From Nitrososphaera sp. (GTDB lineage: Archaea > Thermoproteota > Nitrososphaeria > Nitrososphaerales > Nitrososphaeraceae), in NCBI RefSeq assembly GCF_013388945.1, contig NZ_JACAEH010000009.1, positions 1 through 60,346 of the forward strand: a stretch of DNA of 60,346 nt, given 5' to 3'. The position numbers and the translations under genes are program-made. This document shows, in pieces, positions 1 to 60,346 of the stretch. A model generated the notes under the pieces. That model was not told the DNA's origin, ran no database searches, and saw nothing but the letters and a program-made list of their open reading frames with translations. Every line of letters begins with the position of its first letter. The stretch's first letter is position 1.

Positions 1-177
1 AGCGGCCAGAAGAGGTGCCAGATCTGCGAGATATTCATCAAGTGGGATGGCCTCTGGTGCCCGTGCTGCGGCTACAGGCTCAGGACGAAACCGAGGAACC
101 TGAAGTACAAGGCAAAGCTGCGCGCAAGAGCCAAGAAGCTCAGCGTCGCCAAGCCCATCACCGTCAGGTCCAGATAA
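1..177 (+). CDS. Zinc-ribbon protein, C-terminal fragment
   Basis: The reading frame is open from the first base and stops with TAA at 175-177, so the 5' end lies outside the window. The 58 visible residues carry CxxC (RCQIC) and a second cysteine group (WCPCCGYRLR) about 12 residues later, a plausible four-Cys zinc site. A very basic tail rich in Lys and Arg follows (residues 28-58). A zinc ribbon plus basic tail suggests a nucleic-acid-binding protein; no specific function can be assigned. The next gene starts 16 bases downstream on the same strand. Confidence 0.6.
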   Translation, partial: SGQKRCQICEIFIKWDGLWCPCCGYRLRTKPRNLKYKAKLRARAKKLSVAKPITVRSR

Positions 178-193
178 ACGAGCAAGACTGGCA

Positions 194-550
194 ATGGAGG
201 GCGGTTCTGACGCCTACGTTCAGCGGCAGGTAAACTCGGGTTCCCGAACTTTCCTGCTCGATGCCCATTTTTACAGCAACGGCTGTTTTATTTCGATTTC
301 AGAAGGGGAGCGCAGGCTGGGCGCCATTTCAGTCGCGCTGAGTTCTGCAAGCAGCACGAGCGCAGTCAAGGTCATCCCGAGCAGGCACGACCCGCTCTTT
401 GCAAACACGGTTGCCGAGAAGGTGGCGTCGATGATAAACGGCATCTGCGCCGTCTCCTTCCATGCAAACTCGCAGTTGAGGCTGGAGGACATGAAAGCAA
501 TTATGGGAGAGGTTATGAATATCGTGGGGGAGAGAAAAGATGGCAGATAG
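194..550 (+). CDS. Small conserved protein resembling proteasome assembly chaperone 3 (PAC3)
   Basis: A 118-residue soluble protein whose stop overlaps the start of the UbiD gene by 11 bases, so the two are translationally coupled. The pattern LGAISV...SS...KV...HDPLF....AEKVASMI (residues about 41-80), then a C-terminal helix with MKAIMGEVMNIV, follows the layout of eukaryotic PAC3 (G-T-L-V-S-x-E-P-S-S, a D/E-P-L motif, then A-K-N-L). That family is a small alpha/beta chaperone for 20S proteasome alpha rings. The resemblance was read by eye and is inference. The ATG start at 194 directly follows the upstream gene. Confidence 0.55.
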   Translation: MEGGSDAYVQRQVNSGSRTFLLDAHFYSNGCFISISEGERRLGAISVALSSASSTSAVKVIPSRHDPLFANTVAEKVASMINGICAVSFHANSQLRLEDMKAIMGEVMNIVGERKDGR

Positions 551-1904
551 CGCGGACCTGCGCAGTTACCTGGCACTTCTCGAAAAGCAGGGCGAGCTTG
601 TACATGTCAAAAAGCAGGTCGACCCCAGGTTCGAGCTGGCAGCCGTCGTGTCAAAGCTTGACGGCGGAAAAGCAGTAGTCTTTGACAGGGTGCGTTCAAG
701 CAAGATTTCAGTGGCAAGCAACATCTGCGGCACCGCAAAGAGGTTCCACCTTGCGATAGGCGCAAAGGGCAGGCCCCAGGGCGTGATGGAGGCAAAAAAG
801 GCGATACACGCAAGGATGGCAGAAGCCCTTGGCAGGCTCTCCGAGCCAAAAAAAGCGGCAAAGGGCCTCTTTGAGCAGAACACTTCAAAGAGCCTTGGCG
901 ATCTTCCAATAGTCACGCATTTTGAAAAAGACGCCGGCGCGTTTGCGACTGCGTCCATAGTCTTTGCAAAGGACCAGGAGAAGGGCAACCAGAACTCCTC
1001 GACGCACAGGCTCCTGCGCCTTGACGAAAGGCACATGGCGATAAGGATGGTGGAAGGCAGGCACCTGCACAAGTGCTTCACCTACGCCCGCGACCACGGC
1101 GAGGACCTGAAGGTGGCAATAGCAATCGGCGTCCACCCTGCAGTGAGCATTGCAGCCGCGTACCAGGCGGCGTACGGCGTCGACGAGATGCTCATAGCAA
1201 ACTCGCTTCTGGAAGGCGGCCTGTCGCTTGCAAGGACAGGCTACGCGCAGGCTCAGGTCCCAAGCCACGCCGAGATCGTGCTTGAAGGCAGGATACTCAA
1301 GGACAGGACGCACGAGGAGTGGATGGTCGAGATGCTGAGGACCTACGACTTCAAGCGCAAGCAGCCCGTCTTTGAACTTGAAAAAATATCGTTCCGCAAC
1401 GGCGCGATATACCACGACATACTGCCGGGATACGCCGAGCACAGGCTCCTCATGGGCCTGCCGGTCGAGGCAAAGATGTACGACTATGTGAAAAGCGTGG
1501 TGCCGACCACGCAGGCGGTGCACCTGACAGACGGCGGGAGCAACTGGCTTGCAGCTGTAATCCAGATCAAAAAGAGGCTTGAAGGCGAGCCCAAGAACGC
1601 AATAATGGCCGCGTTTGCCGCGCACCCGTCGCTCAAGATGGCAACTGTGGTCGACGACGACATCGACCCGTCAGACGCAGTGGCAGTTGAATACGCTATC
1701 GCGTCAAGGTGTCAGGCCGACAGGGATTTTGTGATACTTCCAAACGCAAAGGGCTCGAGCCTGGACCCGTCAAGCGACCAGGTCAACCTGCTGACGACAA
1801 AGCTCGGCATAGACGCGACAGCGACTTTGCTCAAGCCAAGAGATCATTTTGAAATCGCGAAGATTCCCGGACAGGAAAAAACAAAGCTCGACGACTATGT
1901 CTGA
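540..1904 (+). CDS. UbiD-family prenyl-FMN-dependent decarboxylase; probable anhydromevalonate phosphate decarboxylase
   Basis: A 454-residue UbiD-family protein of usual length. Visible family signatures are the start DLRSYLALLEKQGEL, the central VPSHAEIVLEG block (about 240-250) and the C-terminal DDDIDPSD...LDPSSD block (about 377-418). UbiD enzymes use prenylated FMN from UbiX for reversible decarboxylation of unsaturated acids. In archaea without classical phosphomevalonate decarboxylase, a UbiD homologue removes CO2 from trans-anhydromevalonate phosphate to give isopentenyl phosphate for membrane lipids. That role fits here, but no other mevalonate gene is nearby, so the substrate is inferred. 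No UbiX is in the window. The start overlaps the upstream gene. Confidence 0.85.
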   Translation: MADSADLRSYLALLEKQGELVHVKKQVDPRFELAAVVSKLDGGKAVVFDRVRSSKISVASNICGTAKRFHLAIGAKGRPQGVMEAKKAIHARMAEALGRLSEPKKAAKGLFEQNTSKSLGDLPIVTHFEKDAGAFATASIVFAKDQEKGNQNSSTHRLLRLDERHMAIRMVEGRHLHKCFTYARDHGEDLKVAIAIGVHPAVSIAAAYQAAYGVDEMLIANSLLEGGLSLARTGYAQAQVPSHAEIVLEGRILKDRTHEEWMVEMLRTYDFKRKQPVFELEKISFRNGAIYHDILPGYAEHRLLMGLPVEAKMYDYVKSVVPTTQAVHLTDGGSNWLAAVIQIKKRLEGEPKNAIMAAFAAHPSLKMATVVDDDIDPSDAVAVEYAIASRCQADRDFVILPNAKGSSLDPSSDQVNLLTTKLGIDATATLLKPRDHFEIAKIPGQEKTKLDDYV

Positions 1905-1945
1905 AGCAGAGATTAAATAGCCTACGATACAAGGTAGATGGGGTT

Positions 1946-2275
1946 ATGAAAGCTAACAATTATGCCATGAAAGACTGGCACCTTGAACATGTCGAAAAAG
2001 TCATTGTCCGATTTGTCAAGGGCGTGTCCCCCGACGCCTCTTCTTTTGAAAAGCGCAACTACAAGAAATACAGCACGGTCTCAAGTTGCGCCAAGCAGAT
2101 TGAATACGACATCAAGCACGGCGTCACGCACGAGGAAGTCATGGCAGTCGTCAAGAAGGTGCGCCACGACAAGGCTTTCAAGGACCTGCAAAAGAACCCC
2201 GAAGCGCTCCAGCGCCTCGACGAGCTTGAGAGGCAGATTTGCGCGCCAAGAAAGGCAGTCGCATCGTTCTTCTAA
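1946..2275 (+). CDS. Conserved hypothetical protein
   Basis: A 109-residue, mostly helical, charged protein with no signal peptide and no motif I recognise. A TATA-like GATTAAATAG (about 1911-1920) sits 26-35 bases before the ATG, giving a very short leader. It ends 38 bases before the next gene, which has its own TATA box, so the two need not be co-transcribed. Codon use matches the GC-rich neighbours. Confidence 0.65.
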   Translation: MKANNYAMKDWHLEHVEKVIVRFVKGVSPDASSFEKRNYKKYSTVSSCAKQIEYDIKHGVTHEEVMAVVKKVRHDKAFKDLQKNPEALQRLDELERQICAPRKAVASFF

Positions 2276-2313
2276 ATAATTATATTGCTCGGCGTGGGGC
2301 TGAAACTTGCTCC

Positions 2314-2874
2314 ATGTCTGAATACAGGTTTACCGACGGCAACCTTCTCGTGCTTTACGCCGTCCACAAGGGCAGGACGCAGGACGGAAGCCTGCCCGAC
2401 TACATCCAAGAGCGCGTCAACTTGGCGCTTGAAACTTACAACACGATAGCCAAGTCGAGGCCGGACAGCCACAAGACCATGGTGATGATAGTGGGTGAAC
2501 CGGGGCCGTCAGAGAAGATCAAGGGCGCGCTCGTAAAAGGCGGAGTAAAGCCGGACATCATCGCAATCGACACCGACTCTAAAAACGTCGCGCACACGCT
2601 TGACCGGATTTACGAGATGGTGAGCAAAAAGCCAAACCCGCCTTTCATCTACTTTATCGCGTCAGTGTGGCTCCACGAGACATTCAATGCTACTGTGATA
2701 TCCAGCATGAAGAACATCCGCGTCCAGTTCTACGGCGCGCTTGACCACCGGCCGGTGCACGAAGTCGAGGCCGAGAAGGCGCTTGACGCGCCAAAGAAGG
2801 GCAAGGAGTACTACAAGCGCAAGATAACGAACAAGGCAGTCGACACGGTCCTGAACATAATTTTCCCAGATTGA
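2314..2874 (+). CDS. Conserved hypothetical protein, possibly YdcF/DUF218-like fold
   Basis: 186 residues from ATG 2314. This start is chosen because ATTATATTG at 2279-2287 is about 30 bases upstream, giving a leaderless transcript; the frame is open further upstream but without support. The order of a Rossmann-like strand (MVMIVGEPG, about 56-64), a GVKPDIIAIDTDSKNVAHT segment (about 75-93) and then FIYFIASVWLHETF recalls DUF218/YdcF proteins, where a similar S-x-N-T motif occurs. The key residues are not fully kept, so this is only a fold guess. The stop lies within the tRNA-Gly promoter. Confidence 0.65.
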   Translation: MSEYRFTDGNLLVLYAVHKGRTQDGSLPDYIQERVNLALETYNTIAKSRPDSHKTMVMIVGEPGPSEKIKGALVKGGVKPDIIAIDTDSKNVAHTLDRIYEMVSKKPNPPFIYFIASVWLHETFNATVISSMKNIRVQFYGALDHRPVHEVEAEKALDAPKKGKEYYKRKITNKAVDTVLNIIFPD

Positions 2875-2912
2875 AAGATTTAATATCCTTCGCCGCTTCG
2901 GCTACCGTAAGT

Positions 2913-3018
2913 GCGGTCATCGTCCAGTTTGGTCTAGGACACTGGCCTTCCAAGCCCGTAACCCGGGACCCGTTTCTCCAAAAAAGGGCGGGCGGGAATT
3001 CAAATCCCGGTGACCGCA
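2913..3018 (+). tRNA. tRNA-Gly (anticodon TCC) with a T-arm intron
   Basis: The acceptor arms GCGGTCA (2913-2919) and TGACCGC (3011-3017) pair fully, with discriminator A at 3018 and no encoded CCA. The D arm is GTCC/GGAC. The anticodon loop CTTCCAA carries TCC at 2949-2951. The anticodon stem has one U-C mismatch (2943/2957). The T arm is complete only if 2968-2998 is removed: CCGGG (2963-2967) then pairs with CCCGG (3006-3010) around loop TTCAAAT. The mature RNA is 75 nt. TATA box TTTAATATC (about 2878-2886) lies upstream. Gly identity follows from the anticodon and the GCGG acceptor start. Confidence 0.88.
2968..2998 (+). other. Noncanonical tRNA intron at position 53/54
   Basis: 31 nt interrupt the T arm. 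CCCG of the exon (2962-2965) can pair with CGGG at the intron 3' end (2993-2996), flanked by 3-nt bulges GGA and AAT. A second inner helix CCCG/CGGG follows. Cutting between the second and third base of both bulges restores the T-stem and loop exactly, as expected for a bulge-helix-bulge substrate of archaeal splicing endonuclease. The outer helix is weak, as in relaxed motifs. Confidence 0.8.
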
Positions 3019-3325
3019 CTTTACCAATCTTGTCAATAATTAGTGTTGACTCGACCTGAATTATAACAGAGATTTCAATTGTATTTGTCGTAAGATTTCT
3101 TGTATGGTCAAGGGGGGAGTTCTTCGGGGCCGGAACGCTATTTAAGTGCGGACTCTTTTTTGATCTCGAACACATGTTGATAGAATTCTAATATCGGGAG
3201 ATGGTTGCCATTGATACTACACAAAGGGTCGTCAAAACAACCTAGTTATCGGCCATTTATTGCCGGAAAGATTCTCTTATAGTACTTGTCCCAACTAGTT
3301 AGATGAATCGATCGGCAACCGAATA
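3019..3325. other. AT-rich gene-free stretch downstream of tRNA-Gly
   Basis: About 300 bases with no convincing gene. The base composition drops sharply from that of the upstream genes and stays low through the LanC-like gene. I looked for a second copy of the tRNA 3' end (a possible attachment site) here and at the far side of the accessory patch and saw none. ATTTAAG (3140-3146) and several A/T runs could be promoter elements, but no start follows at the right distance. Confidence 0.5.
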
Positions 3326-4303
3326 TCAGTCTTGAATTCGTTTGTCCCTTTGTTCTATGGGATCAAGTAGCAGTGGAAAGCTCAGTTTATCATTATTTGC
3401 AAACTTTAGAAAGAAATGCGAGATCCCGCTTCCACCGACCATAAGATCGCCTCTGGGAAAGTTTGGATCCTCTGTGAGCCAGCAAACAGAGTTATTTTCA
3501 GAATCACGTCCAAGACACTGTAGAGTACGGGCAATGTTTTTGGCTGATTCTAACCACCTCTCTTCTTTCAAGATTCTGAAGGCCTCAAGATATATTTCTC
3601 CCAATCCACTCAAGCCATGACATAAACTTAGATTTGAGAACCTAGGGTCAAGACTATGTACTCGTAGAGCTCTTTTTGCAATATCCGCGTATCTTTCTTC
3701 CCTTGTACGTTCATACAGTCTAAGAAATGTCAGCGCGATTCCAGGTGATCCATTACACCACCACTTCCATTTACTCTCATCCTGATTGCTAAAGTTCCAC
3801 TCTAGTGCCCCGCTGACTGGATTGGGAATGGAATTCTTTTCAAGCCATTCAACGCCTTTCTTCCATACTCTCTCAGCATTTGTATCATTGAAAATAAAGG
3901 CATATTCGGAAAGAAAATAGACTATTCCTGCGACCCCATGCGCGAATCCAGAGTAGACCGTGTCTTTCAGCGCGGATCCCCCATTAGAAAGACCCCAAGA
4001 GCCATCGCTCTTTTGAGAATTGATGAGATAGCTAGCGCATCTGCCTGAAAGCTCCATCATACTCTTGTTTTCGAGCCTACTTCCCACATATAGACAGGAA
4101 ACACCTTGACCAGCGGCACCATGTGTAAAATCGGGCCAGTCCACTCTCCCGTTCAAAATTTTTAGTATGAAGTTCTCGGTGTTTTCTTTTCTCTCGATCA
4201 AATTTGCTGCTATGGCTTCTGACAAGGCTGCAGCGACGCCAGCTTCTCCAAAATGAAGACCAGGTAAATCATTGTCGGGGTATGATAAGCCGTCACCCAT
4301 CAA
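3326..4303 (-). CDS. LanC-like lanthionine cyclase domain, apparently 5'-truncated
   Basis: 325 residues with the repeated GxxG motifs of the LanC double alpha-barrel: FGEAG (~18), HGAAG (~62), AHGVAG (~122), CNGSPG (~184), CHGLSG (~230) and GGSGIS (~292). All known zinc and acid-base residues are present: Cys in WCNG, Cys-His in LCHG, and His in FAHG. LanC enzymes add Cys thiols to dehydroamino acids in ribosomal peptides. The frame starts only a few residues before the first barrel motif and stays open upstream (...RTLSEWL) until it runs into the terminase gene, so an N-terminal part is probably missing (as if from a LanM/LanKC-type fusion). No precursor peptide was seen. AT-rich and foreign-looking. 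The first Met is TTG 4303 or ATG 4300. Confidence 0.75.
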   Translation of the reverse strand: MMGDGLSYPDNDLPGLHFGEAGVAAALSEAIAANLIERKENTENFILKILNGRVDWPDFTHGAAGQGVSCLYVGSRLENKSMMELSGRCASYLINSQKSDGSWGLSNGGSALKDTVYSGFAHGVAGIVYFLSEYAFIFNDTNAERVWKKGVEWLEKNSIPNPVSGALEWNFSNQDESKWKWWCNGSPGIALTFLRLYERTREERYADIAKRALRVHSLDPRFSNLSLCHGLSGLGEIYLEAFRILKEERWLESAKNIARTLQCLGRDSENNSVCWLTEDPNFPRGDLMVGGSGISHFFLKFANNDKLSFPLLLDPIEQRDKRIQD

Positions 4304-4307
4304 CCAT

Positions 4308-4805
4308 TCAGATAAAGTTCTCGCTCTCCGGGTTCCGTATGTAGAGCACCGTCACCTTTGTCGCCTCGTCCTTGAGCACCATGTCCCGGGACTTTGTGAT
4401 GAGCCACGGCCGGTACTTCTGGCTTTCAAGGATCAGCTTGCGGAGCGTGTACAGGTGCTCCCGGGCGTGCTGTATGGTCTGTGCTATCAGCAGCTGGTCG
4501 TATCCCCTGCATGACCGGGGGTGGTTTGAAGGCAGCACCGCAAGCTGAAAGTCGGCCATCAGAGTCGAGGTCGAAAGCCCTATCTTGTTTGACTTTATCA
4601 CAAGCACGCGCCCGCAGTCTAAAAGCGCCTTCCAAGTCTCTATCTGGTACGGCGCAAGGTGCAGAACCGGTTTTCTCGTCCGGGGGTGCGGCAGGTAGCC
4701 GAGGTCGGCATAGAACGAGCCCGGCTCCAACGGAATCTGCACGCCGGCAAGGTCGATGCCGCCGTCGCCCGCTGCGTCAACTTCTTTCTTAAGCCGGCTG
4801 AACAT
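4308..4805 (-). CDS. Phage-type terminase large subunit, N-terminal fragment
   Basis: 165 residues against an expected 450-600. After PYQIETWKALLDCGR (~75-89) comes a strand and a Walker-A-like loop, VLVIKSNKIGLST (~91-103), then an adenine-loop region (RGYDQLLIAQTIQHA). This matches the ATPase half of terminases that start packaging of viral DNA. The nuclease half is absent: the frame ends in NPESENFI and a TGA just where the AT-rich LanC-like sequence begins. Its 5' end overlaps the upstream HTH gene by 17 bases, a normal small-large terminase arrangement. Most likely a decayed provirus remnant. Confidence 0.65.
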   Translation of the reverse strand: MFSRLKKEVDAAGDGGIDLAGVQIPLEPGSFYADLGYLPHPRTRKPVLHLAPYQIETWKALLDCGRVLVIKSNKIGLSTSTLMADFQLAVLPSNHPRSCRGYDQLLIAQTIQHAREHLYTLRKLILESQKYRPWLITKSRDMVLKDEATKVTVLYIRNPESENFI

Positions 4806-5202
4806 TGCCCTTGCCTTCCTGCAACTTCCTCAGGGCGCGCTTGTACGCGTACACCGTCGGCGTCTCTCCAAGGAGTTCGAGGTACAGCTTTACGTTCTGG
4901 TCAAGCGCCCTGAGTATCTCGACCTTTTGTGCAACACCGTTTGCTTCAGCAAGCAGCTTTTGCAGCTCAAACTCGTGGTCGCGTATCTTTGCAAGCGCCA
5001 GGCGGTATTCGTGGATAAAGCCGTCCCTTGCAAGGTCGTCGAGCCAGCCCTTGGCTGCTCCCCTGATGTATGCGACGTCTCGTGCAACCGTAATCCTGTG
5101 GACTCCCATCAGCTCGGCGATGCTGCCCTCGGGGATCCCCTTGACCATGTAGTACGCCACCTTCTCCCTGCGCGCCCTGATTGCCGACTGGTTCACAGGC
5201 AC
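4789..5202 (-). CDS. HTH protein, probable terminase small subunit
   Basis: 137 residues with an N-terminal helix-turn-helix (about 12-45: EKVAYYMVKGIPEGSIAEL then GVHRITVARDVAYI) and a helical C-terminal part with heptad-like leucines, typical of DNA-recognising terminase small subunits. It overlaps the terminase large-subunit fragment. AAATTAGTT (about 5228-5236) lies about 28 bases upstream of ATG 5202 in its reading direction, fitting a leaderless start. GC content is like the host. Identity rests on the HTH plus the neighbour. Confidence 0.6.
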   Translation of the reverse strand: MPVNQSAIRARREKVAYYMVKGIPEGSIAELMGVHRITVARDVAYIRGAAKGWLDDLARDGFIHEYRLALAKIRDHEFELQKLLAEANGVAQKVEILRALDQNVKLYLELLGETPTVYAYKRALRKLQEGKGNVQPA

Positions 5203-5290
5203 AGTCTTGGACGCCGCGGGTATTGAGAACTAATTTCTTGGCTAGCCCATTTAAAAGAACTAACCCGAGCACGCGATTAAAGCGAGGACG

Positions 5291-5713
5291 CTAGCGCAGA
5301 AAAACGATGTCCTTGCCGAAATCCTTGAAATGCGGGTCGCCGGTCACAAAGGCGCAGCCAAGCACGACGGCGACGGCGTAGTTTAGCGAGTCCAGCATCC
5401 CCCAGCCCTTCACCTTCTTTTTCTGCTCAAAGTTCAGCTCGCCCGCCCTGTGGGCCACCTGCTCGTCGCAGGGGTAGATCTCGGTCCTGCTCCCGATGAA
5501 CTTTATAACCTGCCGTATCCTGGAGTGCTCCGTCCCCTCCCTCAGGAGCCTTTCTGTCAGCTCTGCTACGGCGGTTGCCGGCGTCACCAGCCGGCCAGAC
5601 TGCCCGTCCAGGATGCCGGCGACCTTCCTTGCGCCTTCGCCGCCGGCCAGGTAGTCTACCCATGCATAAGTGTCAAAGACGTGGCCGGCAATGGCGTCCT
5701 TTCTGGCGCTCAA
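5291..5713 (-). CDS. vapC: VapC-type PIN-domain toxin ribonuclease
   Basis: 140 residues with the PIN acid residues in place: D in FDTYAW (~14), E in AVAELTE (~49), D in GMLDSLNYA (~106) and D in FVTGDPHF (~125). PIN toxins of type II systems cleave RNA (often tRNA or rRNA) in a Mg-dependent way. It overlaps the preceding antitoxin gene by 4 bases (ATGA), the usual vapBC arrangement that ensures antitoxin is made first. All catalytic residues are present, so it is probably functional. Confidence 0.88.
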   Translation of the reverse strand: MSARKDAIAGHVFDTYAWVDYLAGGEGARKVAGILDGQSGRLVTPATAVAELTERLLREGTEHSRIRQVIKFIGSRTEIYPCDEQVAHRAGELNFEQKKKVKGWGMLDSLNYAVAVVLGCAFVTGDPHFKDFGKDIVFLR

Positions 5714-5916
5714 AGTCTGTCAGTCCCGTGCTCGCGCGCAAAGGTGAGCCCCGGAAACGTCCCGCGTACGTCTTTGACTTCCCTTTGCGGCTCGATGTCC
5801 TTTATTATCAGGGTGTCGCCTTCTTTCACCTTCATGCTGTCAAGGACTTCTTTGGAGATTATCACGCCGTAGCTTGTGCCTATCTTCCTCACCTTTACCT
5901 CAAGGGACCTCTTCAT
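5710..5916 (-). CDS. vapB: AbrB/MazE-type antitoxin (VapB)
   Basis: 68 residues. The N-terminal half (RKIGTSYGVIISKEVLDSMKVKEGDTL) is a swapped-hairpin AbrB domain that binds DNA as a dimer. The C-terminal tail (about 45-68) would bind and block VapC. A 23-bp perfect palindrome begins 9 bases upstream of its ATG, covering the expected TATA region, so self-repression by the VapBC complex is likely. Confidence 0.85.
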   Translation of the reverse strand: MKRSLEVKVRKIGTSYGVIISKEVLDSMKVKEGDTLIIKDIEPQREVKDVRGTFPGLTFAREHGTDRL

Positions 5917-5924
5917 TCCACTGA

Positions 5925-5947
5925 TATTATAATGTCACATTATAATA
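5925..5947. promoter_or_regulatory. Perfect 23-bp palindrome, vapBC operator/promoter
   Basis: The 11-base arm TATTATAATGT (5925-5935) is followed by one central C and its exact reverse complement (5937-5947). It spans the position 9-31 bases upstream of the vapB ATG, where the TATA box of a leaderless transcript must lie, and contains TATAAT in both directions. Binding of an AbrB-type dimer here would block TBP. Confidence 0.8.
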
Positions 5948-6025
5948 AACTTTGCGAGCCGCGCTTTTTCACGGCCCGGGGAGACCGGCCAGCCTTGCAA
6001 AATTGTATCATTTTTTTGTGCTTAA

Positions 6026-6036
6026 AATGTTACATT
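6026..6036. promoter_or_regulatory. Second copy of the vapBC operator core
   Basis: AATGT-T-ACATT repeats the centre of the 5925-5947 palindrome (AATGT-C-ACATT), with centres 95 bp apart. It may allow looping or cooperative repression. It lies between two direct repeats of TGTATCATTTTTT (6004 and 6038), whose role is unknown. Confidence 0.5.
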
Positions 6037-6091
6037 GTGTATCATTTTTTGCATGCTGCGCTGGAAAGACCCAGACCCGCAAGCTCTGAAC

Positions 6092-7567
6092 TCATGACCA
6101 CACAAGCGGCACCAGCACCGCAATTATCACGCTGACAAGAACCACGCCTATGATGTCAAGCACCACGCCCACGCGCGCCATCCTTGGCGCAGTGACGTAT
6201 CCGGTGGCAAACGCAATGGCATTTGGCGGGGTTCCGACTGGCATCATAAAGCCGTATGCGGTGGCGACTGTGACCGGCACCATCAACATCAGCGGGTCTA
6301 TCCCAAGCGTGCCTGCAAGCGACGCGGCTACAGGTATCAGGAGGGCGACGGTTGCGGTGTTGCTTATCATCTCGCTTATGAGAATTGTCACGCCTGCCAC
6401 GATGAGCACGACTACAAGGTAGTGCATGCCGGCAAGAAAAGACAGGTTGCCTGCAATCCACGCGTCAAGGCCTGTCGCAGAAAAGGCGCCGGCAAGCGAC
6501 AGCCCCCCGCCGACAAGTACCAGCACTCCCCAGGGGATCCTGCTTGCTGCATCCCAGTCTAAAAGAGGCTTGCTTTTTTGCGCCACAGGGTCCTTTGCAT
6601 GTATCACAAACAACGCCAGCGCCGCGGCTATTGCAATCACCGTGTCGTCGACTCCCGGGACAAACTGGCCCCATACAAGCCCGCGGGTTATCCATGCCAC
6701 GGCCGCAGAGCCAAACACCGCGGCGCTTGCCTTTTCCTGGCCGCTCATCCTGCCAAGCCCGGCGAGCATGCCCCTGACAAGCTCCCTGCCGCCGGCGATA
6801 ACAACGCCGTCCACCCTTGCCCCGACGTGCACCATGTAAAGCCACGCCACGAAAAGCGAGAGCGCGCTTGCAGGCACGCCTACTGCCATCCACTGCACGA
6901 AGCTGACGTCTACGTCAAGGAGCGACTTTGAGAGCGACGCAAAGACCGCGTTTGGAGGCGTCCCGACAAGTGTTGCCATGCCGCCAAGCGACGCGGAATA
7001 CGCGACTGCAAGAATAAGGCAGACTCCAAACCTCGAGCGCTGGCGCTCGTCTGCCACAAGCGCCACGACTGCGGCTGCTATCGGAATCATGACCATCGCA
7101 GTGGCAGTGTTGCTCATCCAGGCGCTCAGGACGCCGGTTACTACCATGAATCCTGCTACGACGTATTTCGGCCGGGTTCCAAACAGGCTTACTATGCCAA
7201 GCGCAAACCGCTTGTGGGCGCCCGACTTTTCGATTGCCTTTGCCATCAAGAGCCCGCCCATGAAAAGAAAGACTATCCTGTCTGCGTATGGCACCACGAC
7301 ATCGGCAAGCGGGAGCGCTCCGGCTGCAGGCAGAACTATTATCGGCAAGAACGCAGTCGCGTAAATCGGGATTGCAGCCGTGACCCACCAGCCCGCCATC
7401 CACAACGCAAGCCCGAGGACGACTTTTGCCTCAAACGAGAGGCCTGCAACAGGCGAGAGCGCGACCAGCACGAACACGACAGGGCCTGCAGCAAGCCCTA
7501 TCTTGGCAGACGTGCTTCTGCCCACTGCCTGCTCTGCACTGCCAAGTAATGGTAGGTCCACGTGCAC
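6092..7567 (-). CDS. DASS/SLC13-family sodium-dependent anion transporter
   Basis: 491 residues with about 11-12 membrane segments. The two family hallmarks occur twice as expected from the inverted repeat: SNTATAMVMIPIA (~151) with GTPPNAVFA (~202), and SNTATVALLIPVA (~398) with VGTPPNAIAFATG (~443). These SNT motifs bind Na+ and a carboxylate. Family members carry di- and tricarboxylates or sulfate; the substrate cannot be told from sequence. No catabolic gene lies beside it. A TATA-like CTTTATCAT (about 7585-7593) lies upstream of ATG 7567. Confidence 0.88.
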   Translation of the reverse strand: MHVDLPLLGSAEQAVGRSTSAKIGLAAGPVVFVLVALSPVAGLSFEAKVVLGLALWMAGWWVTAAIPIYATAFLPIIVLPAAGALPLADVVVPYADRIVFLFMGGLLMAKAIEKSGAHKRFALGIVSLFGTRPKYVVAGFMVVTGVLSAWMSNTATAMVMIPIAAAVVALVADERQRSRFGVCLILAVAYSASLGGMATLVGTPPNAVFASLSKSLLDVDVSFVQWMAVGVPASALSLFVAWLYMVHVGARVDGVVIAGGRELVRGMLAGLGRMSGQEKASAAVFGSAAVAWITRGLVWGQFVPGVDDTVIAIAAALALFVIHAKDPVAQKSKPLLDWDAASRIPWGVLVLVGGGLSLAGAFSATGLDAWIAGNLSFLAGMHYLVVVLIVAGVTILISEMISNTATVALLIPVAASLAGTLGIDPLMLMVPVTVATAYGFMMPVGTPPNAIAFATGYVTAPRMARVGVVLDIIGVVLVSVIIAVLVPLVWS

Positions 7568-7621
7568 GCGTAGGCGCTGCTTTGATGATAAAGCCTAGGA
7601 CTGTATTGCAATGCACTGCAA

Positions 7622-8128
7622 TCAGAGCGTGTTTTCGAATTCCACTGTTTCCTGGACAAGAGTGGACTCGATAACTGCATGGCCCCTTGCGCCCCACTGG
7701 ACCGACTCGGGGCTGTCGCGGATTTTTGCATAGAGGTCGGCTATGCCGTCGTCAAACTCCAGCACATAAAGCTGGCCTGTAAGCGGCGGTATGTCCACAG
7801 ACCCGCCTGCAAATATTGCTGGCCTGCCGTTTAGTGGTATGTCCTCAAACGACACGGTGTGGCTCCCAAGCGGAGTCCCGTCTGCAAACAGCTCGTATTC
7901 GATGCGCGATGTCGTCAGGGTCTGGTCCGTCGGGTTCTCTATGGTGATTACCGGGCGCAGCTGCATGCTTTCGTCGTCAGAGCTTGCGACTGTAACGTCA
8001 GAAAGGCGCACCTTGGCCTCCTTGATGTTTGGCGCGGTGATGGTCACAAGCAGAGGGATCATGATTATCGTGATCGCGATAGCCGCTATCGCCCCAATCA
8101 GGATGGCTCTGCGCGGGCCTATAATCAC
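7622..8128 (-). CDS. Membrane-anchored LEA14/WHy-like domain protein
   Basis: 168 residues: a single N-terminal membrane helix (about 8-31, hydrophobic ILIGAIAAIAITIIMIPLL) and then an exported beta-rich domain. The stretch LRPVITIENPTDQTLTTSRI and the later GSVDIPP resemble the LEA_2/water-stress fold (a beta sandwich of unknown ligand). Start 8128 is supported by TTTTAATG (8149-8156) about 25 bases upstream. A second protein of similar build lies at 9854-10369. Confidence 0.6.
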   Translation of the reverse strand: MIIGPRRAILIGAIAAIAITIIMIPLLVTITAPNIKEAKVRLSDVTVASSDDESMQLRPVITIENPTDQTLTTSRIEYELFADGTPLGSHTVSFEDIPLNGRPAIFAGGSVDIPPLTGQLYVLEFDDGIADLYAKIRDSPESVQWGARGHAVIESTLVQETVEFENTL

Positions 8129-8219
8129 GCAGGTTACTCTTGGCAGAGCGCATTAAAACCTTTCTCGTGCCAGAGTTCTGCAGCACTGATAATATAGCGC
8201 CGGCGTGTGAGGTTTTTCG

Positions 8220-8717
8220 ATGGCGCTTGCCGACGGCCTCGTGACGTGGGTCCACCTCATCTGCTCCTCGATATGGGTCGGCGGATCTATCTTTATCGCG
8301 GCTGTCGCGGTGCCGGTTCTGAGGGCGCACGTCAAGTCGCTTGACGAGCGTGTGGGGATGATGGTCAGGATAGGAAGGCAGTTTAACAAAGTCACCATCC
8401 CGGCGTTTGGCATACTGGTGGCAACCGGCATATACAACGCCCGCGCCTTTGCGGCAGACCCGGGCGCGCTTGCCGACTCTGCGTACGGCATCATACTTTT
8501 GATAAAGATAGTGCTGGTGCTTGCCACCGTGGGCGCCTACGTCGTGCACGTCAAGATACTCAACTCCGACATGGAAAAGAAGATACTGTCGGGCAGTGCC
8601 GGCAGCGTTTACGTCCAGTCTGTCAGGTCAAAGATAATCCACCTTGGCAGGGTCATGGTCGGGCTTGCGATAGCAATCCTGCTTCTTGCCGCGCTTTTGG
8701 ACAGCGGCGGAATATAG
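8220..8717 (+). CDS. CopD-like four-helix membrane protein
   Basis: 165 residues with four membrane helices. The first (VTWVHLICSSIWVGGSIFIAA) has the H..(7)..W-V-G-G pattern of CopD/DUF4149-type proteins, and a second His lies in helix 4 (KIIHLGRVM). Such proteins bind copper or haem or act in redox export; no substrate can be fixed. AATATAG (8189-8195) is about 27 bases before ATG 8220, indicating a leaderless transcript. It is divergent from the LEA-like gene. Confidence 0.65.
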   Translation: MALADGLVTWVHLICSSIWVGGSIFIAAVAVPVLRAHVKSLDERVGMMVRIGRQFNKVTIPAFGILVATGIYNARAFAADPGALADSAYGIILLIKIVLVLATVGAYVVHVKILNSDMEKKILSGSAGSVYVQSVRSKIIHLGRVMVGLAIAILLLAALLDSGGI

Positions 8718-8728
8718 AAAAATAGAGG

Positions 8729-8748
8729 GGAGAGGAGATCATCTCTCC
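8729..8748. terminator. Hairpin between convergent genes
   Basis: GGAGAG (8729-8734) and CTCTCC (8743-8748) form a 6-bp stem over an 8-nt loop in the 40-base gap between two convergent genes. An 11-bp palindrome CCGTA-G-TACGG overlaps it (8747-8757). A shared bidirectional termination structure is plausible. Confidence 0.45.
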
Positions 8749-8757
8749 GTAGTACGG

Positions 8758-9795
8758 TCACGGTTCTGTGGTTGCCGTGCTGTTGCCGCTTTGTGTCTCT
8801 GTCTCGCTTTCAACGCCTACGCCTTCTTCCATCTCGGCCTCGGCGCCGCCGGTCTCTTCTGTGCCTGCGCCTGCGCTGATGAAGTAGGTGATGCTCACGG
8901 TGCTGGTCACTTCCTGTTCGCCGGGCAGGATCGGGGTGCTTGCCTGCAGAGACTCGGCGCCCCTTGCAAAGATGGGGAACTGCATGTCTGCCAGGCTGAC
9001 AGAGTGTATTCCTGACACCTGCATCTCAAGCGCTGTTGCTGCCACGTCTGCCTTGTGCCTTGCGTCGGCTATGGCGTCAGCTATCAGGCTGTCGCGTATT
9101 TCCTCCTGCCTCTCCTGCGACACGAAGAAGAACACGCCGCTCACGTTGTTTGCGCCGGCTCCAATCGCCGTGTCTATCACGGTGCCTGCGTCAATTTCTC
9201 CCTCAGTCTCGAGGGTGACTGTCAGGCTGTTTGAAACCTTGTAGCCCGTGATTACCTGCTCGGGCTCGCATCCCGGAGGCGGCGGGAAGATTTCGATGCA
9301 CGCCTGGTCAGGCTGCACGTCGCTGTAGACAGGGAACAGGTTGTAGCTGCTTGTAGCCATCTGCTCTTCTGCTATGCCAAGGTCGGCAAGCGCCGCTATG
9401 GTGGCGTTCACAAGTTCCGCGTTGCTCGATGCTGCCTCTGCTGCAGTAGTGGCATTGGTTTCGATTCCCAAGGTCACCGAGAACATGTCCGGCGGGGTCT
9501 TGGCTGTAGCCGTCCCCGTTACTGACAGCGTCGGCTTGTCGCCGTCTTCTATGGGCGCAGAGATGAGCTCTGCTTCTTCAACGCAGTGGACCTGCGAAGG
9601 GTCTGTCTCGCAGTCCACCAGGTCCTGGCTTGTTACCGGGGCTTGCTCTTCAGTTCCAGTCGTCTGGTCATCCTCAGACTGGGCCGTCGCGGTCGCAGTC
9701 AACTGGCTTGCGGCAAACACCGCTGCCAAAAGTCCTGCCGCAAGAATCGCTGCGAGCAGGACCAGCTTTTTCGTCGGCTTGTGTTGGTCTGACAT
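8758..9795 (-). CDS. Exported SIMPL (DUF541) domain protein
   Basis: 345 residues from MSDQHK (an in-frame ATG at 9810 would add five). Order: signal/anchor helix (about 10-32, LVLLAAILAAGLLAAVFAAS), an acidic linker, then the SIMPL domain (about 82-300) with the typical opening SVTGTATAKTPPD and the helix AEAASSNAELVNATIAALADLGI. The tail is Glu/Thr/Ser-rich. Members of this family (BP26, YggE) form ring assemblies in the cell envelope and are linked to oxidative-stress defence. The upstream region holds the 10-base core also found in the ftr1 operator. Confidence 0.78.
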   Translation of the reverse strand: MSDQHKPTKKLVLLAAILAAGLLAAVFAASQLTATATAQSEDDQTTGTEEQAPVTSQDLVDCETDPSQVHCVEEAELISAPIEDGDKPTLSVTGTATAKTPPDMFSVTLGIETNATTAAEAASSNAELVNATIAALADLGIAEEQMATSSYNLFPVYSDVQPDQACIEIFPPPPGCEPEQVITGYKVSNSLTVTLETEGEIDAGTVIDTAIGAGANNVSGVFFFVSQERQEEIRDSLIADAIADARHKADVAATALEMQVSGIHSVSLADMQFPIFARGAESLQASTPILPGEQEVTSTVSITYFISAGAGTEETGGAEAEMEEGVGVESETETQSGNSTATTEP

Positions 9796-9823
9796 TTCCG
9801 CAAGCGTCAAAAGCTCGCATCAT

Positions 9824-9833
9824 AGGTAAGCCT
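9824..9833. promoter_or_regulatory. Putative metal-regulator site upstream of the SIMPL gene
   Basis: AGGTAAGCCT is the exact reverse complement of the AGGCTTACCT core in both ftr1 upstream sites. It lies 29-38 bases upstream of the SIMPL start, overlapping the TATA position. Only the core matches; the flanks (AT before, GA after) are less symmetrical than at ftr1. Confidence 0.4.
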
Positions 9834-9853
9834 GATGTAGGCGCAATCCGGAT

Positions 9854-10369
9854 CTAATCGCATGAATATTCTTCTGAAAAAGGCGTCTGGCCTTCTGCGC
9901 TCAGGTCGATGTCTTTTGTGTCAGAGACCGGGATTATCCCAAGCACGCGGGAGCTGAGAGTCGACTTGGCCGTTATCTGCGACCTCTCGTCTGGGTCGCG
10001 CCCGGAGAACGCGTCGGCCATCGCCTGGGCAAAAAGCCCGCCGGTGGTACTGCCGTTGATGTCGACTATTCCTGTCAGCCTCTCAGAGCTGTTTGGCATT
10101 ATGGTCTTGCCTGCAAGCGACATGGTGGCAAGCTCGTCGCCCCTGTAGTAGACATCTATCCTGTACTGGTCAAAGCTGACAGGGACCGAAGTCGGGTTGC
10201 AGGCCTCCACGACCATGCCAGACGAGAGCGTGGCAAGGTCAAAGTCGCGGCCGCCCGCTGCCCTAAACTGCATGTTTCCTGCCGCGTACGCGTTGACTGC
10301 AAACGCGGTGATAAATATCGCGGATATTCCAAGTATTGCAGCGACTATGACGGCGGTCCTGGCTGCCAT
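9854..10369 (-). CDS. Membrane-anchored LEA-like protein
   Basis: 171 residues. An N-terminal hydrophobic helix (AVIVAAILGISAIFITAFAV) is followed by an exported beta-rich domain (VVEACNPTSVPVSFDQYRIDVYYRGDELA...GKTIMPNSS), a layout like LEA14-type sandwich proteins. Start 10369 (MAARTAV) is preferred over 10381 because CTTTTATTG (about 10390-10398) then sits 26 bases upstream. Similar in design to the protein at 7622-8128; role unknown. Confidence 0.6.
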   Translation of the reverse strand: MAARTAVIVAAILGISAIFITAFAVNAYAAGNMQFRAAGGRDFDLATLSSGMVVEACNPTSVPVSFDQYRIDVYYRGDELATMSLAGKTIMPNSSERLTGIVDINGSTTGGLFAQAMADAFSGRDPDERSQITAKSTLSSRVLGIIPVSDTKDIDLSAEGQTPFSEEYSCD

Positions 10370-10428
10370 GGAACAGAGCAAGCCCCATGCAATAAAAGGC
10401 TGACACAGTTGTTTTCTGTAAAGAGACT

Positions 10429-11460
10429 CTAGACCTCTATCGTGACAACGTGTCCGCCTTCTGCGGGCCTGATGTCGTATTTGCAGCCGGTCAGAGCATT
10501 GGCGACTGCAAGGTTGGTGCGCAGGTGCTCCGTCACCCTTGCAGTCCTGTATGCGGATCTTCCTTTTGCAAGGCAGAGTGGAAGCACCAGCATGTCTGCC
10601 AAGAATGGATCAACCGCGGCGCCGGCAAGCGCGCTTTCTATGAACCTGCCTGCCGCCTCCTGCCCCACCTCTTCTGCGCGCTTGCCCCTCTCGCCTATAG
10701 AGTCGCCACCTATGTACGGCCCCCCAAAGTCAGAGACAGAATAGACGAGCGCCGACGTGCCGGGCGAGAGCGCGCTCTCGTATGACGCAGAGTAGCTTTT
10801 GCACTTTATCCCGGCCTTTTCAAGCGCTACAAGCGCTGCCGCTATCTGCCTTTCGGCGACGTGCTTTGGAAGCTCGCTGCAGACGCTCGTTATTTTTGGC
10901 TCGACGTACAGGCCGTTAAGAAATTCCGATGCTGCAGGTGTCTTGCATGGCTTTATCGTCGTCTTTACCATCCCTCCGCCCTTTGGATAGTACCCGCGCT
11001 TTACAACATCGACTGAAAACTTGATCCCAATGCTCCTGAATGCATCTGCTACGACATATCGGACATAGTCGATGGTCGGGCTTGCCTTTACATCGGTCCC
11101 GCCGGTTATCTCTATCTCAAGCTCGTTGCCCGACAGCGAGACTGCGGGCACCACTGCCATGAGCGTGAGGGGTATGCTGCCGGCGGTGCCGATGTCCACC
11201 TTTGCGCTTCCGCCTCCGAACCTGCCTGCAGGCTCAAAACGCACCCGGCTTGCGCCGACCTGCAGGTTCTCCACCTTTGCATCAAAGAGGTCTGCAAGGA
11301 CCTTTATCGCAGTCAGGTGCGACGGCCGGAGGCCGGGGTTCGGGCGCTTTGAGCGGATGTTTGTTATCTCGACAGGCGTGTTTGTTATGGCAGACAGCGT
11401 GACTGCAGTACGTAGTATCTGGCCGCCGCCCTCGCCCTGCGAGCCGTCTATCTGGAGCAT
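10429..11460 (-). CDS. rtcA: RNA 3'-terminal phosphate cyclase
   Basis: 343 residues, the full family length. The N-terminal signature DGSQGEGGGQILRTAVTLS (4-22) and the C-terminal EHLRTNLAVANAL with its HLRTN motif (catalytic His of RtcA, about 312) are both present. RtcA uses ATP to convert RNA 3'-phosphate to a 2',3'-cyclic phosphate through a His-AMP intermediate. No rtcB lies next to it. The gene is divergent from nadM; GTATAAG (about 11485-11491) lies some 27 bases upstream of the ATG. Confidence 0.93.
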   Translation of the reverse strand: MLQIDGSQGEGGGQILRTAVTLSAITNTPVEITNIRSKRPNPGLRPSHLTAIKVLADLFDAKVENLQVGASRVRFEPAGRFGGGSAKVDIGTAGSIPLTLMAVVPAVSLSGNELEIEITGGTDVKASPTIDYVRYVVADAFRSIGIKFSVDVVKRGYYPKGGGMVKTTIKPCKTPAASEFLNGLYVEPKITSVCSELPKHVAERQIAAALVALEKAGIKCKSYSASYESALSPGTSALVYSVSDFGGPYIGGDSIGERGKRAEEVGQEAAGRFIESALAGAAVDPFLADMLVLPLCLAKGRSAYRTARVTEHLRTNLAVANALTGCKYDIRPAEGGHVVTIEV

Positions 11461-11531
11461 CCCTGCATTAGCAGGAAGCCTGCGTTCTTATACGTTGGGT
11501 CAAAATTGCTTTAAATTAGCGCGCATTCAAC

Positions 11532-12068
11532 ATGCAAGAGTTGACGACAGGCCTCTTTGTAGGCAGGTTCCAGCCGTTCCACCGGGGGCACCTTGCCACC
11601 GTCAAGTTTGCGCTCAAGCAGGTCGACAACCTCGTGATTGTGGTCGGGAGCGCGCAAAAGAGCCACGAGCCGAGGAACCCCTTTACAGCAGGCGAGCGCA
11701 TCGCAATGGTAAAAGCGGCAATAGACGCCGACAACAGGATCGACTCCAGAAGAATCTTGATAATTCCGGTGCCCGACGTCGACGTCCACTCGCTCTGGAC
11801 AAGGCAGGTGGACATGCTTGTACCGAAATACGATGTCGTGTTTGCAAACGATCCGTTCACGCTCCACCTGTTCCAGGAGTCAGGCGTAAGGACAGTGGAA
11901 GCGCCGCTGGTCGACAGGGAGCAGATGTCAGCAACCGAGGTCCGGCGCAGGATGATGGCAGGCGAGGACTGGCAGGAGCTAGTGCCGGCGCAGGTTGCGG
12001 AGATAATCAAGGAGATAAACGGCGTTCAGCGCGTCAAGATGTCAGAAGGGCGCCACGGCGGGCACTGA
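11532..12068 (+). CDS. nadM: Nicotinamide-nucleotide adenylyltransferase, archaeal type
   Basis: 178 residues matching the archaeal NMN adenylyltransferase: GRFQPFHRGHLATVK (10-24) contains the nucleotidyltransferase H-x-G-H, and the ISATEVR-like motif appears as MSATEVRRRM (about 133-142). It joins NMN and ATP to NAD. TTTAAATTAG (11510-11519) lies about 18 bases before the ATG. Divergent from rtcA across 71 bases. Confidence 0.92.
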   Translation: MQELTTGLFVGRFQPFHRGHLATVKFALKQVDNLVIVVGSAQKSHEPRNPFTAGERIAMVKAAIDADNRIDSRRILIIPVPDVDVHSLWTRQVDMLVPKYDVVFANDPFTLHLFQESGVRTVEAPLVDREQMSATEVRRRMMAGEDWQELVPAQVAEIIKEINGVQRVKMSEGRHGGH

Positions 12069-12103
12069 TAAGGTATATCTTTAGCTTGCGCGCTATTTCT
12101 GGC

Positions 12104-12457
12104 GTGCCTGACAGGGCCGGCGAGCCGTGGTTTTCGGATTTGTGTAAGCTCTCAAACGACGAGCTGATGCGCATGTACAACATGATAGAGGACGGCCGGT
12201 ACGAGTTTGCAAAAAACGCGTGGTACATCCCCGTTGGAGGCGACCAGCGCTGCCCCATAATGGTAGCCAAGGGCTACAGGTCGCCTGACACCTTAGCCAA
12301 GATGGCCGAGTTCCAGTACACCGCAAAGGAGCTGGAAGCAGAATTCCGCGACTTTATCGACGCGTGGGATTTCGGGCAGATAACGATAAAGGACATCGAG
12401 CAGGCAATATTGAAGATACTCGAGGACAGGAACATCGAGATAACCGAGAGATCGTAA
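12104..12457 (+). CDS. Conserved hypothetical protein with GTG start
   Basis: 117 residues. No ATG occurs before residue 22. GTG 12104 is chosen because AAGGTATATC (about 12070-12079) lies 27-30 bases upstream, giving a leaderless message. The protein has a central PVGGDQRCPIMVAKGYRSPDTLAKMAEFQ and a helical C-terminal half (about 72-117). No motif I recognise. Same-strand neighbour of the small HTH-like gene at 12492. Confidence 0.6.
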   Translation: MPDRAGEPWFSDLCKLSNDELMRMYNMIEDGRYEFAKNAWYIPVGGDQRCPIMVAKGYRSPDTLAKMAEFQYTAKELEAEFRDFIDAWDFGQITIKDIEQAILKILEDRNIEITERS

Positions 12458-12491
12458 CCAGTTTATAACACACCTTGACGAAAATGGTGAC

Positions 12492-12857
12492 ATGCCTGGC
12501 GAGCCCGCTGAGCAAATTTCAAGCAAGACCAAAGAGGCCGTGAGGCAGCTGCTCTATTCCAAGGCAAGCAGGGACGAGATAATGGACACCCTTTCCATGT
12601 CGTTTCGCACCTACCTGCGCTACGTTGAGGCGATACGTGACGAGGACGCAAAGGCGCTCAGCAAGGACAAGAAGAGCGTTGCCTGGGAGTTTCGAAAGGC
12701 GTACAACAGGCTTGACACCATAATAGAGAGGTGCTGCGAGGTGGTGGACGACCCGGAGGTCCCAAACGAAATCAAGGTAAAGACGCTCAAGCTCCTGACC
12801 CAGACCTCGATAGAGATGATAAGGCTCGCAAACGAGGCCCGCTCGGGAAAGCAGTAG
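12492..12857 (+). CDS. Small helical protein, possibly HTH
   Basis: 121 residues, nearly all helix. The segment KASRDEIMDTLSMSFRTYLRYVEAIRDED (about 24-52) has helix-turn-helix spacing and could bind DNA. GTTTATAAC (about 12460-12468) sits 26-30 bases before ATG 12492. It precedes gatD, which has its own TATA box. Function unknown. Confidence 0.6.
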   Translation: MPGEPAEQISSKTKEAVRQLLYSKASRDEIMDTLSMSFRTYLRYVEAIRDEDAKALSKDKKSVAWEFRKAYNRLDTIIERCCEVVDDPEVPNEIKVKTLKLLTQTSIEMIRLANEARSGKQ

Positions 12858-12898
12858 TTCAGAGCGAATTTATTAATGCGACAGTGGATCTTGCGGCG

Positions 12899-14206
12899 AT
12901 GGAAAGCGGCGGGTACAGGGGCGCGGGTCTCAAGATACTCTCAAAATACGGCGTGTCCGTGGGCGACACCGTTCGTGTCATGACAGGCGACGGCGAAATG
13001 TCCGGCGTCATCATGCCCCGCTACGAGTCGGCAAGTGAAGATTACATCGTCATCAAACTGAAAAGCGGATACAACACAGGCGTAGAGGTTTCAAAGGTCA
13101 GGTCGCTTGAAAAGCTGGCAGGGCCGGCAAAGGCAGCCACAGCAGACGTGCAGGCGCCGGCACAAAAGCCGGGCCTTCCAAAAATAGCGCTCATCAGCAC
13201 CGGTGGCACCATCGCAAGCAAGATAGACTACAGGACGGGAGGCGTCAGGGCTGCGCTTTCGGCGTCAGAGCTGTACGCTTCTGTGCCCGAGCTTGCAGGC
13301 ATCGCCTCAGTAGACCCCGAGGTCCTTATGAGCGAGTACAGCGAGAACCTGAAGCCGGAGCACTGGACGGCGATTGCCGAGAAGGTGGCAGAAAAAGTCA
13401 AACTAGATAGATATGACGGCATAGTGGTTTCACACGGCACTGACACGATGCACTACACCGCAGCGGCGCTCAGCTTTGCGCTGCAGGGCTTGCCGGTCCC
13501 CGTCGTGCTCGTGGGCGCCCAGCGCTCCTCTGACAGGCCTTCTTCTGACGCCGCGCTCAACCTGATCGGCGCGACAACGTTTGCCGCAAAGGCGCCGGTC
13601 GCAGGCGTGTTTGTAGCGATGCACAGCGGGACTTCTGACGACGCAGTCGCGGTGCACGTCGGGACGCGCGTGAGAAAGAACCACACGAGCAGGCGCGACG
13701 CGTTTGAGTCCATCGACGTGACGCCCGTCGCCCTTGTCAAAGAAGGCAAGGCGGAGATGCAGTCAAGCGGCATCGAGCTCGCGCAGAGGGGCAGGGGAAA
13801 ACTTGATGCTAAAACGAAATTTGACAGCAGGGTGATGCTTTTGAAATACCACCCGGGCTTTGACCCAGATCTAATAGAGCACGCTGCAAAGGCAGGATAC
13901 AAAGCCATAATCTTGGAAGGCACGGGGCTTGGGCACGTCAGCAAGGACTGCTTTTCTGCGCTCAAAAAAGCCGTGGGCGCAGGCGTCATGGTGTGTATGG
14001 CCTCTCAGTGCATCTGGGGAAGGGTGAGCATGACAGTCTACGACACTGGTAGGGATCTCCTCGACATCGGAGTAATCCCGCTGTCGGACATGATATCCGA
14101 GACCGCCACTGCAAAGGCGATGTGGGCGCTTGCAAACGCAGGCGACCCAAAGAAAGCGATGCAGGAAAACATGGCAGGCGAGATCTCGTCTGCAATACCG
14201 CTCTAG
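12899..14206 (+). CDS. gatD: Glu-tRNA(Gln) amidotransferase subunit D
   Basis: 435 residues. The N-terminal barrel domain (about 5-75, VGDTVRVMTGDGEMSGVIMPRYE) is GatD-specific. It is followed by an L-asparaginase-type domain with LISTGGTIASK (~100) and VVSHGTDTMHYT (~180), giving the catalytic Thr, Thr-Asp and later Lys. GatD frees ammonia from glutamine for GatE. The ATG at 12899 is used because TTTATTAATG (12869-12878) lies 26 bases upstream; the frame is open before it but unsupported. gatE follows 39 bases later. Confidence 0.95.
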   Translation: MESGGYRGAGLKILSKYGVSVGDTVRVMTGDGEMSGVIMPRYESASEDYIVIKLKSGYNTGVEVSKVRSLEKLAGPAKAATADVQAPAQKPGLPKIALISTGGTIASKIDYRTGGVRAALSASELYASVPELAGIASVDPEVLMSEYSENLKPEHWTAIAEKVAEKVKLDRYDGIVVSHGTDTMHYTAAALSFALQGLPVPVVLVGAQRSSDRPSSDAALNLIGATTFAAKAPVAGVFVAMHSGTSDDAVAVHVGTRVRKNHTSRRDAFESIDVTPVALVKEGKAEMQSSGIELAQRGRGKLDAKTKFDSRVMLLKYHPGFDPDLIEHAAKAGYKAIILEGTGLGHVSKDCFSALKKAVGAGVMVCMASQCIWGRVSMTVYDTGRDLLDIGVIPLSDMISETATAKAMWALANAGDPKKAMQENMAGEISSAIPL

Positions 14207-14245
14207 CGGGCAAGGCTTAATACGTGCACCAATCGATTTCTTTTC

Positions 14246-16147
14246 GTGGCGCTACCGGATCCAAAAACGCTCGACCTGAAGGTGGGCTTTGAGATCCACC
14301 AGCAGCTTGGCACGCAGAGCAAGCTGTTCTGCAACTGCAGCTGCAAAGAGGCCGAGCAGTACGACAAGGCCTTCATGCGCAGGCTCAGGCCGACCCAGAG
14401 CGAGCTTGGCGCCTATGATCCCGCGGCAATGTTCGAGTTTTCCAAGATGCGCGCCTCTGAATACCACGCCGCAAGCGGAACGAGTTGCCTAGTTGAGGCA
14501 GACGAGGAGCCGCCGCACGAGGTGAACGGCGAGGCACTTGATACTGCTCTTGTATTCTCGCTTGCCCTCCATTCAAAAATAATGGACGAGATCCACGTCA
14601 TGCGCAAAATAGTAATCGACGGCTCCAACACAAGCGGATTCCAGCGCACCATGCTGGTAGCGATGGGCGGCCACCTCGATGTTGCTGGCAAAAAAGTGGG
14701 TGTGCAGAGCATCTGCCTTGAAGAGGACGCGTCAAAGGTGCTCGGGGAAGGCGACGGCACCCGCAAGTACGGCCTTGACAGGCTGGGCGTGCCGCTTGTG
14801 GAAATTGCACTAGAGCCGGTCACTGGCAGGCCGGAGGAGATTATGCAGGTCGCGCTCACGCTTGGCAGGCTATTGCGAGCAAGCAAGAGGGTGGCGCGCG
14901 GCCTTGGGAGCATCAGGCAGGACGTCAACGTGTCTGTCATGGGCGGCGCGGTAGTGGAGGTAAAGGGCGTCCAGCAGCTGGATCAGCTGGTCAAGGTTAT
15001 AGAGCACGAGACGGCGAGGCAGCACGGGCTTGTCGTCATTTCAGAAAAACTGAGAGAGAAAGGCGTGGACGAAAATTCAGTCGGCGACAGGATAGATGAC
15101 GCGACTGACGTCGTCGGCAGGTCGCAGTCAAAGGTGGTAAAGAAAATAATGTCAGGTCCGCGCCCGGTATTCAGGGCAATCAGGGTCAGGGGCTTTGCAG
15201 GCATGCTAGGCTTTGAGCCGTACCCCGGCATCAGGCTTGGCAAGGAGCTGGGTGAGCTTGTCCGGTTCTATGACCTTGGCGGGGTGTTCCACTCTGACGA
15301 GCTCCCAAACTACGGCATCAGCCAGGAGGAAGTCGATGCCGTCAAGAAAAAGCTGGAACTGAAGGAAAAGGATGCGTTTGTCATAGTCGGCGGGCCAGAG
15401 GACAGGGTCGCCTACGCGACCGACGCCATAGTTCGCAGGCTAAAGGCCGCGCTTGCCGGCGTGCCTGCCGAGACGAGGGCGGCGACTCTCGACGGCAGGA
15501 CGGTGTTCAGCCGGCCCCGCCCTGGAGCGGCAAGGATGTACCCCGAGACAGACATCCCGACCATACCTGTCACAAGTGAGAAGCTCGAGTCGCTTGCAGC
15601 CAGCGTCCCGAGGCCCTGGGACGAGGTCGTGGACGGCATAGCGTCAAAATACGGCTTGAACAAAAAGCTTGCAAGCCAGATATTTGACTCCGATTATCTA
15701 CAGGTGTTTGAAGGCATAGCAGGAAGCACGAAGGTACAGCCGACGTTTGTGGCATCGAAATTGACAGAAGACGTCACCAGCCTGCAGAGGCAGGGAGGCG
15801 ACCCGTCGCTCCTCTTCGACGACATGATTATGGATGTCTTTCAGAGGCTCGACGCGGGAGCGATAGCCAAAGAGTCCGTTGCACTCATCTTTGAAAAGCT
15901 GATGAAAAAAGAAGCCGCAACCGTCGACGAGGCGATAAGGGCGCTTGGCGTTTCTTCCATAAGCGACGACGAGCTGAGCGCCGCTCTGGATAAAGTGATA
16001 GCAGACAACATGGCAGTAGTCAGGGAAAAGGGCATGGGCGCGCTGAGCATGCTGATGGGCAGGAGCATGGCGGTGCTCAGGGGCAAGGCCGACGGGCAGA
16101 AGATAAACGCGATGCTCAAGGACAAGCTGGGCAAGCTGTCAAAATGA
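14246..16147 (+). CDS. gatE: Glu-tRNA(Gln) amidotransferase subunit E
   Basis: 633 residues, usual length. It begins with the GatB/E core (DLKVGFEIHQQLGTQSKLFCNCSC, with zinc-type cysteines) and continues through the cradle domain with GSIRQDVNVS (~225) and ELPNYGISQEE (~350). The GatE-specific AspRS-like insert (about 280-410) is followed by the helical YqeY-like tail. With GatD it converts misacylated Glu-tRNA(Gln) to Gln-tRNA(Gln), used by archaea lacking GlnRS. GTG start; CTTAATACG (14216-14224) lies 22-30 bases upstream. Confidence 0.96.
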   Translation: MALPDPKTLDLKVGFEIHQQLGTQSKLFCNCSCKEAEQYDKAFMRRLRPTQSELGAYDPAAMFEFSKMRASEYHAASGTSCLVEADEEPPHEVNGEALDTALVFSLALHSKIMDEIHVMRKIVIDGSNTSGFQRTMLVAMGGHLDVAGKKVGVQSICLEEDASKVLGEGDGTRKYGLDRLGVPLVEIALEPVTGRPEEIMQVALTLGRLLRASKRVARGLGSIRQDVNVSVMGGAVVEVKGVQQLDQLVKVIEHETARQHGLVVISEKLREKGVDENSVGDRIDDATDVVGRSQSKVVKKIMSGPRPVFRAIRVRGFAGMLGFEPYPGIRLGKELGELVRFYDLGGVFHSDELPNYGISQEEVDAVKKKLELKEKDAFVIVGGPEDRVAYATDAIVRRLKAALAGVPAETRAATLDGRTVFSRPRPGAARMYPETDIPTIPVTSEKLESLAASVPRPWDEVVDGIASKYGLNKKLASQIFDSDYLQVFEGIAGSTKVQPTFVASKLTEDVTSLQRQGGDPSLLFDDMIMDVFQRLDAGAIAKESVALIFEKLMKKEAATVDEAIRALGVSSISDDELSAALDKVIADNMAVVREKGMGALSMLMGRSMAVLRGKADGQKINAMLKDKLGKLSK

Positions 16148-16467
16148 GCCGCAGGCCCAAGCCCGTCAGGGACCACTACACAGAGTCGCTTGCGACAAAC
16201 TCGCAGAACCTTGCGCGCCAGCTTGCAGGCGCGTCCGTTTCCGAATCAGAAACAAGAGAGATAATCGATGCCATCTCTTCCCTCTACCTCAAAGAGACGG
16301 AGAAGATAGCGGAGGAGTGCGAACGCGATATCATGGCGCTTGAAAAAGTCCCGAGCCCGCTCGGGCTGTTTGTGAGCTGCATATCGCAGGTCGCACAAGA
16401 CGTCAGGTCGCCTGCGGCGGCAGACCTTTTGCAAAAATACGTCGCGGCCTGGGAAGACTGGATGTAA
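16144..16467 (+). CDS. Conserved hypothetical protein coupled to gatE
   Basis: 107 residues; its ATG overlaps the gatE stop (ATGA), so it is translated with it. Helical, with an amphipathic C-terminal half (SPLGLFVSCISQVAQDVRSPAAADLLQKY). No known motif. The tight overlap suggests a link to gatE expression, but nothing in the protein itself points to tRNA amidation. Confidence 0.65.
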   Translation: MSRRPKPVRDHYTESLATNSQNLARQLAGASVSESETREIIDAISSLYLKETEKIAEECERDIMALEKVPSPLGLFVSCISQVAQDVRSPAAADLLQKYVAAWEDWM

Positions 16468-16512
16468 AGCCAGAAACGTTCTTTAGCTTGTTGGAGGCGT
16501 ACGCTCTTTGCC

Positions 16513-17145
16513 GTGGAGACCGGGAGATTTGCCGACGAAAAAGCAGACTTTGACCCGCGTTCGTGGCTCAGGAAGTACCGCAGAAATTCCATCGGCTACA
16601 TAACAAAGATGCTTTTCTTTTACCACGGAATCGGCATCGGCCTGATCCTGGCGGGCACCGCAGTAATAGAGCAGCTGGTGCCAGACTACGAGGAGCCGTC
16701 CGTGCCCCGCTCCCTAATAGGCGTCCTTGCGGCCGGCCCCATCGAGGAGTCGCTGTTTTTTGGCATACCTTTCTACGTGTTCAACAGCTCGCACGCGCTC
16801 ATAGTCACAGGCGCCATCTGGGCTGCTTTGCACATCTTCAATACGCCAAACGTAGAGCTTGCAAGCCTGGCGTTTGGCAACTGGCTGTTCGTGGTGCCGT
16901 CGCTTTTCTTCAGCCTGAGTACATGGGCTTCCGGCAAGGGCTGGTTTGCAGTCGTCGTTCATTCCGCCTGGAACGGCATATTTTTTGCAGCCGGCTGCGG
17001 CACGGGCGAGCTTGCATGCACAACTTTGGAAGAAGACGCGGTTTTCAATGCAGGCAGCATGGCGCTTTCGGCAGCGTTTCTTGCCGGCACCTACGTGCTT
17101 TACAGATGGAGAAGCAGAAAGGCAAGGAACGAATTCAATATATAG
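16513..17145 (+). CDS. CPBP-family (CAAX/bacteriocin-processing) membrane protease
   Basis: 210 residues with about six membrane helices. The CPBP motifs are visible: paired glutamates in GPIEESLFFG (~77), a His in WAALHIFNTPN (~98) and HSAWNG (~155). The usual EExxxR motif has Phe instead of Arg. These intramembrane metalloproteases process prenylated or peptide substrates or act in stress responses. GTG start 16513 with a GGAGG 15 bases upstream. The divergent arginine motif makes activity uncertain. Confidence 0.7.
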   Translation: METGRFADEKADFDPRSWLRKYRRNSIGYITKMLFFYHGIGIGLILAGTAVIEQLVPDYEEPSVPRSLIGVLAAGPIEESLFFGIPFYVFNSSHALIVTGAIWAALHIFNTPNVELASLAFGNWLFVVPSLFFSLSTWASGKGWFAVVVHSAWNGIFFAAGCGTGELACTTLEEDAVFNAGSMALSAAFLAGTYVLYRWRSRKARNEFNI

Positions 17146-17173
17146 GCCGGGCAGAGTGTTACACAACGAACCG

Positions 17174-17692
17174 GTGAGAGGATTGAGCGGGACTGAAAAC
17201 GTTAGCGTGCAGGTGACAGTCGGCGACGTCAAGGTGCAGTTTTCCGGGACGGCAGAATCGGTGATGGCGTCTGTCTTTAACTTTCTTGCAAAGCAGGTCC
17301 CGTCGATGGACCTTGCGAGAAAGATATCGCTCAACTACGACGCGACGGAGCTCATCGAAAAATACGCACCCTTGGTCAAGATAACCCCGGAGGGCCCGCG
17401 CGTGATACCCGACTCGGGCGTGCGTCTTTCTGACAAGGACATGGTAGCATTGCAGCTTGTCGCGGCAAGGATTGCAAAGGACACCGGGAAAGCAGCCGAC
17501 GACGCGATGCAGGTGTCTGAAATCCAGTCGGCGACAGCGCTGAACCCCAAGTCCATAAGCTCCAGGATATCAGAGATGGTAAAGGCGGCCCACGTCGCAC
17601 GGGACGAGAAGGAGCCGGGCAAATACAGGATAACCACCGCAGGGATCCACTGGCTCAATTCGATTGTGGAGAAAAAGTCTAGCCGGGCGTAG
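17174..17692 (+). CDS. Two-domain winged-helix protein (paralogue of the 17679-18212 gene)
   Basis: About 172 residues. An N-terminal beta-rich segment (VSVQVTVGDVKVQFSGTAE then a helix SVMASVFNFLAKQV) is followed by a C-terminal winged-helix-like part (about 85-165; ALNPKSISSRISEMVKAAHV, then a KYRITTAGI wing). The start is uncertain: GTG 17156, GTG 17174 and TTG 17183 are all in frame; TTCAATATATAGG (about 17135-17147) favours 17174 (leaderless) or 17183 (GGTGAGAGG just before). It converges with, and overlaps by 14 bases, the related gene on the other strand. Confidence 0.65.
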   Translation: MRGLSGTENVSVQVTVGDVKVQFSGTAESVMASVFNFLAKQVPSMDLARKISLNYDATELIEKYAPLVKITPEGPRVIPDSGVRLSDKDMVALQLVAARIAKDTGKAADDAMQVSEIQSATALNPKSISSRISEMVKAAHVARDEKEPGKYRITTAGIHWLNSIVEKKSSRA

Positions 17693-18212
17693 CGTCGCTT
17701 GGCGGCCTCTTCTGTATGTACCGGTAGTTCCGCATCGTGCCGTTTCGGGTCATGATGTTTTCGCGCACCATGTCTGTCAGCGAGTGCGACACGGCGGTCC
17801 TGTCATAGTTGTAGCCGCGCCTTGACAGCTCCTCGTGCACGTCTGCAAGCGACCTGTCTTCTCCAAAATAGCCTTCAAGCCAGAGGGTTTCAAGAAGGCC
17901 CCTGCACGTCATGCCGCCTTTGACCGGCTTTTGCTCTGCCGCGACCGGCCGGGCTTCTACAGGTCGCGCCTTGAGCGCTTCTATTTCGCGCTTTAGCTCG
18001 TCCATCTGTGCACGGATTGCAGGGTCCACTATTTTCGCAGAATCAAGGCTCGAAAGCACGGTCTCGACCACCTGCTTGACCTTGCTCTCGACGCAGGTTA
18101 TCTCTATCTCCCACTCTCCGTGCTTGAGCCTTACCTTGACCTCGCCCTGAGGCGGCGACTCGCTCACAGGCAATCGGTTTGCAAAGCTATTGATAAACTT
18201 GTTGCTGGCCAT
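17679..18212 (-). CDS. Two-domain regulator-like protein related to the convergent neighbour
   Basis: 177 residues from ATG 18212 (upstream in-frame ATGs at 18221 and 18230). The N-terminal segment GEVKVRLKHGEWEIEITCVESKV plus a helix mirrors the N-terminal part of the protein at 17174-17692. A short coiled segment (MDELKREIEALKA, about 85-97) links to a C-terminal HTH-like part (SLADVHEELSRRGYNYDRTAVSHSLTDMV). Start 18212 fits the shared A/T promoter 18229-18242. Both look like transcription factors; the targets are unknown. Confidence 0.6.
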   Translation of the reverse strand: MASNKFINSFANRLPVSESPPQGEVKVRLKHGEWEIEITCVESKVKQVVETVLSSLDSAKIVDPAIRAQMDELKREIEALKARPVEARPVAAEQKPVKGGMTCRGLLETLWLEGYFGEDRSLADVHEELSRRGYNYDRTAVSHSLTDMVRENIMTRNGTMRNYRYIQKRPPSDATPG

Positions 18213-18228
18213 ATTGTTCATGTTGCGC

Positions 18229-18242
18229 AATATTAATATAAT
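18229..18242. promoter_or_regulatory. Shared divergent TATA region
   Basis: AATATTAATATAATT lies between the divergent genes at 18212 (-) and 18269 (+). It reads as a TATA box in both directions: about 24 bases from the minus-strand ATG and about 33 from the nurA ATG. One A/T block may therefore serve both transcription units, making them compete. Confidence 0.55.
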
Positions 18243-18268
18243 TGTGCCCGCATATCTTGTTGACCAAC

Positions 18269-19273
18269 ATGGCCACGCAATTAAATCAGCCTGCAGGCAT
18301 CAGCCTGGGAGACTTTGGCATACTGGAATCGGTGAGCAAATGCCTAGCCCCAAAACTCGACGAGTTGAGGGGCAAGAAGATAATGTTCAGCTCCGACGAC
18401 AAGACACTCGTTCCGGTGGACGGCTGGGGCACAAAGAGCCAGTCGTGCGCGACTGTCACCACCATCAGGCCTGTGAGGGAAAGCGCGATGGTAGCGGCCA
18501 TCGATTCCAGCAGCATCAGACTCGCAGAGACCGAGGAGGGCGGGCTTTATGCCATCAAGTGCGGGGTCGCAATCGCCTACGGCGGTGCGCCCTTGATGCA
18601 CTTCAAGATAGGCCCGATGCTTTTCTACCTGAGCGAAAGCACTGTCTACGATTCTGAGCTTGACGACAGGCTTGCACGGCTTGTGATTGCAGACGGCGAC
18701 GTGGCAAGGAGGCTTGTGAGGGTCAGGGCAGAGCGCGCCATCCAGTTCGAGCTTGCGGGCCACCTGCGTAATTCCATAATTCTGGTCGACGGCTCTCTCC
18801 GGTCGTCGGTGTTCGAGGACCGGGAGCGGAGCATCGGCAAGATTGCCGAAAACTGCGTGCTTTACAGGAACCAGCTTGTCGGCATCAGCAAGCACACAAG
18901 GCTCAAGGTGCTTGAAAGGGCCGCGGCTCCGCTTGCAAACGTGCCGGGGCCGGCGTACCTTGAAGTCGACATGATAATCAAGAGTCTGGTCAAAGGTACC
19001 GTCGGGACCAACCTGATGGCAAGGCTTGGAAGCAACACGCCCGTCCTCCGGGTCGACGTCGTGGGCGAGAGGGACCGGGCTCTCGGGCGGCTGCTCGGCA
19101 ACGACCCCGTGGCCCATGGCTACCCAGAGACTCTGAGGCTTGCGCACCACATCTCGACATTTACAAGCACAGAAGTGACGTGCCTTCGCGGCCACGTGCT
19201 CAATAGCTACGGCGTGACAGAGCTTGCAGCAGACGACGTACGCAGGACACTTTTGGGGTCGATAATGGTATGA
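18269..19273 (+). CDS. nurA: NurA-domain 5'-3' nuclease
   Basis: 334 residues from ATG 18269 (a TTG nine codons upstream is possible). NurA catalytic features: Asp in AAIDSSSIRL (~80), Asp in IILVDGSLRS (~175) and the C-terminal LAHHISTFT region (~290). NurA is a ring nuclease that works with the HerA translocase to resect DNA ends for recombination with Mre11-Rad50. The stop overlaps the herA start by 4 bases. Mre11 and Rad50 are not in the window. Confidence 0.85.
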   Translation: MATQLNQPAGISLGDFGILESVSKCLAPKLDELRGKKIMFSSDDKTLVPVDGWGTKSQSCATVTTIRPVRESAMVAAIDSSSIRLAETEEGGLYAIKCGVAIAYGGAPLMHFKIGPMLFYLSESTVYDSELDDRLARLVIADGDVARRLVRVRAERAIQFELAGHLRNSIILVDGSLRSSVFEDRERSIGKIAENCVLYRNQLVGISKHTRLKVLERAAAPLANVPGPAYLEVDMIIKSLVKGTVGTNLMARLGSNTPVLRVDVVGERDRALGRLLGNDPVAHGYPETLRLAHHISTFTSTEVTCLRGHVLNSYGVTELAADDVRRTLLGSIMV

Positions 19274-20697
19274 AGATCCTATCAAAGGCCGGCAACGAGC
19301 TTTTGCTGATAGCCATGAAGGACGACAGCGCTGCAAAAGGCGACTACCTGCTGATAGAGGACAGGGGAAGGAGCATGGTGGTGCAGGTCTACGACGAGGA
19401 ATACCTGTCGTCGCAGTCACTCATAGAGGACATCGTCAAGGAGGAGGTGGTCAACGCATCGAGTGCGGAAAACCTGCACGACCCGCTCAACATAGGGAGC
19501 CTGTCGAGGCTTGTCAGGGACGCAAGGATATTCAAGGCCAAGATCCGCGCCGCAGTAAAGGAAGGCAGGCTCGCAAGCGACGTGTCGTGGCTGCCCTCAA
19601 GGGTCGAGTCCAAGGTGAGAAAGCTTGCGATGAAGGAGCTTGACGCGCTCCTTGGAAGGTCCGGCGTGTATCCGATACCTCTGGGCCAGGCCGGCGACGA
19701 GGATTTTGAGATATTTGCAGAGGACCTTGACGGCAAGCTGACCATAATAACCGGCAAGAAAGAGTCGGGCAAGTCGCACCTGTCAAAGCTGCTCGTAAAG
19801 ACGCTTGTACAGCACGGCGCGTTCGTGGTCGTGTTTGACCTGAACAACGAGTACGGGGGCCTGCGCTGGAACCGCGACGGCACGCAGTCGCCCGTGCACG
19901 ACAGGGTGATGGTGCTAGAGCCCGGCAAGGGATTGCAGCTGTCGCTTGACTACTGCGGAAAAGCTGCGGTTGCAGGGATGCTGAAAAACGCGCTTGACAT
20001 GCCCGCCGCCTCTGCGCGCGAGTTTTTCCGAATATGGGACTGGCTTGAGAACAAGCGCACGCTTGGCATCGAGGCTATAGGCAACGCGGTCAACACCTGG
20101 AACATAAACGAGCTTGTGCGCGACGCGCTTGTCTCCCGGTACCATGTCATCCAGTCGTCGCGGCTCTTTTCCGACGCAGGCGGCTTTAGGTTCGAAGACG
20201 CGATGAAAGCAGGCGGGGCTGCCATGATAGTCAACATGGGCGAGGTCTCGGGGACAGTAAGGCGGATGACGGTAGAGTTGGTGCTGAGCAAGATAGTCGA
20301 CCTTTTGGAGCGAAAAGCAATACCGCCCATCTTTTTGGTTGCAGAGGAGGCCCACCTCTACATCCGCGAGACGTACTGGGAGGACATCGTGACCCGTATG
20401 AGGCACTTTGGAGTCTACACCACGTTTGTGACAAACCAGCCCGACGCGATTAGCGACGGTATCTACCGGCAGGTGGACAACATCTTTTTGTTCAACTTTA
20501 CAAACGACTCGGACCTTGACAAGATATCAAAGGTCTCGCTTGCAGACAGCGACACAGTCAGGTCTATAGTGAGGACGCTCCCGCAGAGGCAGTGCCTTGC
20601 GATAGGAAGGGCTGTTTGCGACCTGCCGGTAGTGGTAAAGGTTGCGCCCGCCCAAGTGCTTGCGCTGGGCGAGACTAAAAAGTTCTTTAAAAAGTAG
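19270..20697 (+). CDS. herA: HerA-like bipolar DNA translocase
   Basis: 475 residues. After an N-terminal barrel-type region comes the RecA-like ATPase: Walker A TGKKESGKSHL (~160), VVFDLNNEYGG (~186), Walker B IFLVAEEAHLYI (~350) and a sensor FVTNQPD (~390). HerA forms hexamers that pump DNA into NurA. The 4-base overlap with nurA supports one operon. Slightly shorter than many HerA proteins, but all ATPase motifs are intact. Confidence 0.88.
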   Translation: MKILSKAGNELLLIAMKDDSAAKGDYLLIEDRGRSMVVQVYDEEYLSSQSLIEDIVKEEVVNASSAENLHDPLNIGSLSRLVRDARIFKAKIRAAVKEGRLASDVSWLPSRVESKVRKLAMKELDALLGRSGVYPIPLGQAGDEDFEIFAEDLDGKLTIITGKKESGKSHLSKLLVKTLVQHGAFVVVFDLNNEYGGLRWNRDGTQSPVHDRVMVLEPGKGLQLSLDYCGKAAVAGMLKNALDMPAASAREFFRIWDWLENKRTLGIEAIGNAVNTWNINELVRDALVSRYHVIQSSRLFSDAGGFRFEDAMKAGGAAMIVNMGEVSGTVRRMTVELVLSKIVDLLERKAIPPIFLVAEEAHLYIRETYWEDIVTRMRHFGVYTTFVTNQPDAISDGIYRQVDNIFLFNFTNDSDLDKISKVSLADSDTVRSIVRTLPQRQCLAIGRAVCDLPVVVKVAPAQVLALGETKKFFKK

Positions 20698-20699
20698 GC

Positions 20700-21047
20700 T
20701 CAGACCATCCCGGTCTGGCTGCGCTTTTTAGAACCGATGTCGACTGCCTCGCCAACTGAGGAGATGAAGACCTTGCCGTCGCCGGCTGCGCCCGTGCTTG
20801 CCGCGTCCAGTATGGCCTTGACCACCTTGTCGACGTCGCCGTCGTTAACCACGGTTATAACGCAAGCCCTGGTCGAAAACTCTGCCACGTGCGACGAGGT
20901 TCCCCTGCCACCTGCTACGCGCGGCTTTTCGCCCCTGCCCCTGCCTCTTGCGTCGAGAATCGTCGCGCCACTCACGCCCGCACTCTTGAGTGCATCGTTG
21001 ACGGCGTCTGTCTTTTCACTGGCGATAACTGCCTCTATACGCTTCAT
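20700..21047 (-). CDS. PII-family signal protein with altered ligand loops
   Basis: 115 residues, PII fold: MKRIEAVIASEKTDAVNDAL at the start and the B-loop STGAAGDGKVFISSV (~84-98) are clear. Differences: the usual GRQ of the T-loop base (Gln39, which helps bind 2-oxoglutarate) reads GRG, the modified Tyr51 is absent (GGRGTSSH), and the C-terminal RIRTGE reads DIGSKKRSQ. PII proteins report nitrogen/energy state to Amt, NAGK and others. No amt gene is adjacent. CTTATATCG (21068-21076) lies about 25 bases upstream. It ends 3 bases from herA (convergent). Confidence 0.85.
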   Translation of the reverse strand: MKRIEAVIASEKTDAVNDALKSAGVSGATILDARGRGRGEKPRVAGGRGTSSHVAEFSTRACVITVVNDGDVDKVVKAILDAASTGAAGDGKVFISSVGEAVDIGSKKRSQTGMV

Positions 21048-21163
21048 GGCACGTTCTAAAGTAGGTTACGATATAAGGTTTTCAAACAATTTGTCTGGGC
21101 AGTTTCAATATTACCCAAGAGCGATCAAACGGTGCAATTATCATAAAATCGGCAAAAAATATA

Positions 21164-22111
21164 TCACTTGCAGCCGTTGCGGACCGCCCAGTCCTGGCTT
21201 GCAAACTCGCTCACAAAGCACTGTCTGTAGTCGAGGCCCACAAACCCGCTGTCGAGCAGTTCCTGGTTGAGGTTGTGCGAGCCGCAGTAGACTACACCCA
21301 CGATGTTTCTGCCCTTTATCTGCCCGTCGTCCTGGTCCACGAGGACGCTGCTTCCAAGGCAGTTGTACCTGGTTATCTTGGAGCCGCTCTCGTAGTTCCT
21401 GTCATTCCTTGACACCTTTGTGAGGGACAGGTCCACCTTGTACGTGTCCTTGTCTGTTTGAACATAGATGGTGTCGGTGTCGACCATCTTTATCACCTTG
21501 CCCTCGATGCAGAGCGCCGAGCCGAGACACCGGGGAGAAGCCGGCGCCAGATTGCTTGTAGCCGGCGCGGGTTCTGACGCCCTCTCGGCGTCTTTCTGGT
21601 AGGTGGCAGGATCGTTTGGTTCGCCCTGCGTGCCGGCGGTAAAGCGCCACGTGCTAGAGCCGTCGGGTATCCTCTGCCACGTCCTTGCGTCGTCGCGCCT
21701 GTCAAGAAGCGACGACGGCGTGGTGTCAAGCGTCCTGCCTGCAGAATCGACAAGGGCAAGGGTTTCCACTATTGAAAATCTCTCGCCCTCTACCTTGACC
21801 ACGTAAAACTGGCCTGCCCCGATCACGGTCCCGGCAGGTATTGTGATTGTAAACGGCCTTACCTGGGTCTGGATGGCAAAGTTGCCAATGTTGATGTCAG
21901 ACGACGTGGGGTTGTAAAGCTCGACCCACTCCCTTCCCGTGTCCCTCCCGCGGGGGTTCATCTCAACCTCGTTTATCAGTACGTTGGTGCCCGAGCCGCC
22001 AGGCTGGCTTACCTGCTCCTCGTTTCCCTGCGCGCTTGCGGGGATAGCGCCAACCAACCCTGCGCCAATGAGGCCAACCACCAGCGTCACTGCAAGTCCC
22101 GTTTTTGACAT
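21164..22111 (-). CDS. Secreted lamin-tail domain protein with SNase-like C-terminal domain
   Basis: 315 residues. Signal peptide (about 1-28, AVTLVVGLIGAGLVGAIPASAQ), then a lamin-tail domain (about 44-150; LINEVEMNPRGRDTGREWVELYNPT...), a linker rich in Ala/Pro, and a C-terminal beta barrel starting CIEGKVIKMVDTDTIYV (~205), typical of staphylococcal-nuclease-like domains. Six cysteines in the last domain could form disulfides outside the cell. Lamin-tail/nuclease pairs occur in extracellular nucleases. The catalytic Arg/Glu set of SNase is not complete by eye, so activity is uncertain. Confidence 0.72.
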   Translation of the reverse strand: MSKTGLAVTLVVGLIGAGLVGAIPASAQGNEEQVSQPGGSGTNVLINEVEMNPRGRDTGREWVELYNPTSSDINIGNFAIQTQVRPFTITIPAGTVIGAGQFYVVKVEGERFSIVETLALVDSAGRTLDTTPSSLLDRRDDARTWQRIPDGSSTWRFTAGTQGEPNDPATYQKDAERASEPAPATSNLAPASPRCLGSALCIEGKVIKMVDTDTIYVQTDKDTYKVDLSLTKVSRNDRNYESGSKITRYNCLGSSVLVDQDDGQIKGRNIVGVVYCGSHNLNQELLDSGFVGLDYRQCFVSEFASQDWAVRNGCK

Positions 22112-22170
22112 TTATTTAGGTGCTAATTGAGCATCCCTGAAGCGTATATTAATGATTATGAATTCCGCCT

Positions 22171-22401
22171 CTAGACGCGAGGGATCTTTCTGTTCATGTA
22201 GGCCCGCTTGAGCCTGCTGAGTGCAAACACAAAGAGGATGACAGCCGCTATGGCAGTCGCCGCCTGAATTGCAGACACGGCTAGTCTGGGCATCCCGTCT
22301 GCCACCGACTCCAGAGGCGCCACAACTAGCACGAGAAACGCCGCTATGGCAAGGAGCATGACCCACATTACGGTGACAAGAATCGCTAGCCCCACCCTCA
22401 C
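22171..22401 (-). CDS. Small two-helix membrane protein
   Basis: 76 residues with two membrane helices (about 4-31 and 42-62) and a basic C-terminal tail (RLKRAYMNRKIPRV). Its start overlaps the end of the preceding glycosyltransferase gene by 4 bases, so it belongs to that operon. Perhaps a partner of the membrane enzyme; no family recognised. Confidence 0.65.
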   Translation of the reverse strand: MRVGLAILVTVMWVMLLAIAAFLVLVVAPLESVADGMPRLAVSAIQAATAIAAVILFVFALSRLKRAYMNRKIPRV

Positions 22402-23405
22402 CTCACCACCAGGAAATAGTACTGCAGGGCTATCGTCGCAAAGGCAAGCCCGGCCGAAAACGCGGCGAGCCTGAATATCTTTTGCGCCACCTCTTTTTCA
22501 GAGAGAGGCCCATCTGCGACTATGAGCCTGACAAGCGTCGCCGGCGCCGCCCTGTCCTTTGAAGCTGCAAGCCTGAAATCGTCAAGTAGTGTGACCGGCC
22601 TTGCCTTTATCTCCCTGTGCTCTGCGAGGCGCTTGACGCTTGAGAGGAACAGGAACGAGTTTATCACGGCAGGCAGAAGCGCGACCACGCCTATTATCTC
22701 GGCCTTGCCGGCTATTGCCAGCGCGCCGAACATTGCTCCAAAAAGCAGCGTGCCAGAGTCGCCGGGGAAGATCTTGCTTGGGTATTTGTGGTATTTGAAG
22801 AACGCCAGCGCGCCGAACAGCAGCGGCAGGCCGGCAAGTAAAACGTCAAGGTTTCCAAATATCGCGCATGCCGCAAGCAGGGGCACGCACGCTATGACAA
22901 GCACGCCGCTTGCCACGCCGTTCAAGACGTCGATAGAGTTCATCGTGTTGCCGGCGACAGGCATTATCACGAAAATCAGGGGGATGTATAGCAGCGGGAT
23001 GAGGGCGCTTCCAAACACCAGGTTGAGGTAGCTGCCGTGCGCGCCAAGGGCTATTATCGGGACCGCGGAAAGCAGGAGGGCGGCAGGCTTGAACCAGCCA
23101 GGCATGACGCGCCTGTCGTCGACGTATCCGACTGCAAACGCGATGGCAGTCGACGCAAGTATCGCCAAGACGCCAAGGTTCATCGTCAGCGCAAAGAGCG
23201 CAAGCTCTGCCGCTGCAATGCCGGCCATCAGCACCGGCCCTGCCGGCCGGGGGACCGGCGGCCTGCCCGGCTTGTGGTAGTCCTGCACCACCTTGCCTTT
23301 TGCCACAAGCGACCTTATCGTCACAGGCATGAGGAAATACACGGCAAGAAAGGAGACTGCCGAAACCACCGCCCCGTAAATGAGCACGAGGTAGCCTTCT
23401 GTCAT
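22398..23405 (-). CDS. GPT-family polyprenyl-phosphate sugar-1-phosphate transferase
   Basis: 335 residues, about ten membrane helices. Motifs of the GlcNAc-1-P transferase/MraY superfamily: YHKPGRPPVPRPAGP (~42), VGYVDDRR (~92, the DD motif), NTMNSIDVLNG (~150) and IFPGDSGTL (~212). In archaea these enzymes (AglH type) load the first sugar phosphate onto dolichyl phosphate for protein N-glycosylation. It overlaps the hel308 stop by 4 bases. Sugar specificity is not deducible. Confidence 0.87.
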   Translation of the reverse strand: MTEGYLVLIYGAVVSAVSFLAVYFLMPVTIRSLVAKGKVVQDYHKPGRPPVPRPAGPVLMAGIAAAELALFALTMNLGVLAILASTAIAFAVGYVDDRRVMPGWFKPAALLLSAVPIIALGAHGSYLNLVFGSALIPLLYIPLIFVIMPVAGNTMNSIDVLNGVASGVLVIACVPLLAACAIFGNLDVLLAGLPLLFGALAFFKYHKYPSKIFPGDSGTLLFGAMFGALAIAGKAEIIGVVALLPAVINSFLFLSSVKRLAEHREIKARPVTLLDDFRLAASKDRAAPATLVRLIVADGPLSEKEVAQKIFRLAAFSAGLAFATIALQYYFLVVR

Positions 23406-25531
23406 TGCGCCTGCCTCCTTGCGGCAAGCTGCACCTTCAGCTTTTCTGCCACCGCAGGCCCTATCTTGGGCACCGACGCCAGCTTTGCCTGCGGCGCCCG
23501 GGCAATTGCAGAAACGTCTACAAAGCCCGCGGAATAAAGCGCCCTTGCGCGCACCCTGCCAACGCCTTCAAGCGCTACAAGCGGCATCAGCTCCTCCTTT
23601 ATGCCGTAGCGTATCCTGGTGCGCATGCCTGCAAGCTCGGCAAGCAGGTCTTCCCTGCCGGACAGCTTGGCTACTTCGTACAGCGCGTGTGCAAGCCACT
23701 GGCCCGTCTCGACCATCCTGTGCATGTCTCCCGGCTCCACGCCGAGCCTGTCTCCCATTATCCGCTCGCCTGTCTCTTCCACCCACTCTGCAAGCGCCCA
23801 GAAGCTGCGGGAGCAGTCGTACTCGCTCACGTCGTACAGGAGCTCGCCCTGCCTTTCCTGCAAAAGCAGGCCGACCTCGTCATAGTCTTTTTTGCGGAGC
23901 GAAAGCGTCGGGTAAAAGTCCGGGCTCTGTGTCAGCAGGTGTATAAAGCCAAGCGCGTGCTTGCGCCTGCCCTTTTCCACCTTGGAAAGCGCGTCGCGGA
24001 AGGCGACGGCAGTCTGCGGGTCGATGTAAAGGAGCGACGTCTTTTTGCCAAACTCGGTTGCGACGTACCTGTCGCTTTTCTGCTTGACTAGATCTTCTGA
24101 CTCTAAATATTCAAGCGCCGACTCGACCTTGAACTGGACCGTCGACTCGCGGTACTGCCGGGCAAAAAGCGTGCTTGAAAACACGGACATTATTTCCGGC
24201 CTCTTCATGCCCGGCATGGACGCAATGGTCGAGAGCAGGTGGAACCTGACTGCCCTGTCGCTTGCCAGCTGCGACCTCAAAGGCTCGGGCGTGCCAAGAA
24301 CATAATGATCGTAAAGCTCGTCGCCTGAAACCGACGACTCGGCTACTATGATGGCCTCGCCGGCCTTGTCGTATTTTGGCCGGCCCGCCCTGCCGCACAG
24401 CTGCTTGTATTCCATGACGCTTATCGGGACGTTGCCGCCGTAAGCGGCGTCGTAGCGCAATATGCTTGCGACCACCACGCGCCTTGCAGGCAGGTTGACG
24501 CCTGCTGCCAGAGTGGGCGTCGCAGTCAAGAGTTTCACCGTTCCCTGCTTGAACGAGTCTTCCACTATCTGCCTGCTTGCAGGGCCGAGGCCGGCGTGGT
24601 GGAACGCGACGCCCTTTGCGACCAGCTGCGCAAGCGTATGCGTTATCTCGGCGTCGTCGCCCCTGTCAAGTATCTCTGCAGACGCCCTGGCCGCCTGCTC
24701 CTTTGTGCTCTTGTCAAGGCGCTTGTACACCCCTTCCGCGGCTTTTGCAGCAAGCGACGCCGCGCGCTTTCTTGTCTCTGCGAATATCAGCGCCTGGCCG
24801 CCGCCGTCAAGCGAGTCGATTGCAAGGTCGACCGCGGCGTTTGCAGTCTGTTCGACGCGGAACGTCGTGCTGTCGCTCATCCTGACAGAGCCGTACTCGT
24901 ATACGCCCTCTACCAGCTTTGTGGGGCGCCAGCTGCTCTCCACCAGACCGCACGAGAGCCAGTCGGCGATCTCGTCGGCGTTAGAGACGGTGGCTGAAAG
25001 CGCAAGCAGCTGCGAAGAAGGATATAATTTTCTTATCCTGGTGAGCATCATTTCAAGTGTCGGCCCGCGCTCCCTGTCGCCTATCAGGTGAACCTCGTCT
25101 GAAACAAACAGCCCCACGTCGCCAAGCCACTCTGCGCCGTGCCGGAAAAGCGTGTCCATCTTTTCGTTTGTAAGGACTATGACGTCGGAAAACGCAAGCT
25201 CCTTGCCTGCAGAATCATAGTCGCCGGTTGACACCGCGACGTTGGGCTTGCGGCCCGTGCCAAGGTCTACTGCCTCAAGCGCCCTCAGGTCCTGCGCCTT
25301 TTCGCTGGCAAGAGCCCGCAAAGGCGTGAGGTAGACGGCCTTTTTGCCCTTCTGTAGGGTCTTTGCAATCGCCATCATGGCTACCAGGGTCTTGCCGCTT
25401 GCAGTAGGCGTGGTGACAAGCACGCTCTTGCCGTCGAGGATTCCTGCGGCTATCGCCTTTTCCTGCGGCGGGTAGAGCGAATCGTAGCCAAGGCTTGATA
25501 GTATGGCGCCAACGGTGCTGTCCTGTTGCAT
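23402..25531 (-). CDS. hel308: Ski2-type DNA helicase Hel308
   Basis: 709 residues, the length of archaeal Hel308. Motifs: Q-motif YPPQEKAI, Walker A TPTASGKT (~41), TPLRALASEK (Ia), DEVH (~145), LSATVSN (~178), HHAGL and the QLCGRAGRP motif VI (~392). The C-terminal part holds the ratchet domain and an HhH segment (LVALEGVGRVRARAL and VPKIGPAVAEKL). It unwinds forked DNA at stalled replication forks. Just upstream is an inverted repeat (25577-25604). Confidence 0.95.
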   Translation of the reverse strand: MQQDSTVGAILSSLGYDSLYPPQEKAIAAGILDGKSVLVTTPTASGKTLVAMMAIAKTLQKGKKAVYLTPLRALASEKAQDLRALEAVDLGTGRKPNVAVSTGDYDSAGKELAFSDVIVLTNEKMDTLFRHGAEWLGDVGLFVSDEVHLIGDRERGPTLEMMLTRIRKLYPSSQLLALSATVSNADEIADWLSCGLVESSWRPTKLVEGVYEYGSVRMSDSTTFRVEQTANAAVDLAIDSLDGGGQALIFAETRKRAASLAAKAAEGVYKRLDKSTKEQAARASAEILDRGDDAEITHTLAQLVAKGVAFHHAGLGPASRQIVEDSFKQGTVKLLTATPTLAAGVNLPARRVVVASILRYDAAYGGNVPISVMEYKQLCGRAGRPKYDKAGEAIIVAESSVSGDELYDHYVLGTPEPLRSQLASDRAVRFHLLSTIASMPGMKRPEIMSVFSSTLFARQYRESTVQFKVESALEYLESEDLVKQKSDRYVATEFGKKTSLLYIDPQTAVAFRDALSKVEKGRRKHALGFIHLLTQSPDFYPTLSLRKKDYDEVGLLLQERQGELLYDVSEYDCSRSFWALAEWVEETGERIMGDRLGVEPGDMHRMVETGQWLAHALYEVAKLSGREDLLAELAGMRTRIRYGIKEELMPLVALEGVGRVRARALYSAGFVDVSAIARAPQAKLASVPKIGPAVAEKLKVQLAARRQAQ

Positions 25532-25576
25532 GCGGCCTTGATGTTATCAGACGCACCCGGTATTATCTTAATTGGC

Positions 25577-25604
25577 GCATGCAATTTACATACGATTTGC
25601 ATGC
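25577..25604. promoter_or_regulatory. Inverted repeat upstream of hel308
   Basis: GCATGCAA (25577-25584) and TTGCATGC (25597-25604) are exact reverse complements with a 12-base spacer. The likely hel308 TATA (GATAATACC read on the minus strand, about 25559-25567) lies between this repeat and the start at 25531, so the repeat is where an upstream regulator would bind. The 12-14 base motif TATyATCTTAATTG occurs at both 25561 and 25633. Confidence 0.5.
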
Positions 25605-25634
25605 AAGCCCAAACAATGGGTTATTTACATAGTA

Positions 25635-26096
25635 TCATCTTAATTGCCGTAGCTGGGCTGACAGCCACTTGATGTATGTCCTGTTGGTCCTGCGCACCTC
25701 GATTGCCTGCTCGCACAGAGACTTTGCCTGCGCCCTGTTGCGAAGCCACCTCTCAAGGTGCCAGTGGCGCAAGAGGTAGTACGGCCGCTCGTCCAGCATG
25801 TCGCGTGGAAGGCGCGCAAGCGCCCAGATGTCGCACGCCTTTTCGCCGTGCGGCACGCCGTTTCCCTGCAGAAGGTGCGTCAGCTCGTGCGCAATAGTCA
25901 TCCGGCCCACGTTTGGCTGGAGCGCTATCTGTCCCGACCAGCCCCGCGCAGTCCCCAGGAGGCGCGAGCCCTTTCTGATAAAACCACATGTTATTTCATC
26001 GTCCTGCAATTCTGGAAAGAGCGAATATACATTCAGTACCTTTTGCTTAAAGTCGCCTGAAAATCCGGCCTCTGCCACGCGGGTGAACCGGAGCAA
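25635..26096 (-). CDS. Putative HExxH metalloprotease
   Basis: 153 residues. The motif MTIAHELTHLLQG (about 69-81) is a classical HExxH zinc site, followed by a possible third ligand in GEKACDIWALAR (Asp/Glu around 89-93). There is no signal peptide, so it is cytosolic. It lies 2 bases downstream of mcm in the replication cluster and probably shares its transcript. SprT/Spartan-like or IrrE-like proteases are possible relatives; the region around HExxH fits neither clearly. Confidence 0.65.
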   Translation of the reverse strand: MLRFTRVAEAGFSGDFKQKVLNVYSLFPELQDDEITCGFIRKGSRLLGTARGWSGQIALQPNVGRMTIAHELTHLLQGNGVPHGEKACDIWALARLPRDMLDERPYYLLRHWHLERWLRNRAQAKSLCEQAIEVRRTNRTYIKWLSAQLRQLR

Positions 26097-26098
26097 CC

Positions 26099-28171
26099 CT
26101 ACGCTTTGGCCCAGAAGCCGGGCCTTCTCTCGTATATCCTGCCTTCCCTTGAGAACTTGTTTATCTGCACCCTTGCCTCCTCCTCCGAGAACCTGCCGGT
26201 CTTGGCAAGCTCTGCCACCAGGTTCTTTTCTTCCACTTCGCTGTTGTCGGTGCCCGAAAGCCCGTTGAACACTTCCATGAACAGCTTTTGCTTGCTCACC
26301 TCGCTCTGCGGCTTGCCGTACAGCACGCCGACGTCCATCTTGCCCGTGTTGACATCGACTCCGGCGGTCTTTAACATCTGGTCGACAAGGTAGATGGCCC
26401 TCTTTGCGTCGTCGGCGTCCACCTTGTCCTTCAGCAGGAGCCTTGCGCGTGCAGTAGCAAGCCTGACAAGCCCTTCAAGCTGCCTCGGCGTGACTGTTAT
26501 CATGCCCTCCGACTCGGCCTTTCTCATGTCCATGTAGTAGCTGCGGATGATGTCTATGGCTTCCGTCGTGAGTTCCGGCTCCTTTCCCTTGGCATACGTC
26601 AGGTACTTTGAAAACAGGTCAATCTCTATCGCCGGCTTGGCGGCGTGCTCTGCGTCGCGGTGGATCTCCAGTATGTGGCTTGCAATCAGGCTGTCGCGGT
26701 CTTTTTCAGGGATGTCGCGCACTATGAATATCAGGTCAAACCTTGTAAGCAACGGCACCGGCAGGTTCACGTTTTCAGTGATGTTTTTGTACGGGTCGTA
26801 CTTGCCGTACATCGGGTTTGCCGCTGAAAGTATCGACGTCCTAGCATTGAGCGTCGCTACGATGCCTCCCTTTGCGACAGAGCATGTCTGCTGCTCCATC
26901 ACCTCATGGAGCGCCGAGCGGTCTTCGGGCTTTATCTTGTCAAACTCGTCGATGCAGACGAGACCCTGGTCGCCCAGGACAACGGCGCCGGCTTCAAGCA
27001 TCATGATTCCGGACTTGTCGCGGATTACTGCCGCTGTCAGGCCTGCTGCAGTCGAGCCGCGGCCGGACGTGTACAGGCCGCGGGGCGCTATCTTAGCTGC
27101 AAACTTTAGCATCTCTGACTTTGCGGTACCGGGGTCGCCTACGAGCAGCACGTTGATGTCGCCCCTGCGCGTCGAGCCATCTTCCAGTTTCTTTGTGACC
27201 GAGCCTACTATCAAAAGGAGGATCGCCTCCTTGATGACTTCCTGACCGTAGATGTGTGGAGCAAACGAGGCGACGAGTTTCTCGTAAGCGTCTGGCTTGC
27301 TTGCAATGGTCTGGATCTGCCTCTCGTCTTCCGTGCTTATCGCTATGCGCTCGACTGTCCGGGTGTCCTTGCTTCCGGCCCTGCCTCCCAGGTACTCGAT
27401 GTTGTTTCCTTCCATGCGAAGCCTGAACAGGCTGGTCTTTACCTGTGGCGCCAGCTGCTCGGCTTCTATCCTGATGATGCCGGTGAGCATTATCCTGTCG
27501 CCGGGCCTGCACTGGTCGACTAGGTCGCCCATGACCGTGACTTCGACGTAATGCGGAAGCTGCCCTGCCGGTAGGTCCTCTGGCAGTTCCTGCAGGCGCA
27601 CCATCTGAAAGTCGATGAATATGCTGTTTTCCGGGTCCATCTCAAGCTCCTTCTCGCCGCAGGCCGAGCACTTCACCGGCTTTTTCAGGACCAGCCCTTT
27701 GAGCACCGACTCTGTGGGCGCGCCGCAGTTGGTGCACTTGTACGTCACCTTTTTTGCAAGCGGCTTGACCTCCGACGAGCGGACCACCATTCCAGAAACG
27801 CTCACCAGCTTGTCTATCAGGTCGGCATTTATGTCGCGCAGGCCTTTTGATACGGTGTAGTTGCCTATCCTGACCTTTATCTTGTCCCGGACTTCCTGCT
27901 CGTAGTCAGGGTGAATCTCGCGAAGGACTGAAAGCGCGGCCTCGTCAAACGCGGCCAGCATTTCGTCGGGCTTGTGTGTCAGCATCTTTGCGAGGTCTGG
28001 GTTGTACGAGTCAAAGTCGATGTAGTCGACCACAAGCGACTGGGCGTTTTCTGCCATCATGTCGTTTATTTTTTCAAAGTAGCGGTATTTTCCGTCCTTG
28101 TCACGGAACGCCTGAAGAAACTCCTTCAGCTTGTCGGCGTACGCCGCCGTCGTGGCCTGCTGCTCAGCCAG
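26099..28171 (-). CDS. mcm: MCM replicative helicase
   Basis: The frame gives 653 residues from ATG 28060, but MCM-like sequence continues upstream (KLKEFLQAF...KYRYFEKINDMM), matching the family N-terminus, up to a stop at 28175-28177. The only start-like codon in that stretch is CTG 28171, overlapping the gins stop with GGGGTG just before it. This gives 690 residues. Domains: zinc site CTNC...CSAC (~133-160), beta-hairpin domain, AAA+ with Walker A GDPGTAKS (~348), Walker B CIDEFDK, Arg-finger LTRFDLIF, and a C-terminal winged helix. The helicase of the CMG complex. Confidence 0.93.
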   Translation of the reverse strand: MAEQQATTAAYADKLKEFLQAFRDKDGKYRYFEKINDMMAENAQSLVVDYIDFDSYNPDLAKMLTHKPDEMLAAFDEAALSVLREIHPDYEQEVRDKIKVRIGNYTVSKGLRDINADLIDKLVSVSGMVVRSSEVKPLAKKVTYKCTNCGAPTESVLKGLVLKKPVKCSACGEKELEMDPENSIFIDFQMVRLQELPEDLPAGQLPHYVEVTVMGDLVDQCRPGDRIMLTGIIRIEAEQLAPQVKTSLFRLRMEGNNIEYLGGRAGSKDTRTVERIAISTEDERQIQTIASKPDAYEKLVASFAPHIYGQEVIKEAILLLIVGSVTKKLEDGSTRRGDINVLLVGDPGTAKSEMLKFAAKIAPRGLYTSGRGSTAAGLTAAVIRDKSGIMMLEAGAVVLGDQGLVCIDEFDKIKPEDRSALHEVMEQQTCSVAKGGIVATLNARTSILSAANPMYGKYDPYKNITENVNLPVPLLTRFDLIFIVRDIPEKDRDSLIASHILEIHRDAEHAAKPAIEIDLFSKYLTYAKGKEPELTTEAIDIIRSYYMDMRKAESEGMITVTPRQLEGLVRLATARARLLLKDKVDADDAKRAIYLVDQMLKTAGVDVNTGKMDVGVLYGKPQSEVSKQKLFMEVFNGLSGTDNSEVEEKNLVAELAKTGRFSEEEARVQINKFSREGRIYERRPGFWAKA

Positions 28172-28697
28172 AGTTCAGCACCCCTTTCTTGAATTTCGTC
28201 GAGGCGTCGTGTATGACGTGATAAAGTTCTCGCTCTTCTGCCGCAAGCTTGCCTTCAAGCTCGCCGGAAAGAGGTGACGCGGCCGCAAGTTTTACAATCT
28301 TGCCAAGGCGCGAAGCGACAAACGTGTTCAATGAAACAACGAGGCTGTCCCGCTCGCGGTCCTTGAGGCCTTCCAGGTAGTCGTTTACCCTGACGTAAAA
28401 GTCGATGTCGATGCCTGACAGGTCGTGCGGCCTCGATATCCTCTCGCGATTTAGCGTGCGCGATATGTATGCCGCCGTGTCGTTGTGCTGTATCTCCACG
28501 GCGCCCTCTTTTTCAAGCATCTTTGCAAGCCAGCGCGGGATTGAAGACATGTCGCCTTCCTTGGCGTCGACTGCGACGCTCCCCACCGTCAGTTTCACGT
28601 CCTTCTTGTATGAAATGCGGACTTCCTCGTTCATGTAGCCGATGCGGTAGACATCCTGTATAGCTTGAATCTTGGGCTCGGAAGTCGCGTCGGCCAT
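28164..28697 (-). CDS. GINS complex subunit
   Basis: 177 residues. The early IPRWLAKMLEKEGAVEI (about 53-69) is the short beta-type B domain placed before the long helical A domain (about 90-165), the order of archaeal Gins23 (Psf2/Psf3 type). GINS binds MCM and Cdc45/GAN to form the active helicase. It overlaps the likely mcm start by 8 bases. The subunit type is my reading of domain order; the partner Gins51 is not in the window. Confidence 0.82.
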   Translation of the reverse strand: MADATSEPKIQAIQDVYRIGYMNEEVRISYKKDVKLTVGSVAVDAKEGDMSSIPRWLAKMLEKEGAVEIQHNDTAAYISRTLNRERISRPHDLSGIDIDFYVRVNDYLEGLKDRERDSLVVSLNTFVASRLGKIVKLAAASPLSGELEGKLAAEERELYHVIHDASTKFKKGVLNSG

Positions 28698-28745
28698 CTC
28701 AGGTAAATTGTAAAGGCAACAGTTCCGTTATATCTCTTCTTGGGC

Positions 28746-28774
28746 GAGCTTTAGCTAAGCTCCCAGCTAGCTGG
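28746..28774. promoter_or_regulatory. Two adjacent AGCT-rich palindromes between gins and rfcS
   Basis: GAGCTT-TAGCT-AAGCTC (28746-28762) directly followed by the perfect 12-bp palindrome CCAGCTAGCTGG (28763-28774). They lie midway in the divergent intergenic region between two replication genes, upstream of both promoters. They could be a joint operator or two RNA hairpins. Confidence 0.5.
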
Positions 28775-28879
28775 AGCTTGCCGTTGAAAATTTTGCAACG
28801 AGAGCGTGACAGCAATCTATTAATTCGCTGGCCGCTTTCATTCGAGTGCTTGTCCAAAAAGAGCGACCTTGCCAGCCTC

Positions 28880-29827
28880 ATGTGGACGGAAAAGTACCGC
28901 CCAAAGAGACTCGAGGACATAGTCAACCAGTCAGACATCATAAAGGGCATCACCAATCTTGTAAGGAGCCCGGACATACCGCACATGCTCTTTTCAGGTC
29001 CTGCAGGCGTAGGGAAAACAACCGCGGCGCTTTGCATAGCAATGGAGATACTCGGCGACGAATGGCGCAAGAACACGCTTGAGCTGAACGCGTCTGACGA
29101 GCGCGGGATAAAGATGGTGCGCGAGCGTGTCAAAGAGTTTGCGGCATCGGTGAAACTTGCTACCGACAAGGACTTTGACAAGCCCAAGATAATCATACTC
29201 GACGAGGCCGACGAGATGACATCAGAGGCGCAGACTGCGCTCCGCAGGATTATAGAGGACAGCGCCCGGACCACCCGGTTCATCATAATCTGCAATTATC
29301 TTTCGCAGATAATCGAGCCAATCCAGAGCAGGTGCGTCGTTTTCAGGTTCACGCGCTTGCCAAAGGCCGACGTCATAGAGCACCTGAAGATGATAGCTGC
29401 AAAGGAGAAGGTAAAGGCCGACGAGAAGGCGCTTGAGCAGATTTATGATTCAACTGGAGGCGACCTGCGCCACTCGATAAACGTGATGCAGGCAGCAGCC
29501 GGCATGGGCGCTGTCAACGCTGCAAACGTGAACGCCGCAATCGGCCTTTCGGGCAGGTCGAAGGTGGGCGACATACTGAAGCTTGCGCTTGCAGGCAAGT
29601 TCAACGAAGCGCGCATAAAGTTGCTCGAACTTACACAGGTGTACGGCATGTCAGAGACCGACTTTTTGAAATATGCAAACCAGGAAGCATACGACATGAA
29701 GCTTGAAAACCCCGGCGAGTTTGCCGCGCTCATGGCAGAGTACGACTACAGGCTTGCGTCCGGCGCGCACCCTGAAATACAATTAGCAGCGTTGCTTGCG
29801 CAGCTTGGAAGGCTGAAAAAGAACTAG
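28880..29827 (+). CDS. rfcS: Replication factor C small subunit
   Basis: 315 residues from ATG 28880, beginning MWTEKYRPKRLEDIV as in the family. An in-frame TTG at 28850 lies about 30 bases after TATTAATTC (28818-28826) and may be the true leaderless start, adding 10 residues. Clamp-loader motifs: Walker A FSGPAGVGKTT (~38), Walker B LDEADEMT (~105), SRC motif IQSRCVVFRF (~150). RfcS4-RfcL loads PCNA. It converges with, and overlaps by 4 bases, the zinc-ribbon gene. Confidence 0.95.
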   Translation: MWTEKYRPKRLEDIVNQSDIIKGITNLVRSPDIPHMLFSGPAGVGKTTAALCIAMEILGDEWRKNTLELNASDERGIKMVRERVKEFAASVKLATDKDFDKPKIIILDEADEMTSEAQTALRRIIEDSARTTRFIIICNYLSQIIEPIQSRCVVFRFTRLPKADVIEHLKMIAAKEKVKADEKALEQIYDSTGGDLRHSINVMQAAAGMGAVNAANVNAAIGLSGRSKVGDILKLALAGKFNEARIKLLELTQVYGMSETDFLKYANQEAYDMKLENPGEFAALMAEYDYRLASGAHPEIQLAALLAQLGRLKKN

Positions 29828-30096
29828 TACTCTTCCTCGAACTCTTCGCCCGATTCCTCTTCCTCCACCTCTTCAAAGTCTTCCTCCAGCTCCTCGCGCT
29901 CCTCCGCGCTCTTGTATGGAAGGTCTGCTTCGCCGGGCGCGCCGCACACCGGGCACTTGAACTCTATAGTCTGCCCTTCGAGGTCAAGGGGGAATTCCTT
30001 CTGGAAGACCTCGTCGCATTTTGAGCATACAAGGGTCGTCTGTATGCTCTCTTGGCTGAACTTGTGCGCCTGCACCCGGAAAGAGGTGTTTGCCAA
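29824..30096 (-). CDS. Zinc-ribbon protein with acidic tail
   Basis: 90 residues. LVCSKCDEVFQ (22-32) and FKCPVCGAPGE (46-56) form a four-Cys zinc ribbon. The C-terminal 30 residues are almost all Glu/Asp. This is a common small archaeal nucleic-acid or protein-binding design; precise role unknown. The start is preceded by a TTATAAGC stretch (about 30126-30133). Confidence 0.75.
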   Translation of the reverse strand: MANTSFRVQAHKFSQESIQTTLVCSKCDEVFQKEFPLDLEGQTIEFKCPVCGAPGEADLPYKSAEEREELEEDFEEVEEEESGEEFEEEY

Positions 30097-30210
30097 TATT
30101 CGACTTGGTATAGGAAGAGTCCTTTTTTATAAGCGTTCTTTTTTTCGAACTCTGGTTCAAGATATATCGCAAAATTCGCCAGAAAATTGCGAAAATCAGG
30201 TTAGCGCGAG

Positions 30211-30246
30211 CTTACCAGGTAAGGTCAGGTTGACAGACCTGGTAAG
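30211..30246. promoter_or_regulatory. Inverted repeat operator upstream of the pirin gene
   Basis: CTTACCAGGT (30211-30220) and ACCTGGTAAG (30237-30246) are perfect 10-base inverted repeats. Within the left arm, CTTACC-A-GGTAAG (30211-30223) is itself a palindrome, giving three CTTACC/GGTAAG half-sites. TATA box TTTAAATAC (30261-30269) follows 15 bases later and the GTG start lies 28 bases beyond its centre. Confidence 0.65.
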
Positions 30247-30289
30247 TTATTACTACTGAGTTTAAATACACTGCCGACTATATGATTGC

Positions 30290-31141
30290 GTGGAAAGATC
30301 GATAAAAAATATAGCAAACGGCAAGGAAACCCTCGAAGGCGAGGGCGTCATAGTGCGCAGGGCGTTCCCGAACGGCGCGCTGCGCGAAATCGACCCGTTC
30401 CTGCTCCTTGACGAGATGGGCCCAAAGGACTTTGCTCCCGGCGAACTCGGCGGTTTTCCGGACCACCCGCACCGCGGCTTTGAAACTGTCACATACCTCC
30501 TTGAGGGGCAGTTTGAGCACAGGGACTCGCGGGGCCACGCAGGCAGGCTTGCTCCCGGCGACGTGCAGTGGATGACCGCAGGGTCCGGCGTCGTGCACTC
30601 GGAGATGCCTGCAAAAGACTTTGCAAAGACAGGGGGCAGGCTGCATGGCTTTCAGCTCTGGGTCAACCTGCCGAGGCGCGACAAGATGATGCAGCCACGG
30701 TACCAGGAAATCCCAGCGTCGGAGATACCGGTCGCCGAAGGCGGAAACGCCAAGATCCGCGTCATAGCCGGCGAGTCGCTTGGGAAAAAGGCAGTCATCG
30801 ACACCAGGATCCCCATAATGTACCTGCACGTCACGCTAAAGCAGGGAACAAAATTCGAGCAAAAGGTCCCCGCAGACTATAACGCGTTTGCCTACGTCGT
30901 TGACGGCAGTGGCACTTTCGGCGGCAAAAAGGCAGGCAGGGGTCAGGTTGTTATCTTCAACAGGGACGGCGACAGTGTTTCTGTGGCTGCCGAGACTGAC
31001 CTGAGCGTGCTCCTGATAGGCGGCGCCCCTCTTAACGAGCCTGTCGTCCGCTACGGCCCGTTTGTCATGAACACCGCAGAGGAGATACAGCAGGCGATTG
31101 AGGATTACAGCCAGGGCAGGATGGGCATCATAGCGCGCTGA
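30290..31141 (+). CDS. Pirin-family cupin protein
   Basis: 283 residues, two cupin barrels. The metal motif HPHRGFETVTYLLEG (~59) with VVHSEM (~104) gives the pirin His-His-His-Glu iron site. Bacterial and plant pirins act as quercetin dioxygenases or redox-sensing partners of transcription factors. The GTG start is at the expected leaderless distance from the TATA box. The 3' end overlaps the convergent patatin gene by 14 bases. Confidence 0.88.
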   Translation: MERSIKNIANGKETLEGEGVIVRRAFPNGALREIDPFLLLDEMGPKDFAPGELGGFPDHPHRGFETVTYLLEGQFEHRDSRGHAGRLAPGDVQWMTAGSGVVHSEMPAKDFAKTGGRLHGFQLWVNLPRRDKMMQPRYQEIPASEIPVAEGGNAKIRVIAGESLGKKAVIDTRIPIMYLHVTLKQGTKFEQKVPADYNAFAYVVDGSGTFGGKKAGRGQVVIFNRDGDSVSVAAETDLSVLLIGGAPLNEPVVRYGPFVMNTAEEIQQAIEDYSQGRMGIIAR

Positions 31142-32192
31142 GCACCTTCTCGGCGTCGTCTTCGCCCTGCCTTATCAGTCTCTTTATGGTTGGCACGGAA
31201 AAGTCGGCATCTTCAAAGATAAAATGCACGTCTTCTCTGCGCTCTATTTTTACCACCTGGTCTATTATCGCGCCCCTGACTGTGGCTACCTTGTGGTATT
31301 CCTGCTCGATGCGCATGAACCTCTCCTTCATCTCGTCATCAAGCGGGATGTTTGACAGCATGTCGTGCATCTCCTTCAAAAGAGTCAGGTACCGCTTGAT
31401 GGTCTTTGACATCCTGATGTTGTGATGCGTCTTGTCCGTGTACATGATGTCCCGCGCCCTGTGGAGCGAGTCGAGCAGGTTCTCCGGCAGGCTGTCCTGG
31501 CGCGCAGGAAAGAGGTTTACAAGGTAGACGCGCTTGTCGCACTTGGGCGAGGCGTGTATGACCTCCCTCAGGGGCGTGTTGCTCATGAGGCTCCCGTCCC
31601 ACAGGTAGCGCCCGTCGACCTTTGTCCAGGCAATGCCGTAGAACGGAAACCCGGCGCAAGCCGCGAGGTGGTCCGCGGTTATCTGCGCCTTGTGGCTGTC
31701 AAACACCACCGATTCGCTTGTCTTTATGTCAGTCGACGTGACTATCAGCCGCGGACTTGTGCCGGGCGCAAGCCGGGAAAAGTCGATGTAGTCAGAAAGC
31801 GTCTTTTTGAGCGGCGCAAGGTCGTAAAGGTAGGGCATGCTTGCAGGCGGCACAAGCGGACTCCACAGCGGCTGGAACATGTTCGGGTTGCCGTAAAACG
31901 CGCTGAGGGCCGCAGCAGTCATGCTGCGAAACACGTCAGAAAACGGCGGCGTCACGTTTTCTGAAATGTGGAGCCAGAAATCTTCAAGGTCCTTTGCAGG
32001 ATTGCTGCTTTTTGAGCCGGCTATGATGCCCGCATTTACCGCGCCTATAGATGTCCCGGACACGACGTCAAATTTTATGCCCCGCTTTTCAAGCGCCTTG
32101 TAGACGCCGCACTCGTAGGCTCCAAGCGAGCCCCCGCCCTGCATCACAAGGACCGTCTCAAACTCGGGCTTGTAGATGTCCTTTATCTGCAT
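31128..32192 (-). CDS. Patatin-like phospholipase
   Basis: 354 residues. Oxyanion loop GGGSLGAYECGV (~19-30), nucleophile motif SGTSIGAVNAG (GxSxG, Ser ~46) and catalytic Asp in WDGSLMSN (~194) show a complete Ser-Asp dyad. Such enzymes hydrolyse acyl lipids; a natural substrate in an ether-lipid archaeon is unclear. The C-terminal 100 residues are helical and charged. Confidence 0.87.
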   Translation of the reverse strand: MQIKDIYKPEFETVLVMQGGGSLGAYECGVYKALEKRGIKFDVVSGTSIGAVNAGIIAGSKSSNPAKDLEDFWLHISENVTPPFSDVFRSMTAAALSAFYGNPNMFQPLWSPLVPPASMPYLYDLAPLKKTLSDYIDFSRLAPGTSPRLIVTSTDIKTSESVVFDSHKAQITADHLAACAGFPFYGIAWTKVDGRYLWDGSLMSNTPLREVIHASPKCDKRVYLVNLFPARQDSLPENLLDSLHRARDIMYTDKTHHNIRMSKTIKRYLTLLKEMHDMLSNIPLDDEMKERFMRIEQEYHKVATVRGAIIDQVVKIERREDVHFIFEDADFSVPTIKRLIRQGEDDAEKVLSAL

Positions 32193-32225
32193 CGTGTACC
32201 GGTGCGGCTTGCGGGCTTTTAAGCG

Positions 32226-34556
32226 CTAGTGATCCTCGACGTCGATGTCGGCCTTTTCGACAAGGTCGGCGCGGGACTTTCTTGCAGACTCTACTAGCTT
32301 TTGGCGCCGCGGCTTCAGGACAAGGACGTACAGCGAACCGGCAAGGTACACGGCAAGGAGAATCACCTGCGCGACCACCGTCTCCAGCGTGGGGTGGATG
32401 CCAGTCATGGTGGCAAGGTTGATGTCAAGCCTCGGGATGGTGCCAATCATGTGCGTGGTCGGGAGGTAGCCTATCTCCTGGAACTCGCGCACCGCGTTGC
32501 CCATGAACGCGATTGACATGTATGCGCCGATTCCCATGGTGAGCCCGAAGAGCACGCGAAGCGGCAGCCTCTTTCCGAGTTTGCGCACGACAAAGGTCGT
32601 CCCGACTATAACTCCGAGTCCTGAAATTAGGCCAGCTGCCACGTACCACTCCATGTATTTTGCAAACGAGAGCATGGCCTGGTAGAAAAGCACGGTCTCA
32701 AATCCTTCCCTGTAGACCGTAAAGAAGGAGAGCATGACAAACACCATGACGCTGCCGGTGGTCGTGGCCTTCCACACCTTGGCTTTTACAAACTCGATCC
32801 ACTTTTTCGTCTCTACTTTGTTCAGGATCCAAAAGCTGACCCAGAACAGCACCGCTACCGCAGAGATGCCTGCGATGGCCTCTATCATCTCCCTGCCGGC
32901 TCCAGAAATGTCGATGATGTACTCGGCTGCAAACCAGGTCGCGGCGGTGCCTGCAAACGCAAGGACTATGCCGTAGTAGACGTGCTTTTTGAAGCGTTCG
33001 TTCCTTGAAGCCTCAAGGTAAGTAAGGATGGCGCCCACTATGAGCGCGGATTCCAGCCCCTCTCTGAAGATGATGGAAAACGAAGTTGAAAACGCTATGG
33101 TGGGCGCCACTATGCCCGTCCCCGAGACGAGGCGCTCCGACTCGTCCAGTCCCTGCTTTATCTCGGCAGTCTTGGCAAGCACCTGCTCGTATGGCGCGCC
33201 TGCCTGCATCAGGTTGCGCAGTTCCGCAAACTTGATCTCCATTTCAAGCGTAAAGTCGGGGTCTATTGGCCTGAGCGGGAGCTCGACGTTTTCATAGCTG
33301 TCAAGGTAGGCCGACCTTGCAGTGAGGATAGCGCCTTCCTTGTTCCCCTCCTGGTACAGGCGCAGTGTCTCGTCAAGTTTTATCCTTATCTGGTCTATGT
33401 GTGCCCTGACCTCGGCCTTGGCAGAGTCTTCAGCCTCTCCCCTTTCAAGGCGCTCGCCCTGGTAGGTGCCAAAGCCCTGGCTCAGGCCTTCAATGTTTGC
33501 AAAGCCTGCTTGTGTAGAGCTGCTTGTCCCCTGCAGCTCCGGGTCGCTGTCAAGTATCGCCTCTGCCTCGTCAAGCTTGGGAAGTATGCCGTTGACGAAT
33601 TCTTCTATGTCAGAAGGAGAGTCGCCGGCCTTTATCATCCTGCGAAGCTCCTCGCGCATCTCTATCTCTATTGTGACCATCAGGTCAGGGTTGTGCTTTT
33701 CAATCGGCGCTTCCAGGTACTCGTAGTTGTCAAGGTACGCAGTTATTGCGGCCTGGTCCGCGGCCTTGTAGTCGCCGGCCTTTACCGAATCGACGACCTT
33801 TGCCAAGAGCTCGCGGATGGTTGCAAAGTACTGCGTGTGCTGGCCGCCGGTCGCGCCCTCGCTCACCGTCAGATCCTCGGCAAGGTCGCGCTCTATTGCG
33901 TCGGCAAGGCGCCTCACGTCCTCTACCGGGGCCTTCTGGGCAAGGTTGGTCTCAATTTCTATAAAGAATGTCACTATCTCGCCGTTGCGCCTGTTGTCTA
34001 TCTGGTTGGATATTTCCTGATACCTCGACGCAGCCACATTCACCAGCCCCTGCGCGTTTTCGTAATCGACTGTATTTGCGCCGGATTCTGAAAGCTCGTA
34101 TGATTGGACCGCGTCGCGCAGCAAGAACACGACTGCCTGCGATATCATTCCCTTGTCTGCGGCAAGCGCTGGAAGCGCAAGGATTCCGTCTATCATCCCT
34201 TCAATGCGCTTGATTTCAGCAACTGCCTGCTCACCTGACAGCTCGCCTGACTTTATCTTGAGCGGGAGATCCGTCAGCGCCGCTTCGAGTTGCCCCGATG
34301 CTTGACTGTCTACGGCCTGCAGCTGCGGCTTAGCTGTAGGAAAGATAACGCTGTGCGGTATGAACGCGTGTGCAAACGCGCCTTCAGAGTCGCCTGCGCT
34401 GACCGCGTTTTCTGCAAGCAAGAGCTGTGCCCTTGTACGCTCCATGTTGACGATGATGATGAGCGCGCGGGCGTCGTCTGTCTGTGCCGATGCGACAGAG
34501 GGCGCAACAAGCGCGACGGACATCAACAGAACCAACGCCAGAGCAATTTTTCTCAT
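32226..34556 (-). CDS. Ftr1-family iron permease with repeated extracellular domain
   Basis: 776 residues. Signal peptide (1-24), then about 460 external residues with at least two tandem helical repeats (AYLDNYEYLEAPIEKHNPD... and AYLDSYENVELPLRPIDPD...). The seven-helix Ftr1 permease (~500-760) has both iron motifs, REGLES and REGFET. It carries iron inward, often after ferroxidation. A DtxR-type palindrome lies over the likely transcription start (34589-34606), so expression should fall when iron is plentiful. The ferroxidase partner is not in the window. Confidence 0.9.
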   Translation of the reverse strand: MRKIALALVLLMSVALVAPSVASAQTDDARALIIIVNMERTRAQLLLAENAVSAGDSEGAFAHAFIPHSVIFPTAKPQLQAVDSQASGQLEAALTDLPLKIKSGELSGEQAVAEIKRIEGMIDGILALPALAADKGMISQAVVFLLRDAVQSYELSESGANTVDYENAQGLVNVAASRYQEISNQIDNRRNGEIVTFFIEIETNLAQKAPVEDVRRLADAIERDLAEDLTVSEGATGGQHTQYFATIRELLAKVVDSVKAGDYKAADQAAITAYLDNYEYLEAPIEKHNPDLMVTIEIEMREELRRMIKAGDSPSDIEEFVNGILPKLDEAEAILDSDPELQGTSSSTQAGFANIEGLSQGFGTYQGERLERGEAEDSAKAEVRAHIDQIRIKLDETLRLYQEGNKEGAILTARSAYLDSYENVELPLRPIDPDFTLEMEIKFAELRNLMQAGAPYEQVLAKTAEIKQGLDESERLVSGTGIVAPTIAFSTSFSIIFREGLESALIVGAILTYLEASRNERFKKHVYYGIVLAFAGTAATWFAAEYIIDISGAGREMIEAIAGISAVAVLFWVSFWILNKVETKKWIEFVKAKVWKATTTGSVMVFVMLSFFTVYREGFETVLFYQAMLSFAKYMEWYVAAGLISGLGVIVGTTFVVRKLGKRLPLRVLFGLTMGIGAYMSIAFMGNAVREFQEIGYLPTTHMIGTIPRLDINLATMTGIHPTLETVVAQVILLAVYLAGSLYVLVLKPRRQKLVESARKSRADLVEKADIDVEDH

Positions 34557-34588
34557 CTCAAACCACCGGACCGCCCGCAGGGCGGCAC

Positions 34589-34606
34589 AATTAGGCTTAC
34601 CTAATT
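34589..34606. promoter_or_regulatory. DtxR/IdeR-type iron box at the ftr1 promoter
   Basis: AATTAGG-CTTA-CCTAATT is a perfect 7+7 palindrome with a 4-base spacer, close to known DtxR-family sites (TTAGG...CCTAA). The ftr1 TATA (TTTAAATATA on the minus strand, 34613-34622) lies just upstream, so the palindrome covers the expected transcription start. Confidence 0.75.
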
Positions 34607-34654
34607 CCTGACTATATTTAAACCATGTTTGCGCTTGCAGGAAATGAGAAGGGG

Positions 34655-34664
34655 AGGCTTACCT
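34655..34664. promoter_or_regulatory. Second iron-box core upstream of ftr1
   Basis: AGGCTTACCT repeats the ten central bases of the 34589-34606 site, 62 bp farther upstream. The outer bases are not symmetrical, so it would be a weaker site. Confidence 0.5.
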
Positions 34665-34748
34665 TGAAGCATTTATTGAAAAAGAGTGCGCTTCAATCGG
34701 GTTAATCATATTGCGCTCTGGCGTAGGCAGATACGGTCGTAAGGGTAA

Positions 34749-35258
34749 TTAGCGACCGATTGTTCTCCTTATGTTTGCAGATTCTTTTACCATTTTCGCA
34801 ATTAGGAAACCCAAGTCAGTAATTACGGCCTCTATCAATGCAGTTTCGTTAGAAAATGGTCCTCTTATTCGGATATCATATTGCTTCACTTCTGCTCTAA
34901 GAAATTCATCGACGTTGCTGCGGCCCCTAATAACAGACTTTATTCTCTTGTTCTTTCTAAATCTGTAAATCAAGACGGGCATCATTCTTGAATATGCCTT
35001 CCTGAATTCTTCTACCGTAATTTCGGAGTACACTTGTCCGAAAATACCAACATAGATAGCAGAGTCACTAAGGCCCTCGTCAATGTCTGATTGGATGCTA
35101 GTTCCTTTCTTGGATTCAACTAGAATGGCTCTAAGCATTTTTTGGTAGGCTAACTCAACATCATCTATTTCTGTTTTCAGATTTTTCCGGAGTCTCTCAA
35201 ACTCTTTTTGAGATGAGCTTATGAATACCTTGATAGGTTCGACCTTATCTTCGTTCAA
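34749..35258 (-). CDS. DUF4062-domain protein
   Basis: 169 residues. The opening KVFISSSQKEFERLRKNLKTEI (9-30) is the DUF4062 signature, followed by a GTSIQSDIDEGLSDSAIYVGIFG region (~52-75), typical of this TIR-like alpha/beta fold. DUF4062 domains are often at the N-terminus of NTPase or TPR proteins in signalling and immune systems; here the domain stands alone with a short helical tail. AT-rich, 24 bases downstream of a small HTH gene. Confidence 0.7.
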   Translation of the reverse strand: MNEDKVEPIKVFISSSQKEFERLRKNLKTEIDDVELAYQKMLRAILVESKKGTSIQSDIDEGLSDSAIYVGIFGQVYSEITVEEFRKAYSRMMPVLIYRFRKNKRIKSVIRGRSNVDEFLRAEVKQYDIRIRGPFSNETALIEAVITDLGFLIAKMVKESANIRRTIGR

Positions 35259-35282
35259 AAAGTATTCACCAAAGATATGCCA

Positions 35283-35528
35283 CTATTTCTTCTTCTTGGC
35301 ACTCTTTTTTCTCAGCCTGCTCAATTCCACTGAAACATGAGTTGGACTTATGCCCAAAATTTGGGCAATTTCACTTGCACGGAGACCCGCGGCGTTCAAG
35401 ATTTCGACCTTTCTGGCGGTTGCTACTTCATCGCTGGGTTCGGCGGACATTAGCATCATGCTAATAAGCACATCGAGCCGCTTGATTATTCTTCTCAGTT
35501 CTACAAGTTCAGCAGTATTTTCGCTCAA
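35283..35528 (-). CDS. Small HTH protein, member G of the seven-gene family
   Basis: 81 residues. An N-terminal helix (RRIIKRLDVLISMMLM) is followed by an HTH with sigma-region-4-like spacing (VEILNAAGLRASEIAQILGISPTHVSVELSRLRKK) and a KKKK tail. This is the clearest HTH of the family. It is detached from the other six and has its own A/T promoter (AAATATTTAAG, 35572-35582). It precedes the DUF4062 gene closely. Confidence 0.75.
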   Translation of the reverse strand: MSENTAELVELRRIIKRLDVLISMMLMSAEPSDEVATARKVEILNAAGLRASEIAQILGISPTHVSVELSRLRKKSAKKKK

Positions 35529-35623
35529 ATCTCATGCTCACCCGTACCTGCTATCTTGACCGCTGTCATGCAAATATTTAAGCCTGTTCGCATGTTATAG
35601 ATCGGACAAGCCCAGTCGAACAT

Positions 35624-36325
35624 CTATATTTTCTTCTCCAAGGTACTGATCATGTCAATAATGCTTTGGACTTCTGCATCTTCCAGTTCCTTCGGCCTTT
35701 TTACAATATGATACCATGAATGTGCCTTGTCGTTAGCGTCGTCCTTGAATACATCTGCCTTGGTCAGAATACGTTCAAGCAGTGTTTTTTCCGCGCCAAA
35801 GTCATTTGCGCGAGTTCGTAGGTTCTTCAAGATTTCCGAAAAGTCTCTAGTTCTTCTTCGCGAAGTATCAAAATAGAGTTCGATGTTTGCCAGTGTATTT
35901 TGCGGAAATTTCTTTCTTATAATATCGGTAAGCAGATTCTCAATAATCTTGCGGCATAATATGAAGGCCGCCGTATATGCTCCAAAAGTATAGCATTTGT
36001 TAACCTCATCAATATGAGCTCTGATGAATGGGTCTACAGTATCATATTTGATGAACTGTTTAACTTGCCGTTTCTTATCATTACTAGCGGTTTTCTTGAT
36101 TATAGTCGTAGGCTTTTGAATATCCAGATGAGGGAAAGTTTTTTTCTCTTCCGGAGTAAGTTTTGACCTCACCGAAAGCCCGCGCTCTAATGCATAGACC
36201 TGAGCCACCTGATTCATTGTTAGACTGCTATATCGCTGGTGAAGCTTGGCGAGCCCGTTCCGCACACTTTTCTCTTTCTTGCCTGTCTTCTTTACCAAGT
36301 ACTTGAGAATAGCCAGATTTAGCAT
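35624..36325 (-). CDS. HEPN/DUF4145-like protein with N-terminal HTH-like domain
   Basis: 233 residues. The first 60 form a helical domain (TGKKEKSVRNGLAKLHQRYSSLTMNQVAQVYALERGLSV). A basic linker follows, then a helical domain starting HIDEVNKCYTFGAYTAAFILCRKIIENLL (~115) that resembles HEPN/DUF4145 domains. The canonical RxxxxH ribonuclease motif is not evident. It starts 4 bases after the last small HTH gene, so it is the downstream cargo of that operon. AT-rich. Function unknown; the HEPN reading is by eye. Confidence 0.65.
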   Translation of the reverse strand: MLNLAILKYLVKKTGKKEKSVRNGLAKLHQRYSSLTMNQVAQVYALERGLSVRSKLTPEEKKTFPHLDIQKPTTIIKKTASNDKKRQVKQFIKYDTVDPFIRAHIDEVNKCYTFGAYTAAFILCRKIIENLLTDIIRKKFPQNTLANIELYFDTSRRRTRDFSEILKNLRTRANDFGAEKTLLERILTKADVFKDDANDKAHSWYHIVKRPKELEDAEVQSIIDMISTLEKKI

Positions 36326-36329
36326 CTAA

Positions 36330-36509
36330 TCATCTAGAGTTTTTCTTTAGATTCTTGAGCAGCTTTCTAGCAGGAAAAGCTCTACTAAAGTCCGCAGGAT
36401 CCATTCCAATAAGTTCCGCCAGATCAGAAGCAGCAACACCATTCACAAGTAATTGGACTACCAATAGTTTCTTGATGTCTTGTAGCTCTTTGAGTTCGTT
36501 ATCGCTCAT
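36330..36509 (-). CDS. Small HTH protein, member F (59 residues)
   Basis: 59 residues from ATG 36509, overlapping the preceding gene by 4 bases (ATGA). It has the same plan as its neighbours but shortened: an N-terminal helix with DIKKLLVVQLLVNG, the HTH VAASDLAELIGMDPADFSRAF, and a basic end (KLLKNLKKNSR). Easily missed because of size; overlap on both sides and family resemblance support it. Confidence 0.65.
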   Translation of the reverse strand: MSDNELKELQDIKKLLVVQLLVNGVAASDLAELIGMDPADFSRAFPARKLLKNLKKNSR

Positions 36510-36709
36510 TTCCTAGTCTGCCTCAAAGCTGAATTCACTCTTGCTCTTTTTTCGCCCAGTAATTTGACAATATCTGATTCCTTCAATCCAATCTTGCTAA
36601 GAGAATGAACTTTGTCTTTAAACTCTAAGTCTTTAACTAGATTCAATAACAAAGCCTTCGTCATTAAATCCAATTTTTTGTTTATTGCGTCAAATTGTAC
36701 TTCATTCAT
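36506..36709 (-). CDS. Small HTH protein, member E
   Basis: 67 residues. The N-terminal helix with NKKLDLMTKALLLN, then VHSLSKIGLKESDIVKLLGEKRARVNSALRQ, keeps the family plan. Overlaps its neighbours by 4 bases on each side. Confidence 0.7.
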   Translation of the reverse strand: MNEVQFDAINKKLDLMTKALLLNLVKDLEFKDKVHSLSKIGLKESDIVKLLGEKRARVNSALRQTRK

Positions 36710-36945
36710 TTCTTCTTATCTCTCCTCATTTTGCTAATTTCTGTTCGGACTGCACTATCTGGCCAGCCAATCAGTTTTCCAATCTCAACACTTTTCAAAC
36801 CACCAGAGTATAACATGCGAATTTGATCGGCTTTTGTTATTTTCTTATCTTGCGTTCTTTGTCTATCCAGTAATAGCATAATTATTATGTCAAGTCGATT
36901 ACTTAATGCATCTTCACTATTAGTTTCCGGATTATTCCTTGTCAT
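36706..36945 (-). CDS. Small HTH protein, member D
   Basis: 79 residues from MTRNN (36945); an earlier ATG at 36993 would overlap the upstream gene much more. SNRLDIIIMLLLDRQ forms the first helix, then QIRMLYSGGLKSVEIGKLIGWPDSAVRTEISKMRRDKKK. The closest match to members B and G. Confidence 0.72.
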   Translation of the reverse strand: MTRNNPETNSEDALSNRLDIIIMLLLDRQRTQDKKITKADQIRMLYSGGLKSVEIGKLIGWPDSAVRTEISKMRRDKKK

Positions 36946-37138
36946 TCTTATTCCTCTGAATCTTGTTGAAAGAACTGGCGAATAACCTTTCAATTGTCTT
37001 TGAGCTGACTCCTAGAATTTTAGCAATCTCCGACTGCGTCAGACCACGGTCTGCTAGCATAAGCACGATTATCATGTCTAACCGTTTTGAAATATCGCCT
37101 AGCTTTCTATCATCTTTCATTTCTTCGTTCTTACTCAT
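36932..37138 (-). CDS. Small HTH protein, member C
   Basis: 68 residues from MSKNEE (37138); an upstream ATG at 37150 is possible. SKRLDMIIVLMLADRGLTQSEIAKILG is followed directly by VSSKTIERLFASSFNKIQ. It lacks the spacer present between helix and HTH in members A, B and D. Overlaps both neighbours. Confidence 0.72.
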   Translation of the reverse strand: MSKNEEMKDDRKLGDISKRLDMIIVLMLADRGLTQSEIAKILGVSSKTIERLFASSFNKIQRNKNDKE

Positions 37139-37394
37139 TCGCTTTCCCACGTTTTTTCATCTTCTTTGCATTGGTACGCATGGCCGCCACATTCTTTCGT
37201 TCATACCCAATAATATTTCCAATTTCAGTATCAGTAAGTCCAATAGAATGTAATCCGAGTACTTGGTCAATTCTAGTTATCCTTTTGTTTTTTTCACTTG
37301 CCAATTGACCATCAAGCAAGAGTCTGATTATGGCGTCTAGTCGCTTTGCAGTCGGATCTCGTTTTTCTGACACTTCAATTTTCTTATTCTTCAT
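37131..37394 (-). CDS. Small HTH protein, member B
   Basis: 87 residues. AKRLDAIIRLLLDGQ is the family helix, with a basic spacer, then the HTH IDQVLGLHSIGLTDTEIGNIIGYERKNVAAM and a Lys-rich tail. Overlaps member A by 11 bases. Confidence 0.72.
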   Translation of the reverse strand: MKNKKIEVSEKRDPTAKRLDAIIRLLLDGQLASEKNKRITRIDQVLGLHSIGLTDTEIGNIIGYERKNVAAMRTNAKKMKKRGKANE

Positions 37395-37650
37395 TTTCTT
37401 TCCTCGTCTTGATCTTGACTTTGAATCTGCTAATTCGCTTCTTTACCGCATCTTCAGATAAGCCAAAATACTCGCCGATTTCAGCATATTTCATACCTGC
37501 CTTGGCGAGGCATTGTATTGCTTTTGTCTGATTAGGATCGCTGACTACGTTGAAAATCAGAAGTTTAACTACAGAATCTAGTTTTGCGTCGATAGACTTC
37601 AATAGATCAAGCTCGATATCATTGGATCTAGAAGATTTTTCACTTCGCAT
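37384..37650 (-). CDS. Small HTH protein, member A, first gene of the operon
   Basis: 88 residues. SIDAKLDSVVKLLIFN is the family helix; QCLAKAGMKYAEIGEYFGLSEDAVKKRISRFKVKIK is an HTH much like sigma region 4. ATG 37650 lies 27 bases from the TATA box at 37674-37680, so the operon starts here with a leaderless message. Confidence 0.75.
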   Translation of the reverse strand: MRSEKSSRSNDIELDLLKSIDAKLDSVVKLLIFNVVSDPNQTKAIQCLAKAGMKYAEIGEYFGLSEDAVKKRISRFKVKIKTRKENEE

Positions 37651-37673
37651 GTCCCGGTTTATGAAAAAATAAC

Positions 37674-37680
37674 TAATATA
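37674..37680 (-). promoter_or_regulatory. TATA box of the small-HTH operon
   Basis: TATATTA read on the minus strand, centred 27 bases upstream of ATG 37650. No other A/T box at suitable distance occurs before members B-F, so they depend on this promoter. Confidence 0.65.
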
Positions 37681-37834
37681 CTCGCTCTTAACTTTATCGC
37701 ATTATAGTGAATTAAGTCGAATTTTGCGCGGATTATCTAAACAGTAATTTGGCATACAACTCAGGTTCAGAGCAAGCAGTTTAGACATAAAAAAGCTTGT
37801 TCAAAAAGATAGAAAAGTGGCGGGTAAGAAACTC

Positions 37835-38440
37835 TTACCTTGAAGCCATCGCGATTCTTTCTTGCTCGTTCTTTTTCTTGACGGCATGGCTTGCCATGTC
37901 GTTGTTTGACGCCAGGATTATCTCCTTTGCCAGCGCTTCTTCAACAGTCTGCGGGCTGCTGTATGCCGATTCTTTCACGCCTTCTGCGATGAAGCGCAGC
38001 GCCAGGTCGACCCTGCGCAGTGGCGCGACGTCGACTGAAACGTGGTACACGACGCCTCCGTAGACTATGCGCGTGGTGTCCTCGTTTGGCGACGAGTTTT
38101 CTATCGCCCTGACCAAGAGCTCTACAGGGTTCTTGCCGGTTTCAAGGTGGATAATGTCAAAGGCAGTCCTTACCATGTTGAGCGCGCGTGCCTTCTTGCC
38201 TCCCATCCTGCCGGTGTTCTTGGCATACTTTTTGCCGAAGTGCATCATCTTGTTTGCGAGGCGCTCGACGATGTTGACCTCTGCCTTTTTCAGCCTCTGG
38301 TGCTCGTGTCTGCCAAAGGTGTTCGGGAGCACGGCCGGCCTCAGAGATATTGCAGTCTTTAATCCGAGGTCGTTTACGTCTATTTCCTTCGTGTCCCACT
38401 TGTTGAAAAGCAGGATGCTTGCTTGCTCTTTTCCGCTCAT
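37835..38440 (-). CDS. rps7: Ribosomal protein S7 (uS7)
   Basis: 201 residues from ATG 38440, which overlaps the rps12 stop by 4 bases. uS7 features include [29 protein letters not shown] and the C-terminal [19 protein letters not shown]. It binds the 3' major domain of 16S rRNA. Last gene of the RNA-polymerase/ribosomal operon in this window; tuf does not follow. The operon ends next to the AT-rich small-HTH block. Confidence 0.97.
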
Positions 38441-38874
38441 CTTCTCGGCTTCTCCTTTCTGCCGTATACGAGCTCTTTCAGTGAAACGCCGTTTACCTTG
38501 AAGACCTGCCACCTGACGCCGGGGATGTCGCCCATAGCGCCGCCCATCGAGCCTCCGATGCCGCCTATGATGACCTCGTCATGCTCGTCTACAAAGTTGA
38601 GCGCGCCGTCCCTTGGAAGGAATGCGGTCACGGACTTGCCGTTCTTTATCAATTGAACCCTGACGCACTTGCGCACGGCAGAGTTTGGCTGCTTGGACTC
38701 GATGCCAACCTTCTCTAGCACGATGCCCCTTGCCTGCGGCGCCCCTTCAAGCGGGTTTGCCTTCTTGTCGAGCATGAGCATGCGCCTCTTGTAGTACTTG
38801 TCCGCCCATCTGCCGCGGCTCTTTTTGCTTCGGAGCACGCCGCCTGCGAATAACCCTAGTGGAGATTTACCCAT
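38437..38874 (-). CDS. rps12: Ribosomal protein S12 (uS12)
   Basis: 145 residues with the decoding-site signature [20 protein letters not shown] (~61-80) and [19 protein letters not shown]. It contacts the codon-anticodon helix in the 30S A site. Overlaps nusA by 8 bases and rps7 by 4. Confidence 0.98.
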
Positions 38875-39340
38875 CCATATTCACCCTGTGTATTTGCTGT
38901 TCAGGACTTGTAATCAAAACATTGGATATATTGAAGTATCGCTTTGCAAGGAGCCTGGCCTTCTCGGCGTTGCGCCCCTCCCTGCCCACAACTGCGCCCT
39001 TTTTCCGGGCGTCAACCGTCACTATGGCCTGCTGGCTTCCGTCCATGCGCTCGTTCATGCGCACGTCGCTCACCATGTCGCCGCCAAGCATGTTGCGGAT
39101 AAACTCTGCAGGGTCGTCTGAAAACTCGACCAGCTCGACCTTGCGGCCTACCACGTTCTGCAGCTGCTTGATGGTCGCGCCGCCCTTGCCTATTGCTAAT
39201 CCCATTTGCCCTTTGTTCACAACAAAGATGACGCGGTCCATCTTGTCGTCGACTATGCAGTCGCGCGCAGTGGCAGAAGTCACGCTCGAGAAAAGCGAGA
39301 TGAGTTTCAGCTCGTCAGACGTCAGCTTGATCTCTGTCAT
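38867..39340 (-). CDS. nusA: Archaeal NusA-like KH protein
   Basis: 157 residues consisting of two KH domains only ([15 protein letters not shown], ~52-66, and [16 protein letters not shown]), as usual for archaeal NusA, which lacks the bacterial N-terminal domain. It probably binds RNA during transcription. Conserved place between rpl30e and rps12. Confidence 0.93.
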
Positions 39341-39424
39341 CAGAGCGTCCCTCTTGGCGTTAAAGACAACAGCACTTGCATGACCGGAATGACCAATTTA
39401 AGTCTGACGCCCCGTACAGCTGGC

Positions 39425-39730
39425 CTACGCGCCCCTCTCGTCCATTACGGCCTTTATCTGCGCGTCCGTGCCGCTCTGGATGGCTATTGCGCTTATCCGA
39501 AACGGCTTGTTGCAGAGCTTGCCAAGCTGCACAGAGTTGCCGTCAAATTCATAGATAGCGACATTTGCGGACTTGGCCTGCTCGTCCAGCTTGGCCCTGT
39601 CGGCTGCGTCCAGGGACTTTGACACGACTATCAGTTTCGAGCTTTTGGCAGCCTGGAGCACCTCCTTCGTGCCGCTCTTGTACTTTTCTGCCGCCACGGC
39701 GTCCTTGACGAGTTTTTCTAGTGATTTCAT
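39425..39730 (-). CDS. rpl30e: Ribosomal protein L30e
   Basis: 101 residues of the L7Ae/L30e fold (GTKEVLQAAKSSKLIVVSKSLD, then NVAIYEFDG and QLGKLCNKPFRISAIAI). Overlaps rpoA by 4 bases. An 84-base gap separates it from nusA, the only notable gap in this operon. Confidence 0.93.
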   Translation of the reverse strand: MKSLEKLVKDAVAAEKYKSGTKEVLQAAKSSKLIVVSKSLDAADRAKLDEQAKSANVAIYEFDGNSVQLGKLCNKPFRISAIAIQSGTDAQIKAVMDERGA

Positions 39731-42700
39731 TCTTCTTTCTTGCCTTCCTTGACCTTCATGTACAGGTCAACCATTCCGGTGCCGACGGGTACTGTGGCGC
39801 CTACTATAACGTTTTCTGTGACGCCCTTGAGCGTCTCCACCTGGCCTTCAAGCGACGCCCGCGCAATGGTCGGGACCGTAATCTCGAACGCAGCGCGCGC
39901 AAGGACCGAAGTCTTTGTTCCTGCGATGCCGTGCCTGCCTATCTGCTGCAGGTAGCCCTTTGAAGTCATCAGGTCTGCGACCAGCATGATGTGGCGCACG
40001 TCTACTTCAAGACCCTGCTCTTCAAGCGTGTTTGTTACCTCCTTGACAAGCGCCGTCCTTGCGGCCTCGATGCCAAGCGTCTGCCATATCTCGTACACGT
40101 TGTTTGTGGCTATGCGCGAGGTGTCGACGCCGTCTACCATGACTACTTTTGCGAGGTTAGAGCCTGCGGTCTGGATGACCCACTCTTCGTCCTGCTTGAC
40201 TATGGTGACGCGCTCGATGTCAGGCACACCCTTTACGCGCGTGTTCAAGAGCTTGTTCTTTAGCGTGAGCAGCGTCTGCGCGTCTGGCTCGTCTGGGACT
40301 GTCACCTTTATCTGGCGCTTGCTCTCGCTCATCTTGACCTCGTACTTTTTCTTGGCGCCTTCAAGCGCGGCGTTCACCTCTTCAAGAGTGCAGCCGCGCT
40401 CGGCAAGCTTGGCTTCGGAGAAGTGGAAGGTAAGCACTCCTTCATAGTCTGTTTCTGACTTGTCGATGAGGTCGCCCACCTGCTTGAACAGTATGTCGCG
40501 TGCAACTTCAAGGGCCTTTTCCCTAGAACCGCGGTGCGCCTCGTCGAGGTAGATGTCCATCGTTGGCGTCACGGGCTTTTTCCTTGCGTCCACAAGCTCG
40601 ATGAGCCTTGGAAGACCGAGCGTCACGTTGCGCTCCTTGACGCCGGCAAAGTGGAACGTCCTGAGTGTCATCTGCGTTCCAGGCTCGCCTATCGACTGGG
40701 CGGTGACGACGCCGATTGCCTCGCCCGGCTCTGCAAGCGCCCTGTCCACCAGGTCAAGCACCTTCTTCATGACCTTCTCGACGCCTTCCTTGCTCAGCTT
40801 GTTTTCTAAAAGCGCCTTTTCAAGGCCGGAGCGCATCCGCGGGTTGAGGCTTGAGCCCTGCTCGTCAACTATTTTCTTTATGGCCTCGTCCGTAGCCTTC
40901 CTGCCCTCGTCGACTATTGCTTCAGCTTCAATCAGCCTGGAGATGTTGACCGCCTCGCCGTGGTCGCTCTTTGCCGGGTCAACGCCGTCCTCGCCATACA
41001 GATACTGCACGATGTTGCCGTGCGGGTCCCTGACGGTCTGGTCGTACTCTATCTTCAGGTGCTCAAGCGCGTTGATGAGCCTCCTCTGCATGTAGACTGA
41101 CTGCTGCGTCCTGACGGCAGTGTCCACGAGGCCTTCCCTGCCGCCCATTGCGTGGAAGAAGAACTCCAGCACGCTCAGGCCGTCGCGGTAGTTTGACTTG
41201 ACAAAGCCCCTTGCGTCCGGGTTTGACTCGTTGTGGACATAGTGCGGGAGCGCGCGGTTGCGGTAGCCCTTCTGGATGCGCTTGCCGCGTATAGACTGCT
41301 GGCCCAAGGCCGCAGTCATCTGGCCGATGTTGAGAGTCGAGCCCCTTGCGCCGGTTGACGCCATTATTATGCCCGAGTTGTTGTCAGGAAACGCCCTGTC
41401 AGCAGTCCTGCCTGCGCGGTCGCGGGCGCGTGAAAGCTCGTTTACGACGTACAGCTCGAGGGCCTCCTCTGCCGAAAGGCCCCTTGTCAATGGAAGTGTG
41501 CCGTCGTTGTACTGCTGGATGAACTCCTTGACCTTGTCGTAGGTCTTTTGGATGACGTCGAATATCTCCTGCCTTGTCTCCGGCGACAGCCAAAGGTCAG
41601 AGTAGCCGTAGGTGAACCCGCGGTGTGTGATGTAGGTCTTGAGCATTATCAGTATCGAGTCGAGGAACTTGCGCGCCGCGTTGGTGCCATAGTCCTTGGC
41701 TATCCTGTGCAATACTGAATCGGGCTCTTCTGCACCTATCGACGCCTTGTCGATTACGCCGGATATGAGCTGGCCGTTCTTTATCACGACGTCCTTGCCC
41801 TCGCCCTTTGCGGCCTTGTTCCACTTGCTTGTTATGACAAAGTTAAAGTCCTTGGGCAAAAACAGCGAGAACAGCTGCTTGCCGCTGTAGAGTTTCTCCC
41901 CGTCCTTTGTCACCGCAGGCTCTGGAAGCGGGCCCTTGTAGCCTCCGACGAGTGCCAGATTTGCAAACTCGTCCCTTGAAAGCGTGGTCTCGTCGCGTGT
42001 CAGCATGAACGCTCCGGTGATAAAGTCGCGGATTCCGCCGATGATGGGTCCGCCGTACCTCGGCGATATGAGCTGGTCCTGGACGCGCATGAGAAGCGTC
42101 GCCTCTGCCCTTGCCTCCTCGCTCTGCGGCACGTGCAGGTTCATCTCGTCGCCGTCAAAGTCTGCGTTGTACGGAGGGCAGACTGCGGGGTGCAGGCGGA
42201 ACGTCCTGTAAGGAAGCACCACGACAGAGTGCGCCATTATAGACATCCTGTGGAGCGACGGCTGGCGGTTAAAGATCACGATGTCTCCGTTTGCAAGATG
42301 GCGCTCGACTATGTATCCGGGCGCTAGCGAGTCGGCGATTGTCTTTCTGTCAGTCACGTAGTCGAGCCTTATCTTGACGCCGTCCGGCCTTATGATGTAG
42401 TTGGCGCCGGGGTAATTGTTCGGGCCGTTTGTCACAAGCTCCTTGAGCCTCTCGAGGTTCCACTGCGACACGGTCTCGGGGATTGTAAGTTTCTTGGCGA
42501 CGTCTGTTGGCACTCCCACGTTTGATATCGCAAGGTTAGGGTCTGGCGATATCACGGTCCTGCTGGAAAAGTCGACGCGCTTGCCTGACAGCGAGCCCCT
42601 GAAGCGGCCTTCCTTGCCCTTGAGCCTCTGAGTCAGCGTTTTCAGCGGCCTGCCTGAGCGGTGGTGGGCCTGCGGGATGCCCGACACCTCGTTGTCAAAG

Positions 42701-43536
42701 TATGTCGTGACGTGGTACTGCAAGAGGTCTACGAGGTCTTGGACGATGAGCGGCGGCGTTCCTGCCTCCTTGCTCTCCTTCAGGCGCTGGTTGACGCGTA
42801 TGATGTCCACCAGCTTGTGCGTCAGGTCGTCCTCCGACCTTATGCCTGTCTCAAGTATGATTGACGGCCTTACCGTGACAGGCGGCACCGGCAGCACCTG
42901 CAGCACGAACCACTCTGGCCTTGCAGTCGACGGGTCGTATCCGAGAAGTACGAGGTCGTCGTCCGGGACGTGGCTGAGGCGCTCGCGGATTGTGATTGGC
43001 AGGAGGCGGTTTTCTCCGGCCTCCGTCCTTTCCACAAATATCGTGGGCTTGGTGAATATCAGGTCGTACTGCTCTTTGCCGCAGTGCGGGCAGGTCTTGA
43101 CCTTCTTTGCCTTTTCGATTATCTCTTCGCGGATGTTTTCAAGCGTGATGACAGCGTATGGCGCCTTGCTGTCCCTGACTGCCTTGTAGCCTGCAAGGCT
43201 CTCCGGGTCGAGCTTTATCCTGTTGCACGACCTGCATGTTGTCAGCAGCAGCTTGTGCACGTCGTCGACAAACGCTATGTGGAGCACCGGCTCTGCAAGC
43301 TCGATGTGCCCAAAGTGGCCGGGGCATTTTGCAGAAGTGTTGCCGCAGGTGGCGCACTTTTGGCCCGGCTCGAGAGTGCCGAGGCGGTTGTCCATCAGGC
43401 CTCCTTGCACCGGCATACCGTCCTCGTCGTACGTCTCTGGCGCCGTGACTTCTGCGACAGAGAACTTGCGGACTTCAGTCGGCGACCAGACGCTGAACTT
43501 TATCCCACCGAGGATCTTGGCAGATTCTTCCATCAT
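39727..43536 (-). CDS. rpoA: RNA polymerase largest subunit, unsplit A'+A''
   Basis: 1269 residues in one frame (ATG 43536 or 43533). N-terminal zinc sites (CATCGNTSAKCPGHFGH, ~60; CPHCGKEQ), the catalytic NADFDGDEMN (~456), and the trigger-loop/A'' part beginning near GEAIGVVTAQSIGEPGTQM (~945) are all present. Most archaea split this protein into A' and A''; the joined form is characteristic of Thaumarchaeota. Overlaps rpl30e. Confidence 0.98.
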   Translation of the reverse strand: MMEESAKILGGIKFSVWSPTEVRKFSVAEVTAPETYDEDGMPVQGGLMDNRLGTLEPGQKCATCGNTSAKCPGHFGHIELAEPVLHIAFVDDVHKLLLTTCRSCNRIKLDPESLAGYKAVRDSKAPYAVITLENIREEIIEKAKKVKTCPHCGKEQYDLIFTKPTIFVERTEAGENRLLPITIRERLSHVPDDDLVLLGYDPSTARPEWFVLQVLPVPPVTVRPSIILETGIRSEDDLTHKLVDIIRVNQRLKESKEAGTPPLIVQDLVDLLQYHVTTYFDNEVSGIPQAHHRSGRPLKTLTQRLKGKEGRFRGSLSGKRVDFSSRTVISPDPNLAISNVGVPTDVAKKLTIPETVSQWNLERLKELVTNGPNNYPGANYIIRPDGVKIRLDYVTDRKTIADSLAPGYIVERHLANGDIVIFNRQPSLHRMSIMAHSVVVLPYRTFRLHPAVCPPYNADFDGDEMNLHVPQSEEARAEATLLMRVQDQLISPRYGGPIIGGIRDFITGAFMLTRDETTLSRDEFANLALVGGYKGPLPEPAVTKDGEKLYSGKQLFSLFLPKDFNFVITSKWNKAAKGEGKDVVIKNGQLISGVIDKASIGAEEPDSVLHRIAKDYGTNAARKFLDSILIMLKTYITHRGFTYGYSDLWLSPETRQEIFDVIQKTYDKVKEFIQQYNDGTLPLTRGLSAEEALELYVVNELSRARDRAGRTADRAFPDNNSGIIMASTGARGSTLNIGQMTAALGQQSIRGKRIQKGYRNRALPHYVHNESNPDARGFVKSNYRDGLSVLEFFFHAMGGREGLVDTAVRTQQSVYMQRRLINALEHLKIEYDQTVRDPHGNIVQYLYGEDGVDPAKSDHGEAVNISRLIEAEAIVDEGRKATDEAIKKIVDEQGSSLNPRMRSGLEKALLENKLSKEGVEKVMKKVLDLVDRALAEPGEAIGVVTAQSIGEPGTQMTLRTFHFAGVKERNVTLGLPRLIELVDARKKPVTPTMDIYLDEAHRGSREKALEVARDILFKQVGDLIDKSETDYEGVLTFHFSEAKLAERGCTLEEVNAALEGAKKKYEVKMSESKRQIKVTVPDEPDAQTLLTLKNKLLNTRVKGVPDIERVTIVKQDEEWVIQTAGSNLAKVVMVDGVDTSRIATNNVYEIWQTLGIEAARTALVKEVTNTLEEQGLEVDVRHIMLVADLMTSKGYLQQIGRHGIAGTKTSVLARAAFEITVPTIARASLEGQVETLKGVTENVIVGATVPVGTGMVDLYMKVKEGKKEE

Positions 43537-43548
43537 CGAAATCCCCTC

Positions 43549-46500
43549 CTACACCTTCTCCTTGGCTATAAGCCTTGGAGCGACGTTGAGGCTCATCATC
43601 TCCTGCAACAGCAGTTTGAACGCGTATGCGATTACCACTGACGATATCTTGGCCTTTTCTCCGCAAACCCTGCAGACGTACCTGCGCTGCTTGACGTCAT
43701 AGTACGCAAGCAGGCCGCAGCGCTCGCAGACGTTTACTTCGGCCTTGTCCGATTCTTCGAGCAACCTGTCCTTTAGCATCATGGACGCGCCGTACGCGAT
43801 GAGGCAGTCGCGCTCCATCTCGCCGAACCTCAGTCCTCCGCCGCGCGCCCTGCCCTCCGTCGGCTGCTTTGTGAGCATCTGGACCTGTCCGCGGGCGCGG
43901 CTGTGGATCTTGTCTGCGACCATGTGGTGCAGTTTCTGGTAGTATACGACGCCGACGTAGACGTCAGCAGGGAAGCGCTTGCCAGTCCTGCCGTCGTACA
44001 TCACTTCCTTGCCAGTGTACTTGAAGCCGTACTGCTCCATGGCGCCCTTGATGTCGTCGAGTTTCTCGCCCAAAAATGCCGAGCCGTCGACTATTTTTCC
44101 GCGAAGCGACGCGGCTTTTCCGCCAAGCGACTCCATGAACATTCCTACAGTCATCCTTGACGGGAACGCGTGCGGGTTTATCATGACGTCTGGCACAAGG
44201 CCGTCTTCGGTGTAGGGCACGTCTTCCTGGTTGACAAGCATGCCGACCACTCCTTTCTGGCCGTGCCTTGAGGCAAACTTGTCGCCAATCTCGGGTATGC
44301 GCATGTCGCGCACGCGGATCTTGTACATCTTGCCGCCTTCGACTGACTGCGTGATTATGACCGTGTCGACTACGCCGTTTTCAGACGGCCTGACGCCGAC
44401 TGAAGTGTCGCGCCTGTACGGGCCCTTTACTTCAAACTCCTTGTACTCCTCCATGAACCTTGGAGGCGAGGTCCTGCCGATCAGTATGTCGCCGCCGTTC
44501 ACCACAGCTTCGTGCATGATGGCGCCATCTGCTTCCAACAGGCGGTATGCCTTTTCGCCCCTGTAGCCGCGGATGTTGGCGTCTGCCTGCGGAACCTCAA
44601 AGGTGTCCTTCATGCCGCCGGGGTACTGCTTAGCTTCGGCTTCGTAGATCCTGTAAAAGAACGTCCTGCCAAGCCCGCGGTCGACAGAGGACTTGTTGAA
44701 AACGACTGCGTCCTCTATGTTGTAGCCTTCAAACGGCAGCACCGCGACGACGCAGTTCTGGCCGGTCGGCCTGTCGTCGAGCCCGAGCAGGTTTATCGCC
44801 TTTGTAGAAACTACGGGTATCTGCGGGTATAGCATGAAGTGCTGGCGCACGTAGGTGCTTGCGTTCATCAGAGGCGTCGAAAAGCCAAGCGACTGCTTTG
44901 CCATCGCGCTCTCGTACGTGTTCCTCGGCGACTGGTTGTGCTCCGGGTACGGGATTATGGAGGCGCCCACGCCGAGGATTGCAGACGGGAATATCTCCAG
45001 GTGCGTGTGGCCGTCAATCTTTTTCGGGTCGATTGCGACGTACGAGTTCTCTTCCTCGTTTGCGTCCACCAGCTCTATCACGCCCATATAGAGCAGGTCC
45101 ATCCACGACAGGAACTTTTTCGATATCTTTTCTATCGTTTCAGTGGTGACAAGCGGCTTGCTGTCTTTCAGCACCACGAGCGGGCGCATGACCCTGCCGG
45201 CGTTGCAGCTGATGTAAAGCCTCTTTGTGGCGTTCTCGTTCTGCGAGGCGTAGAGGAACACGCCGACGTGCGGGTGGATCTTGCCCGTGCGCCTCATGTT
45301 CCTGAGGGTCTCTGCAAGGCCCTCTCCCTTGTCTGCGTAGCCTATGAGCCTGCCGTCAACGAACACTCTCGTGCCGTTTGCGCGCAGCTTGTCGTTTGCC
45401 TCGTCCACGTTCTGGACGCCAAGCTCGTACAGCTTTTCAGTCACTTCGGCTGACGGGACGTTTACAGATATTATCGCAGAAAGCGCCAGGTTCTTGACAA
45501 GGCCGCAGTTCGAGCCTTCGGGGGTCTCTGCAGGGCAGATCCTGCCAAAGTGCGTCGCGTGCAGGTCTCGGGCCTCAAAGTTGGGCTGGCTTCTTGAAAG
45601 CGGCGACTGGATCCTGCGCAGGTGGCTGATTGTGGACATGTAGTTTGTCCTGTCCAAGAGTTGCGTGACGCCGACCCTGCCCCGGCCCCAGTTACCCGTG
45701 GCAATAGCGTTGTTCAGCTTGTCAGACACGATGCCCGGCCTGACTGCTGCAGCGACAGCGTTTATGCCGCGCTTTTGGCCCGAGCGCTCTAGCTGGTATT
45801 TCATGTCGCGTATCAGGTTGCGGAACGCGGTCCTGAAAAGGTCTGCGAGCATCTGGCCTGCGAACTTGATGACCTTGTTTCCGTAGTGGTCCTTGTCGTC
45901 GGCCTCTATCCAGCCCAGTTTCAATTCAATAAGCTTGCTTGCGGCCTCGCCAAGGAACAGCGCCTTTTCGTGCCTGTTCTCGGGGTTCTTGCCGATGTGT
46001 GGCAGGAGTCCCCAGTCAAGCAGCGTCTCTGCCCTCTTTATCTGGAACTCTTCGAGCATACCGGGTGCGATTCTCTTTGAAATGTAGACTATGGCGTCGC
46101 GGCTTGTGACCACGTCGCCTGCCTTTTCAAAAGACGGCTCAAGCTCGTCCTGGATTGTCTGGTTCAGAGAAACAGAATCTGCGATGTCCTTGTCGGCTTC
46201 AAGCCCGAGCGCGCGGATAAGAGTGATGAGCGGTATGTCCACGGGTGAGCCGGGGATCTTTGTCACTATCGAGCCGTCGGGGCGCATGATGAGCTCGAGC
46301 TTTGCGCGGTAGCCGACGATGGAGGAGTAGACCTTGGCCTTGTACAGCATGGTGCCTGTCGTCTCCTCGGTGTCGACGATAATCTTGTTGTACGACAAGT
46401 CCTCGAGTCCGACTATTACGCGCTCTGAGCCGTTTATCACAAAATATCCGCCGGGGTCGCGCGGGTCCTCGCCAAACTCGACCAGTTTTGACTCTGGCAG

Positions 46501-46905
46501 GTTGTGCAGGATGCACGTGTTTGACTTGACCATTACAGGCATGTCGCCTATGTGGATAAAGCGCGATTCGAGGATCTTGCCGTCCTCGACTACAGAGCAT
46601 TCGAGCATTATGGGAGAGGCATAGGTAAGGTTGCGCAGGCGGCCTTCCATCGGCGCGACGTGCGTGATAGAGCCGTCGAGTTCCATTATCCTTGGCTGCT
46701 GCAGTTTTACTTTTCCGAGCTTTATCTTGTACGGGTACTCGGCGGTCTCGATTTCGATCTCGCCGACCTCGTCGATGATGCTCTGGAGCCCGCGCTCCAT
46801 GAACTCGTTGTACGAGTTCAGATGCTGCCTTGCGACGCCTTCTCTGCGTAGAATATCATTGATAATGGGCCACATCTCGATAGAATTCTCTACCAAAGTT
46901 CTCAC
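43549..46905 (-). CDS. rpoB: RNA polymerase second largest subunit B, unsplit
   Basis: 1118 residues, one frame, 12 bases upstream of rpoA. Signatures: CPAETPEGSNCGLVKNLA (~458), GYNIEDAVVFNKSS (~720), KFASRHGQKGVVG (~886) and a C-terminal zinc site CERCGLLA...CRVCG. Forms the active-site half opposite RpoA. Its start overlaps rpoH by 4 bases. Confidence 0.98.
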   Translation of the reverse strand: MRTLVENSIEMWPIINDILRREGVARQHLNSYNEFMERGLQSIIDEVGEIEIETAEYPYKIKLGKVKLQQPRIMELDGSITHVAPMEGRLRNLTYASPIMLECSVVEDGKILESRFIHIGDMPVMVKSNTCILHNLPESKLVEFGEDPRDPGGYFVINGSERVIVGLEDLSYNKIIVDTEETTGTMLYKAKVYSSIVGYRAKLELIMRPDGSIVTKIPGSPVDIPLITLIRALGLEADKDIADSVSLNQTIQDELEPSFEKAGDVVTSRDAIVYISKRIAPGMLEEFQIKRAETLLDWGLLPHIGKNPENRHEKALFLGEAASKLIELKLGWIEADDKDHYGNKVIKFAGQMLADLFRTAFRNLIRDMKYQLERSGQKRGINAVAAAVRPGIVSDKLNNAIATGNWGRGRVGVTQLLDRTNYMSTISHLRRIQSPLSRSQPNFEARDLHATHFGRICPAETPEGSNCGLVKNLALSAIISVNVPSAEVTEKLYELGVQNVDEANDKLRANGTRVFVDGRLIGYADKGEGLAETLRNMRRTGKIHPHVGVFLYASQNENATKRLYISCNAGRVMRPLVVLKDSKPLVTTETIEKISKKFLSWMDLLYMGVIELVDANEEENSYVAIDPKKIDGHTHLEIFPSAILGVGASIIPYPEHNQSPRNTYESAMAKQSLGFSTPLMNASTYVRQHFMLYPQIPVVSTKAINLLGLDDRPTGQNCVVAVLPFEGYNIEDAVVFNKSSVDRGLGRTFFYRIYEAEAKQYPGGMKDTFEVPQADANIRGYRGEKAYRLLEADGAIMHEAVVNGGDILIGRTSPPRFMEEYKEFEVKGPYRRDTSVGVRPSENGVVDTVIITQSVEGGKMYKIRVRDMRIPEIGDKFASRHGQKGVVGMLVNQEDVPYTEDGLVPDVMINPHAFPSRMTVGMFMESLGGKAASLRGKIVDGSAFLGEKLDDIKGAMEQYGFKYTGKEVMYDGRTGKRFPADVYVGVVYYQKLHHMVADKIHSRARGQVQMLTKQPTEGRARGGGLRFGEMERDCLIAYGASMMLKDRLLEESDKAEVNVCERCGLLAYYDVKQRRYVCRVCGEKAKISSVVIAYAFKLLLQEMMSLNVAPRLIAKEKV

Positions 46906-47150
46906 CCTTCCACCACGTAGCGGTAATATACACTTTCACCCGCAGTCGGGCTCTTTCTCGTGATCTTGATGATGTCGCCGGGCCGGACGTCCAAGTCCTC
47001 TATGCCCTTGTCGCTCATCAAAATGTACGGCAGCTGGCCGGGCTTGGCGTTGTACTTTTTCAGCACTTCCTCGGCCTCCACCTTTGGAATTATTTCGTGC
47101 TTGGGCTGGTACGCGTGGTTCGTTATCTTGACTACTTTCTTTTCAGACAT
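46902..47150 (-). CDS. rpoH: RNA polymerase subunit H (Rpb5 C-terminal type)
   Basis: 82 residues from ATG 47150 (an upstream ATG at 47168 is unlikely). NHAYQPKHEIIPKVEAEEVL, LPYILMSDKGI and RPGDIIKITRKSPTAGESVYYRYVV are typical of archaeal RpoH. Head of the operon. TTATATACG (47229-47237) upstream is the likely promoter, leaving a leader of roughly 50 bases. Confidence 0.95.
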   Translation of the reverse strand: MSEKKVVKITNHAYQPKHEIIPKVEAEEVLKKYNAKPGQLPYILMSDKGIEDLDVRPGDIIKITRKSPTAGESVYYRYVVEG

Positions 47151-47394
47151 GGGATGGCGCCTCCTCAAAACACAATAGCTTCTGCTCGACAGAAAACATC
47201 AAAGTCAAATTATTTGATGAAAAAATAGCGTATATAAGTCTTGCCAAGATTTCCATCTAATTCCAGAGTTTGTTGGGAAAAATGGGAAACGATTTTGCGA
47301 CGGTTTAACTGAATTGAGAGTGCAGGTTAGAGTTTCTGCACAAAAAGGATAAATAGTAACGGAAATATAGCGTGTTAGGTGTGCATGAGGGACA

Positions 47395-48210
47395 ATGGAG
47401 TATAAAGCGTACGCACTAATGGCTATATTGCTGGCGTCGGTGGCATCTGTAGGCACACTAGGCATTGCCTATGCGCAGACAGGCTTCACCGTAGCGACAG
47501 ACAATACAGAATACAGCACAGGTGAAGACATTACTGTCTCCGGAAACGTCGGGCGGACACCAACTGGCCAGCCACTCTTGATCCAGGTATACAATCCAAA
47601 CGGCGCGGTTTACAGATTTGATCAAGTAACCGTTGAAAGCGACGGATCGTATACTTACACGTTCAGGGTTGGAGGCAACCTTGGTGTTAGCGGCGAATAC
47701 GAAGTAAGAGTCAGCTATGCTGGCGCAACCGCAAACACAACATTCGACTTTACATCAAGCACGACTGGCGGCTGGAGAACAGCAACACTGGTGATCGACG
47801 GCGCTGACGAGCATGATATCCTGTACCAGATAACTGGCGGATCTCTGACAAGCCTGACAGGCGACTCTGAGACTGCCACAATCACAGCAGGCATCACCGC
47901 AAACAATGCGGGCCAGCTGATGCTGCAGTTGCCAAGAGACATCGTTGACGCAATCGACGCCAACGGCGACGACTTGGACTACATCGTGTTCGTTGACGAG
48001 CTCGAGACAACAGCAGATGACGACTTTGGCGCTGACACGAGAACGCTGACAATCGACTTTGAGGCAGGCAGCGAGCAGGTAGACATCGTCGGCACGACAA
48101 TGATACCAGAGTTCGGTGCAATCGCGGCAATCGTCCTCGCAGTCGCAATCGTCGGCATAATCGTAGCCACGACAAGGTACAGCAAATTCAGCTTCCTGCC
48201 CAAGATGTAA
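47395..48210 (+). CDS. Secreted PEFG-CTERM protein
   Basis: 271 residues. Signal peptide (about 6-28, ALMAILLASVASVGTLGIAYAQ), a beta-sandwich region like adhesion/macroglobulin-type repeats (FTVATDNTEYSTGEDITVSGNV), a Thr/Asp-rich middle, then IPEFGAIAAIVLAVAIVGIIV plus a basic end. The PEFG motif, hydrophobic helix and basic tail form the Thaumarchaeota sorting signal for an archaeosortase. Anchored at the cell surface. GATAAATAG (47349-47357) precedes it; an oligo-T terminator follows. No sortase gene in the window. Confidence 0.82.
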   Translation: MEYKAYALMAILLASVASVGTLGIAYAQTGFTVATDNTEYSTGEDITVSGNVGRTPTGQPLLIQVYNPNGAVYRFDQVTVESDGSYTYTFRVGGNLGVSGEYEVRVSYAGATANTTFDFTSSTTGGWRTATLVIDGADEHDILYQITGGSLTSLTGDSETATITAGITANNAGQLMLQLPRDIVDAIDANGDDLDYIVFVDELETTADDDFGADTRTLTIDFEAGSEQVDIVGTTMIPEFGAIAAIVLAVAIVGIIVATTRYSKFSFLPKM

Positions 48211-48221
48211 GGGTAGGACGC

Positions 48222-48246
48222 TTTTCTTTCCTTTTTTCATTTTTTG
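48222..48246 (+). terminator. Oligo-T terminator after the PEFG-CTERM gene
   Basis: Several T runs (TTTTC, TTTCC, TTTTTTC, ATTTTTTG) in the 25 bases that start 12 bases after the stop codon. Archaeal RNA polymerase ends transcription at such oligo-T tracts. Confidence 0.6.
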
Positions 48247-48279
48247 AAGTCTACCGCAAGGTGTATCTGAAAATCAAAA

Positions 48280-48374
48280 TGGGGCCTTCGGAGGGATTTG
48301 AACCCTCCTCAAGCGGTTTCTGCCGAAAAACAGTCCACAGCCGCCTATACTGACCAGGCTATACTACGAAGGCC
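48280..48374 (-). tRNA. tRNA-His (anticodon GTG) with a short intron and encoded CCA
   Basis: On the minus strand: G at position -1 (48374) opposite C73 (48283), acceptor stem GCCTTCG/CGAAGGC, D arm GTAT/GTAT with G-U pairs, anticodon stem GGCGG/CCGCT, anticodon GTG at 48336-48338, T arm GAGGG-TTCAAAT-CCCTC, and CCA encoded at 48280-48282. The encoded G-1:C73 pair is the tRNA-His identity mark. About 17 nt (48318-48334) interrupt the anticodon loop at the canonical 37/38 site. TATA TTATATAAT lies upstream (48402-48410). Confidence 0.9.
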
Positions 48375-48414
48375 GCATCTGCTTCTGCATTGACCACATT
48401 ATATAATCGTTAGA

Positions 48415-49233
48415 TCACTTGCCCGGCAGAAGGCCCATCCTGACAGTCTCCACGCCGAGATCTTCGAGCTTGTCAGCAAGCCCGTTGAGGCCTACCGAGT
48501 CGCCGGCCAGGTGCCCGAGCACCACGAGGTTCCCCTTCAGTTTCTCCTCTTTCAACTTGGCAAGGTCGCCGGGGTCGACGTGCAGGTAGATGACGGTGTC
48601 GACGCCGTGCTGAAAGTATGCCTTTGCTATCGAATGGCCGCCGTTTGTTCCTGCGGCTATCACAAGCGCCCAGTGGCCGGCCCTGTTTTTTTCGCTGCCG
48701 TAGCGCACGCGCACCCGGGTCGCGGCGTGGCGGAACTCGGGGATCTCGCCCACGGACCTGACAATGTCAGACACGCGCTCTGTCCTGCCCCGCCTTATCT
48801 TTTTCAGGATCACCTGGCGCATGTACTCATCGCAGGGCTGGTGTATGTTAACAAGTGGCATCTTCATCACCCTGGCGGCTCCCACCACGTCGTCGTAAAT
48901 GTCCGCATGGGTCCTAGTCTCGACGCGCTCTGTCAGGGGCGCGAGCGCCTTCTCTGCGACGCCTTTTGGAACGCCGTGCTCCACCATGTACTCGACGTGC
49001 CGGCCAAACACCTTGTAAAAGTTTACTCGCGCTATGCCTATCGGGTGGTGCGCTATGACAGCGTCGCACCCGAGGCTCTTTGCAAGCAGAAGCTCTGCGG
49101 TGCCGACGTCGACTGAAATCAGAACCTTTCTGATGTTGCTGCCCCTGACGTGGACGGCGCTGTCTGCCGGGACCTTCTTCCACCCCGCAAGCTCGAGCCC
49201 CGCCTTCATTATCCTGCCCGTGTCGACTGCCAT
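48415..49233 (-). CDS. NIF3-like metal-binding protein
   Basis: 272 residues. AVIAHHPIGI (~58-67) has the paired His of NIF3/DUF34 proteins, and VVLGHLAGDSVGLNGLAD (~237) the second metal-binding block. The family binds two metal ions; its reaction is unsettled (annotated variously as GTP cyclohydrolase I type 2 or metal chaperone). Divergent from taw1 with a shared A/T region (TTTAAG, 49255-49260). Confidence 0.85.
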   Translation of the reverse strand: MAVDTGRIMKAGLELAGWKKVPADSAVHVRGSNIRKVLISVDVGTAELLLAKSLGCDAVIAHHPIGIARVNFYKVFGRHVEYMVEHGVPKGVAEKALAPLTERVETRTHADIYDDVVGAARVMKMPLVNIHQPCDEYMRQVILKKIRRGRTERVSDIVRSVGEIPEFRHAATRVRVRYGSEKNRAGHWALVIAAGTNGGHSIAKAYFQHGVDTVIYLHVDPGDLAKLKEEKLKGNLVVLGHLAGDSVGLNGLADKLEDLGVETVRMGLLPGK

Positions 49234-49287
49234 GCCATAGCGGAAATGTGCAAAACTTAAATCTGTTTTGGGCCCCTTTTAGGAAAG

Positions 49288-50316
49288 ATGAGCTGCTCCG
49301 ACGAGTACGCCTCTCACGTGGCAGGCGACCTCATACAGATAACGCCGCAGGTGCAGTCAAAGCTGAAGAAGGCCAAGTACGGCGTCTACAACCATTCGGC
49401 AGTGGAACTATGCCACTGGACAAAAAAGTCGTTTGCAAACGAGGGCAGCTGCTACAAGCACAAGTTCTACGGCATATCGACGCACAGGTGCATGGAGATG
49501 ACGCCGGCTGCGATGAACTGCGAAAACCGGTGCATCTACTGCTGGAGGCCGGCCGAGTTTTACGACACCCTTGAAATGCCGGCAGAACTTGTCGACGAGC
49601 CCGACGTGATAGTAGAGCAGCTGCTAAAGGAGCGCAAGAAGCTGATAAACGGGTTTTACGGCAGCGCCAAGAACGACAAGGTAAAACTTGACGAGTCGCT
49701 CCTGCCGGCTCACTATGCCATCTCGCTCTCAGGCGAGCCCACGATGTACCCCAAGCTGCCGCAGCTCATAAGATACCTGAAGACGCTAAAGGCCACCAAG
49801 TCCATCTTCCTTGTAACAAACGGGCAGGAGCCGGCGATGCTCAGGAGGCTTGTTGACGAGGACGCGCTCCCGACCCAGATCTACCTTTCAACCAACGCGT
49901 CGAACAAAAAGATGTTCCACGCCATTAACCGGCCGCTGCACGCCGACGCGTGGGAGCGCTGGTGGGAGTCGCTCCGGTTCCTTTCAACAGTTGATACAAG
50001 GACGGTGCTTCGCATGACGCTGATACGCGGGCACAACGACGGCAGCGGTTTCGTTGGCGAGTTTGCACAGATGATGGCAGAGGGCAACCCGCACTTTATC
50101 GAGTTAAAGTCGTACATGCACGTCGGCATGTCAACCGAGAGGCTCGAGCGCGGCGACATGCTAGAGATGTATGAAGTCCGTGACTATGCCAAGAAACTGT
50201 GCGCAGCGATGCCATCGTTTAATGTCATGGACGAAAGCGAGATCTCTAGAATTGTCGTCCTGCAGAACGGCAGGCGCCGCGTCGACAGGTGGATAAACGC
50301 ATACCTAGAGGTGTAG
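49288..50316 (+). CDS. taw1: tRNA-4-demethylwyosine synthase, radical SAM
   Basis: 342 residues. CENRCIYCWRP (~69-79) is the radical-SAM CxxxCxxC, and upstream cysteines (CSDEY, CHW, CYKHKFYGI) match the second cluster site of TYW1/Taw1. It builds the tricyclic base at G37 of tRNA-Phe from pyruvate and SAM. ACTTAAATC (about 49254-49262) precedes the ATG by about 30 bases. The 3' end overlaps rdgB (convergent). Confidence 0.93.
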   Translation: MSCSDEYASHVAGDLIQITPQVQSKLKKAKYGVYNHSAVELCHWTKKSFANEGSCYKHKFYGISTHRCMEMTPAAMNCENRCIYCWRPAEFYDTLEMPAELVDEPDVIVEQLLKERKKLINGFYGSAKNDKVKLDESLLPAHYAISLSGEPTMYPKLPQLIRYLKTLKATKSIFLVTNGQEPAMLRRLVDEDALPTQIYLSTNASNKKMFHAINRPLHADAWERWWESLRFLSTVDTRTVLRMTLIRGHNDGSGFVGEFAQMMAEGNPHFIELKSYMHVGMSTERLERGDMLEMYEVRDYAKKLCAAMPSFNVMDESEISRIVVLQNGRRRVDRWINAYLEV

Positions 50317-50886
50317 GTACCATTCCGCAAAGCTGTCAAGGGCCTTTCTCCTGTGCGAGTAGTCGTTCTTGTTTTCAAGTTCCGCGTAGGTGCACTTTGC
50401 GCCGTCTGGAACAAAGATGGGGTCGTAGCCCCAGCCACCCCTTGCCTCCTTTTCTGAAATCTTGCCGGCCACCTTCCCTTCAAAAACAGCGACGTCCTTT
50501 CCGTCGCAAAACGCAATGAGCGACACAAAAGACGCTGACCTGTCGTGCATGCCTGAGAGCAGTTTGAGGATGCCGGCGTTGCCTATCGTCTTGAACACGT
50601 ACGATGAATACTGGCCGGGGAAGCCCGAGAGCGCGTCTATGAAAAGCCCGTCGTCTTCCACTATCACAGGCCTCGACATTTGCGAAAATGCGCCCCTTGC
50701 TTTCTCTTTAGCTATGGCTTCAAGCGAGTCTGACTGGATTTCGACGAGCTCCATCTTTGCAAACTCGACATCAATCCCGCGCGGCCCAAGTATCGACCTG
50801 ACCTCCCTGTACTTGTTCTGGTTCGTGCTTGCAAAGGTGACGCGTCGCAACGCAGGCTGTACGTCCGGCGGGGATAAAAGCGTCAC
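50305..50886 (-). CDS. rdgB: XTP/dITP pyrophosphatase (RdgB/HAM1)
   Basis: 193 residues. FASTNQNKYREV (17-28), VEDDGLFIDALSGFPGQYSSY (~75-95) and GWGYDPIFVPDG (~151) are full HAM1 motifs. It removes deaminated purine nucleotides from the pool. Its start overlaps the bud32 stop by 4 bases, an arrangement seen in other archaea. Confidence 0.93.
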   Translation of the reverse strand: MTLLSPPDVQPALRRVTFASTNQNKYREVRSILGPRGIDVEFAKMELVEIQSDSLEAIAKEKARGAFSQMSRPVIVEDDGLFIDALSGFPGQYSSYVFKTIGNAGILKLLSGMHDRSASFVSLIAFCDGKDVAVFEGKVAGKISEKEARGGWGYDPIFVPDGAKCTYAELENKNDYSHRRKALDSFAEWYLHL

Positions 50887-51488
50887 TCGACCCTTGCGTA
50901 GCGGCCCCGCTGCTCTATCTCCTTCACGTTTGCAAGGATTTGCGAGGTCTTTTTCTTGCCCGCGACGCTCCCGTAGCCCCTGACAAAGGCGGGAAAGGCG
51001 CCCCTGAGCCCCACGTGGGCGCTCGTGAAAACCTCCTTTATCAGCCTGACGTCGACTGCCATGTCCTCCATGCGCTCAGAGTAGTAGGAAAGTCCAAAGT
51101 CCAAAAGCACCAGCCGATTGTTGACAATGAAATTTGAAGTGGTAAGGTCTCCGTGTATGATGTTTGCGCCGTGCAAGAGCGCGGCATAGCGCCCTATCTG
51201 CATGCACATCTTTACATCAAGCGCGTCCTTTGCCTGTTTTCCTTGCACGAACTCCATCAGTATCTCTGCATTGTCAGGATCGACAAAGTGCACAAACGGC
51301 GTGCTGACGCCGGCCGCCTTGGCAGCAGACATCAAGTGTGCTTCATGGACCGTCCGTTGCCTTCGCACCGCGCTGTCAAGCGCCTCGTGGCGATAGGCTT
51401 TGGGCGAGCGCACCTTTGAGACGGCCTTTTTGCCATGCCACTCTGTGACGTAGATGTCGGCCTCGGCGCCTTGCTTGAGGAGCTGCAA
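50883..51488 (-). CDS. bud32: KEOPS kinase/ATPase Bud32
   Basis: 201 residues from TTG 51488. Longer in-frame starts exist, but the family begins at QLLKQGAEADIYV, and TTTTTATC (51512-51519) lies about 28 bases upstream. Kinase motifs: VSKVR lysine, ANIIHGDLTTSNFIV (HGD, ~125) and LLDFGLSYYS (DFG). Bud32 activates Kae1 in making t6A37 of ANN-decoding tRNAs. Here it is split from kae1 by a small gene. Confidence 0.9.
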   Translation of the reverse strand: MQLLKQGAEADIYVTEWHGKKAVSKVRSPKAYRHEALDSAVRRQRTVHEAHLMSAAKAAGVSTPFVHFVDPDNAEILMEFVQGKQAKDALDVKMCMQIGRYAALLHGANIIHGDLTTSNFIVNNRLVLLDFGLSYYSERMEDMAVDVRLIKEVFTSAHVGLRGAFPAFVRGYGSVAGKKKTSQILANVKEIEQRGRYARVE

Positions 51489-51492
51489 TAGT

Positions 51493-51519
51493 AATATAGC
51501 GACTAAAGTCGAGATAAAA
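51493..51519. promoter_or_regulatory. Overlapping divergent promoters of bud32 and the PH-like gene
   Basis: AATATAG at 51493-51499 is 27 bases before GTG 51522 (+). TTTTTATC at 51512-51519 (minus strand) is 28 bases before TTG 51488 (-). The two start codons are only 33 bases apart, so each TATA box lies at the other gene's first codons and the promoters cannot both be occupied. Confidence 0.65.
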
Positions 51520-51521
51520 AC

Positions 51522-51833
51522 GTGAGTTTCAGCCCCCAGCCCGGCGAGCACGTCATAAACACCGAGGACTGCGCCGAAGACAACCTGAGAAGCGGCATAC
51601 TCATTCTCACAGACAGGAGGCTTGTCTTCCAAAAGACCGAGGGCAGGATGGCTACCCTGTCAAAAAGGGAAGGCGCAGTGGTGCTTGACATACCGTTAGA
51701 AAAGATATCATCTTTCAAGGCCGAAGGATTCCTCGTGAAAAAGTTTGTCATAGTCGCCGACGGCAAGACGTACAAGTTCGGCGCGTTTTCCCCGGGCAAG
51801 TGGGAAAAGCAGATGAAGCAGGCAAAGGGCTAG
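51522..51833 (+). CDS. Small PH/GRAM-like domain protein
   Basis: 103 residues. The pattern LRSGILILTDRRLVFQ...DIPLEKISSFKAEGFLVKKFVIVADGKTYKFGAF is the bacterial/archaeal PH-like (GRAM) beta sandwich with a final helix. Probably a lipid- or protein-binding adaptor. It sits between bud32 and kae1, overlapping kae1 by 4 bases at the 3' ends. GTG start, leaderless. Confidence 0.72.
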   Translation: MSFSPQPGEHVINTEDCAEDNLRSGILILTDRRLVFQKTEGRMATLSKREGAVVLDIPLEKISSFKAEGFLVKKFVIVADGKTYKFGAFSPGKWEKQMKQAKG

Positions 51834-52816
51834 CGCCAAGCGACATCGACTGTGTCAAGCCGCCACGACTGGGTCGCAAAGGCGTCCGGTATCTTCACTG
51901 CCTTTTTCGTTTTCTTGTAATCCAAGATGGCCGTCCAGGCAATCTGGGCGCCGTTGTCGCCAGCGTATTTTATGGGGCATGCAAAGAACCTGCTTGCCTG
52001 CCGCTCGCACGCCATTTCAAGCATCTGCGCAAGGCGTTTGTTCGCAGAGACGCCTCCCACTATCATCATCTCCTTCTTGCCCGTAAAAGAAAGCGCGCGC
52101 TCGACGGCCTCTGCAAGCATCGCAAACGATGTCTCTTGGAGCGAGTAGCACACGTCTGCCATCTTGCTGGTCGAGGCAAGCTTTACTGCGGCAGTCAGCA
52201 TGCCGGAAAACGAGACGTCGTTTCCCTTGACAACGTAGGGCAGGTGCAGGTATTGCCCCGACGACTCTGAAGCAAGCTTTTCTATCCTGCCGCCGCATGG
52301 CGACGCAAAGCCCATAGCCCTTCCAAACTGGTCCAAGAGCTGGCCTATCGTTATGTCAAGCGTCTCTCCAAAGACGCGCCACCTTTTTTCAAGGAAAGCC
52401 AGGATCATGGTGTGGCCGCCTGACACAAGGAGCACGAGCGGGTCCGATGCTCCAGTCAGCGCCGCGCCAAGCTCGATGTGCCCCAGTGCGTGGTTCACAG
52501 GCACAAGCGGTTTTTTGTGGTATCCTGCGACTGTGCGGGCGACGACTGCGCCCACGCGCAGGCAAGGGCCGAGGCCCGGGCCGGCCGAGTAGCCCACCAG
52601 GTCTATGTCTTTCATGCCCGCGCCCGCCTGCGAAAGCGCCTCTTTCAGTACTCCGTGCGACGCCTCGATGTGGTGCCTCGAGGCTTCCCTAGGGTGTATG
52701 CCCTTTCCTTCAGGCGCCCTGTACACTGCCCTTGCGTCTGAAAGTATCCTGCCCTTCTCGTCCACGACCGCGCAGCCAAAGGTGTGCGCCGTGCTTTCTA
52801 TCCCGAGGCACAGCAT
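51830..52816 (-). CDS. kae1: tRNA N6-adenosine threonylcarbamoyltransferase Kae1
   Basis: 328 residues of the ASKHA fold. GIESTAHTFGCAVV (5-18) contains the nucleotide loop, NHALGHIELG (~110) has the HxxxH iron site, VSGGHTMI (~131) and GGVSANKRL (~259) follow, and the metal Asp lies in YAGDNGAQIAW. Catalytic subunit of KEOPS, transferring threonylcarbamoyl to A37. Three bases separate it from the upstream GTPase gene. Confidence 0.96.
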   Translation of the reverse strand: MLCLGIESTAHTFGCAVVDEKGRILSDARAVYRAPEGKGIHPREASRHHIEASHGVLKEALSQAGAGMKDIDLVGYSAGPGLGPCLRVGAVVARTVAGYHKKPLVPVNHALGHIELGAALTGASDPLVLLVSGGHTMILAFLEKRWRVFGETLDITIGQLLDQFGRAMGFASPCGGRIEKLASESSGQYLHLPYVVKGNDVSFSGMLTAAVKLASTSKMADVCYSLQETSFAMLAEAVERALSFTGKKEMMIVGGVSANKRLAQMLEMACERQASRFFACPIKYAGDNGAQIAWTAILDYKKTKKAVKIPDAFATQSWRLDTVDVAWR

Positions 52817-52818
52817 GG

Positions 52819-54021
52819 CTATCCCCTGCTCGCCGCCGAGACTATCTTTATCACGTCGCCGGCCTTCAGCTTGTGGTCTGCGCCTATCCTCTGCTTTGTC
52901 CGGGCGTCAATCGCGTAAAGGAACCCCTTTGCCAAGTCGGCGTGCACCGTTGCCGCCAAGTCCTTGGCAGTCGAGCCTTCAGGCAGCAGGCGGACATCGG
53001 GAAGCACGTTTCCCTTCTTGTCTGCCAGCTTTACCTCGTCTTCGACAGGATAGACGGCGACAAGGTGCAGGAGGTCAAAGCAGGCGGTGTTTATCGCATC
53101 CTGGACGCCGGTGGACCCGTACTTTTCAATCAGCCCCTTGACAAGGTCAAGCGCCTTTTTCTGCTGCTCGTTCAGTTGCATACTCGGCTTTACCTCAAAC
53201 GAGTTGTCGCCGGGCAGATAATGCAATACCCCTTTCTTGGACGCCTTTTTCAGCATCGATTCCGCTTCTGAGGCGCACGGGACCACCTTCATTCCTGCCT
53301 GCTTCATCTTCGCAATGTTTGCCTCGGCGGTTGGCAGGTCGGCCTTGTTTGCCGCGACAAGGAAGGGCTTTGCGCGGGCCCGGAGCACCTTGCAGAAATG
53401 CAGTATGTCGTCTTCCGTCCACAGAGTGGGCTTTTTTGAGCCAAGACCCGACTCGTGTATTGCTGAAAAAACGTGGTGCTCAGGTATCGCAAGGCCAGAC
53501 AACCTCTTGGCAAGCATCTGCTCCAGTTTCTGCCCCTGGTTTTCCGCCTCCCGTGCCGTCTTGCTCCAGTCCCTTGACACGATTCCGGCCATCCAGAGGT
53601 CAAACTCTTCTTCCACAAACTTGATGTCAGACATCGGGTCCTCCGTCCCGGCAGGAACCGGCTTGCCACCGCTGTCAGTTGAGCCCGACGCGTCGACTAC
53701 GTGTATAAGCGCGTCGGCCTGCCTTGCGTCGTCGAGGAACTTGTTGCCAAGCCCCTTGCCGGCATGCGCTCCCGGCACAAGGCCTGCGACGTCGATCAGC
53801 TTTACAGGTATGAACCTGTTGCCGTCGATGCACATCGAGTGCACGGGATTGTCCTGCACGCCAAACTCGCGGCAGGTGCACCTGATCCTTGCGTAGGCGA
53901 CGCCCACGTTTGGTTCTATAGTGGTGAACGGGTAATTGGCAGAGGGCACCGCAAGCTCTGTGGCCGCGTTGAAAAACGTCGACTTGCCGACGTTTGCCTT
54001 GCCTATGAGTCCTATTATCAT
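52819..54021 (-). CDS. YchF/Obg-like GTPase with TGS domain
   Basis: 400 residues from MIIGLIGKANVGKS (54021; an ATG at 54051 would add ten atypical residues). G1 GKANVGKST, G3 DVAGLVPGAHAGKGLG, and G4 as NKAD (~237) are present. The last 80 residues form a TGS domain (ATVHADLAKGFLYAIDARTKQRIG). This archaeal branch of the YchF family binds ribosomes; the exact role is unknown. Confidence 0.88.
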   Translation of the reverse strand: MIIGLIGKANVGKSTFFNAATELAVPSANYPFTTIEPNVGVAYARIRCTCREFGVQDNPVHSMCIDGNRFIPVKLIDVAGLVPGAHAGKGLGNKFLDDARQADALIHVVDASGSTDSGGKPVPAGTEDPMSDIKFVEEEFDLWMAGIVSRDWSKTAREAENQGQKLEQMLAKRLSGLAIPEHHVFSAIHESGLGSKKPTLWTEDDILHFCKVLRARAKPFLVAANKADLPTAEANIAKMKQAGMKVVPCASEAESMLKKASKKGVLHYLPGDNSFEVKPSMQLNEQQKKALDLVKGLIEKYGSTGVQDAINTACFDLLHLVAVYPVEDEVKLADKKGNVLPDVRLLPEGSTAKDLAATVHADLAKGFLYAIDARTKQRIGADHKLKAGDVIKIVSAASRG

Positions 54022-54086
54022 CCGACGGTGAAAGGCGCGCCTGACCTGCATTAATGTTTTTCAAACACTGCGCCCAAGGGATCTGG

Positions 54087-54557
54087 TTGAAGGCAAGAGA
54101 CTGGGTGAAAAAGCTCGGGCTTGCAAAGCATCCCGAGGGAGGGTATTTCCGCGAGACTTTTCGCTCAAAGATCCAGGTGTCCGCGCCGGGCTTTTCCGGC
54201 AAAAGGAGCGCCTCGACTGCCATCTACTATCTTCTGGAGTCGGGCCGTTTCTCGGCGTTTCACCGCATAAAATCAGACGAGCTGTGGCACTTGTACGCCG
54301 GAAGCCCGCTTGTTCTCCACGTAATCGAAAATGGAAAGATGTCGAGGGTGACGCTTGGCAGAGGACAGGCGCCGCAGGCTGCAGTAAGGGCGGGGTGCTG
54401 GTTTGCGGCATCAGTCGCAAGGCCGGGCTCGTACTCGCTTGCAGGCTGCACGGTGGCGCCCGGCTTTGACTTTGCCGACTGGGAGATGGGCAAGAGGGAG
54501 GAGCTCCTCAGAGAGTATCCTGACCACAGGCGGATAATCGAGCGATACACAAGATAG
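54087..54557 (+). CDS. Cupin_5 (DUF985) family protein
   Basis: 156 residues from TTG 54087, chosen because the family starts at KKLGLAKHPEGGYFRET and ATTAATG (54051-54057) lies about 30 bases upstream. ATG 54054 is in frame but would sit inside that promoter. Cupin residues: HPEGGYFRE, SAFHRIKSDELWHLYAG (~58-74) and VAPGFDF (~130). A small beta-barrel enzyme or sugar-binding protein; substrate unknown. Confidence 0.78.
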   Translation: MKARDWVKKLGLAKHPEGGYFRETFRSKIQVSAPGFSGKRSASTAIYYLLESGRFSAFHRIKSDELWHLYAGSPLVLHVIENGKMSRVTLGRGQAPQAAVRAGCWFAASVARPGSYSLAGCTVAPGFDFADWEMGKREELLREYPDHRRIIERYTR

Positions 54558-54583
54558 AATAGTCCCTCCATCCAACCTGCTTT

Positions 54584-55279
54584 GTGCCAGGCGTCGTCTG
54601 CATTGCAAGCGGGGGTCTTGATTCGATATGCTATGCCGCTATCCTCGCCCAGAACCACGACATATACATGATAACATTTGCGTACGGCCAGCGCGCAAGG
54701 CGCGAGATAGAGGCCGCAAAGCACTTTGCCAGGGTCTTGAAAGCCGAGGAGCACAGAATAGTCGACATCTCATTCATGAAGTCGCTGTACGGCTCGACCA
54801 ACTCGCTTACAGACAGGAGTAAGAAACTTGCGGCAGGATTCGACCACAGCCTAGTGGTGCCTGCAAGAAACGCCGTCTTTATCTCCATAGCAGGCGCATG
54901 GGCGCTCAGCATTGGCGCCATCAAGGTCGCGTACGGAGCGCACCTTGACGACGTCCCCCACTATGCGGACTGCCGGCCCGAGTTTGCAAGGGCAATCGAG
55001 GAGGCGCTGAACCTTGCCGACGCCGACAGTATAGGCACTGGCGAGAGGCAGAGGGTGCAGGTGATATCGCCTGCGACAGGCGGCCTTGACAAGCAGGCTC
55101 TACTGAAAGCAGGGTACAAGATCCTTGGCAACAAACTGTTCGCCACATGGAGCTGCTACTCAAACGGCGTAAGGAAGAGCAGGCAGTTTTTGCACTGCGG
55201 CAGGTGCGAATCGTGTATAAATAGGAAGGCCGCATTTATGTCGGCTCGTATAGATGACAGGACGCACTATGCAGCGTAA
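54584..55279 (+). CDS. queC: 7-cyano-7-deazaguanine (preQ0) synthase QueC
   Basis: 231 residues. ASGGLDS (8-14) is the PP-loop; RNAVFISIAGAWA (~95) and the zinc cysteines CYSN...CGRCESC (~188-215) complete the family set. It makes preQ0 from carboxydeazaguanine, ammonia and ATP. In archaea preQ0 is placed at tRNA G15 and becomes archaeosine. GTG start; GATAGAATAG (54553-54562) is about 26 bases upstream. The 3' end overlaps queE. Confidence 0.94.
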   Translation: MPGVVCIASGGLDSICYAAILAQNHDIYMITFAYGQRARREIEAAKHFARVLKAEEHRIVDISFMKSLYGSTNSLTDRSKKLAAGFDHSLVVPARNAVFISIAGAWALSIGAIKVAYGAHLDDVPHYADCRPEFARAIEEALNLADADSIGTGERQRVQVISPATGGLDKQALLKAGYKILGNKLFATWSCYSNGVRKSRQFLHCGRCESCINRKAAFMSARIDDRTHYAA

Positions 55280-55997
55280 AAGGTCCCCCGGCGGGTTAAG
55301 GCTCAGTGAGATCTTTACGAGCATCGAGGGCGAGGGCGTCCTTGCGGGCACAAAGACCATGTTCGTGAGGCTGGCAGGCTGCCCGCTCAGGTGCCACTGG
55401 TGCGACACGCCCTATGCGATACCGATAGACAGCGGCGACGAATTTTCAATCGAGGAGGTAAAGAAGATGATGTCGGCCCAGCTAGAGCCAAACACTTACA
55501 AGGTAAATTTCACCGGCGGCGAGCCGCTTGCGCAGGCCGACGCGGTGATAGAGCTTGCCAAGTTTGCCAGGGAAAAAGGAATCAAGACGTACCTGGAGTC
55601 GGCGTGCTATGATGCAAAAAAGTTTGCAAAGGTGCTCCCCTTCATAGACATCTGCAAAGTCGAGTTCAAGCTGAGCGACGCAAGGGCGACAGAGAATTAC
55701 CCCGCGCTCTTGAAGAACGAGCTTGAATGCCTGAAGATTGCAGCCGAGGCAGGCAAAAAGCCGTACATCAAAGTCGTCGTGACAAACTCGAGCGATCCTG
55801 CCGAGCTTGCGGGCCTTGCAAAAAAGGTGTTTGCCTCGACGAGCGCGAAAAACATAGCAGGATTTATAATACAGCCGAGCTATGGAGTAGATGAGCCACT
55901 GTTGGATAGGCTTTTTGCGTTTTACGACGCAGTCTACCCGCTTTACGACCAGGTGCGCGTCGTTCCGCAGCTTCACAAGCTAATGGGAGCAAGGTAA
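55254..55997 (+). CDS. queE: 7-carboxy-7-deazaguanine synthase QueE, radical SAM
   Basis: 247 residues (ATG 55254; ATG 55269 is also possible). SEIFTSIEGEGVLAG (~18) precedes the cluster motif CPLRCHWC (CxxxCxxC, ~43-50), then NFTGGEPLAQ (~86). Converts carboxytetrahydropterin to carboxydeazaguanine. Overlaps queC by 26 bases and is 7 bases from folE, so the three are one operon. Confidence 0.93.
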   Translation: MTGRTMQRKRSPGGLRLSEIFTSIEGEGVLAGTKTMFVRLAGCPLRCHWCDTPYAIPIDSGDEFSIEEVKKMMSAQLEPNTYKVNFTGGEPLAQADAVIELAKFAREKGIKTYLESACYDAKKFAKVLPFIDICKVEFKLSDARATENYPALLKNELECLKIAAEAGKKPYIKVVVTNSSDPAELAGLAKKVFASTSAKNIAGFIIQPSYGVDEPLLDRLFAFYDAVYPLYDQVRVVPQLHKLMGAR

Positions 55998-56004
55998 CAG
56001 CCAG

Positions 56005-56580
56005 ATGAGAGAACAAGGACTCAACAAGAAAAAGATAGCCAAACTCGTAAGGCAGCTTTTGATAGAGCTCGGCGAAAACCCTGACAGGGAGGGCCTGATA
56101 GGGACGCCCGAGCGCATGGCAAGCATGTACGAGGAGATATTTGGCGGCTACAGGATGGACGCAGAGCTTGACGTCACGTTTTCCGACGAGACCGACGTGG
56201 TGATAGCAAGGGATATCCAGTTCTACAGCATGTGCGAGCACCACATGCTGCCGTTCTTTGGCAAGATACACATAGCCTATGTCCCTACAGGCAAGGTTTT
56301 TGGGATTTCAAAACTTGTCAGGCTTGTAGAGAAGTACTCGCGCCGGTTGCAGATACAGGAGCGCCTGACAAAGGAAGTGGCCGACGAGCTGATGCGCATG
56401 GGAGTAAAGGGCGCGATGGTTATAGCCGAAGGCGAGCACCTGTGCATGAGGATGCGCGGCGTCCGGAACAACAGCTCGATACTCACGATAGGCTACAGGG
56501 GCGTCATGGAGCAGAAGGACCTGCGCGAGCACGTTCTTGCTATAATCCAGAACCCCAAGGCCGACCTGCGCTCGGTCTGA
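56005..56580 (+). CDS. folE: GTP cyclohydrolase I (FolE type)
   Basis: 191 residues. SMCEHHMLPFFGK (~74-86) and EGEHLCMRMRGVRNNSS (~146-162) give the zinc ligands Cys-His-Cys. It turns GTP into dihydroneopterin triphosphate, here evidently the entry to preQ0 since queE and queC lie directly upstream. A QueD/PTPS gene for the middle step is not in the window. Confidence 0.94.
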   Translation: MREQGLNKKKIAKLVRQLLIELGENPDREGLIGTPERMASMYEEIFGGYRMDAELDVTFSDETDVVIARDIQFYSMCEHHMLPFFGKIHIAYVPTGKVFGISKLVRLVEKYSRRLQIQERLTKEVADELMRMGVKGAMVIAEGEHLCMRMRGVRNNSSILTIGYRGVMEQKDLREHVLAIIQNPKADLRSV

Positions 56581-56616
56581 ATAGTTAAATAACTACAACT
56601 GGCAGCAATTTCCTGC

Positions 56617-57744
56617 ATGAGTGGCAAGGACGAGTCGATTTTTTCAAAGGAGGCCCTGATGGGCACGCAGGCCGGCAAGGAGATAATGAAGCAGGGCCTG
56701 CTCAGGGGCAAGGGCTACAAGCAGTTCAACCACTACAAGGAAAAGACCGAGCAGGAGTTCGGCGCCTTTGCAAAGAGGTTCGTCGAGTCGCTCCACCACG
56801 CCATGGAATCGGACGCAAACCCTGGCCTCACGATGAGCAGGTTTGCAGACGAGGTAGGCTCAGAGGAGCTTGTGCCCGAGTCGTCTACCCTGCACGACAT
56901 AAAGTCGCGCCTGTCAAGCACGGACGTTCTGCAGGACAGGGTTTCGCGCATTTTGAACTCCAACTTTGTCAAGATGACGTTTCCAGTCTTTAACGCTCTG
57001 TACGACGGCTCGGCGCAGTATTTCGGCGACTCGGACTCGCAGGAAAAGCGCGACGCAGTAATCGACGGCCACATAATAGCAATCGACCTGTCAGAGCCGA
57101 TGGACAGGATTGTGGACCGCGACGAGGACCTCGAATACTTGGAGGACTACAAGTTCATGTGCCCGTACATACTCGGCATTGCGCGCCACAAGATATCGCA
57201 GGGCGGCGACTCGGTGCTCAAGGCGTTTGAGGCAGGCTTCAAGGACGCAAGGATAGGCCAGTACATCGACGTGAAGCTGAAGATGAATCCTGCTTCAATT
57301 AGCGACGAGAACATGAGCGAGTGCTACAAGAAGTACAGGGCGGTCATGGGCACCGCCGGCAGGAACATGGCGCTCAACCGCCGGCCTTTAAGCGACATAT
57401 TCCACCTCGGCATGGCAAAGGCCGGCGAGTGCGTCGGGTGCGGAAACGAGATAGAGGACGCGCTCAGAAACGGCGCGGTCAAGATACCGTCGTGGCCGCT
57501 CTATTTTGCCATAAACACTGGCGACGTGAAGAAGGGCTTTGAGCTTACGATGCAAAAGTCCGAATTATATCTTGAAGAGGCCAGGATGGCCCTTGACATG
57601 CTGCCGGAAAAGTTCGAGCTCAGGCCGTTCCTTGAATTTTTGTTCCTGACAGTGCGCCACTACAACCAGCACTGGCACAACGAGCTTGTCAGGCGCGCGC
57701 CTTTCGCAGAGTTCCAGAGCAAGATCCAGGCGGCGGTGAAGTAA
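56617..57744 (+). CDS. Conserved protein of unknown function upstream of rfcL
   Basis: 375 residues, mostly helical and charged, no membrane segments. A single GECVGCGNEIED (~268-279) offers one CxxC only; RHYNQHWHNELVRRAP near the end is His-rich. GTTAAATAAC (56583-56592) is 26-30 bases upstream. The stop shares a base with the rfcL start (TAATG), so both are co-translated, suggesting a link to the clamp loader or DNA metabolism. No family recognised. Confidence 0.7.
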   Translation: MSGKDESIFSKEALMGTQAGKEIMKQGLLRGKGYKQFNHYKEKTEQEFGAFAKRFVESLHHAMESDANPGLTMSRFADEVGSEELVPESSTLHDIKSRLSSTDVLQDRVSRILNSNFVKMTFPVFNALYDGSAQYFGDSDSQEKRDAVIDGHIIAIDLSEPMDRIVDRDEDLEYLEDYKFMCPYILGIARHKISQGGDSVLKAFEAGFKDARIGQYIDVKLKMNPASISDENMSECYKKYRAVMGTAGRNMALNRRPLSDIFHLGMAKAGECVGCGNEIEDALRNGAVKIPSWPLYFAINTGDVKKGFELTMQKSELYLEEARMALDMLPEKFELRPFLEFLFLTVRHYNQHWHNELVRRAPFAEFQSKIQAAVK

Positions 57745-58997
57745 TGCCTCCGGCCCTCATGTGGTCCGAAGTCTACAGGCCAAAGAGGGTGGAGCAGATG
57801 GTGGGAAACGAGGACGTGCGCCTTGCAGTCCTCAAGTGGCTGCAAAAGTGGGTGTCAGGCACAAAGCCGCTCCTGCTTTTGGGCCCGCCGGGCGTGGGCA
57901 AGACCACGCTTGTGCACGCCATTGCAACACAGTTTGGGTTTGACTTAGTTGAAATGAACGCAAGCGACACCAGGAACAGGGACAGCCTGCAGGCGCGCCT
58001 TGCGCCGGTCATGAACAACGTCAGCCTCTTTGGGACAAAGAGCCTGCTTTTCCTGGACGAGGTGGACGGCATATCCGGCAGGGAGGACACGGGCGGGCTG
58101 GACCTCCTGATAGACATGATGAAAGAGCCCACTGTGCCAGTCATTATGGCGGCAAACGTAAAGTCCGCCAAGATAAAGGAACTTGCCAAGGCCTGCAAGA
58201 CAGTCGAGTTTGCGCCGGTCCCGCCTAGGCTACTTCTGATGTTTCTGGAGCACGTTCTTGCAAGCGAGGGCGAAAAGCTGGGGCCCGGCGACAAGGTGGC
58301 ACTAGTCAACAACTGCAGGGGCGACATCAGGAACCTCCTCAACAGCGCCCAGTCACGCGCCGCAGGCTATGCCACTGTCTCAAACGCCGACGTGGCCGAG
58401 ATAGAAATTCAAGATGCCATAAACGGGTATTTCTCAGCCACCAGCAAGGAAAAGGCCGTGCAGTTGCTTGCAAGGGCCGACGCATCGTTTCCTGACCCGC
58501 GGTACCAGGGCATGGACCCCGAGTCGCGCAGGAAGGACATGATAGCTGCGCTCTTTTCGACCATAGTGTCGTCGCAGGCAGGCGACACCCTTGCAGACAT
58601 GCTCGACGTGCTTTCAAAGGCAGACGTGGTGGTGGGCAGGGTCGGCAGGCGCAGGCAGTGGAGCCTCTTGCGCTATGTCAGCCCGATGCTTGCGCACGGC
58701 CTCTACGACAAGTCCCGCGGGAAGGAGATCCGCTACAGCCAGTATTCTATGCCCTGGCCCGTCATGGGGCCGGTGTTTGCAAGGTCACAGACGGTGCGCA
58801 AGCTGGCGTCATTCATCGGGCCGGCGACGCACGTTTCGAAGAGGACCTGCAGCTGGCTTGTACTGCCATACCTTGTGAGGGAGATGATAAACGAGAAGGT
58901 CGACCCTGCCGAGTTCGCACTTGCCAACTTTGACGACGAGTCAGTCGGCGAGTCGCTTGTCAAGGAGATAGAGCGCGCCAAGGGGGCCAAAAAGTGA
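57744..58997 (+). CDS. rfcL: Replication factor C large subunit
   Basis: 417 residues. SEVYRPKRVEQMVGNEDV at the start, Walker A LLGPPGVGKTT (~45), Walker B LLFLDEVDGI (~100), sensor 1 IMAANV, then the long helical collar. Loads PCNA with the RfcS tetramer (rfcS is at 28880). The acidic/PIP tail seen in some archaea is not evident. Overlaps the next gene by 4 bases. Confidence 0.94.
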   Translation: MPPALMWSEVYRPKRVEQMVGNEDVRLAVLKWLQKWVSGTKPLLLLGPPGVGKTTLVHAIATQFGFDLVEMNASDTRNRDSLQARLAPVMNNVSLFGTKSLLFLDEVDGISGREDTGGLDLLIDMMKEPTVPVIMAANVKSAKIKELAKACKTVEFAPVPPRLLLMFLEHVLASEGEKLGPGDKVALVNNCRGDIRNLLNSAQSRAAGYATVSNADVAEIEIQDAINGYFSATSKEKAVQLLARADASFPDPRYQGMDPESRRKDMIAALFSTIVSSQAGDTLADMLDVLSKADVVVGRVGRRRQWSLLRYVSPMLAHGLYDKSRGKEIRYSQYSMPWPVMGPVFARSQTVRKLASFIGPATHVSKRTCSWLVLPYLVREMINEKVDPAEFALANFDDESVGESLVKEIERAKGAKK

Positions 58998-59335
58998 GCG
59001 AGCACTGGATAAGGCTTCTTGTGAAATACAAGGGCAAGTGCTCGGTCTGCGGAAAAGAGATCCCGCAGGGCGAGTACGCATTGTGGTCAAGGACCGCCAA
59101 GGCGATAAAGCACGTAAAGTGCGAGTCTGCAGAGCCTGAGGCGCCGGCAGTCACCGAGCTGAAGTGCTTCATCTGCGGCAAGGGCGCGGGCTGCGCCACG
59201 TGCAGTTTTGAATCAGACTGCAACCGCGCAGTAGTGTCGCAGACGTGCATCTGCGAGCAGTGCATGGCCGACAGGAACGCCTACAAAAACTACCAGGACG
59301 CGTTCGTGTCCAAGATGGAAAAGGTTAAAATGTAA
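58994..59335 (+). CDS. Cysteine-rich zinc protein
   Basis: 113 residues (GTG start) with ten Cys outside the first 15 residues: GKCSVCGKEI (~14-23), KHVKCES, LKCFICGKGAGCATCSFESDC (~56-76) and CICEQC. Two or three zinc sites are likely. Coupled to rfcL by a 4-base overlap. Function unknown. Confidence 0.7.
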   Translation: MSEHWIRLLVKYKGKCSVCGKEIPQGEYALWSRTAKAIKHVKCESAEPEAPAVTELKCFICGKGAGCATCSFESDCNRAVVSQTCICEQCMADRNAYKNYQDAFVSKMEKVKM

Positions 59336-59356
59336 AGGGAAGGTAGCCCTGTCCAG

Positions 59357-59569
59357 ATGTCTAGCGAGTACGAGCACAACGTGGGACAGCTTTTGGCCGA
59401 AAAGAGGGCGAAAATGGCAGAGCTTGAGAAAGAGCCCGGGGCAAACGCCGGCAAGATATCCATGCTAAAGCTCGAGATAGAGGCGCTAGAGTCGATGTAC
59501 GAAAACTACAACCTCGGGATGAACGTGTTCCGGCGCGCGCAGGGCGGAAGGGCCGGCCTTCGCGAGTAA
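59357..59569 (+). CDS. Small coiled-coil protein
   Basis: 70 residues. Nearly all charged helix (LLAEKRAKMAELEKEPG... ISMLKLEIEALESMYENY), compatible with a short coiled coil. GTTAAAATG (59324-59332) lies about 29 bases upstream of the ATG. No family recognised. Confidence 0.55.
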   Translation: MSSEYEHNVGQLLAEKRAKMAELEKEPGANAGKISMLKLEIEALESMYENYNLGMNVFRRAQGGRAGLRE

Positions 59570-59643
59570 ACAACGGCCGGAAATCATCACCTAATTCCTG
59601 TAATGAATTTATATAGCCACCAGCCGGCATTAACTACATTCCC

Positions 59644-60258
59644 ATGCACGAAGAAAAAGTAAAGCGGCTTGCATCAATGAAAAAATCTGCAGAGGGCGGT
59701 GGCGGCAACGAGCGCGTCGAGGCCCAGCACCAGAAGGGCAAGCTCACCGCACGGGAAAGGATCGCACTTTTGCTTGACGAAGGAAGTTTTGTGGAAATCG
59801 ACAAGTACGTCGTTCACAGGGGCGACGACCCGACAGTCCAGAAATTCTACGGCGACGGCGCGGTCACCGGCTTTGGCACGGTTGCAGGCAGGCAGGTCTT
59901 TGTCTTTGCATACGATTTCACAGTCCTGGGAGGCTCGCTTGGCGAGATGACGAGCAAAAAGATAACCAAGGTGATGGACCACGCCATGAAGGTAGGGTGC
60001 CCCATAATAGGCATCATCGACTCTGGCGGCGCAAGGATCCAGGAAGGTGTCAGCAGCCTTGACGGCTACGGCGACATATTCTTCAGAAACACGATGGCTT
60101 CAGGCGTCATCCCGCAGATAACCGCAAGCATCGGCCCGTGTGCCGGCGGCGCGGTGTATTCGCCGGCCATGACAGACTTTGTGGTGATGGTCGAAAACAT
60201 CGGCCAGATGTTCGTCACAGGCCCCGAAGTGGTCAAGGAGGTCCTGAGCCAGGACGTC
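59644..60258 (+). CDS. Acyl-CoA carboxylase carboxyltransferase subunit, 5' part
   Basis: About 205 residues of a roughly 515-residue protein. [21 protein letters not shown] (~29-49), [16 protein letters not shown] (~86) and [15 protein letters not shown] (~123) are typical of acetyl/propionyl-CoA carboxylase beta chains, used in the thaumarchaeal 3-hydroxypropionate/4-hydroxybutyrate CO2 fixation cycle. Homology breaks off after [15 protein letters not shown]: the frame stays open to the window end but no longer reads like this family. TTTATATAG (59607-59615) is the likely TATA box. Confidence 0.9.
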
Positions 60259-60346
60259 GTGATAGGTCAAACGCTCGTAGCGTCGCGCGCCTGGATCCTT
60301 CTTGGGATCGGCGGTGTAGACGCCATCGACGCTGGTGCCCTTGAAC
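60259..60346 (-). CDS. Bacterial-type UMP kinase fragment (probable chimeric end)
   Basis: Read on the minus strand the last ~88 bases give [19 protein letters not shown] followed by [13 protein letters not shown], matching the PyrH segment K-A-T-x-V-D-G-V-x-x-A-D-P...Y-x-x-L-T-Y-x-E-V-L of bacterial UMP kinases. It runs opposite to, and interrupts, the carboxyltransferase. The exact junction is blurred by a few shared bases between 60240 and 60262. Confidence 0.7.

Follow-up and report, generated by a model that had tools for sequence, protein, structure and literature searches.

The DNA analysed here (the window, 60,346 nucleotides of a Nitrososphaera sp. contig) contains a family of small helix-turn-helix (HTH) genes that recurs at 17 further archaeal loci. 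A complete cassette has 2-6 overlapping HTH genes and, directly after them, one effector gene, probably for a cell-shutdown enzyme, whose C-terminal part is exchanged between loci that share its N-terminal domain. Since versions of this kit with a different end enzyme lie beside anti-virus genes in other archaeal phyla, the module probably represents a kind of archaeal defence that has yet to be described. The reading that we favour, with moderate confidence, is that of an abortive-infection-type cassette directed against invaders and spread horizontally among archaea, whose fixed HTH subunits would control a swappable effector. No description of such arrays was found in the literature searched, which comprised papers available without subscription.

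The array, effector and insertion block of the window

Seven small HTH proteins are encoded on the minus strand of the window: A (88 aa, 37384..37650; array gene 1), B (87 aa, 37131..37394), C (68 aa, 36932..37138), D (79 aa, 36706..36945), E (67 aa, 36506..36709), F (59 aa, 36330..36509) and G (81 aa, 35283..35528). The reading frames of A-G, of the HEPN-like effector and of a DUF4062 protein lie where the original prediction had placed them, and the junctions of A-F, which overlap by 11, 8, 14, 4, and 4 bases, agree with its row of 4-14-base overlaps, as does the start of the effector gene 4 bases past F. G follows a 95-base gap and belongs to a second unit with the DUF4062 gene. A profile HMM trained on 64 small HTHs from arrays elsewhere, all window sequences being excluded, matched exactly A-G among the 495 window ORFs, with E-values from 9e-18 to 4e-9 (A, 8.1e-12; B, 4.6e-15; C, 5.6e-10; D, 2.6e-14; E, 1.2e-11; F, 4.4e-9; G, 9e-18) and the next ORF at 0.0025; the values were still 1e-7 or better when the array of the nearest relative (L013) was excluded too. 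The seven proteins, predicted to share one plan, thus align in a profile and are homologous, but the plan itself is not uniform: C and F form a short sub-type that has no spacer, and the LDxII motif is absent from F.

A model of D (AlphaFold2, mean pLDDT 82) consists of a long N-terminal helix and a three-helix HTH. A exceeds the Pfam cut-off for Sigma70_r4_2 (26.6 against 25.7 bits) and C exceeds those for HTH_23 (27.8 bits) and Sigma70_r4 (27.0 bits), while the majority of array members score below Pfam cut-offs. These weak matches could indicate that the proteins simply control host genes, as common transcription regulators or sigma-like factors that chance tandem duplication has multiplied. 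We regard this as very improbable: the three-helix HTH is common to Sigma-70 region 4, HTH_23 and the array proteins, whereas the latter (59-88 aa in A-G) hold the HTH alone, without region 2 or other RNA polymerase-binding regions, carry an extra N-terminal helix and are strictly clustered paralogues. Foldseek gave no significant sigma match, the members are not recent duplicates, nearly all relatives are without arrays, and the effector partner and the defence context are constant. The earlier suggestion of sigma-like factors finds no support past a generic HTH resemblance. The regions upstream of A and G contained no convincing operator repeat, and no conserved operator was found ahead of A. 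None of the array members had a confident match among PADLOC models; similarities of G (E 0.02) and E (E 0.011) to PDC-M64B/C were set aside as too weak.

The effector (233 aa, 35624..36325, minus strand) has orthologues in 5 other archaea (44-56% identity) and comprises an N-terminal three-helix domain (~1-63), a disordered linker and a C-terminal DUF4145-like HEPN fold (~98-233). Its AlphaFold2 model (pLDDT 84.8) has the four-helix HEPN fold: the best Foldseek matches are the archaeal HEPN 2q00 (probability 0.98, TM of target 0.66), 1ufb, 1wol and HepT (7bxo), all with E-values >0.001. The predicted label "HEPN-like" is thus backed by the fold and weakly by Pfam, in which DUF4145 (PF13643) scored 15.0 bits against a curated cut-off of 23.1 (E 0.026), so that the protein is DUF4145-like only. 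No PADLOC model matched it. In place of the catalytic Rx4-6H motif, the window effector and 6 relatives have a conserved KDDANDKxH, and the effector of locus L148 retains Rx5H; because the catalytic arginine is missing, RNase activity of the window HEPN and of most of its clade is doubtful. The N-terminal domain resembles the Rpa1 AROD (sequence E ~0.3, Foldseek probability 0.92), a suggestive likeness on which we do not rely.

These genes lie in an AT-rich block of ~3.3 kb (34557..37834, ends not mapped exactly) between rps7 (37835-38512) and an FTR1-like permease gene (32226-34556). The GC content of the block is 0.387 against 0.560 in its flanks, and in three sister species the site is empty, with a length of 66-127 bp; in a fourth genome (G026) a different gene occupies the corresponding place. 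The insertion was thus seen in a single species. These results support the proposal that the block was acquired, and it is an insertion between rps7 and the permease gene rather than an extension of the rpo-rps operon, at whose downstream end it had been placed. The stand-alone DUF4062 protein (169 aa, 34749..35258, minus strand) belongs to its family (PF13271, 27.3 bits against a cut-off of 24.7) and is accessory. It was seen beside an array in this window only and its relative in genome G006 has none, which rules it out as a constant array partner; the predicted co-occurrence of the array with its downstream genes holds for the HEPN gene and fails for DUF4062.

Distribution and subunit types of the array family

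The further loci are found in Nitrososphaeria and two DPANN-like phyla, and at least two small HTH genes are present in 16 of the 17; we did not count the single HTH matches of ~100-135 aa that other Thermoproteota yielded (L142-L146). Arrays with HEPN or other nuclease-type effectors are present in other archaea, so that the refutation named by the original prediction, occurrence in this assembly alone, does not apply. The order of small HTH genes leading into an effector gene is repeated in 5 orthologous loci of different archaea and in further loci, and measurement of 12 loci gave 54 gene junctions, none longer than 15 bases and 44 overlapping or abutting.

For 67 of the 71 array members the nearest relative is located in a different array, and the subunit types are therefore older than the arrays; recent tandem duplication was ruled out as the origin, three pairs excepted. 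Protein B, for example, is nearest to gene 1 of the L013 array (alignment score 243 for L013_4381, against 120 for window D), and in the tree E clusters with the type of L015_4427, L134_5722 and L137_6559, G clusters with L147_5517, and F is the short type that most commonly precedes the effector directly across loci. The types occur across effector kinds. Conserved types common to the arrays would fit the hetero-oligomeric or combinatorial set that was originally proposed.

The spread of the arrays is patchy (2 of 70 genomes of the taxonomic family; ~8 of 279 DPANN genomes). The variable insertion site, the integrase genes that adjoin L134 and L137, and a Cas1 at L139 that could be a casposase raise the question of whether a mobile element (an integrative element or casposon) has integrated there, with the arrays as its cargo or replication-control genes and no role in defence. 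We consider this improbable, since the window block contains no integrase, replication or capsid gene, L148 and L150 are embedded in restriction-modification (R-M) operons, and viral or phage relatives were not found: scans of viral contigs with the effector families and with single HTHs and tblastn against phages gave no relatives. Plasmid tblastn likewise gave none except with the window HEPN as query, which returned only two weak haloarchaeal relatives with a different, AbiJ_NTD5-like N-terminus and no array.

Exchange of effectors and the defence neighbourhood

The shared N-terminal domain is joined to a DUF4145-like HEPN in 8 loci, window included, and to a Swt1-type HEPN in 4 loci; the remaining effectors are a Ymh HEPN or a Schlafen AlbA_2 protein, and no recognised effector is present in L137, L138 and L141. 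For two of the Swt1-type effectors (L057 and L061) the alignment to the window effector family is confined to residues 4-70 and 1-90, respectively, and their C-terminal part is HEPN_Swt1 instead. Both the curated cut-off for HEPN_Swt1 (PF18731, 27.5 bits) and an Rx4-6H motif are satisfied by the effectors of L149 (the same locus as L057; 33.4 bits, RNLIAH), L140 (28.9 bits, RHLLAH) and L139 (46.1 bits, RNVVAH). The effector of L150 (L061) scores 17.2 bits, below the cut-off, and retains RNCLAH. PADLOC PDC-M34B matches the C-terminal part of the L149 effector at 6e-25 and the L150 effector at 6e-18. The N-terminal domain of L140 was recognised at E 2.6e-10, independently of training. Both Swt1 and Ymh effectors retain an intact Rx4-6H motif. 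Arrays are absent beside those relatives of the HEPN part that lack the N-terminal domain (L056, L058-L060, L062-L074), and from this co-occurrence the domain may have a docking role.

PADLOC families numbered 224 in 88 flank proteins, against 21 in 88 same-genome controls. At L150 the gene order is HsdM-HsdS-[array-HEPN]-HsdR, and L148 lies in an R-M operon beside ResIII and a DNA methylase. Type III R-M genes also occur among the flanks, L149 is surrounded by a CfrBI endonuclease and GmrSD, a DNA methylase adjoins L017, and the contexts of L135, L140 and L141 are Mrr with AlbA_2, EVE-GmrSD-AlbA_2, and OLD, respectively. The Cas1 of L139 and the integrases by L134 and L137 belong to the same kind of neighbourhood. 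Around the window, L013 and L014 the flanks contained no R-M genes. The relatives elsewhere thus lend good support to the original idea that a HEPN effector forms part of a conflict module.

The same arrangement could represent an elaborate toxin-antitoxin operon, in which the HTHs would be antitoxins and autorepressors, the last gene a toxin, and persistence a matter of addiction rather than immunity. The antitoxin-first order, tight translational coupling, HTH fold and HEPN effector, and the patchy mobile spread with nearby integrases and the TA-like neighbours of L016 (DUF6036), are all in keeping with it. Type II toxin-antitoxin modules normally contain one antitoxin, however, whereas most loci have 2-6 different, separately conserved HTH genes per effector; the HTH types stay constant while effectors change, and the embedding in R-M operons suggests a defence role. 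We therefore judge addiction unlikely, if a serious contender.

In the anti-invader cassette that we favour, the input side would be the different small HTH subunits (N-terminal helix, three-helix DNA-binding domain and basic tail) of one translationally coupled operon, which probably join via their N-terminal helices into a multi-subunit platform on DNA. The output side would be the single effector, translated last, whose N-terminal domain may dock on the HTH set and whose C-terminal part, a HEPN (DUF4145-like, Swt1 or Ymh) or a Schlafen AlbA_2 domain, is swappable; RNA cleavage by the HEPN versions and immunity would follow. On DNA, the set may act as a guard, much as HsdMSR guards PrrC: it would keep the effector inactive and the operon repressed, and disturbance by an invader would release both. 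We judge this slightly more likely than active recognition of invader DNA. As a direct sensor array, each HTH would read one DNA element and the joint surface would bring the effector to the DNA or transcripts of an invader; conserved, non-redundant subunit types, a sigma-4-like HTH with a basic tail and a shared effector domain suited to docking speak for such a device, which is nevertheless doubtful, as no target motif is known and the fixed types are common to distant archaea, unlike a diversifying recognition set.

Comparison with known systems

Apart from CRISPR and R-M, little of archaeal immunity has been mapped, and the small genes of such arrays are easily overlooked by annotation and family searches. 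If our favoured reading is true, one modular cassette extends across Thermoproteota and DPANN, fits into R-M operons, and changes its effector while the subunit set stays; each subunit type is then predicted to have a distinct job within one complex, and the array family supplies a search profile for further effectors. We suggest only tentatively, as a reading that is rather unlikely, a new kind of archaeal innate immunity in which tiny, separately encoded HTH subunits may form a fixed hetero-oligomeric set that reads DNA. Such a sensor would call in interchangeable effectors by way of the docking domain they share, and recognition would be split over several chains instead of lying in one sensor protein.

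Among known systems, component B of the PADLOC candidate PDC-M34 is likewise a HEPN_Swt1 protein, to which the C-terminal part of the L149 effector corresponds, whereas the HTH proteins have no PDC-M34 match. In the passages of PMC7641770 drawn on here, HEPN-MNT modules pair a HEPN effector with one nucleotidyltransferase. These modules and type II toxin-antitoxin systems share with the cassettes a small operon, a HEPN effector and possible repression by the partner, but the cassette partner is several different HTHs rather than one nucleotidyltransferase or antitoxin. PrrC, as presented in the sections of PMC3710099 drawn on here, is a HEPN RNase of the hsd operon, a second-line suicide effector with its own ABC ATPase that is held by HsdMSR of the type Ic R-M system PrrI. 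The HEPN of L150 is likewise inside an hsd operon, whereas the cassette effectors (233-281 aa) lack the ABC ATPase characteristic of PrrC/RloC and come with 2-6 small HTH proteins. In haloarchaea, distant relatives of the window HEPN have AbiJ_NTD5-like N-termini (sub-threshold) and no array. AbiJ itself, according to the same sections (Anantharaman 2013, PMC3710099), joins a conserved N-terminal domain (AbiJ-NTD1-5) to different HEPN or nuclease domains and is linked to R-M operons. The cassettes resemble it in both respects; however, the AbiJ N-terminal domain is different, with no AbiJ_NTD match in the effectors of the window, L149 and L150, and a small-HTH gene array is not described for AbiJ in those sections.

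The insertion block and its site

The block comprises nine coding frames on the minus strand (37650 to 34749), namely six small helix-turn-helix (HTH) genes (A-F), the gene for a 233-aa HEPN-like effector, a seventh HTH gene (G) and a DUF4062 gene. The successive overlaps of A-F measure 11, 8, 14, 4, and 4 bases and the effector gene starts 4 bases past F, which bears out the predicted overlapping row (4-14 bases) leading into a HEPN-like gene. The nearest relatives found for this Nitrososphaeria-type archaeon are Nitrososphaeraceae MAGs. The block lies between rps7 and an FTR1-like permease gene, and we examined the corresponding site in eight sister genomes. Three congeneric sister species have only 127 bp (G042), 93 bp (G040) and 66 bp (G029) there, and in a fourth (G026) an unrelated 326-aa gene (G026:C1:2271272-2272252; L168:8773-9753) sits there beside rps7, which suggests an insertion hot spot. 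The block was therefore inserted laterally, at a site whose content varies. Gene order after rps7 differs in four of the eight genomes (G027, G041, G034, and G032). The original prediction was right that the block was acquired, given its GC content (0.387 vs 0.560 in the flanks) and the near-empty sites; it is an insertion rather than a ribosomal-operon extension. A second AT-rich stretch lies at window 3001-4000 (GC 0.426 vs about 0.56).

Small HTH genes and their arrays

A profile of 64 small HTHs from other loci, with window sequences excluded, picked out A-G alone from the 495 window ORFs of at least 40 aa (E 9e-18 to 4e-9; next ORF 0.0025), and all seven still scored about E 1e-7 or better when the closest relative, L013, was also excluded. 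Judged by this profile, A-G are one paralogous family, as had been proposed. In its predicted structure (pLDDT 82), D has a long N-terminal helix ahead of a three-helix HTH; a Foldseek search with the HTH structure returned generic HTH neighbors (resolvase, ParB, and sigma-4), none of them significant.

Full-length orthologs of the effector (44-56% identity) occur in a Nitrososphaeraceae MAG (L013), another thaumarchaeon (L014), a Nanoarchaeota MAG (L015), archaeon CSMAG_1761 (L016) and archaeon LFW-281_7 (L017), and one to six small HTH genes lie directly upstream in all five; in L014 a single gene is upstream, with a second downstream and two more running divergently. Searching genomes with profiles of the effector and of the HTHs brought in loci L134-L141 and L147-L150. 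The array is thus not confined to this assembly, since 17 further loci join the window (18 in total). At least two small HTH genes are present in 17 of the 18, the exception being L139, where a single one is accompanied by several winged-HTH genes. Across 12 measured loci, none of the 54 junctions exceeds 15 bases, and 44 overlap or abut. Occurrence is low and patchy, at 2 of 70 genomes in the window's family and about 8 of 279 in the L015 phylum; the 196 genomes searched in the L017 phylum yielded one clear array.

In a tree of 71 small HTHs, sequences from different arrays cluster together by type. The types include a short one that usually adjoins the effector (window F), one ending in GWKRK, one with window E, one with window G and one with window B and D. 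The nearest neighbor lies in a different array for 67 of the 71, only three local duplicate pairs were seen, and array membership contributes no nearest-neighbor signal (observed 0.944 vs shuffled 0.947). These cross-array neighbors rule out recent tandem duplication as the origin of the arrays and argue that they are assemblies of old, distinct subunits, which is the result we find most surprising. Such types would match the expectation for subunits with separate jobs in one complex. A second family, of winged-HTH proteins of about 90-130 aa with a similar N-terminal helix, recurs in array operons, often in several copies (L134:6124-6411; L137:7388-7672 and 8097-8411; L139:5764-7140; L140:5813-6097 and 7147-7440; L141:4821-5545 and 6077-6442; L147:5236-5508, 6649-6942, and 7234-7548).

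Effectors and their genomic neighborhood

In its model (pLDDT 84.8), the window effector has a three-helix N-terminal domain joined by a disordered linker to a HEPN fold; the best Foldseek match is archaeal HEPN 2q00 (prob 0.98). Matches to its family cover only residues 4-70 in the L149 effector (same locus as L057) and 1-90 in that of L150 (same locus as L061). The rest of the L149 protein is HEPN_Swt1 (33.4 bits vs cut-off 27.5; PADLOC candidate component PDC-M34B, 6e-25); in L150 the Pfam HEPN_Swt1 match is sub-threshold (17.2 bits) but PDC-M34B reaches 6e-18. The L140 effector combines the shared N-terminal domain (E 2.6e-10) with HEPN_Swt1 (28.9 bits), and that of L139 has HEPN_Swt1 (46.1 bits) and a marginal N-terminal match (E 0.009). 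The last gene is a Ymh-type HEPN in L136 (24.9 bits, cut-off 25) and a winged-HTH plus Schlafen AlbA_2 protein in L135. No array was found beside HEPN relatives without the shared N-terminal domain (L056, L058-L060, and L062-L074). The Rx4-6H motif is kept in Swt1 and Ymh effectors; in the window clade KDDANDKxH replaces it, except in L148 (RANEMAH), and the window's own effector may therefore be a divergent or inactive HEPN. Its N-terminal domain (window 35624-36325, protein residues 1-63) resembles the AROD of archaeal Rpa1 (Foldseek prob 0.92; profile E about 0.3-0.6). A distant HEPN relative on a Halosegnis marinus plasmid (L020:4761-5570) has a sub-threshold AbiJ_NTD5-like N-terminus and adjoins a DUF1156 gene.

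Other proteins also take the effector place. A 290-aa protein follows six HTH genes in L134 (6599-7471) and has no match in Pfam or PADLOC, and the HTH array of L138 (4949-6953) leads into 103-aa and 137-aa proteins of no recognized family, a candidate new effector. The divergent array of L137 (6386-10941; three genes minus, four to five plus) has no recognized effector and adjoins a phage-type integrase. The DUF4062 gene and G may form a second effector unit; the pairing is seen in the window only, and DUF4062 did not emerge as an array partner elsewhere.

Restriction and mobility genes surround many of the loci. L150 reads HsdM-HsdS-[four HTHs-HEPN]-HsdR; in L148 an N6_N4 DNA methylase lies upstream of four HTHs, and the HEPN gene shares 4 bases with a ResIII helicase gene; and L149 has a CfrBI endonuclease upstream and GmrSD downstream. 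Other neighbors are an Eco57I-type R-M enzyme (L015), a DNA methylase (L017), Mrr (L135), a DUF6036 nucleotidyltransferase (L016), an OLD-like protein (L141), phage integrases (L134 and L137) and a Cas1 that could be a casposase (L139). Directly downstream of the HTH/HEPN_Swt1 cassette of L140, a 909-aa fusion of EVE, GmrSD_N and Schlafen AlbA_2 (2772-5501) resembles a type IV restriction fusion. A set of 88 flanking proteins of at least 200 aa matched 224 PADLOC families at E 1e-15 or better, R-M methylases foremost, and 88 control proteins from arbitrary places in some of the same genomes matched 21, with no R-M. Since what is counted is families, and several related ones can hit a single protein, the ratio serves only as an indication.

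Proposed mechanism and known systems

The sequences incline us, by a narrow balance, towards a mobile cassette of the abortive-infection type. Its HTH subunits, a fixed set that probably assembles into a DNA-bound hetero-oligomer, would control an effector docking through its N-terminal domain. Guard, antitoxin and sensor readings share this anatomy and overlap in part, so that the likelihoods given to them are not mutually exclusive. We slightly favor guarding or repression over active recognition of an invader.

The several different partner genes rule out a standard type II TA system. The nearest working precedents are PrrC, silenced by HsdMSR within the hsd operon, and AbiJ-type N-terminal domains, common to different effectors (PMC3710099). 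Unlike PrrC and AbiJ, the window, L149 and L150 effectors have no ABC ATPase and no AbiJ-NTD, which rules out membership in either. No description of such HTH arrays was found in PADLOC or in the part of the open literature covered. The cassette is best placed among HEPN-effector conflict systems. Its effector domains are already known; what is new, as far as testable, is the array together with its modular coupling.
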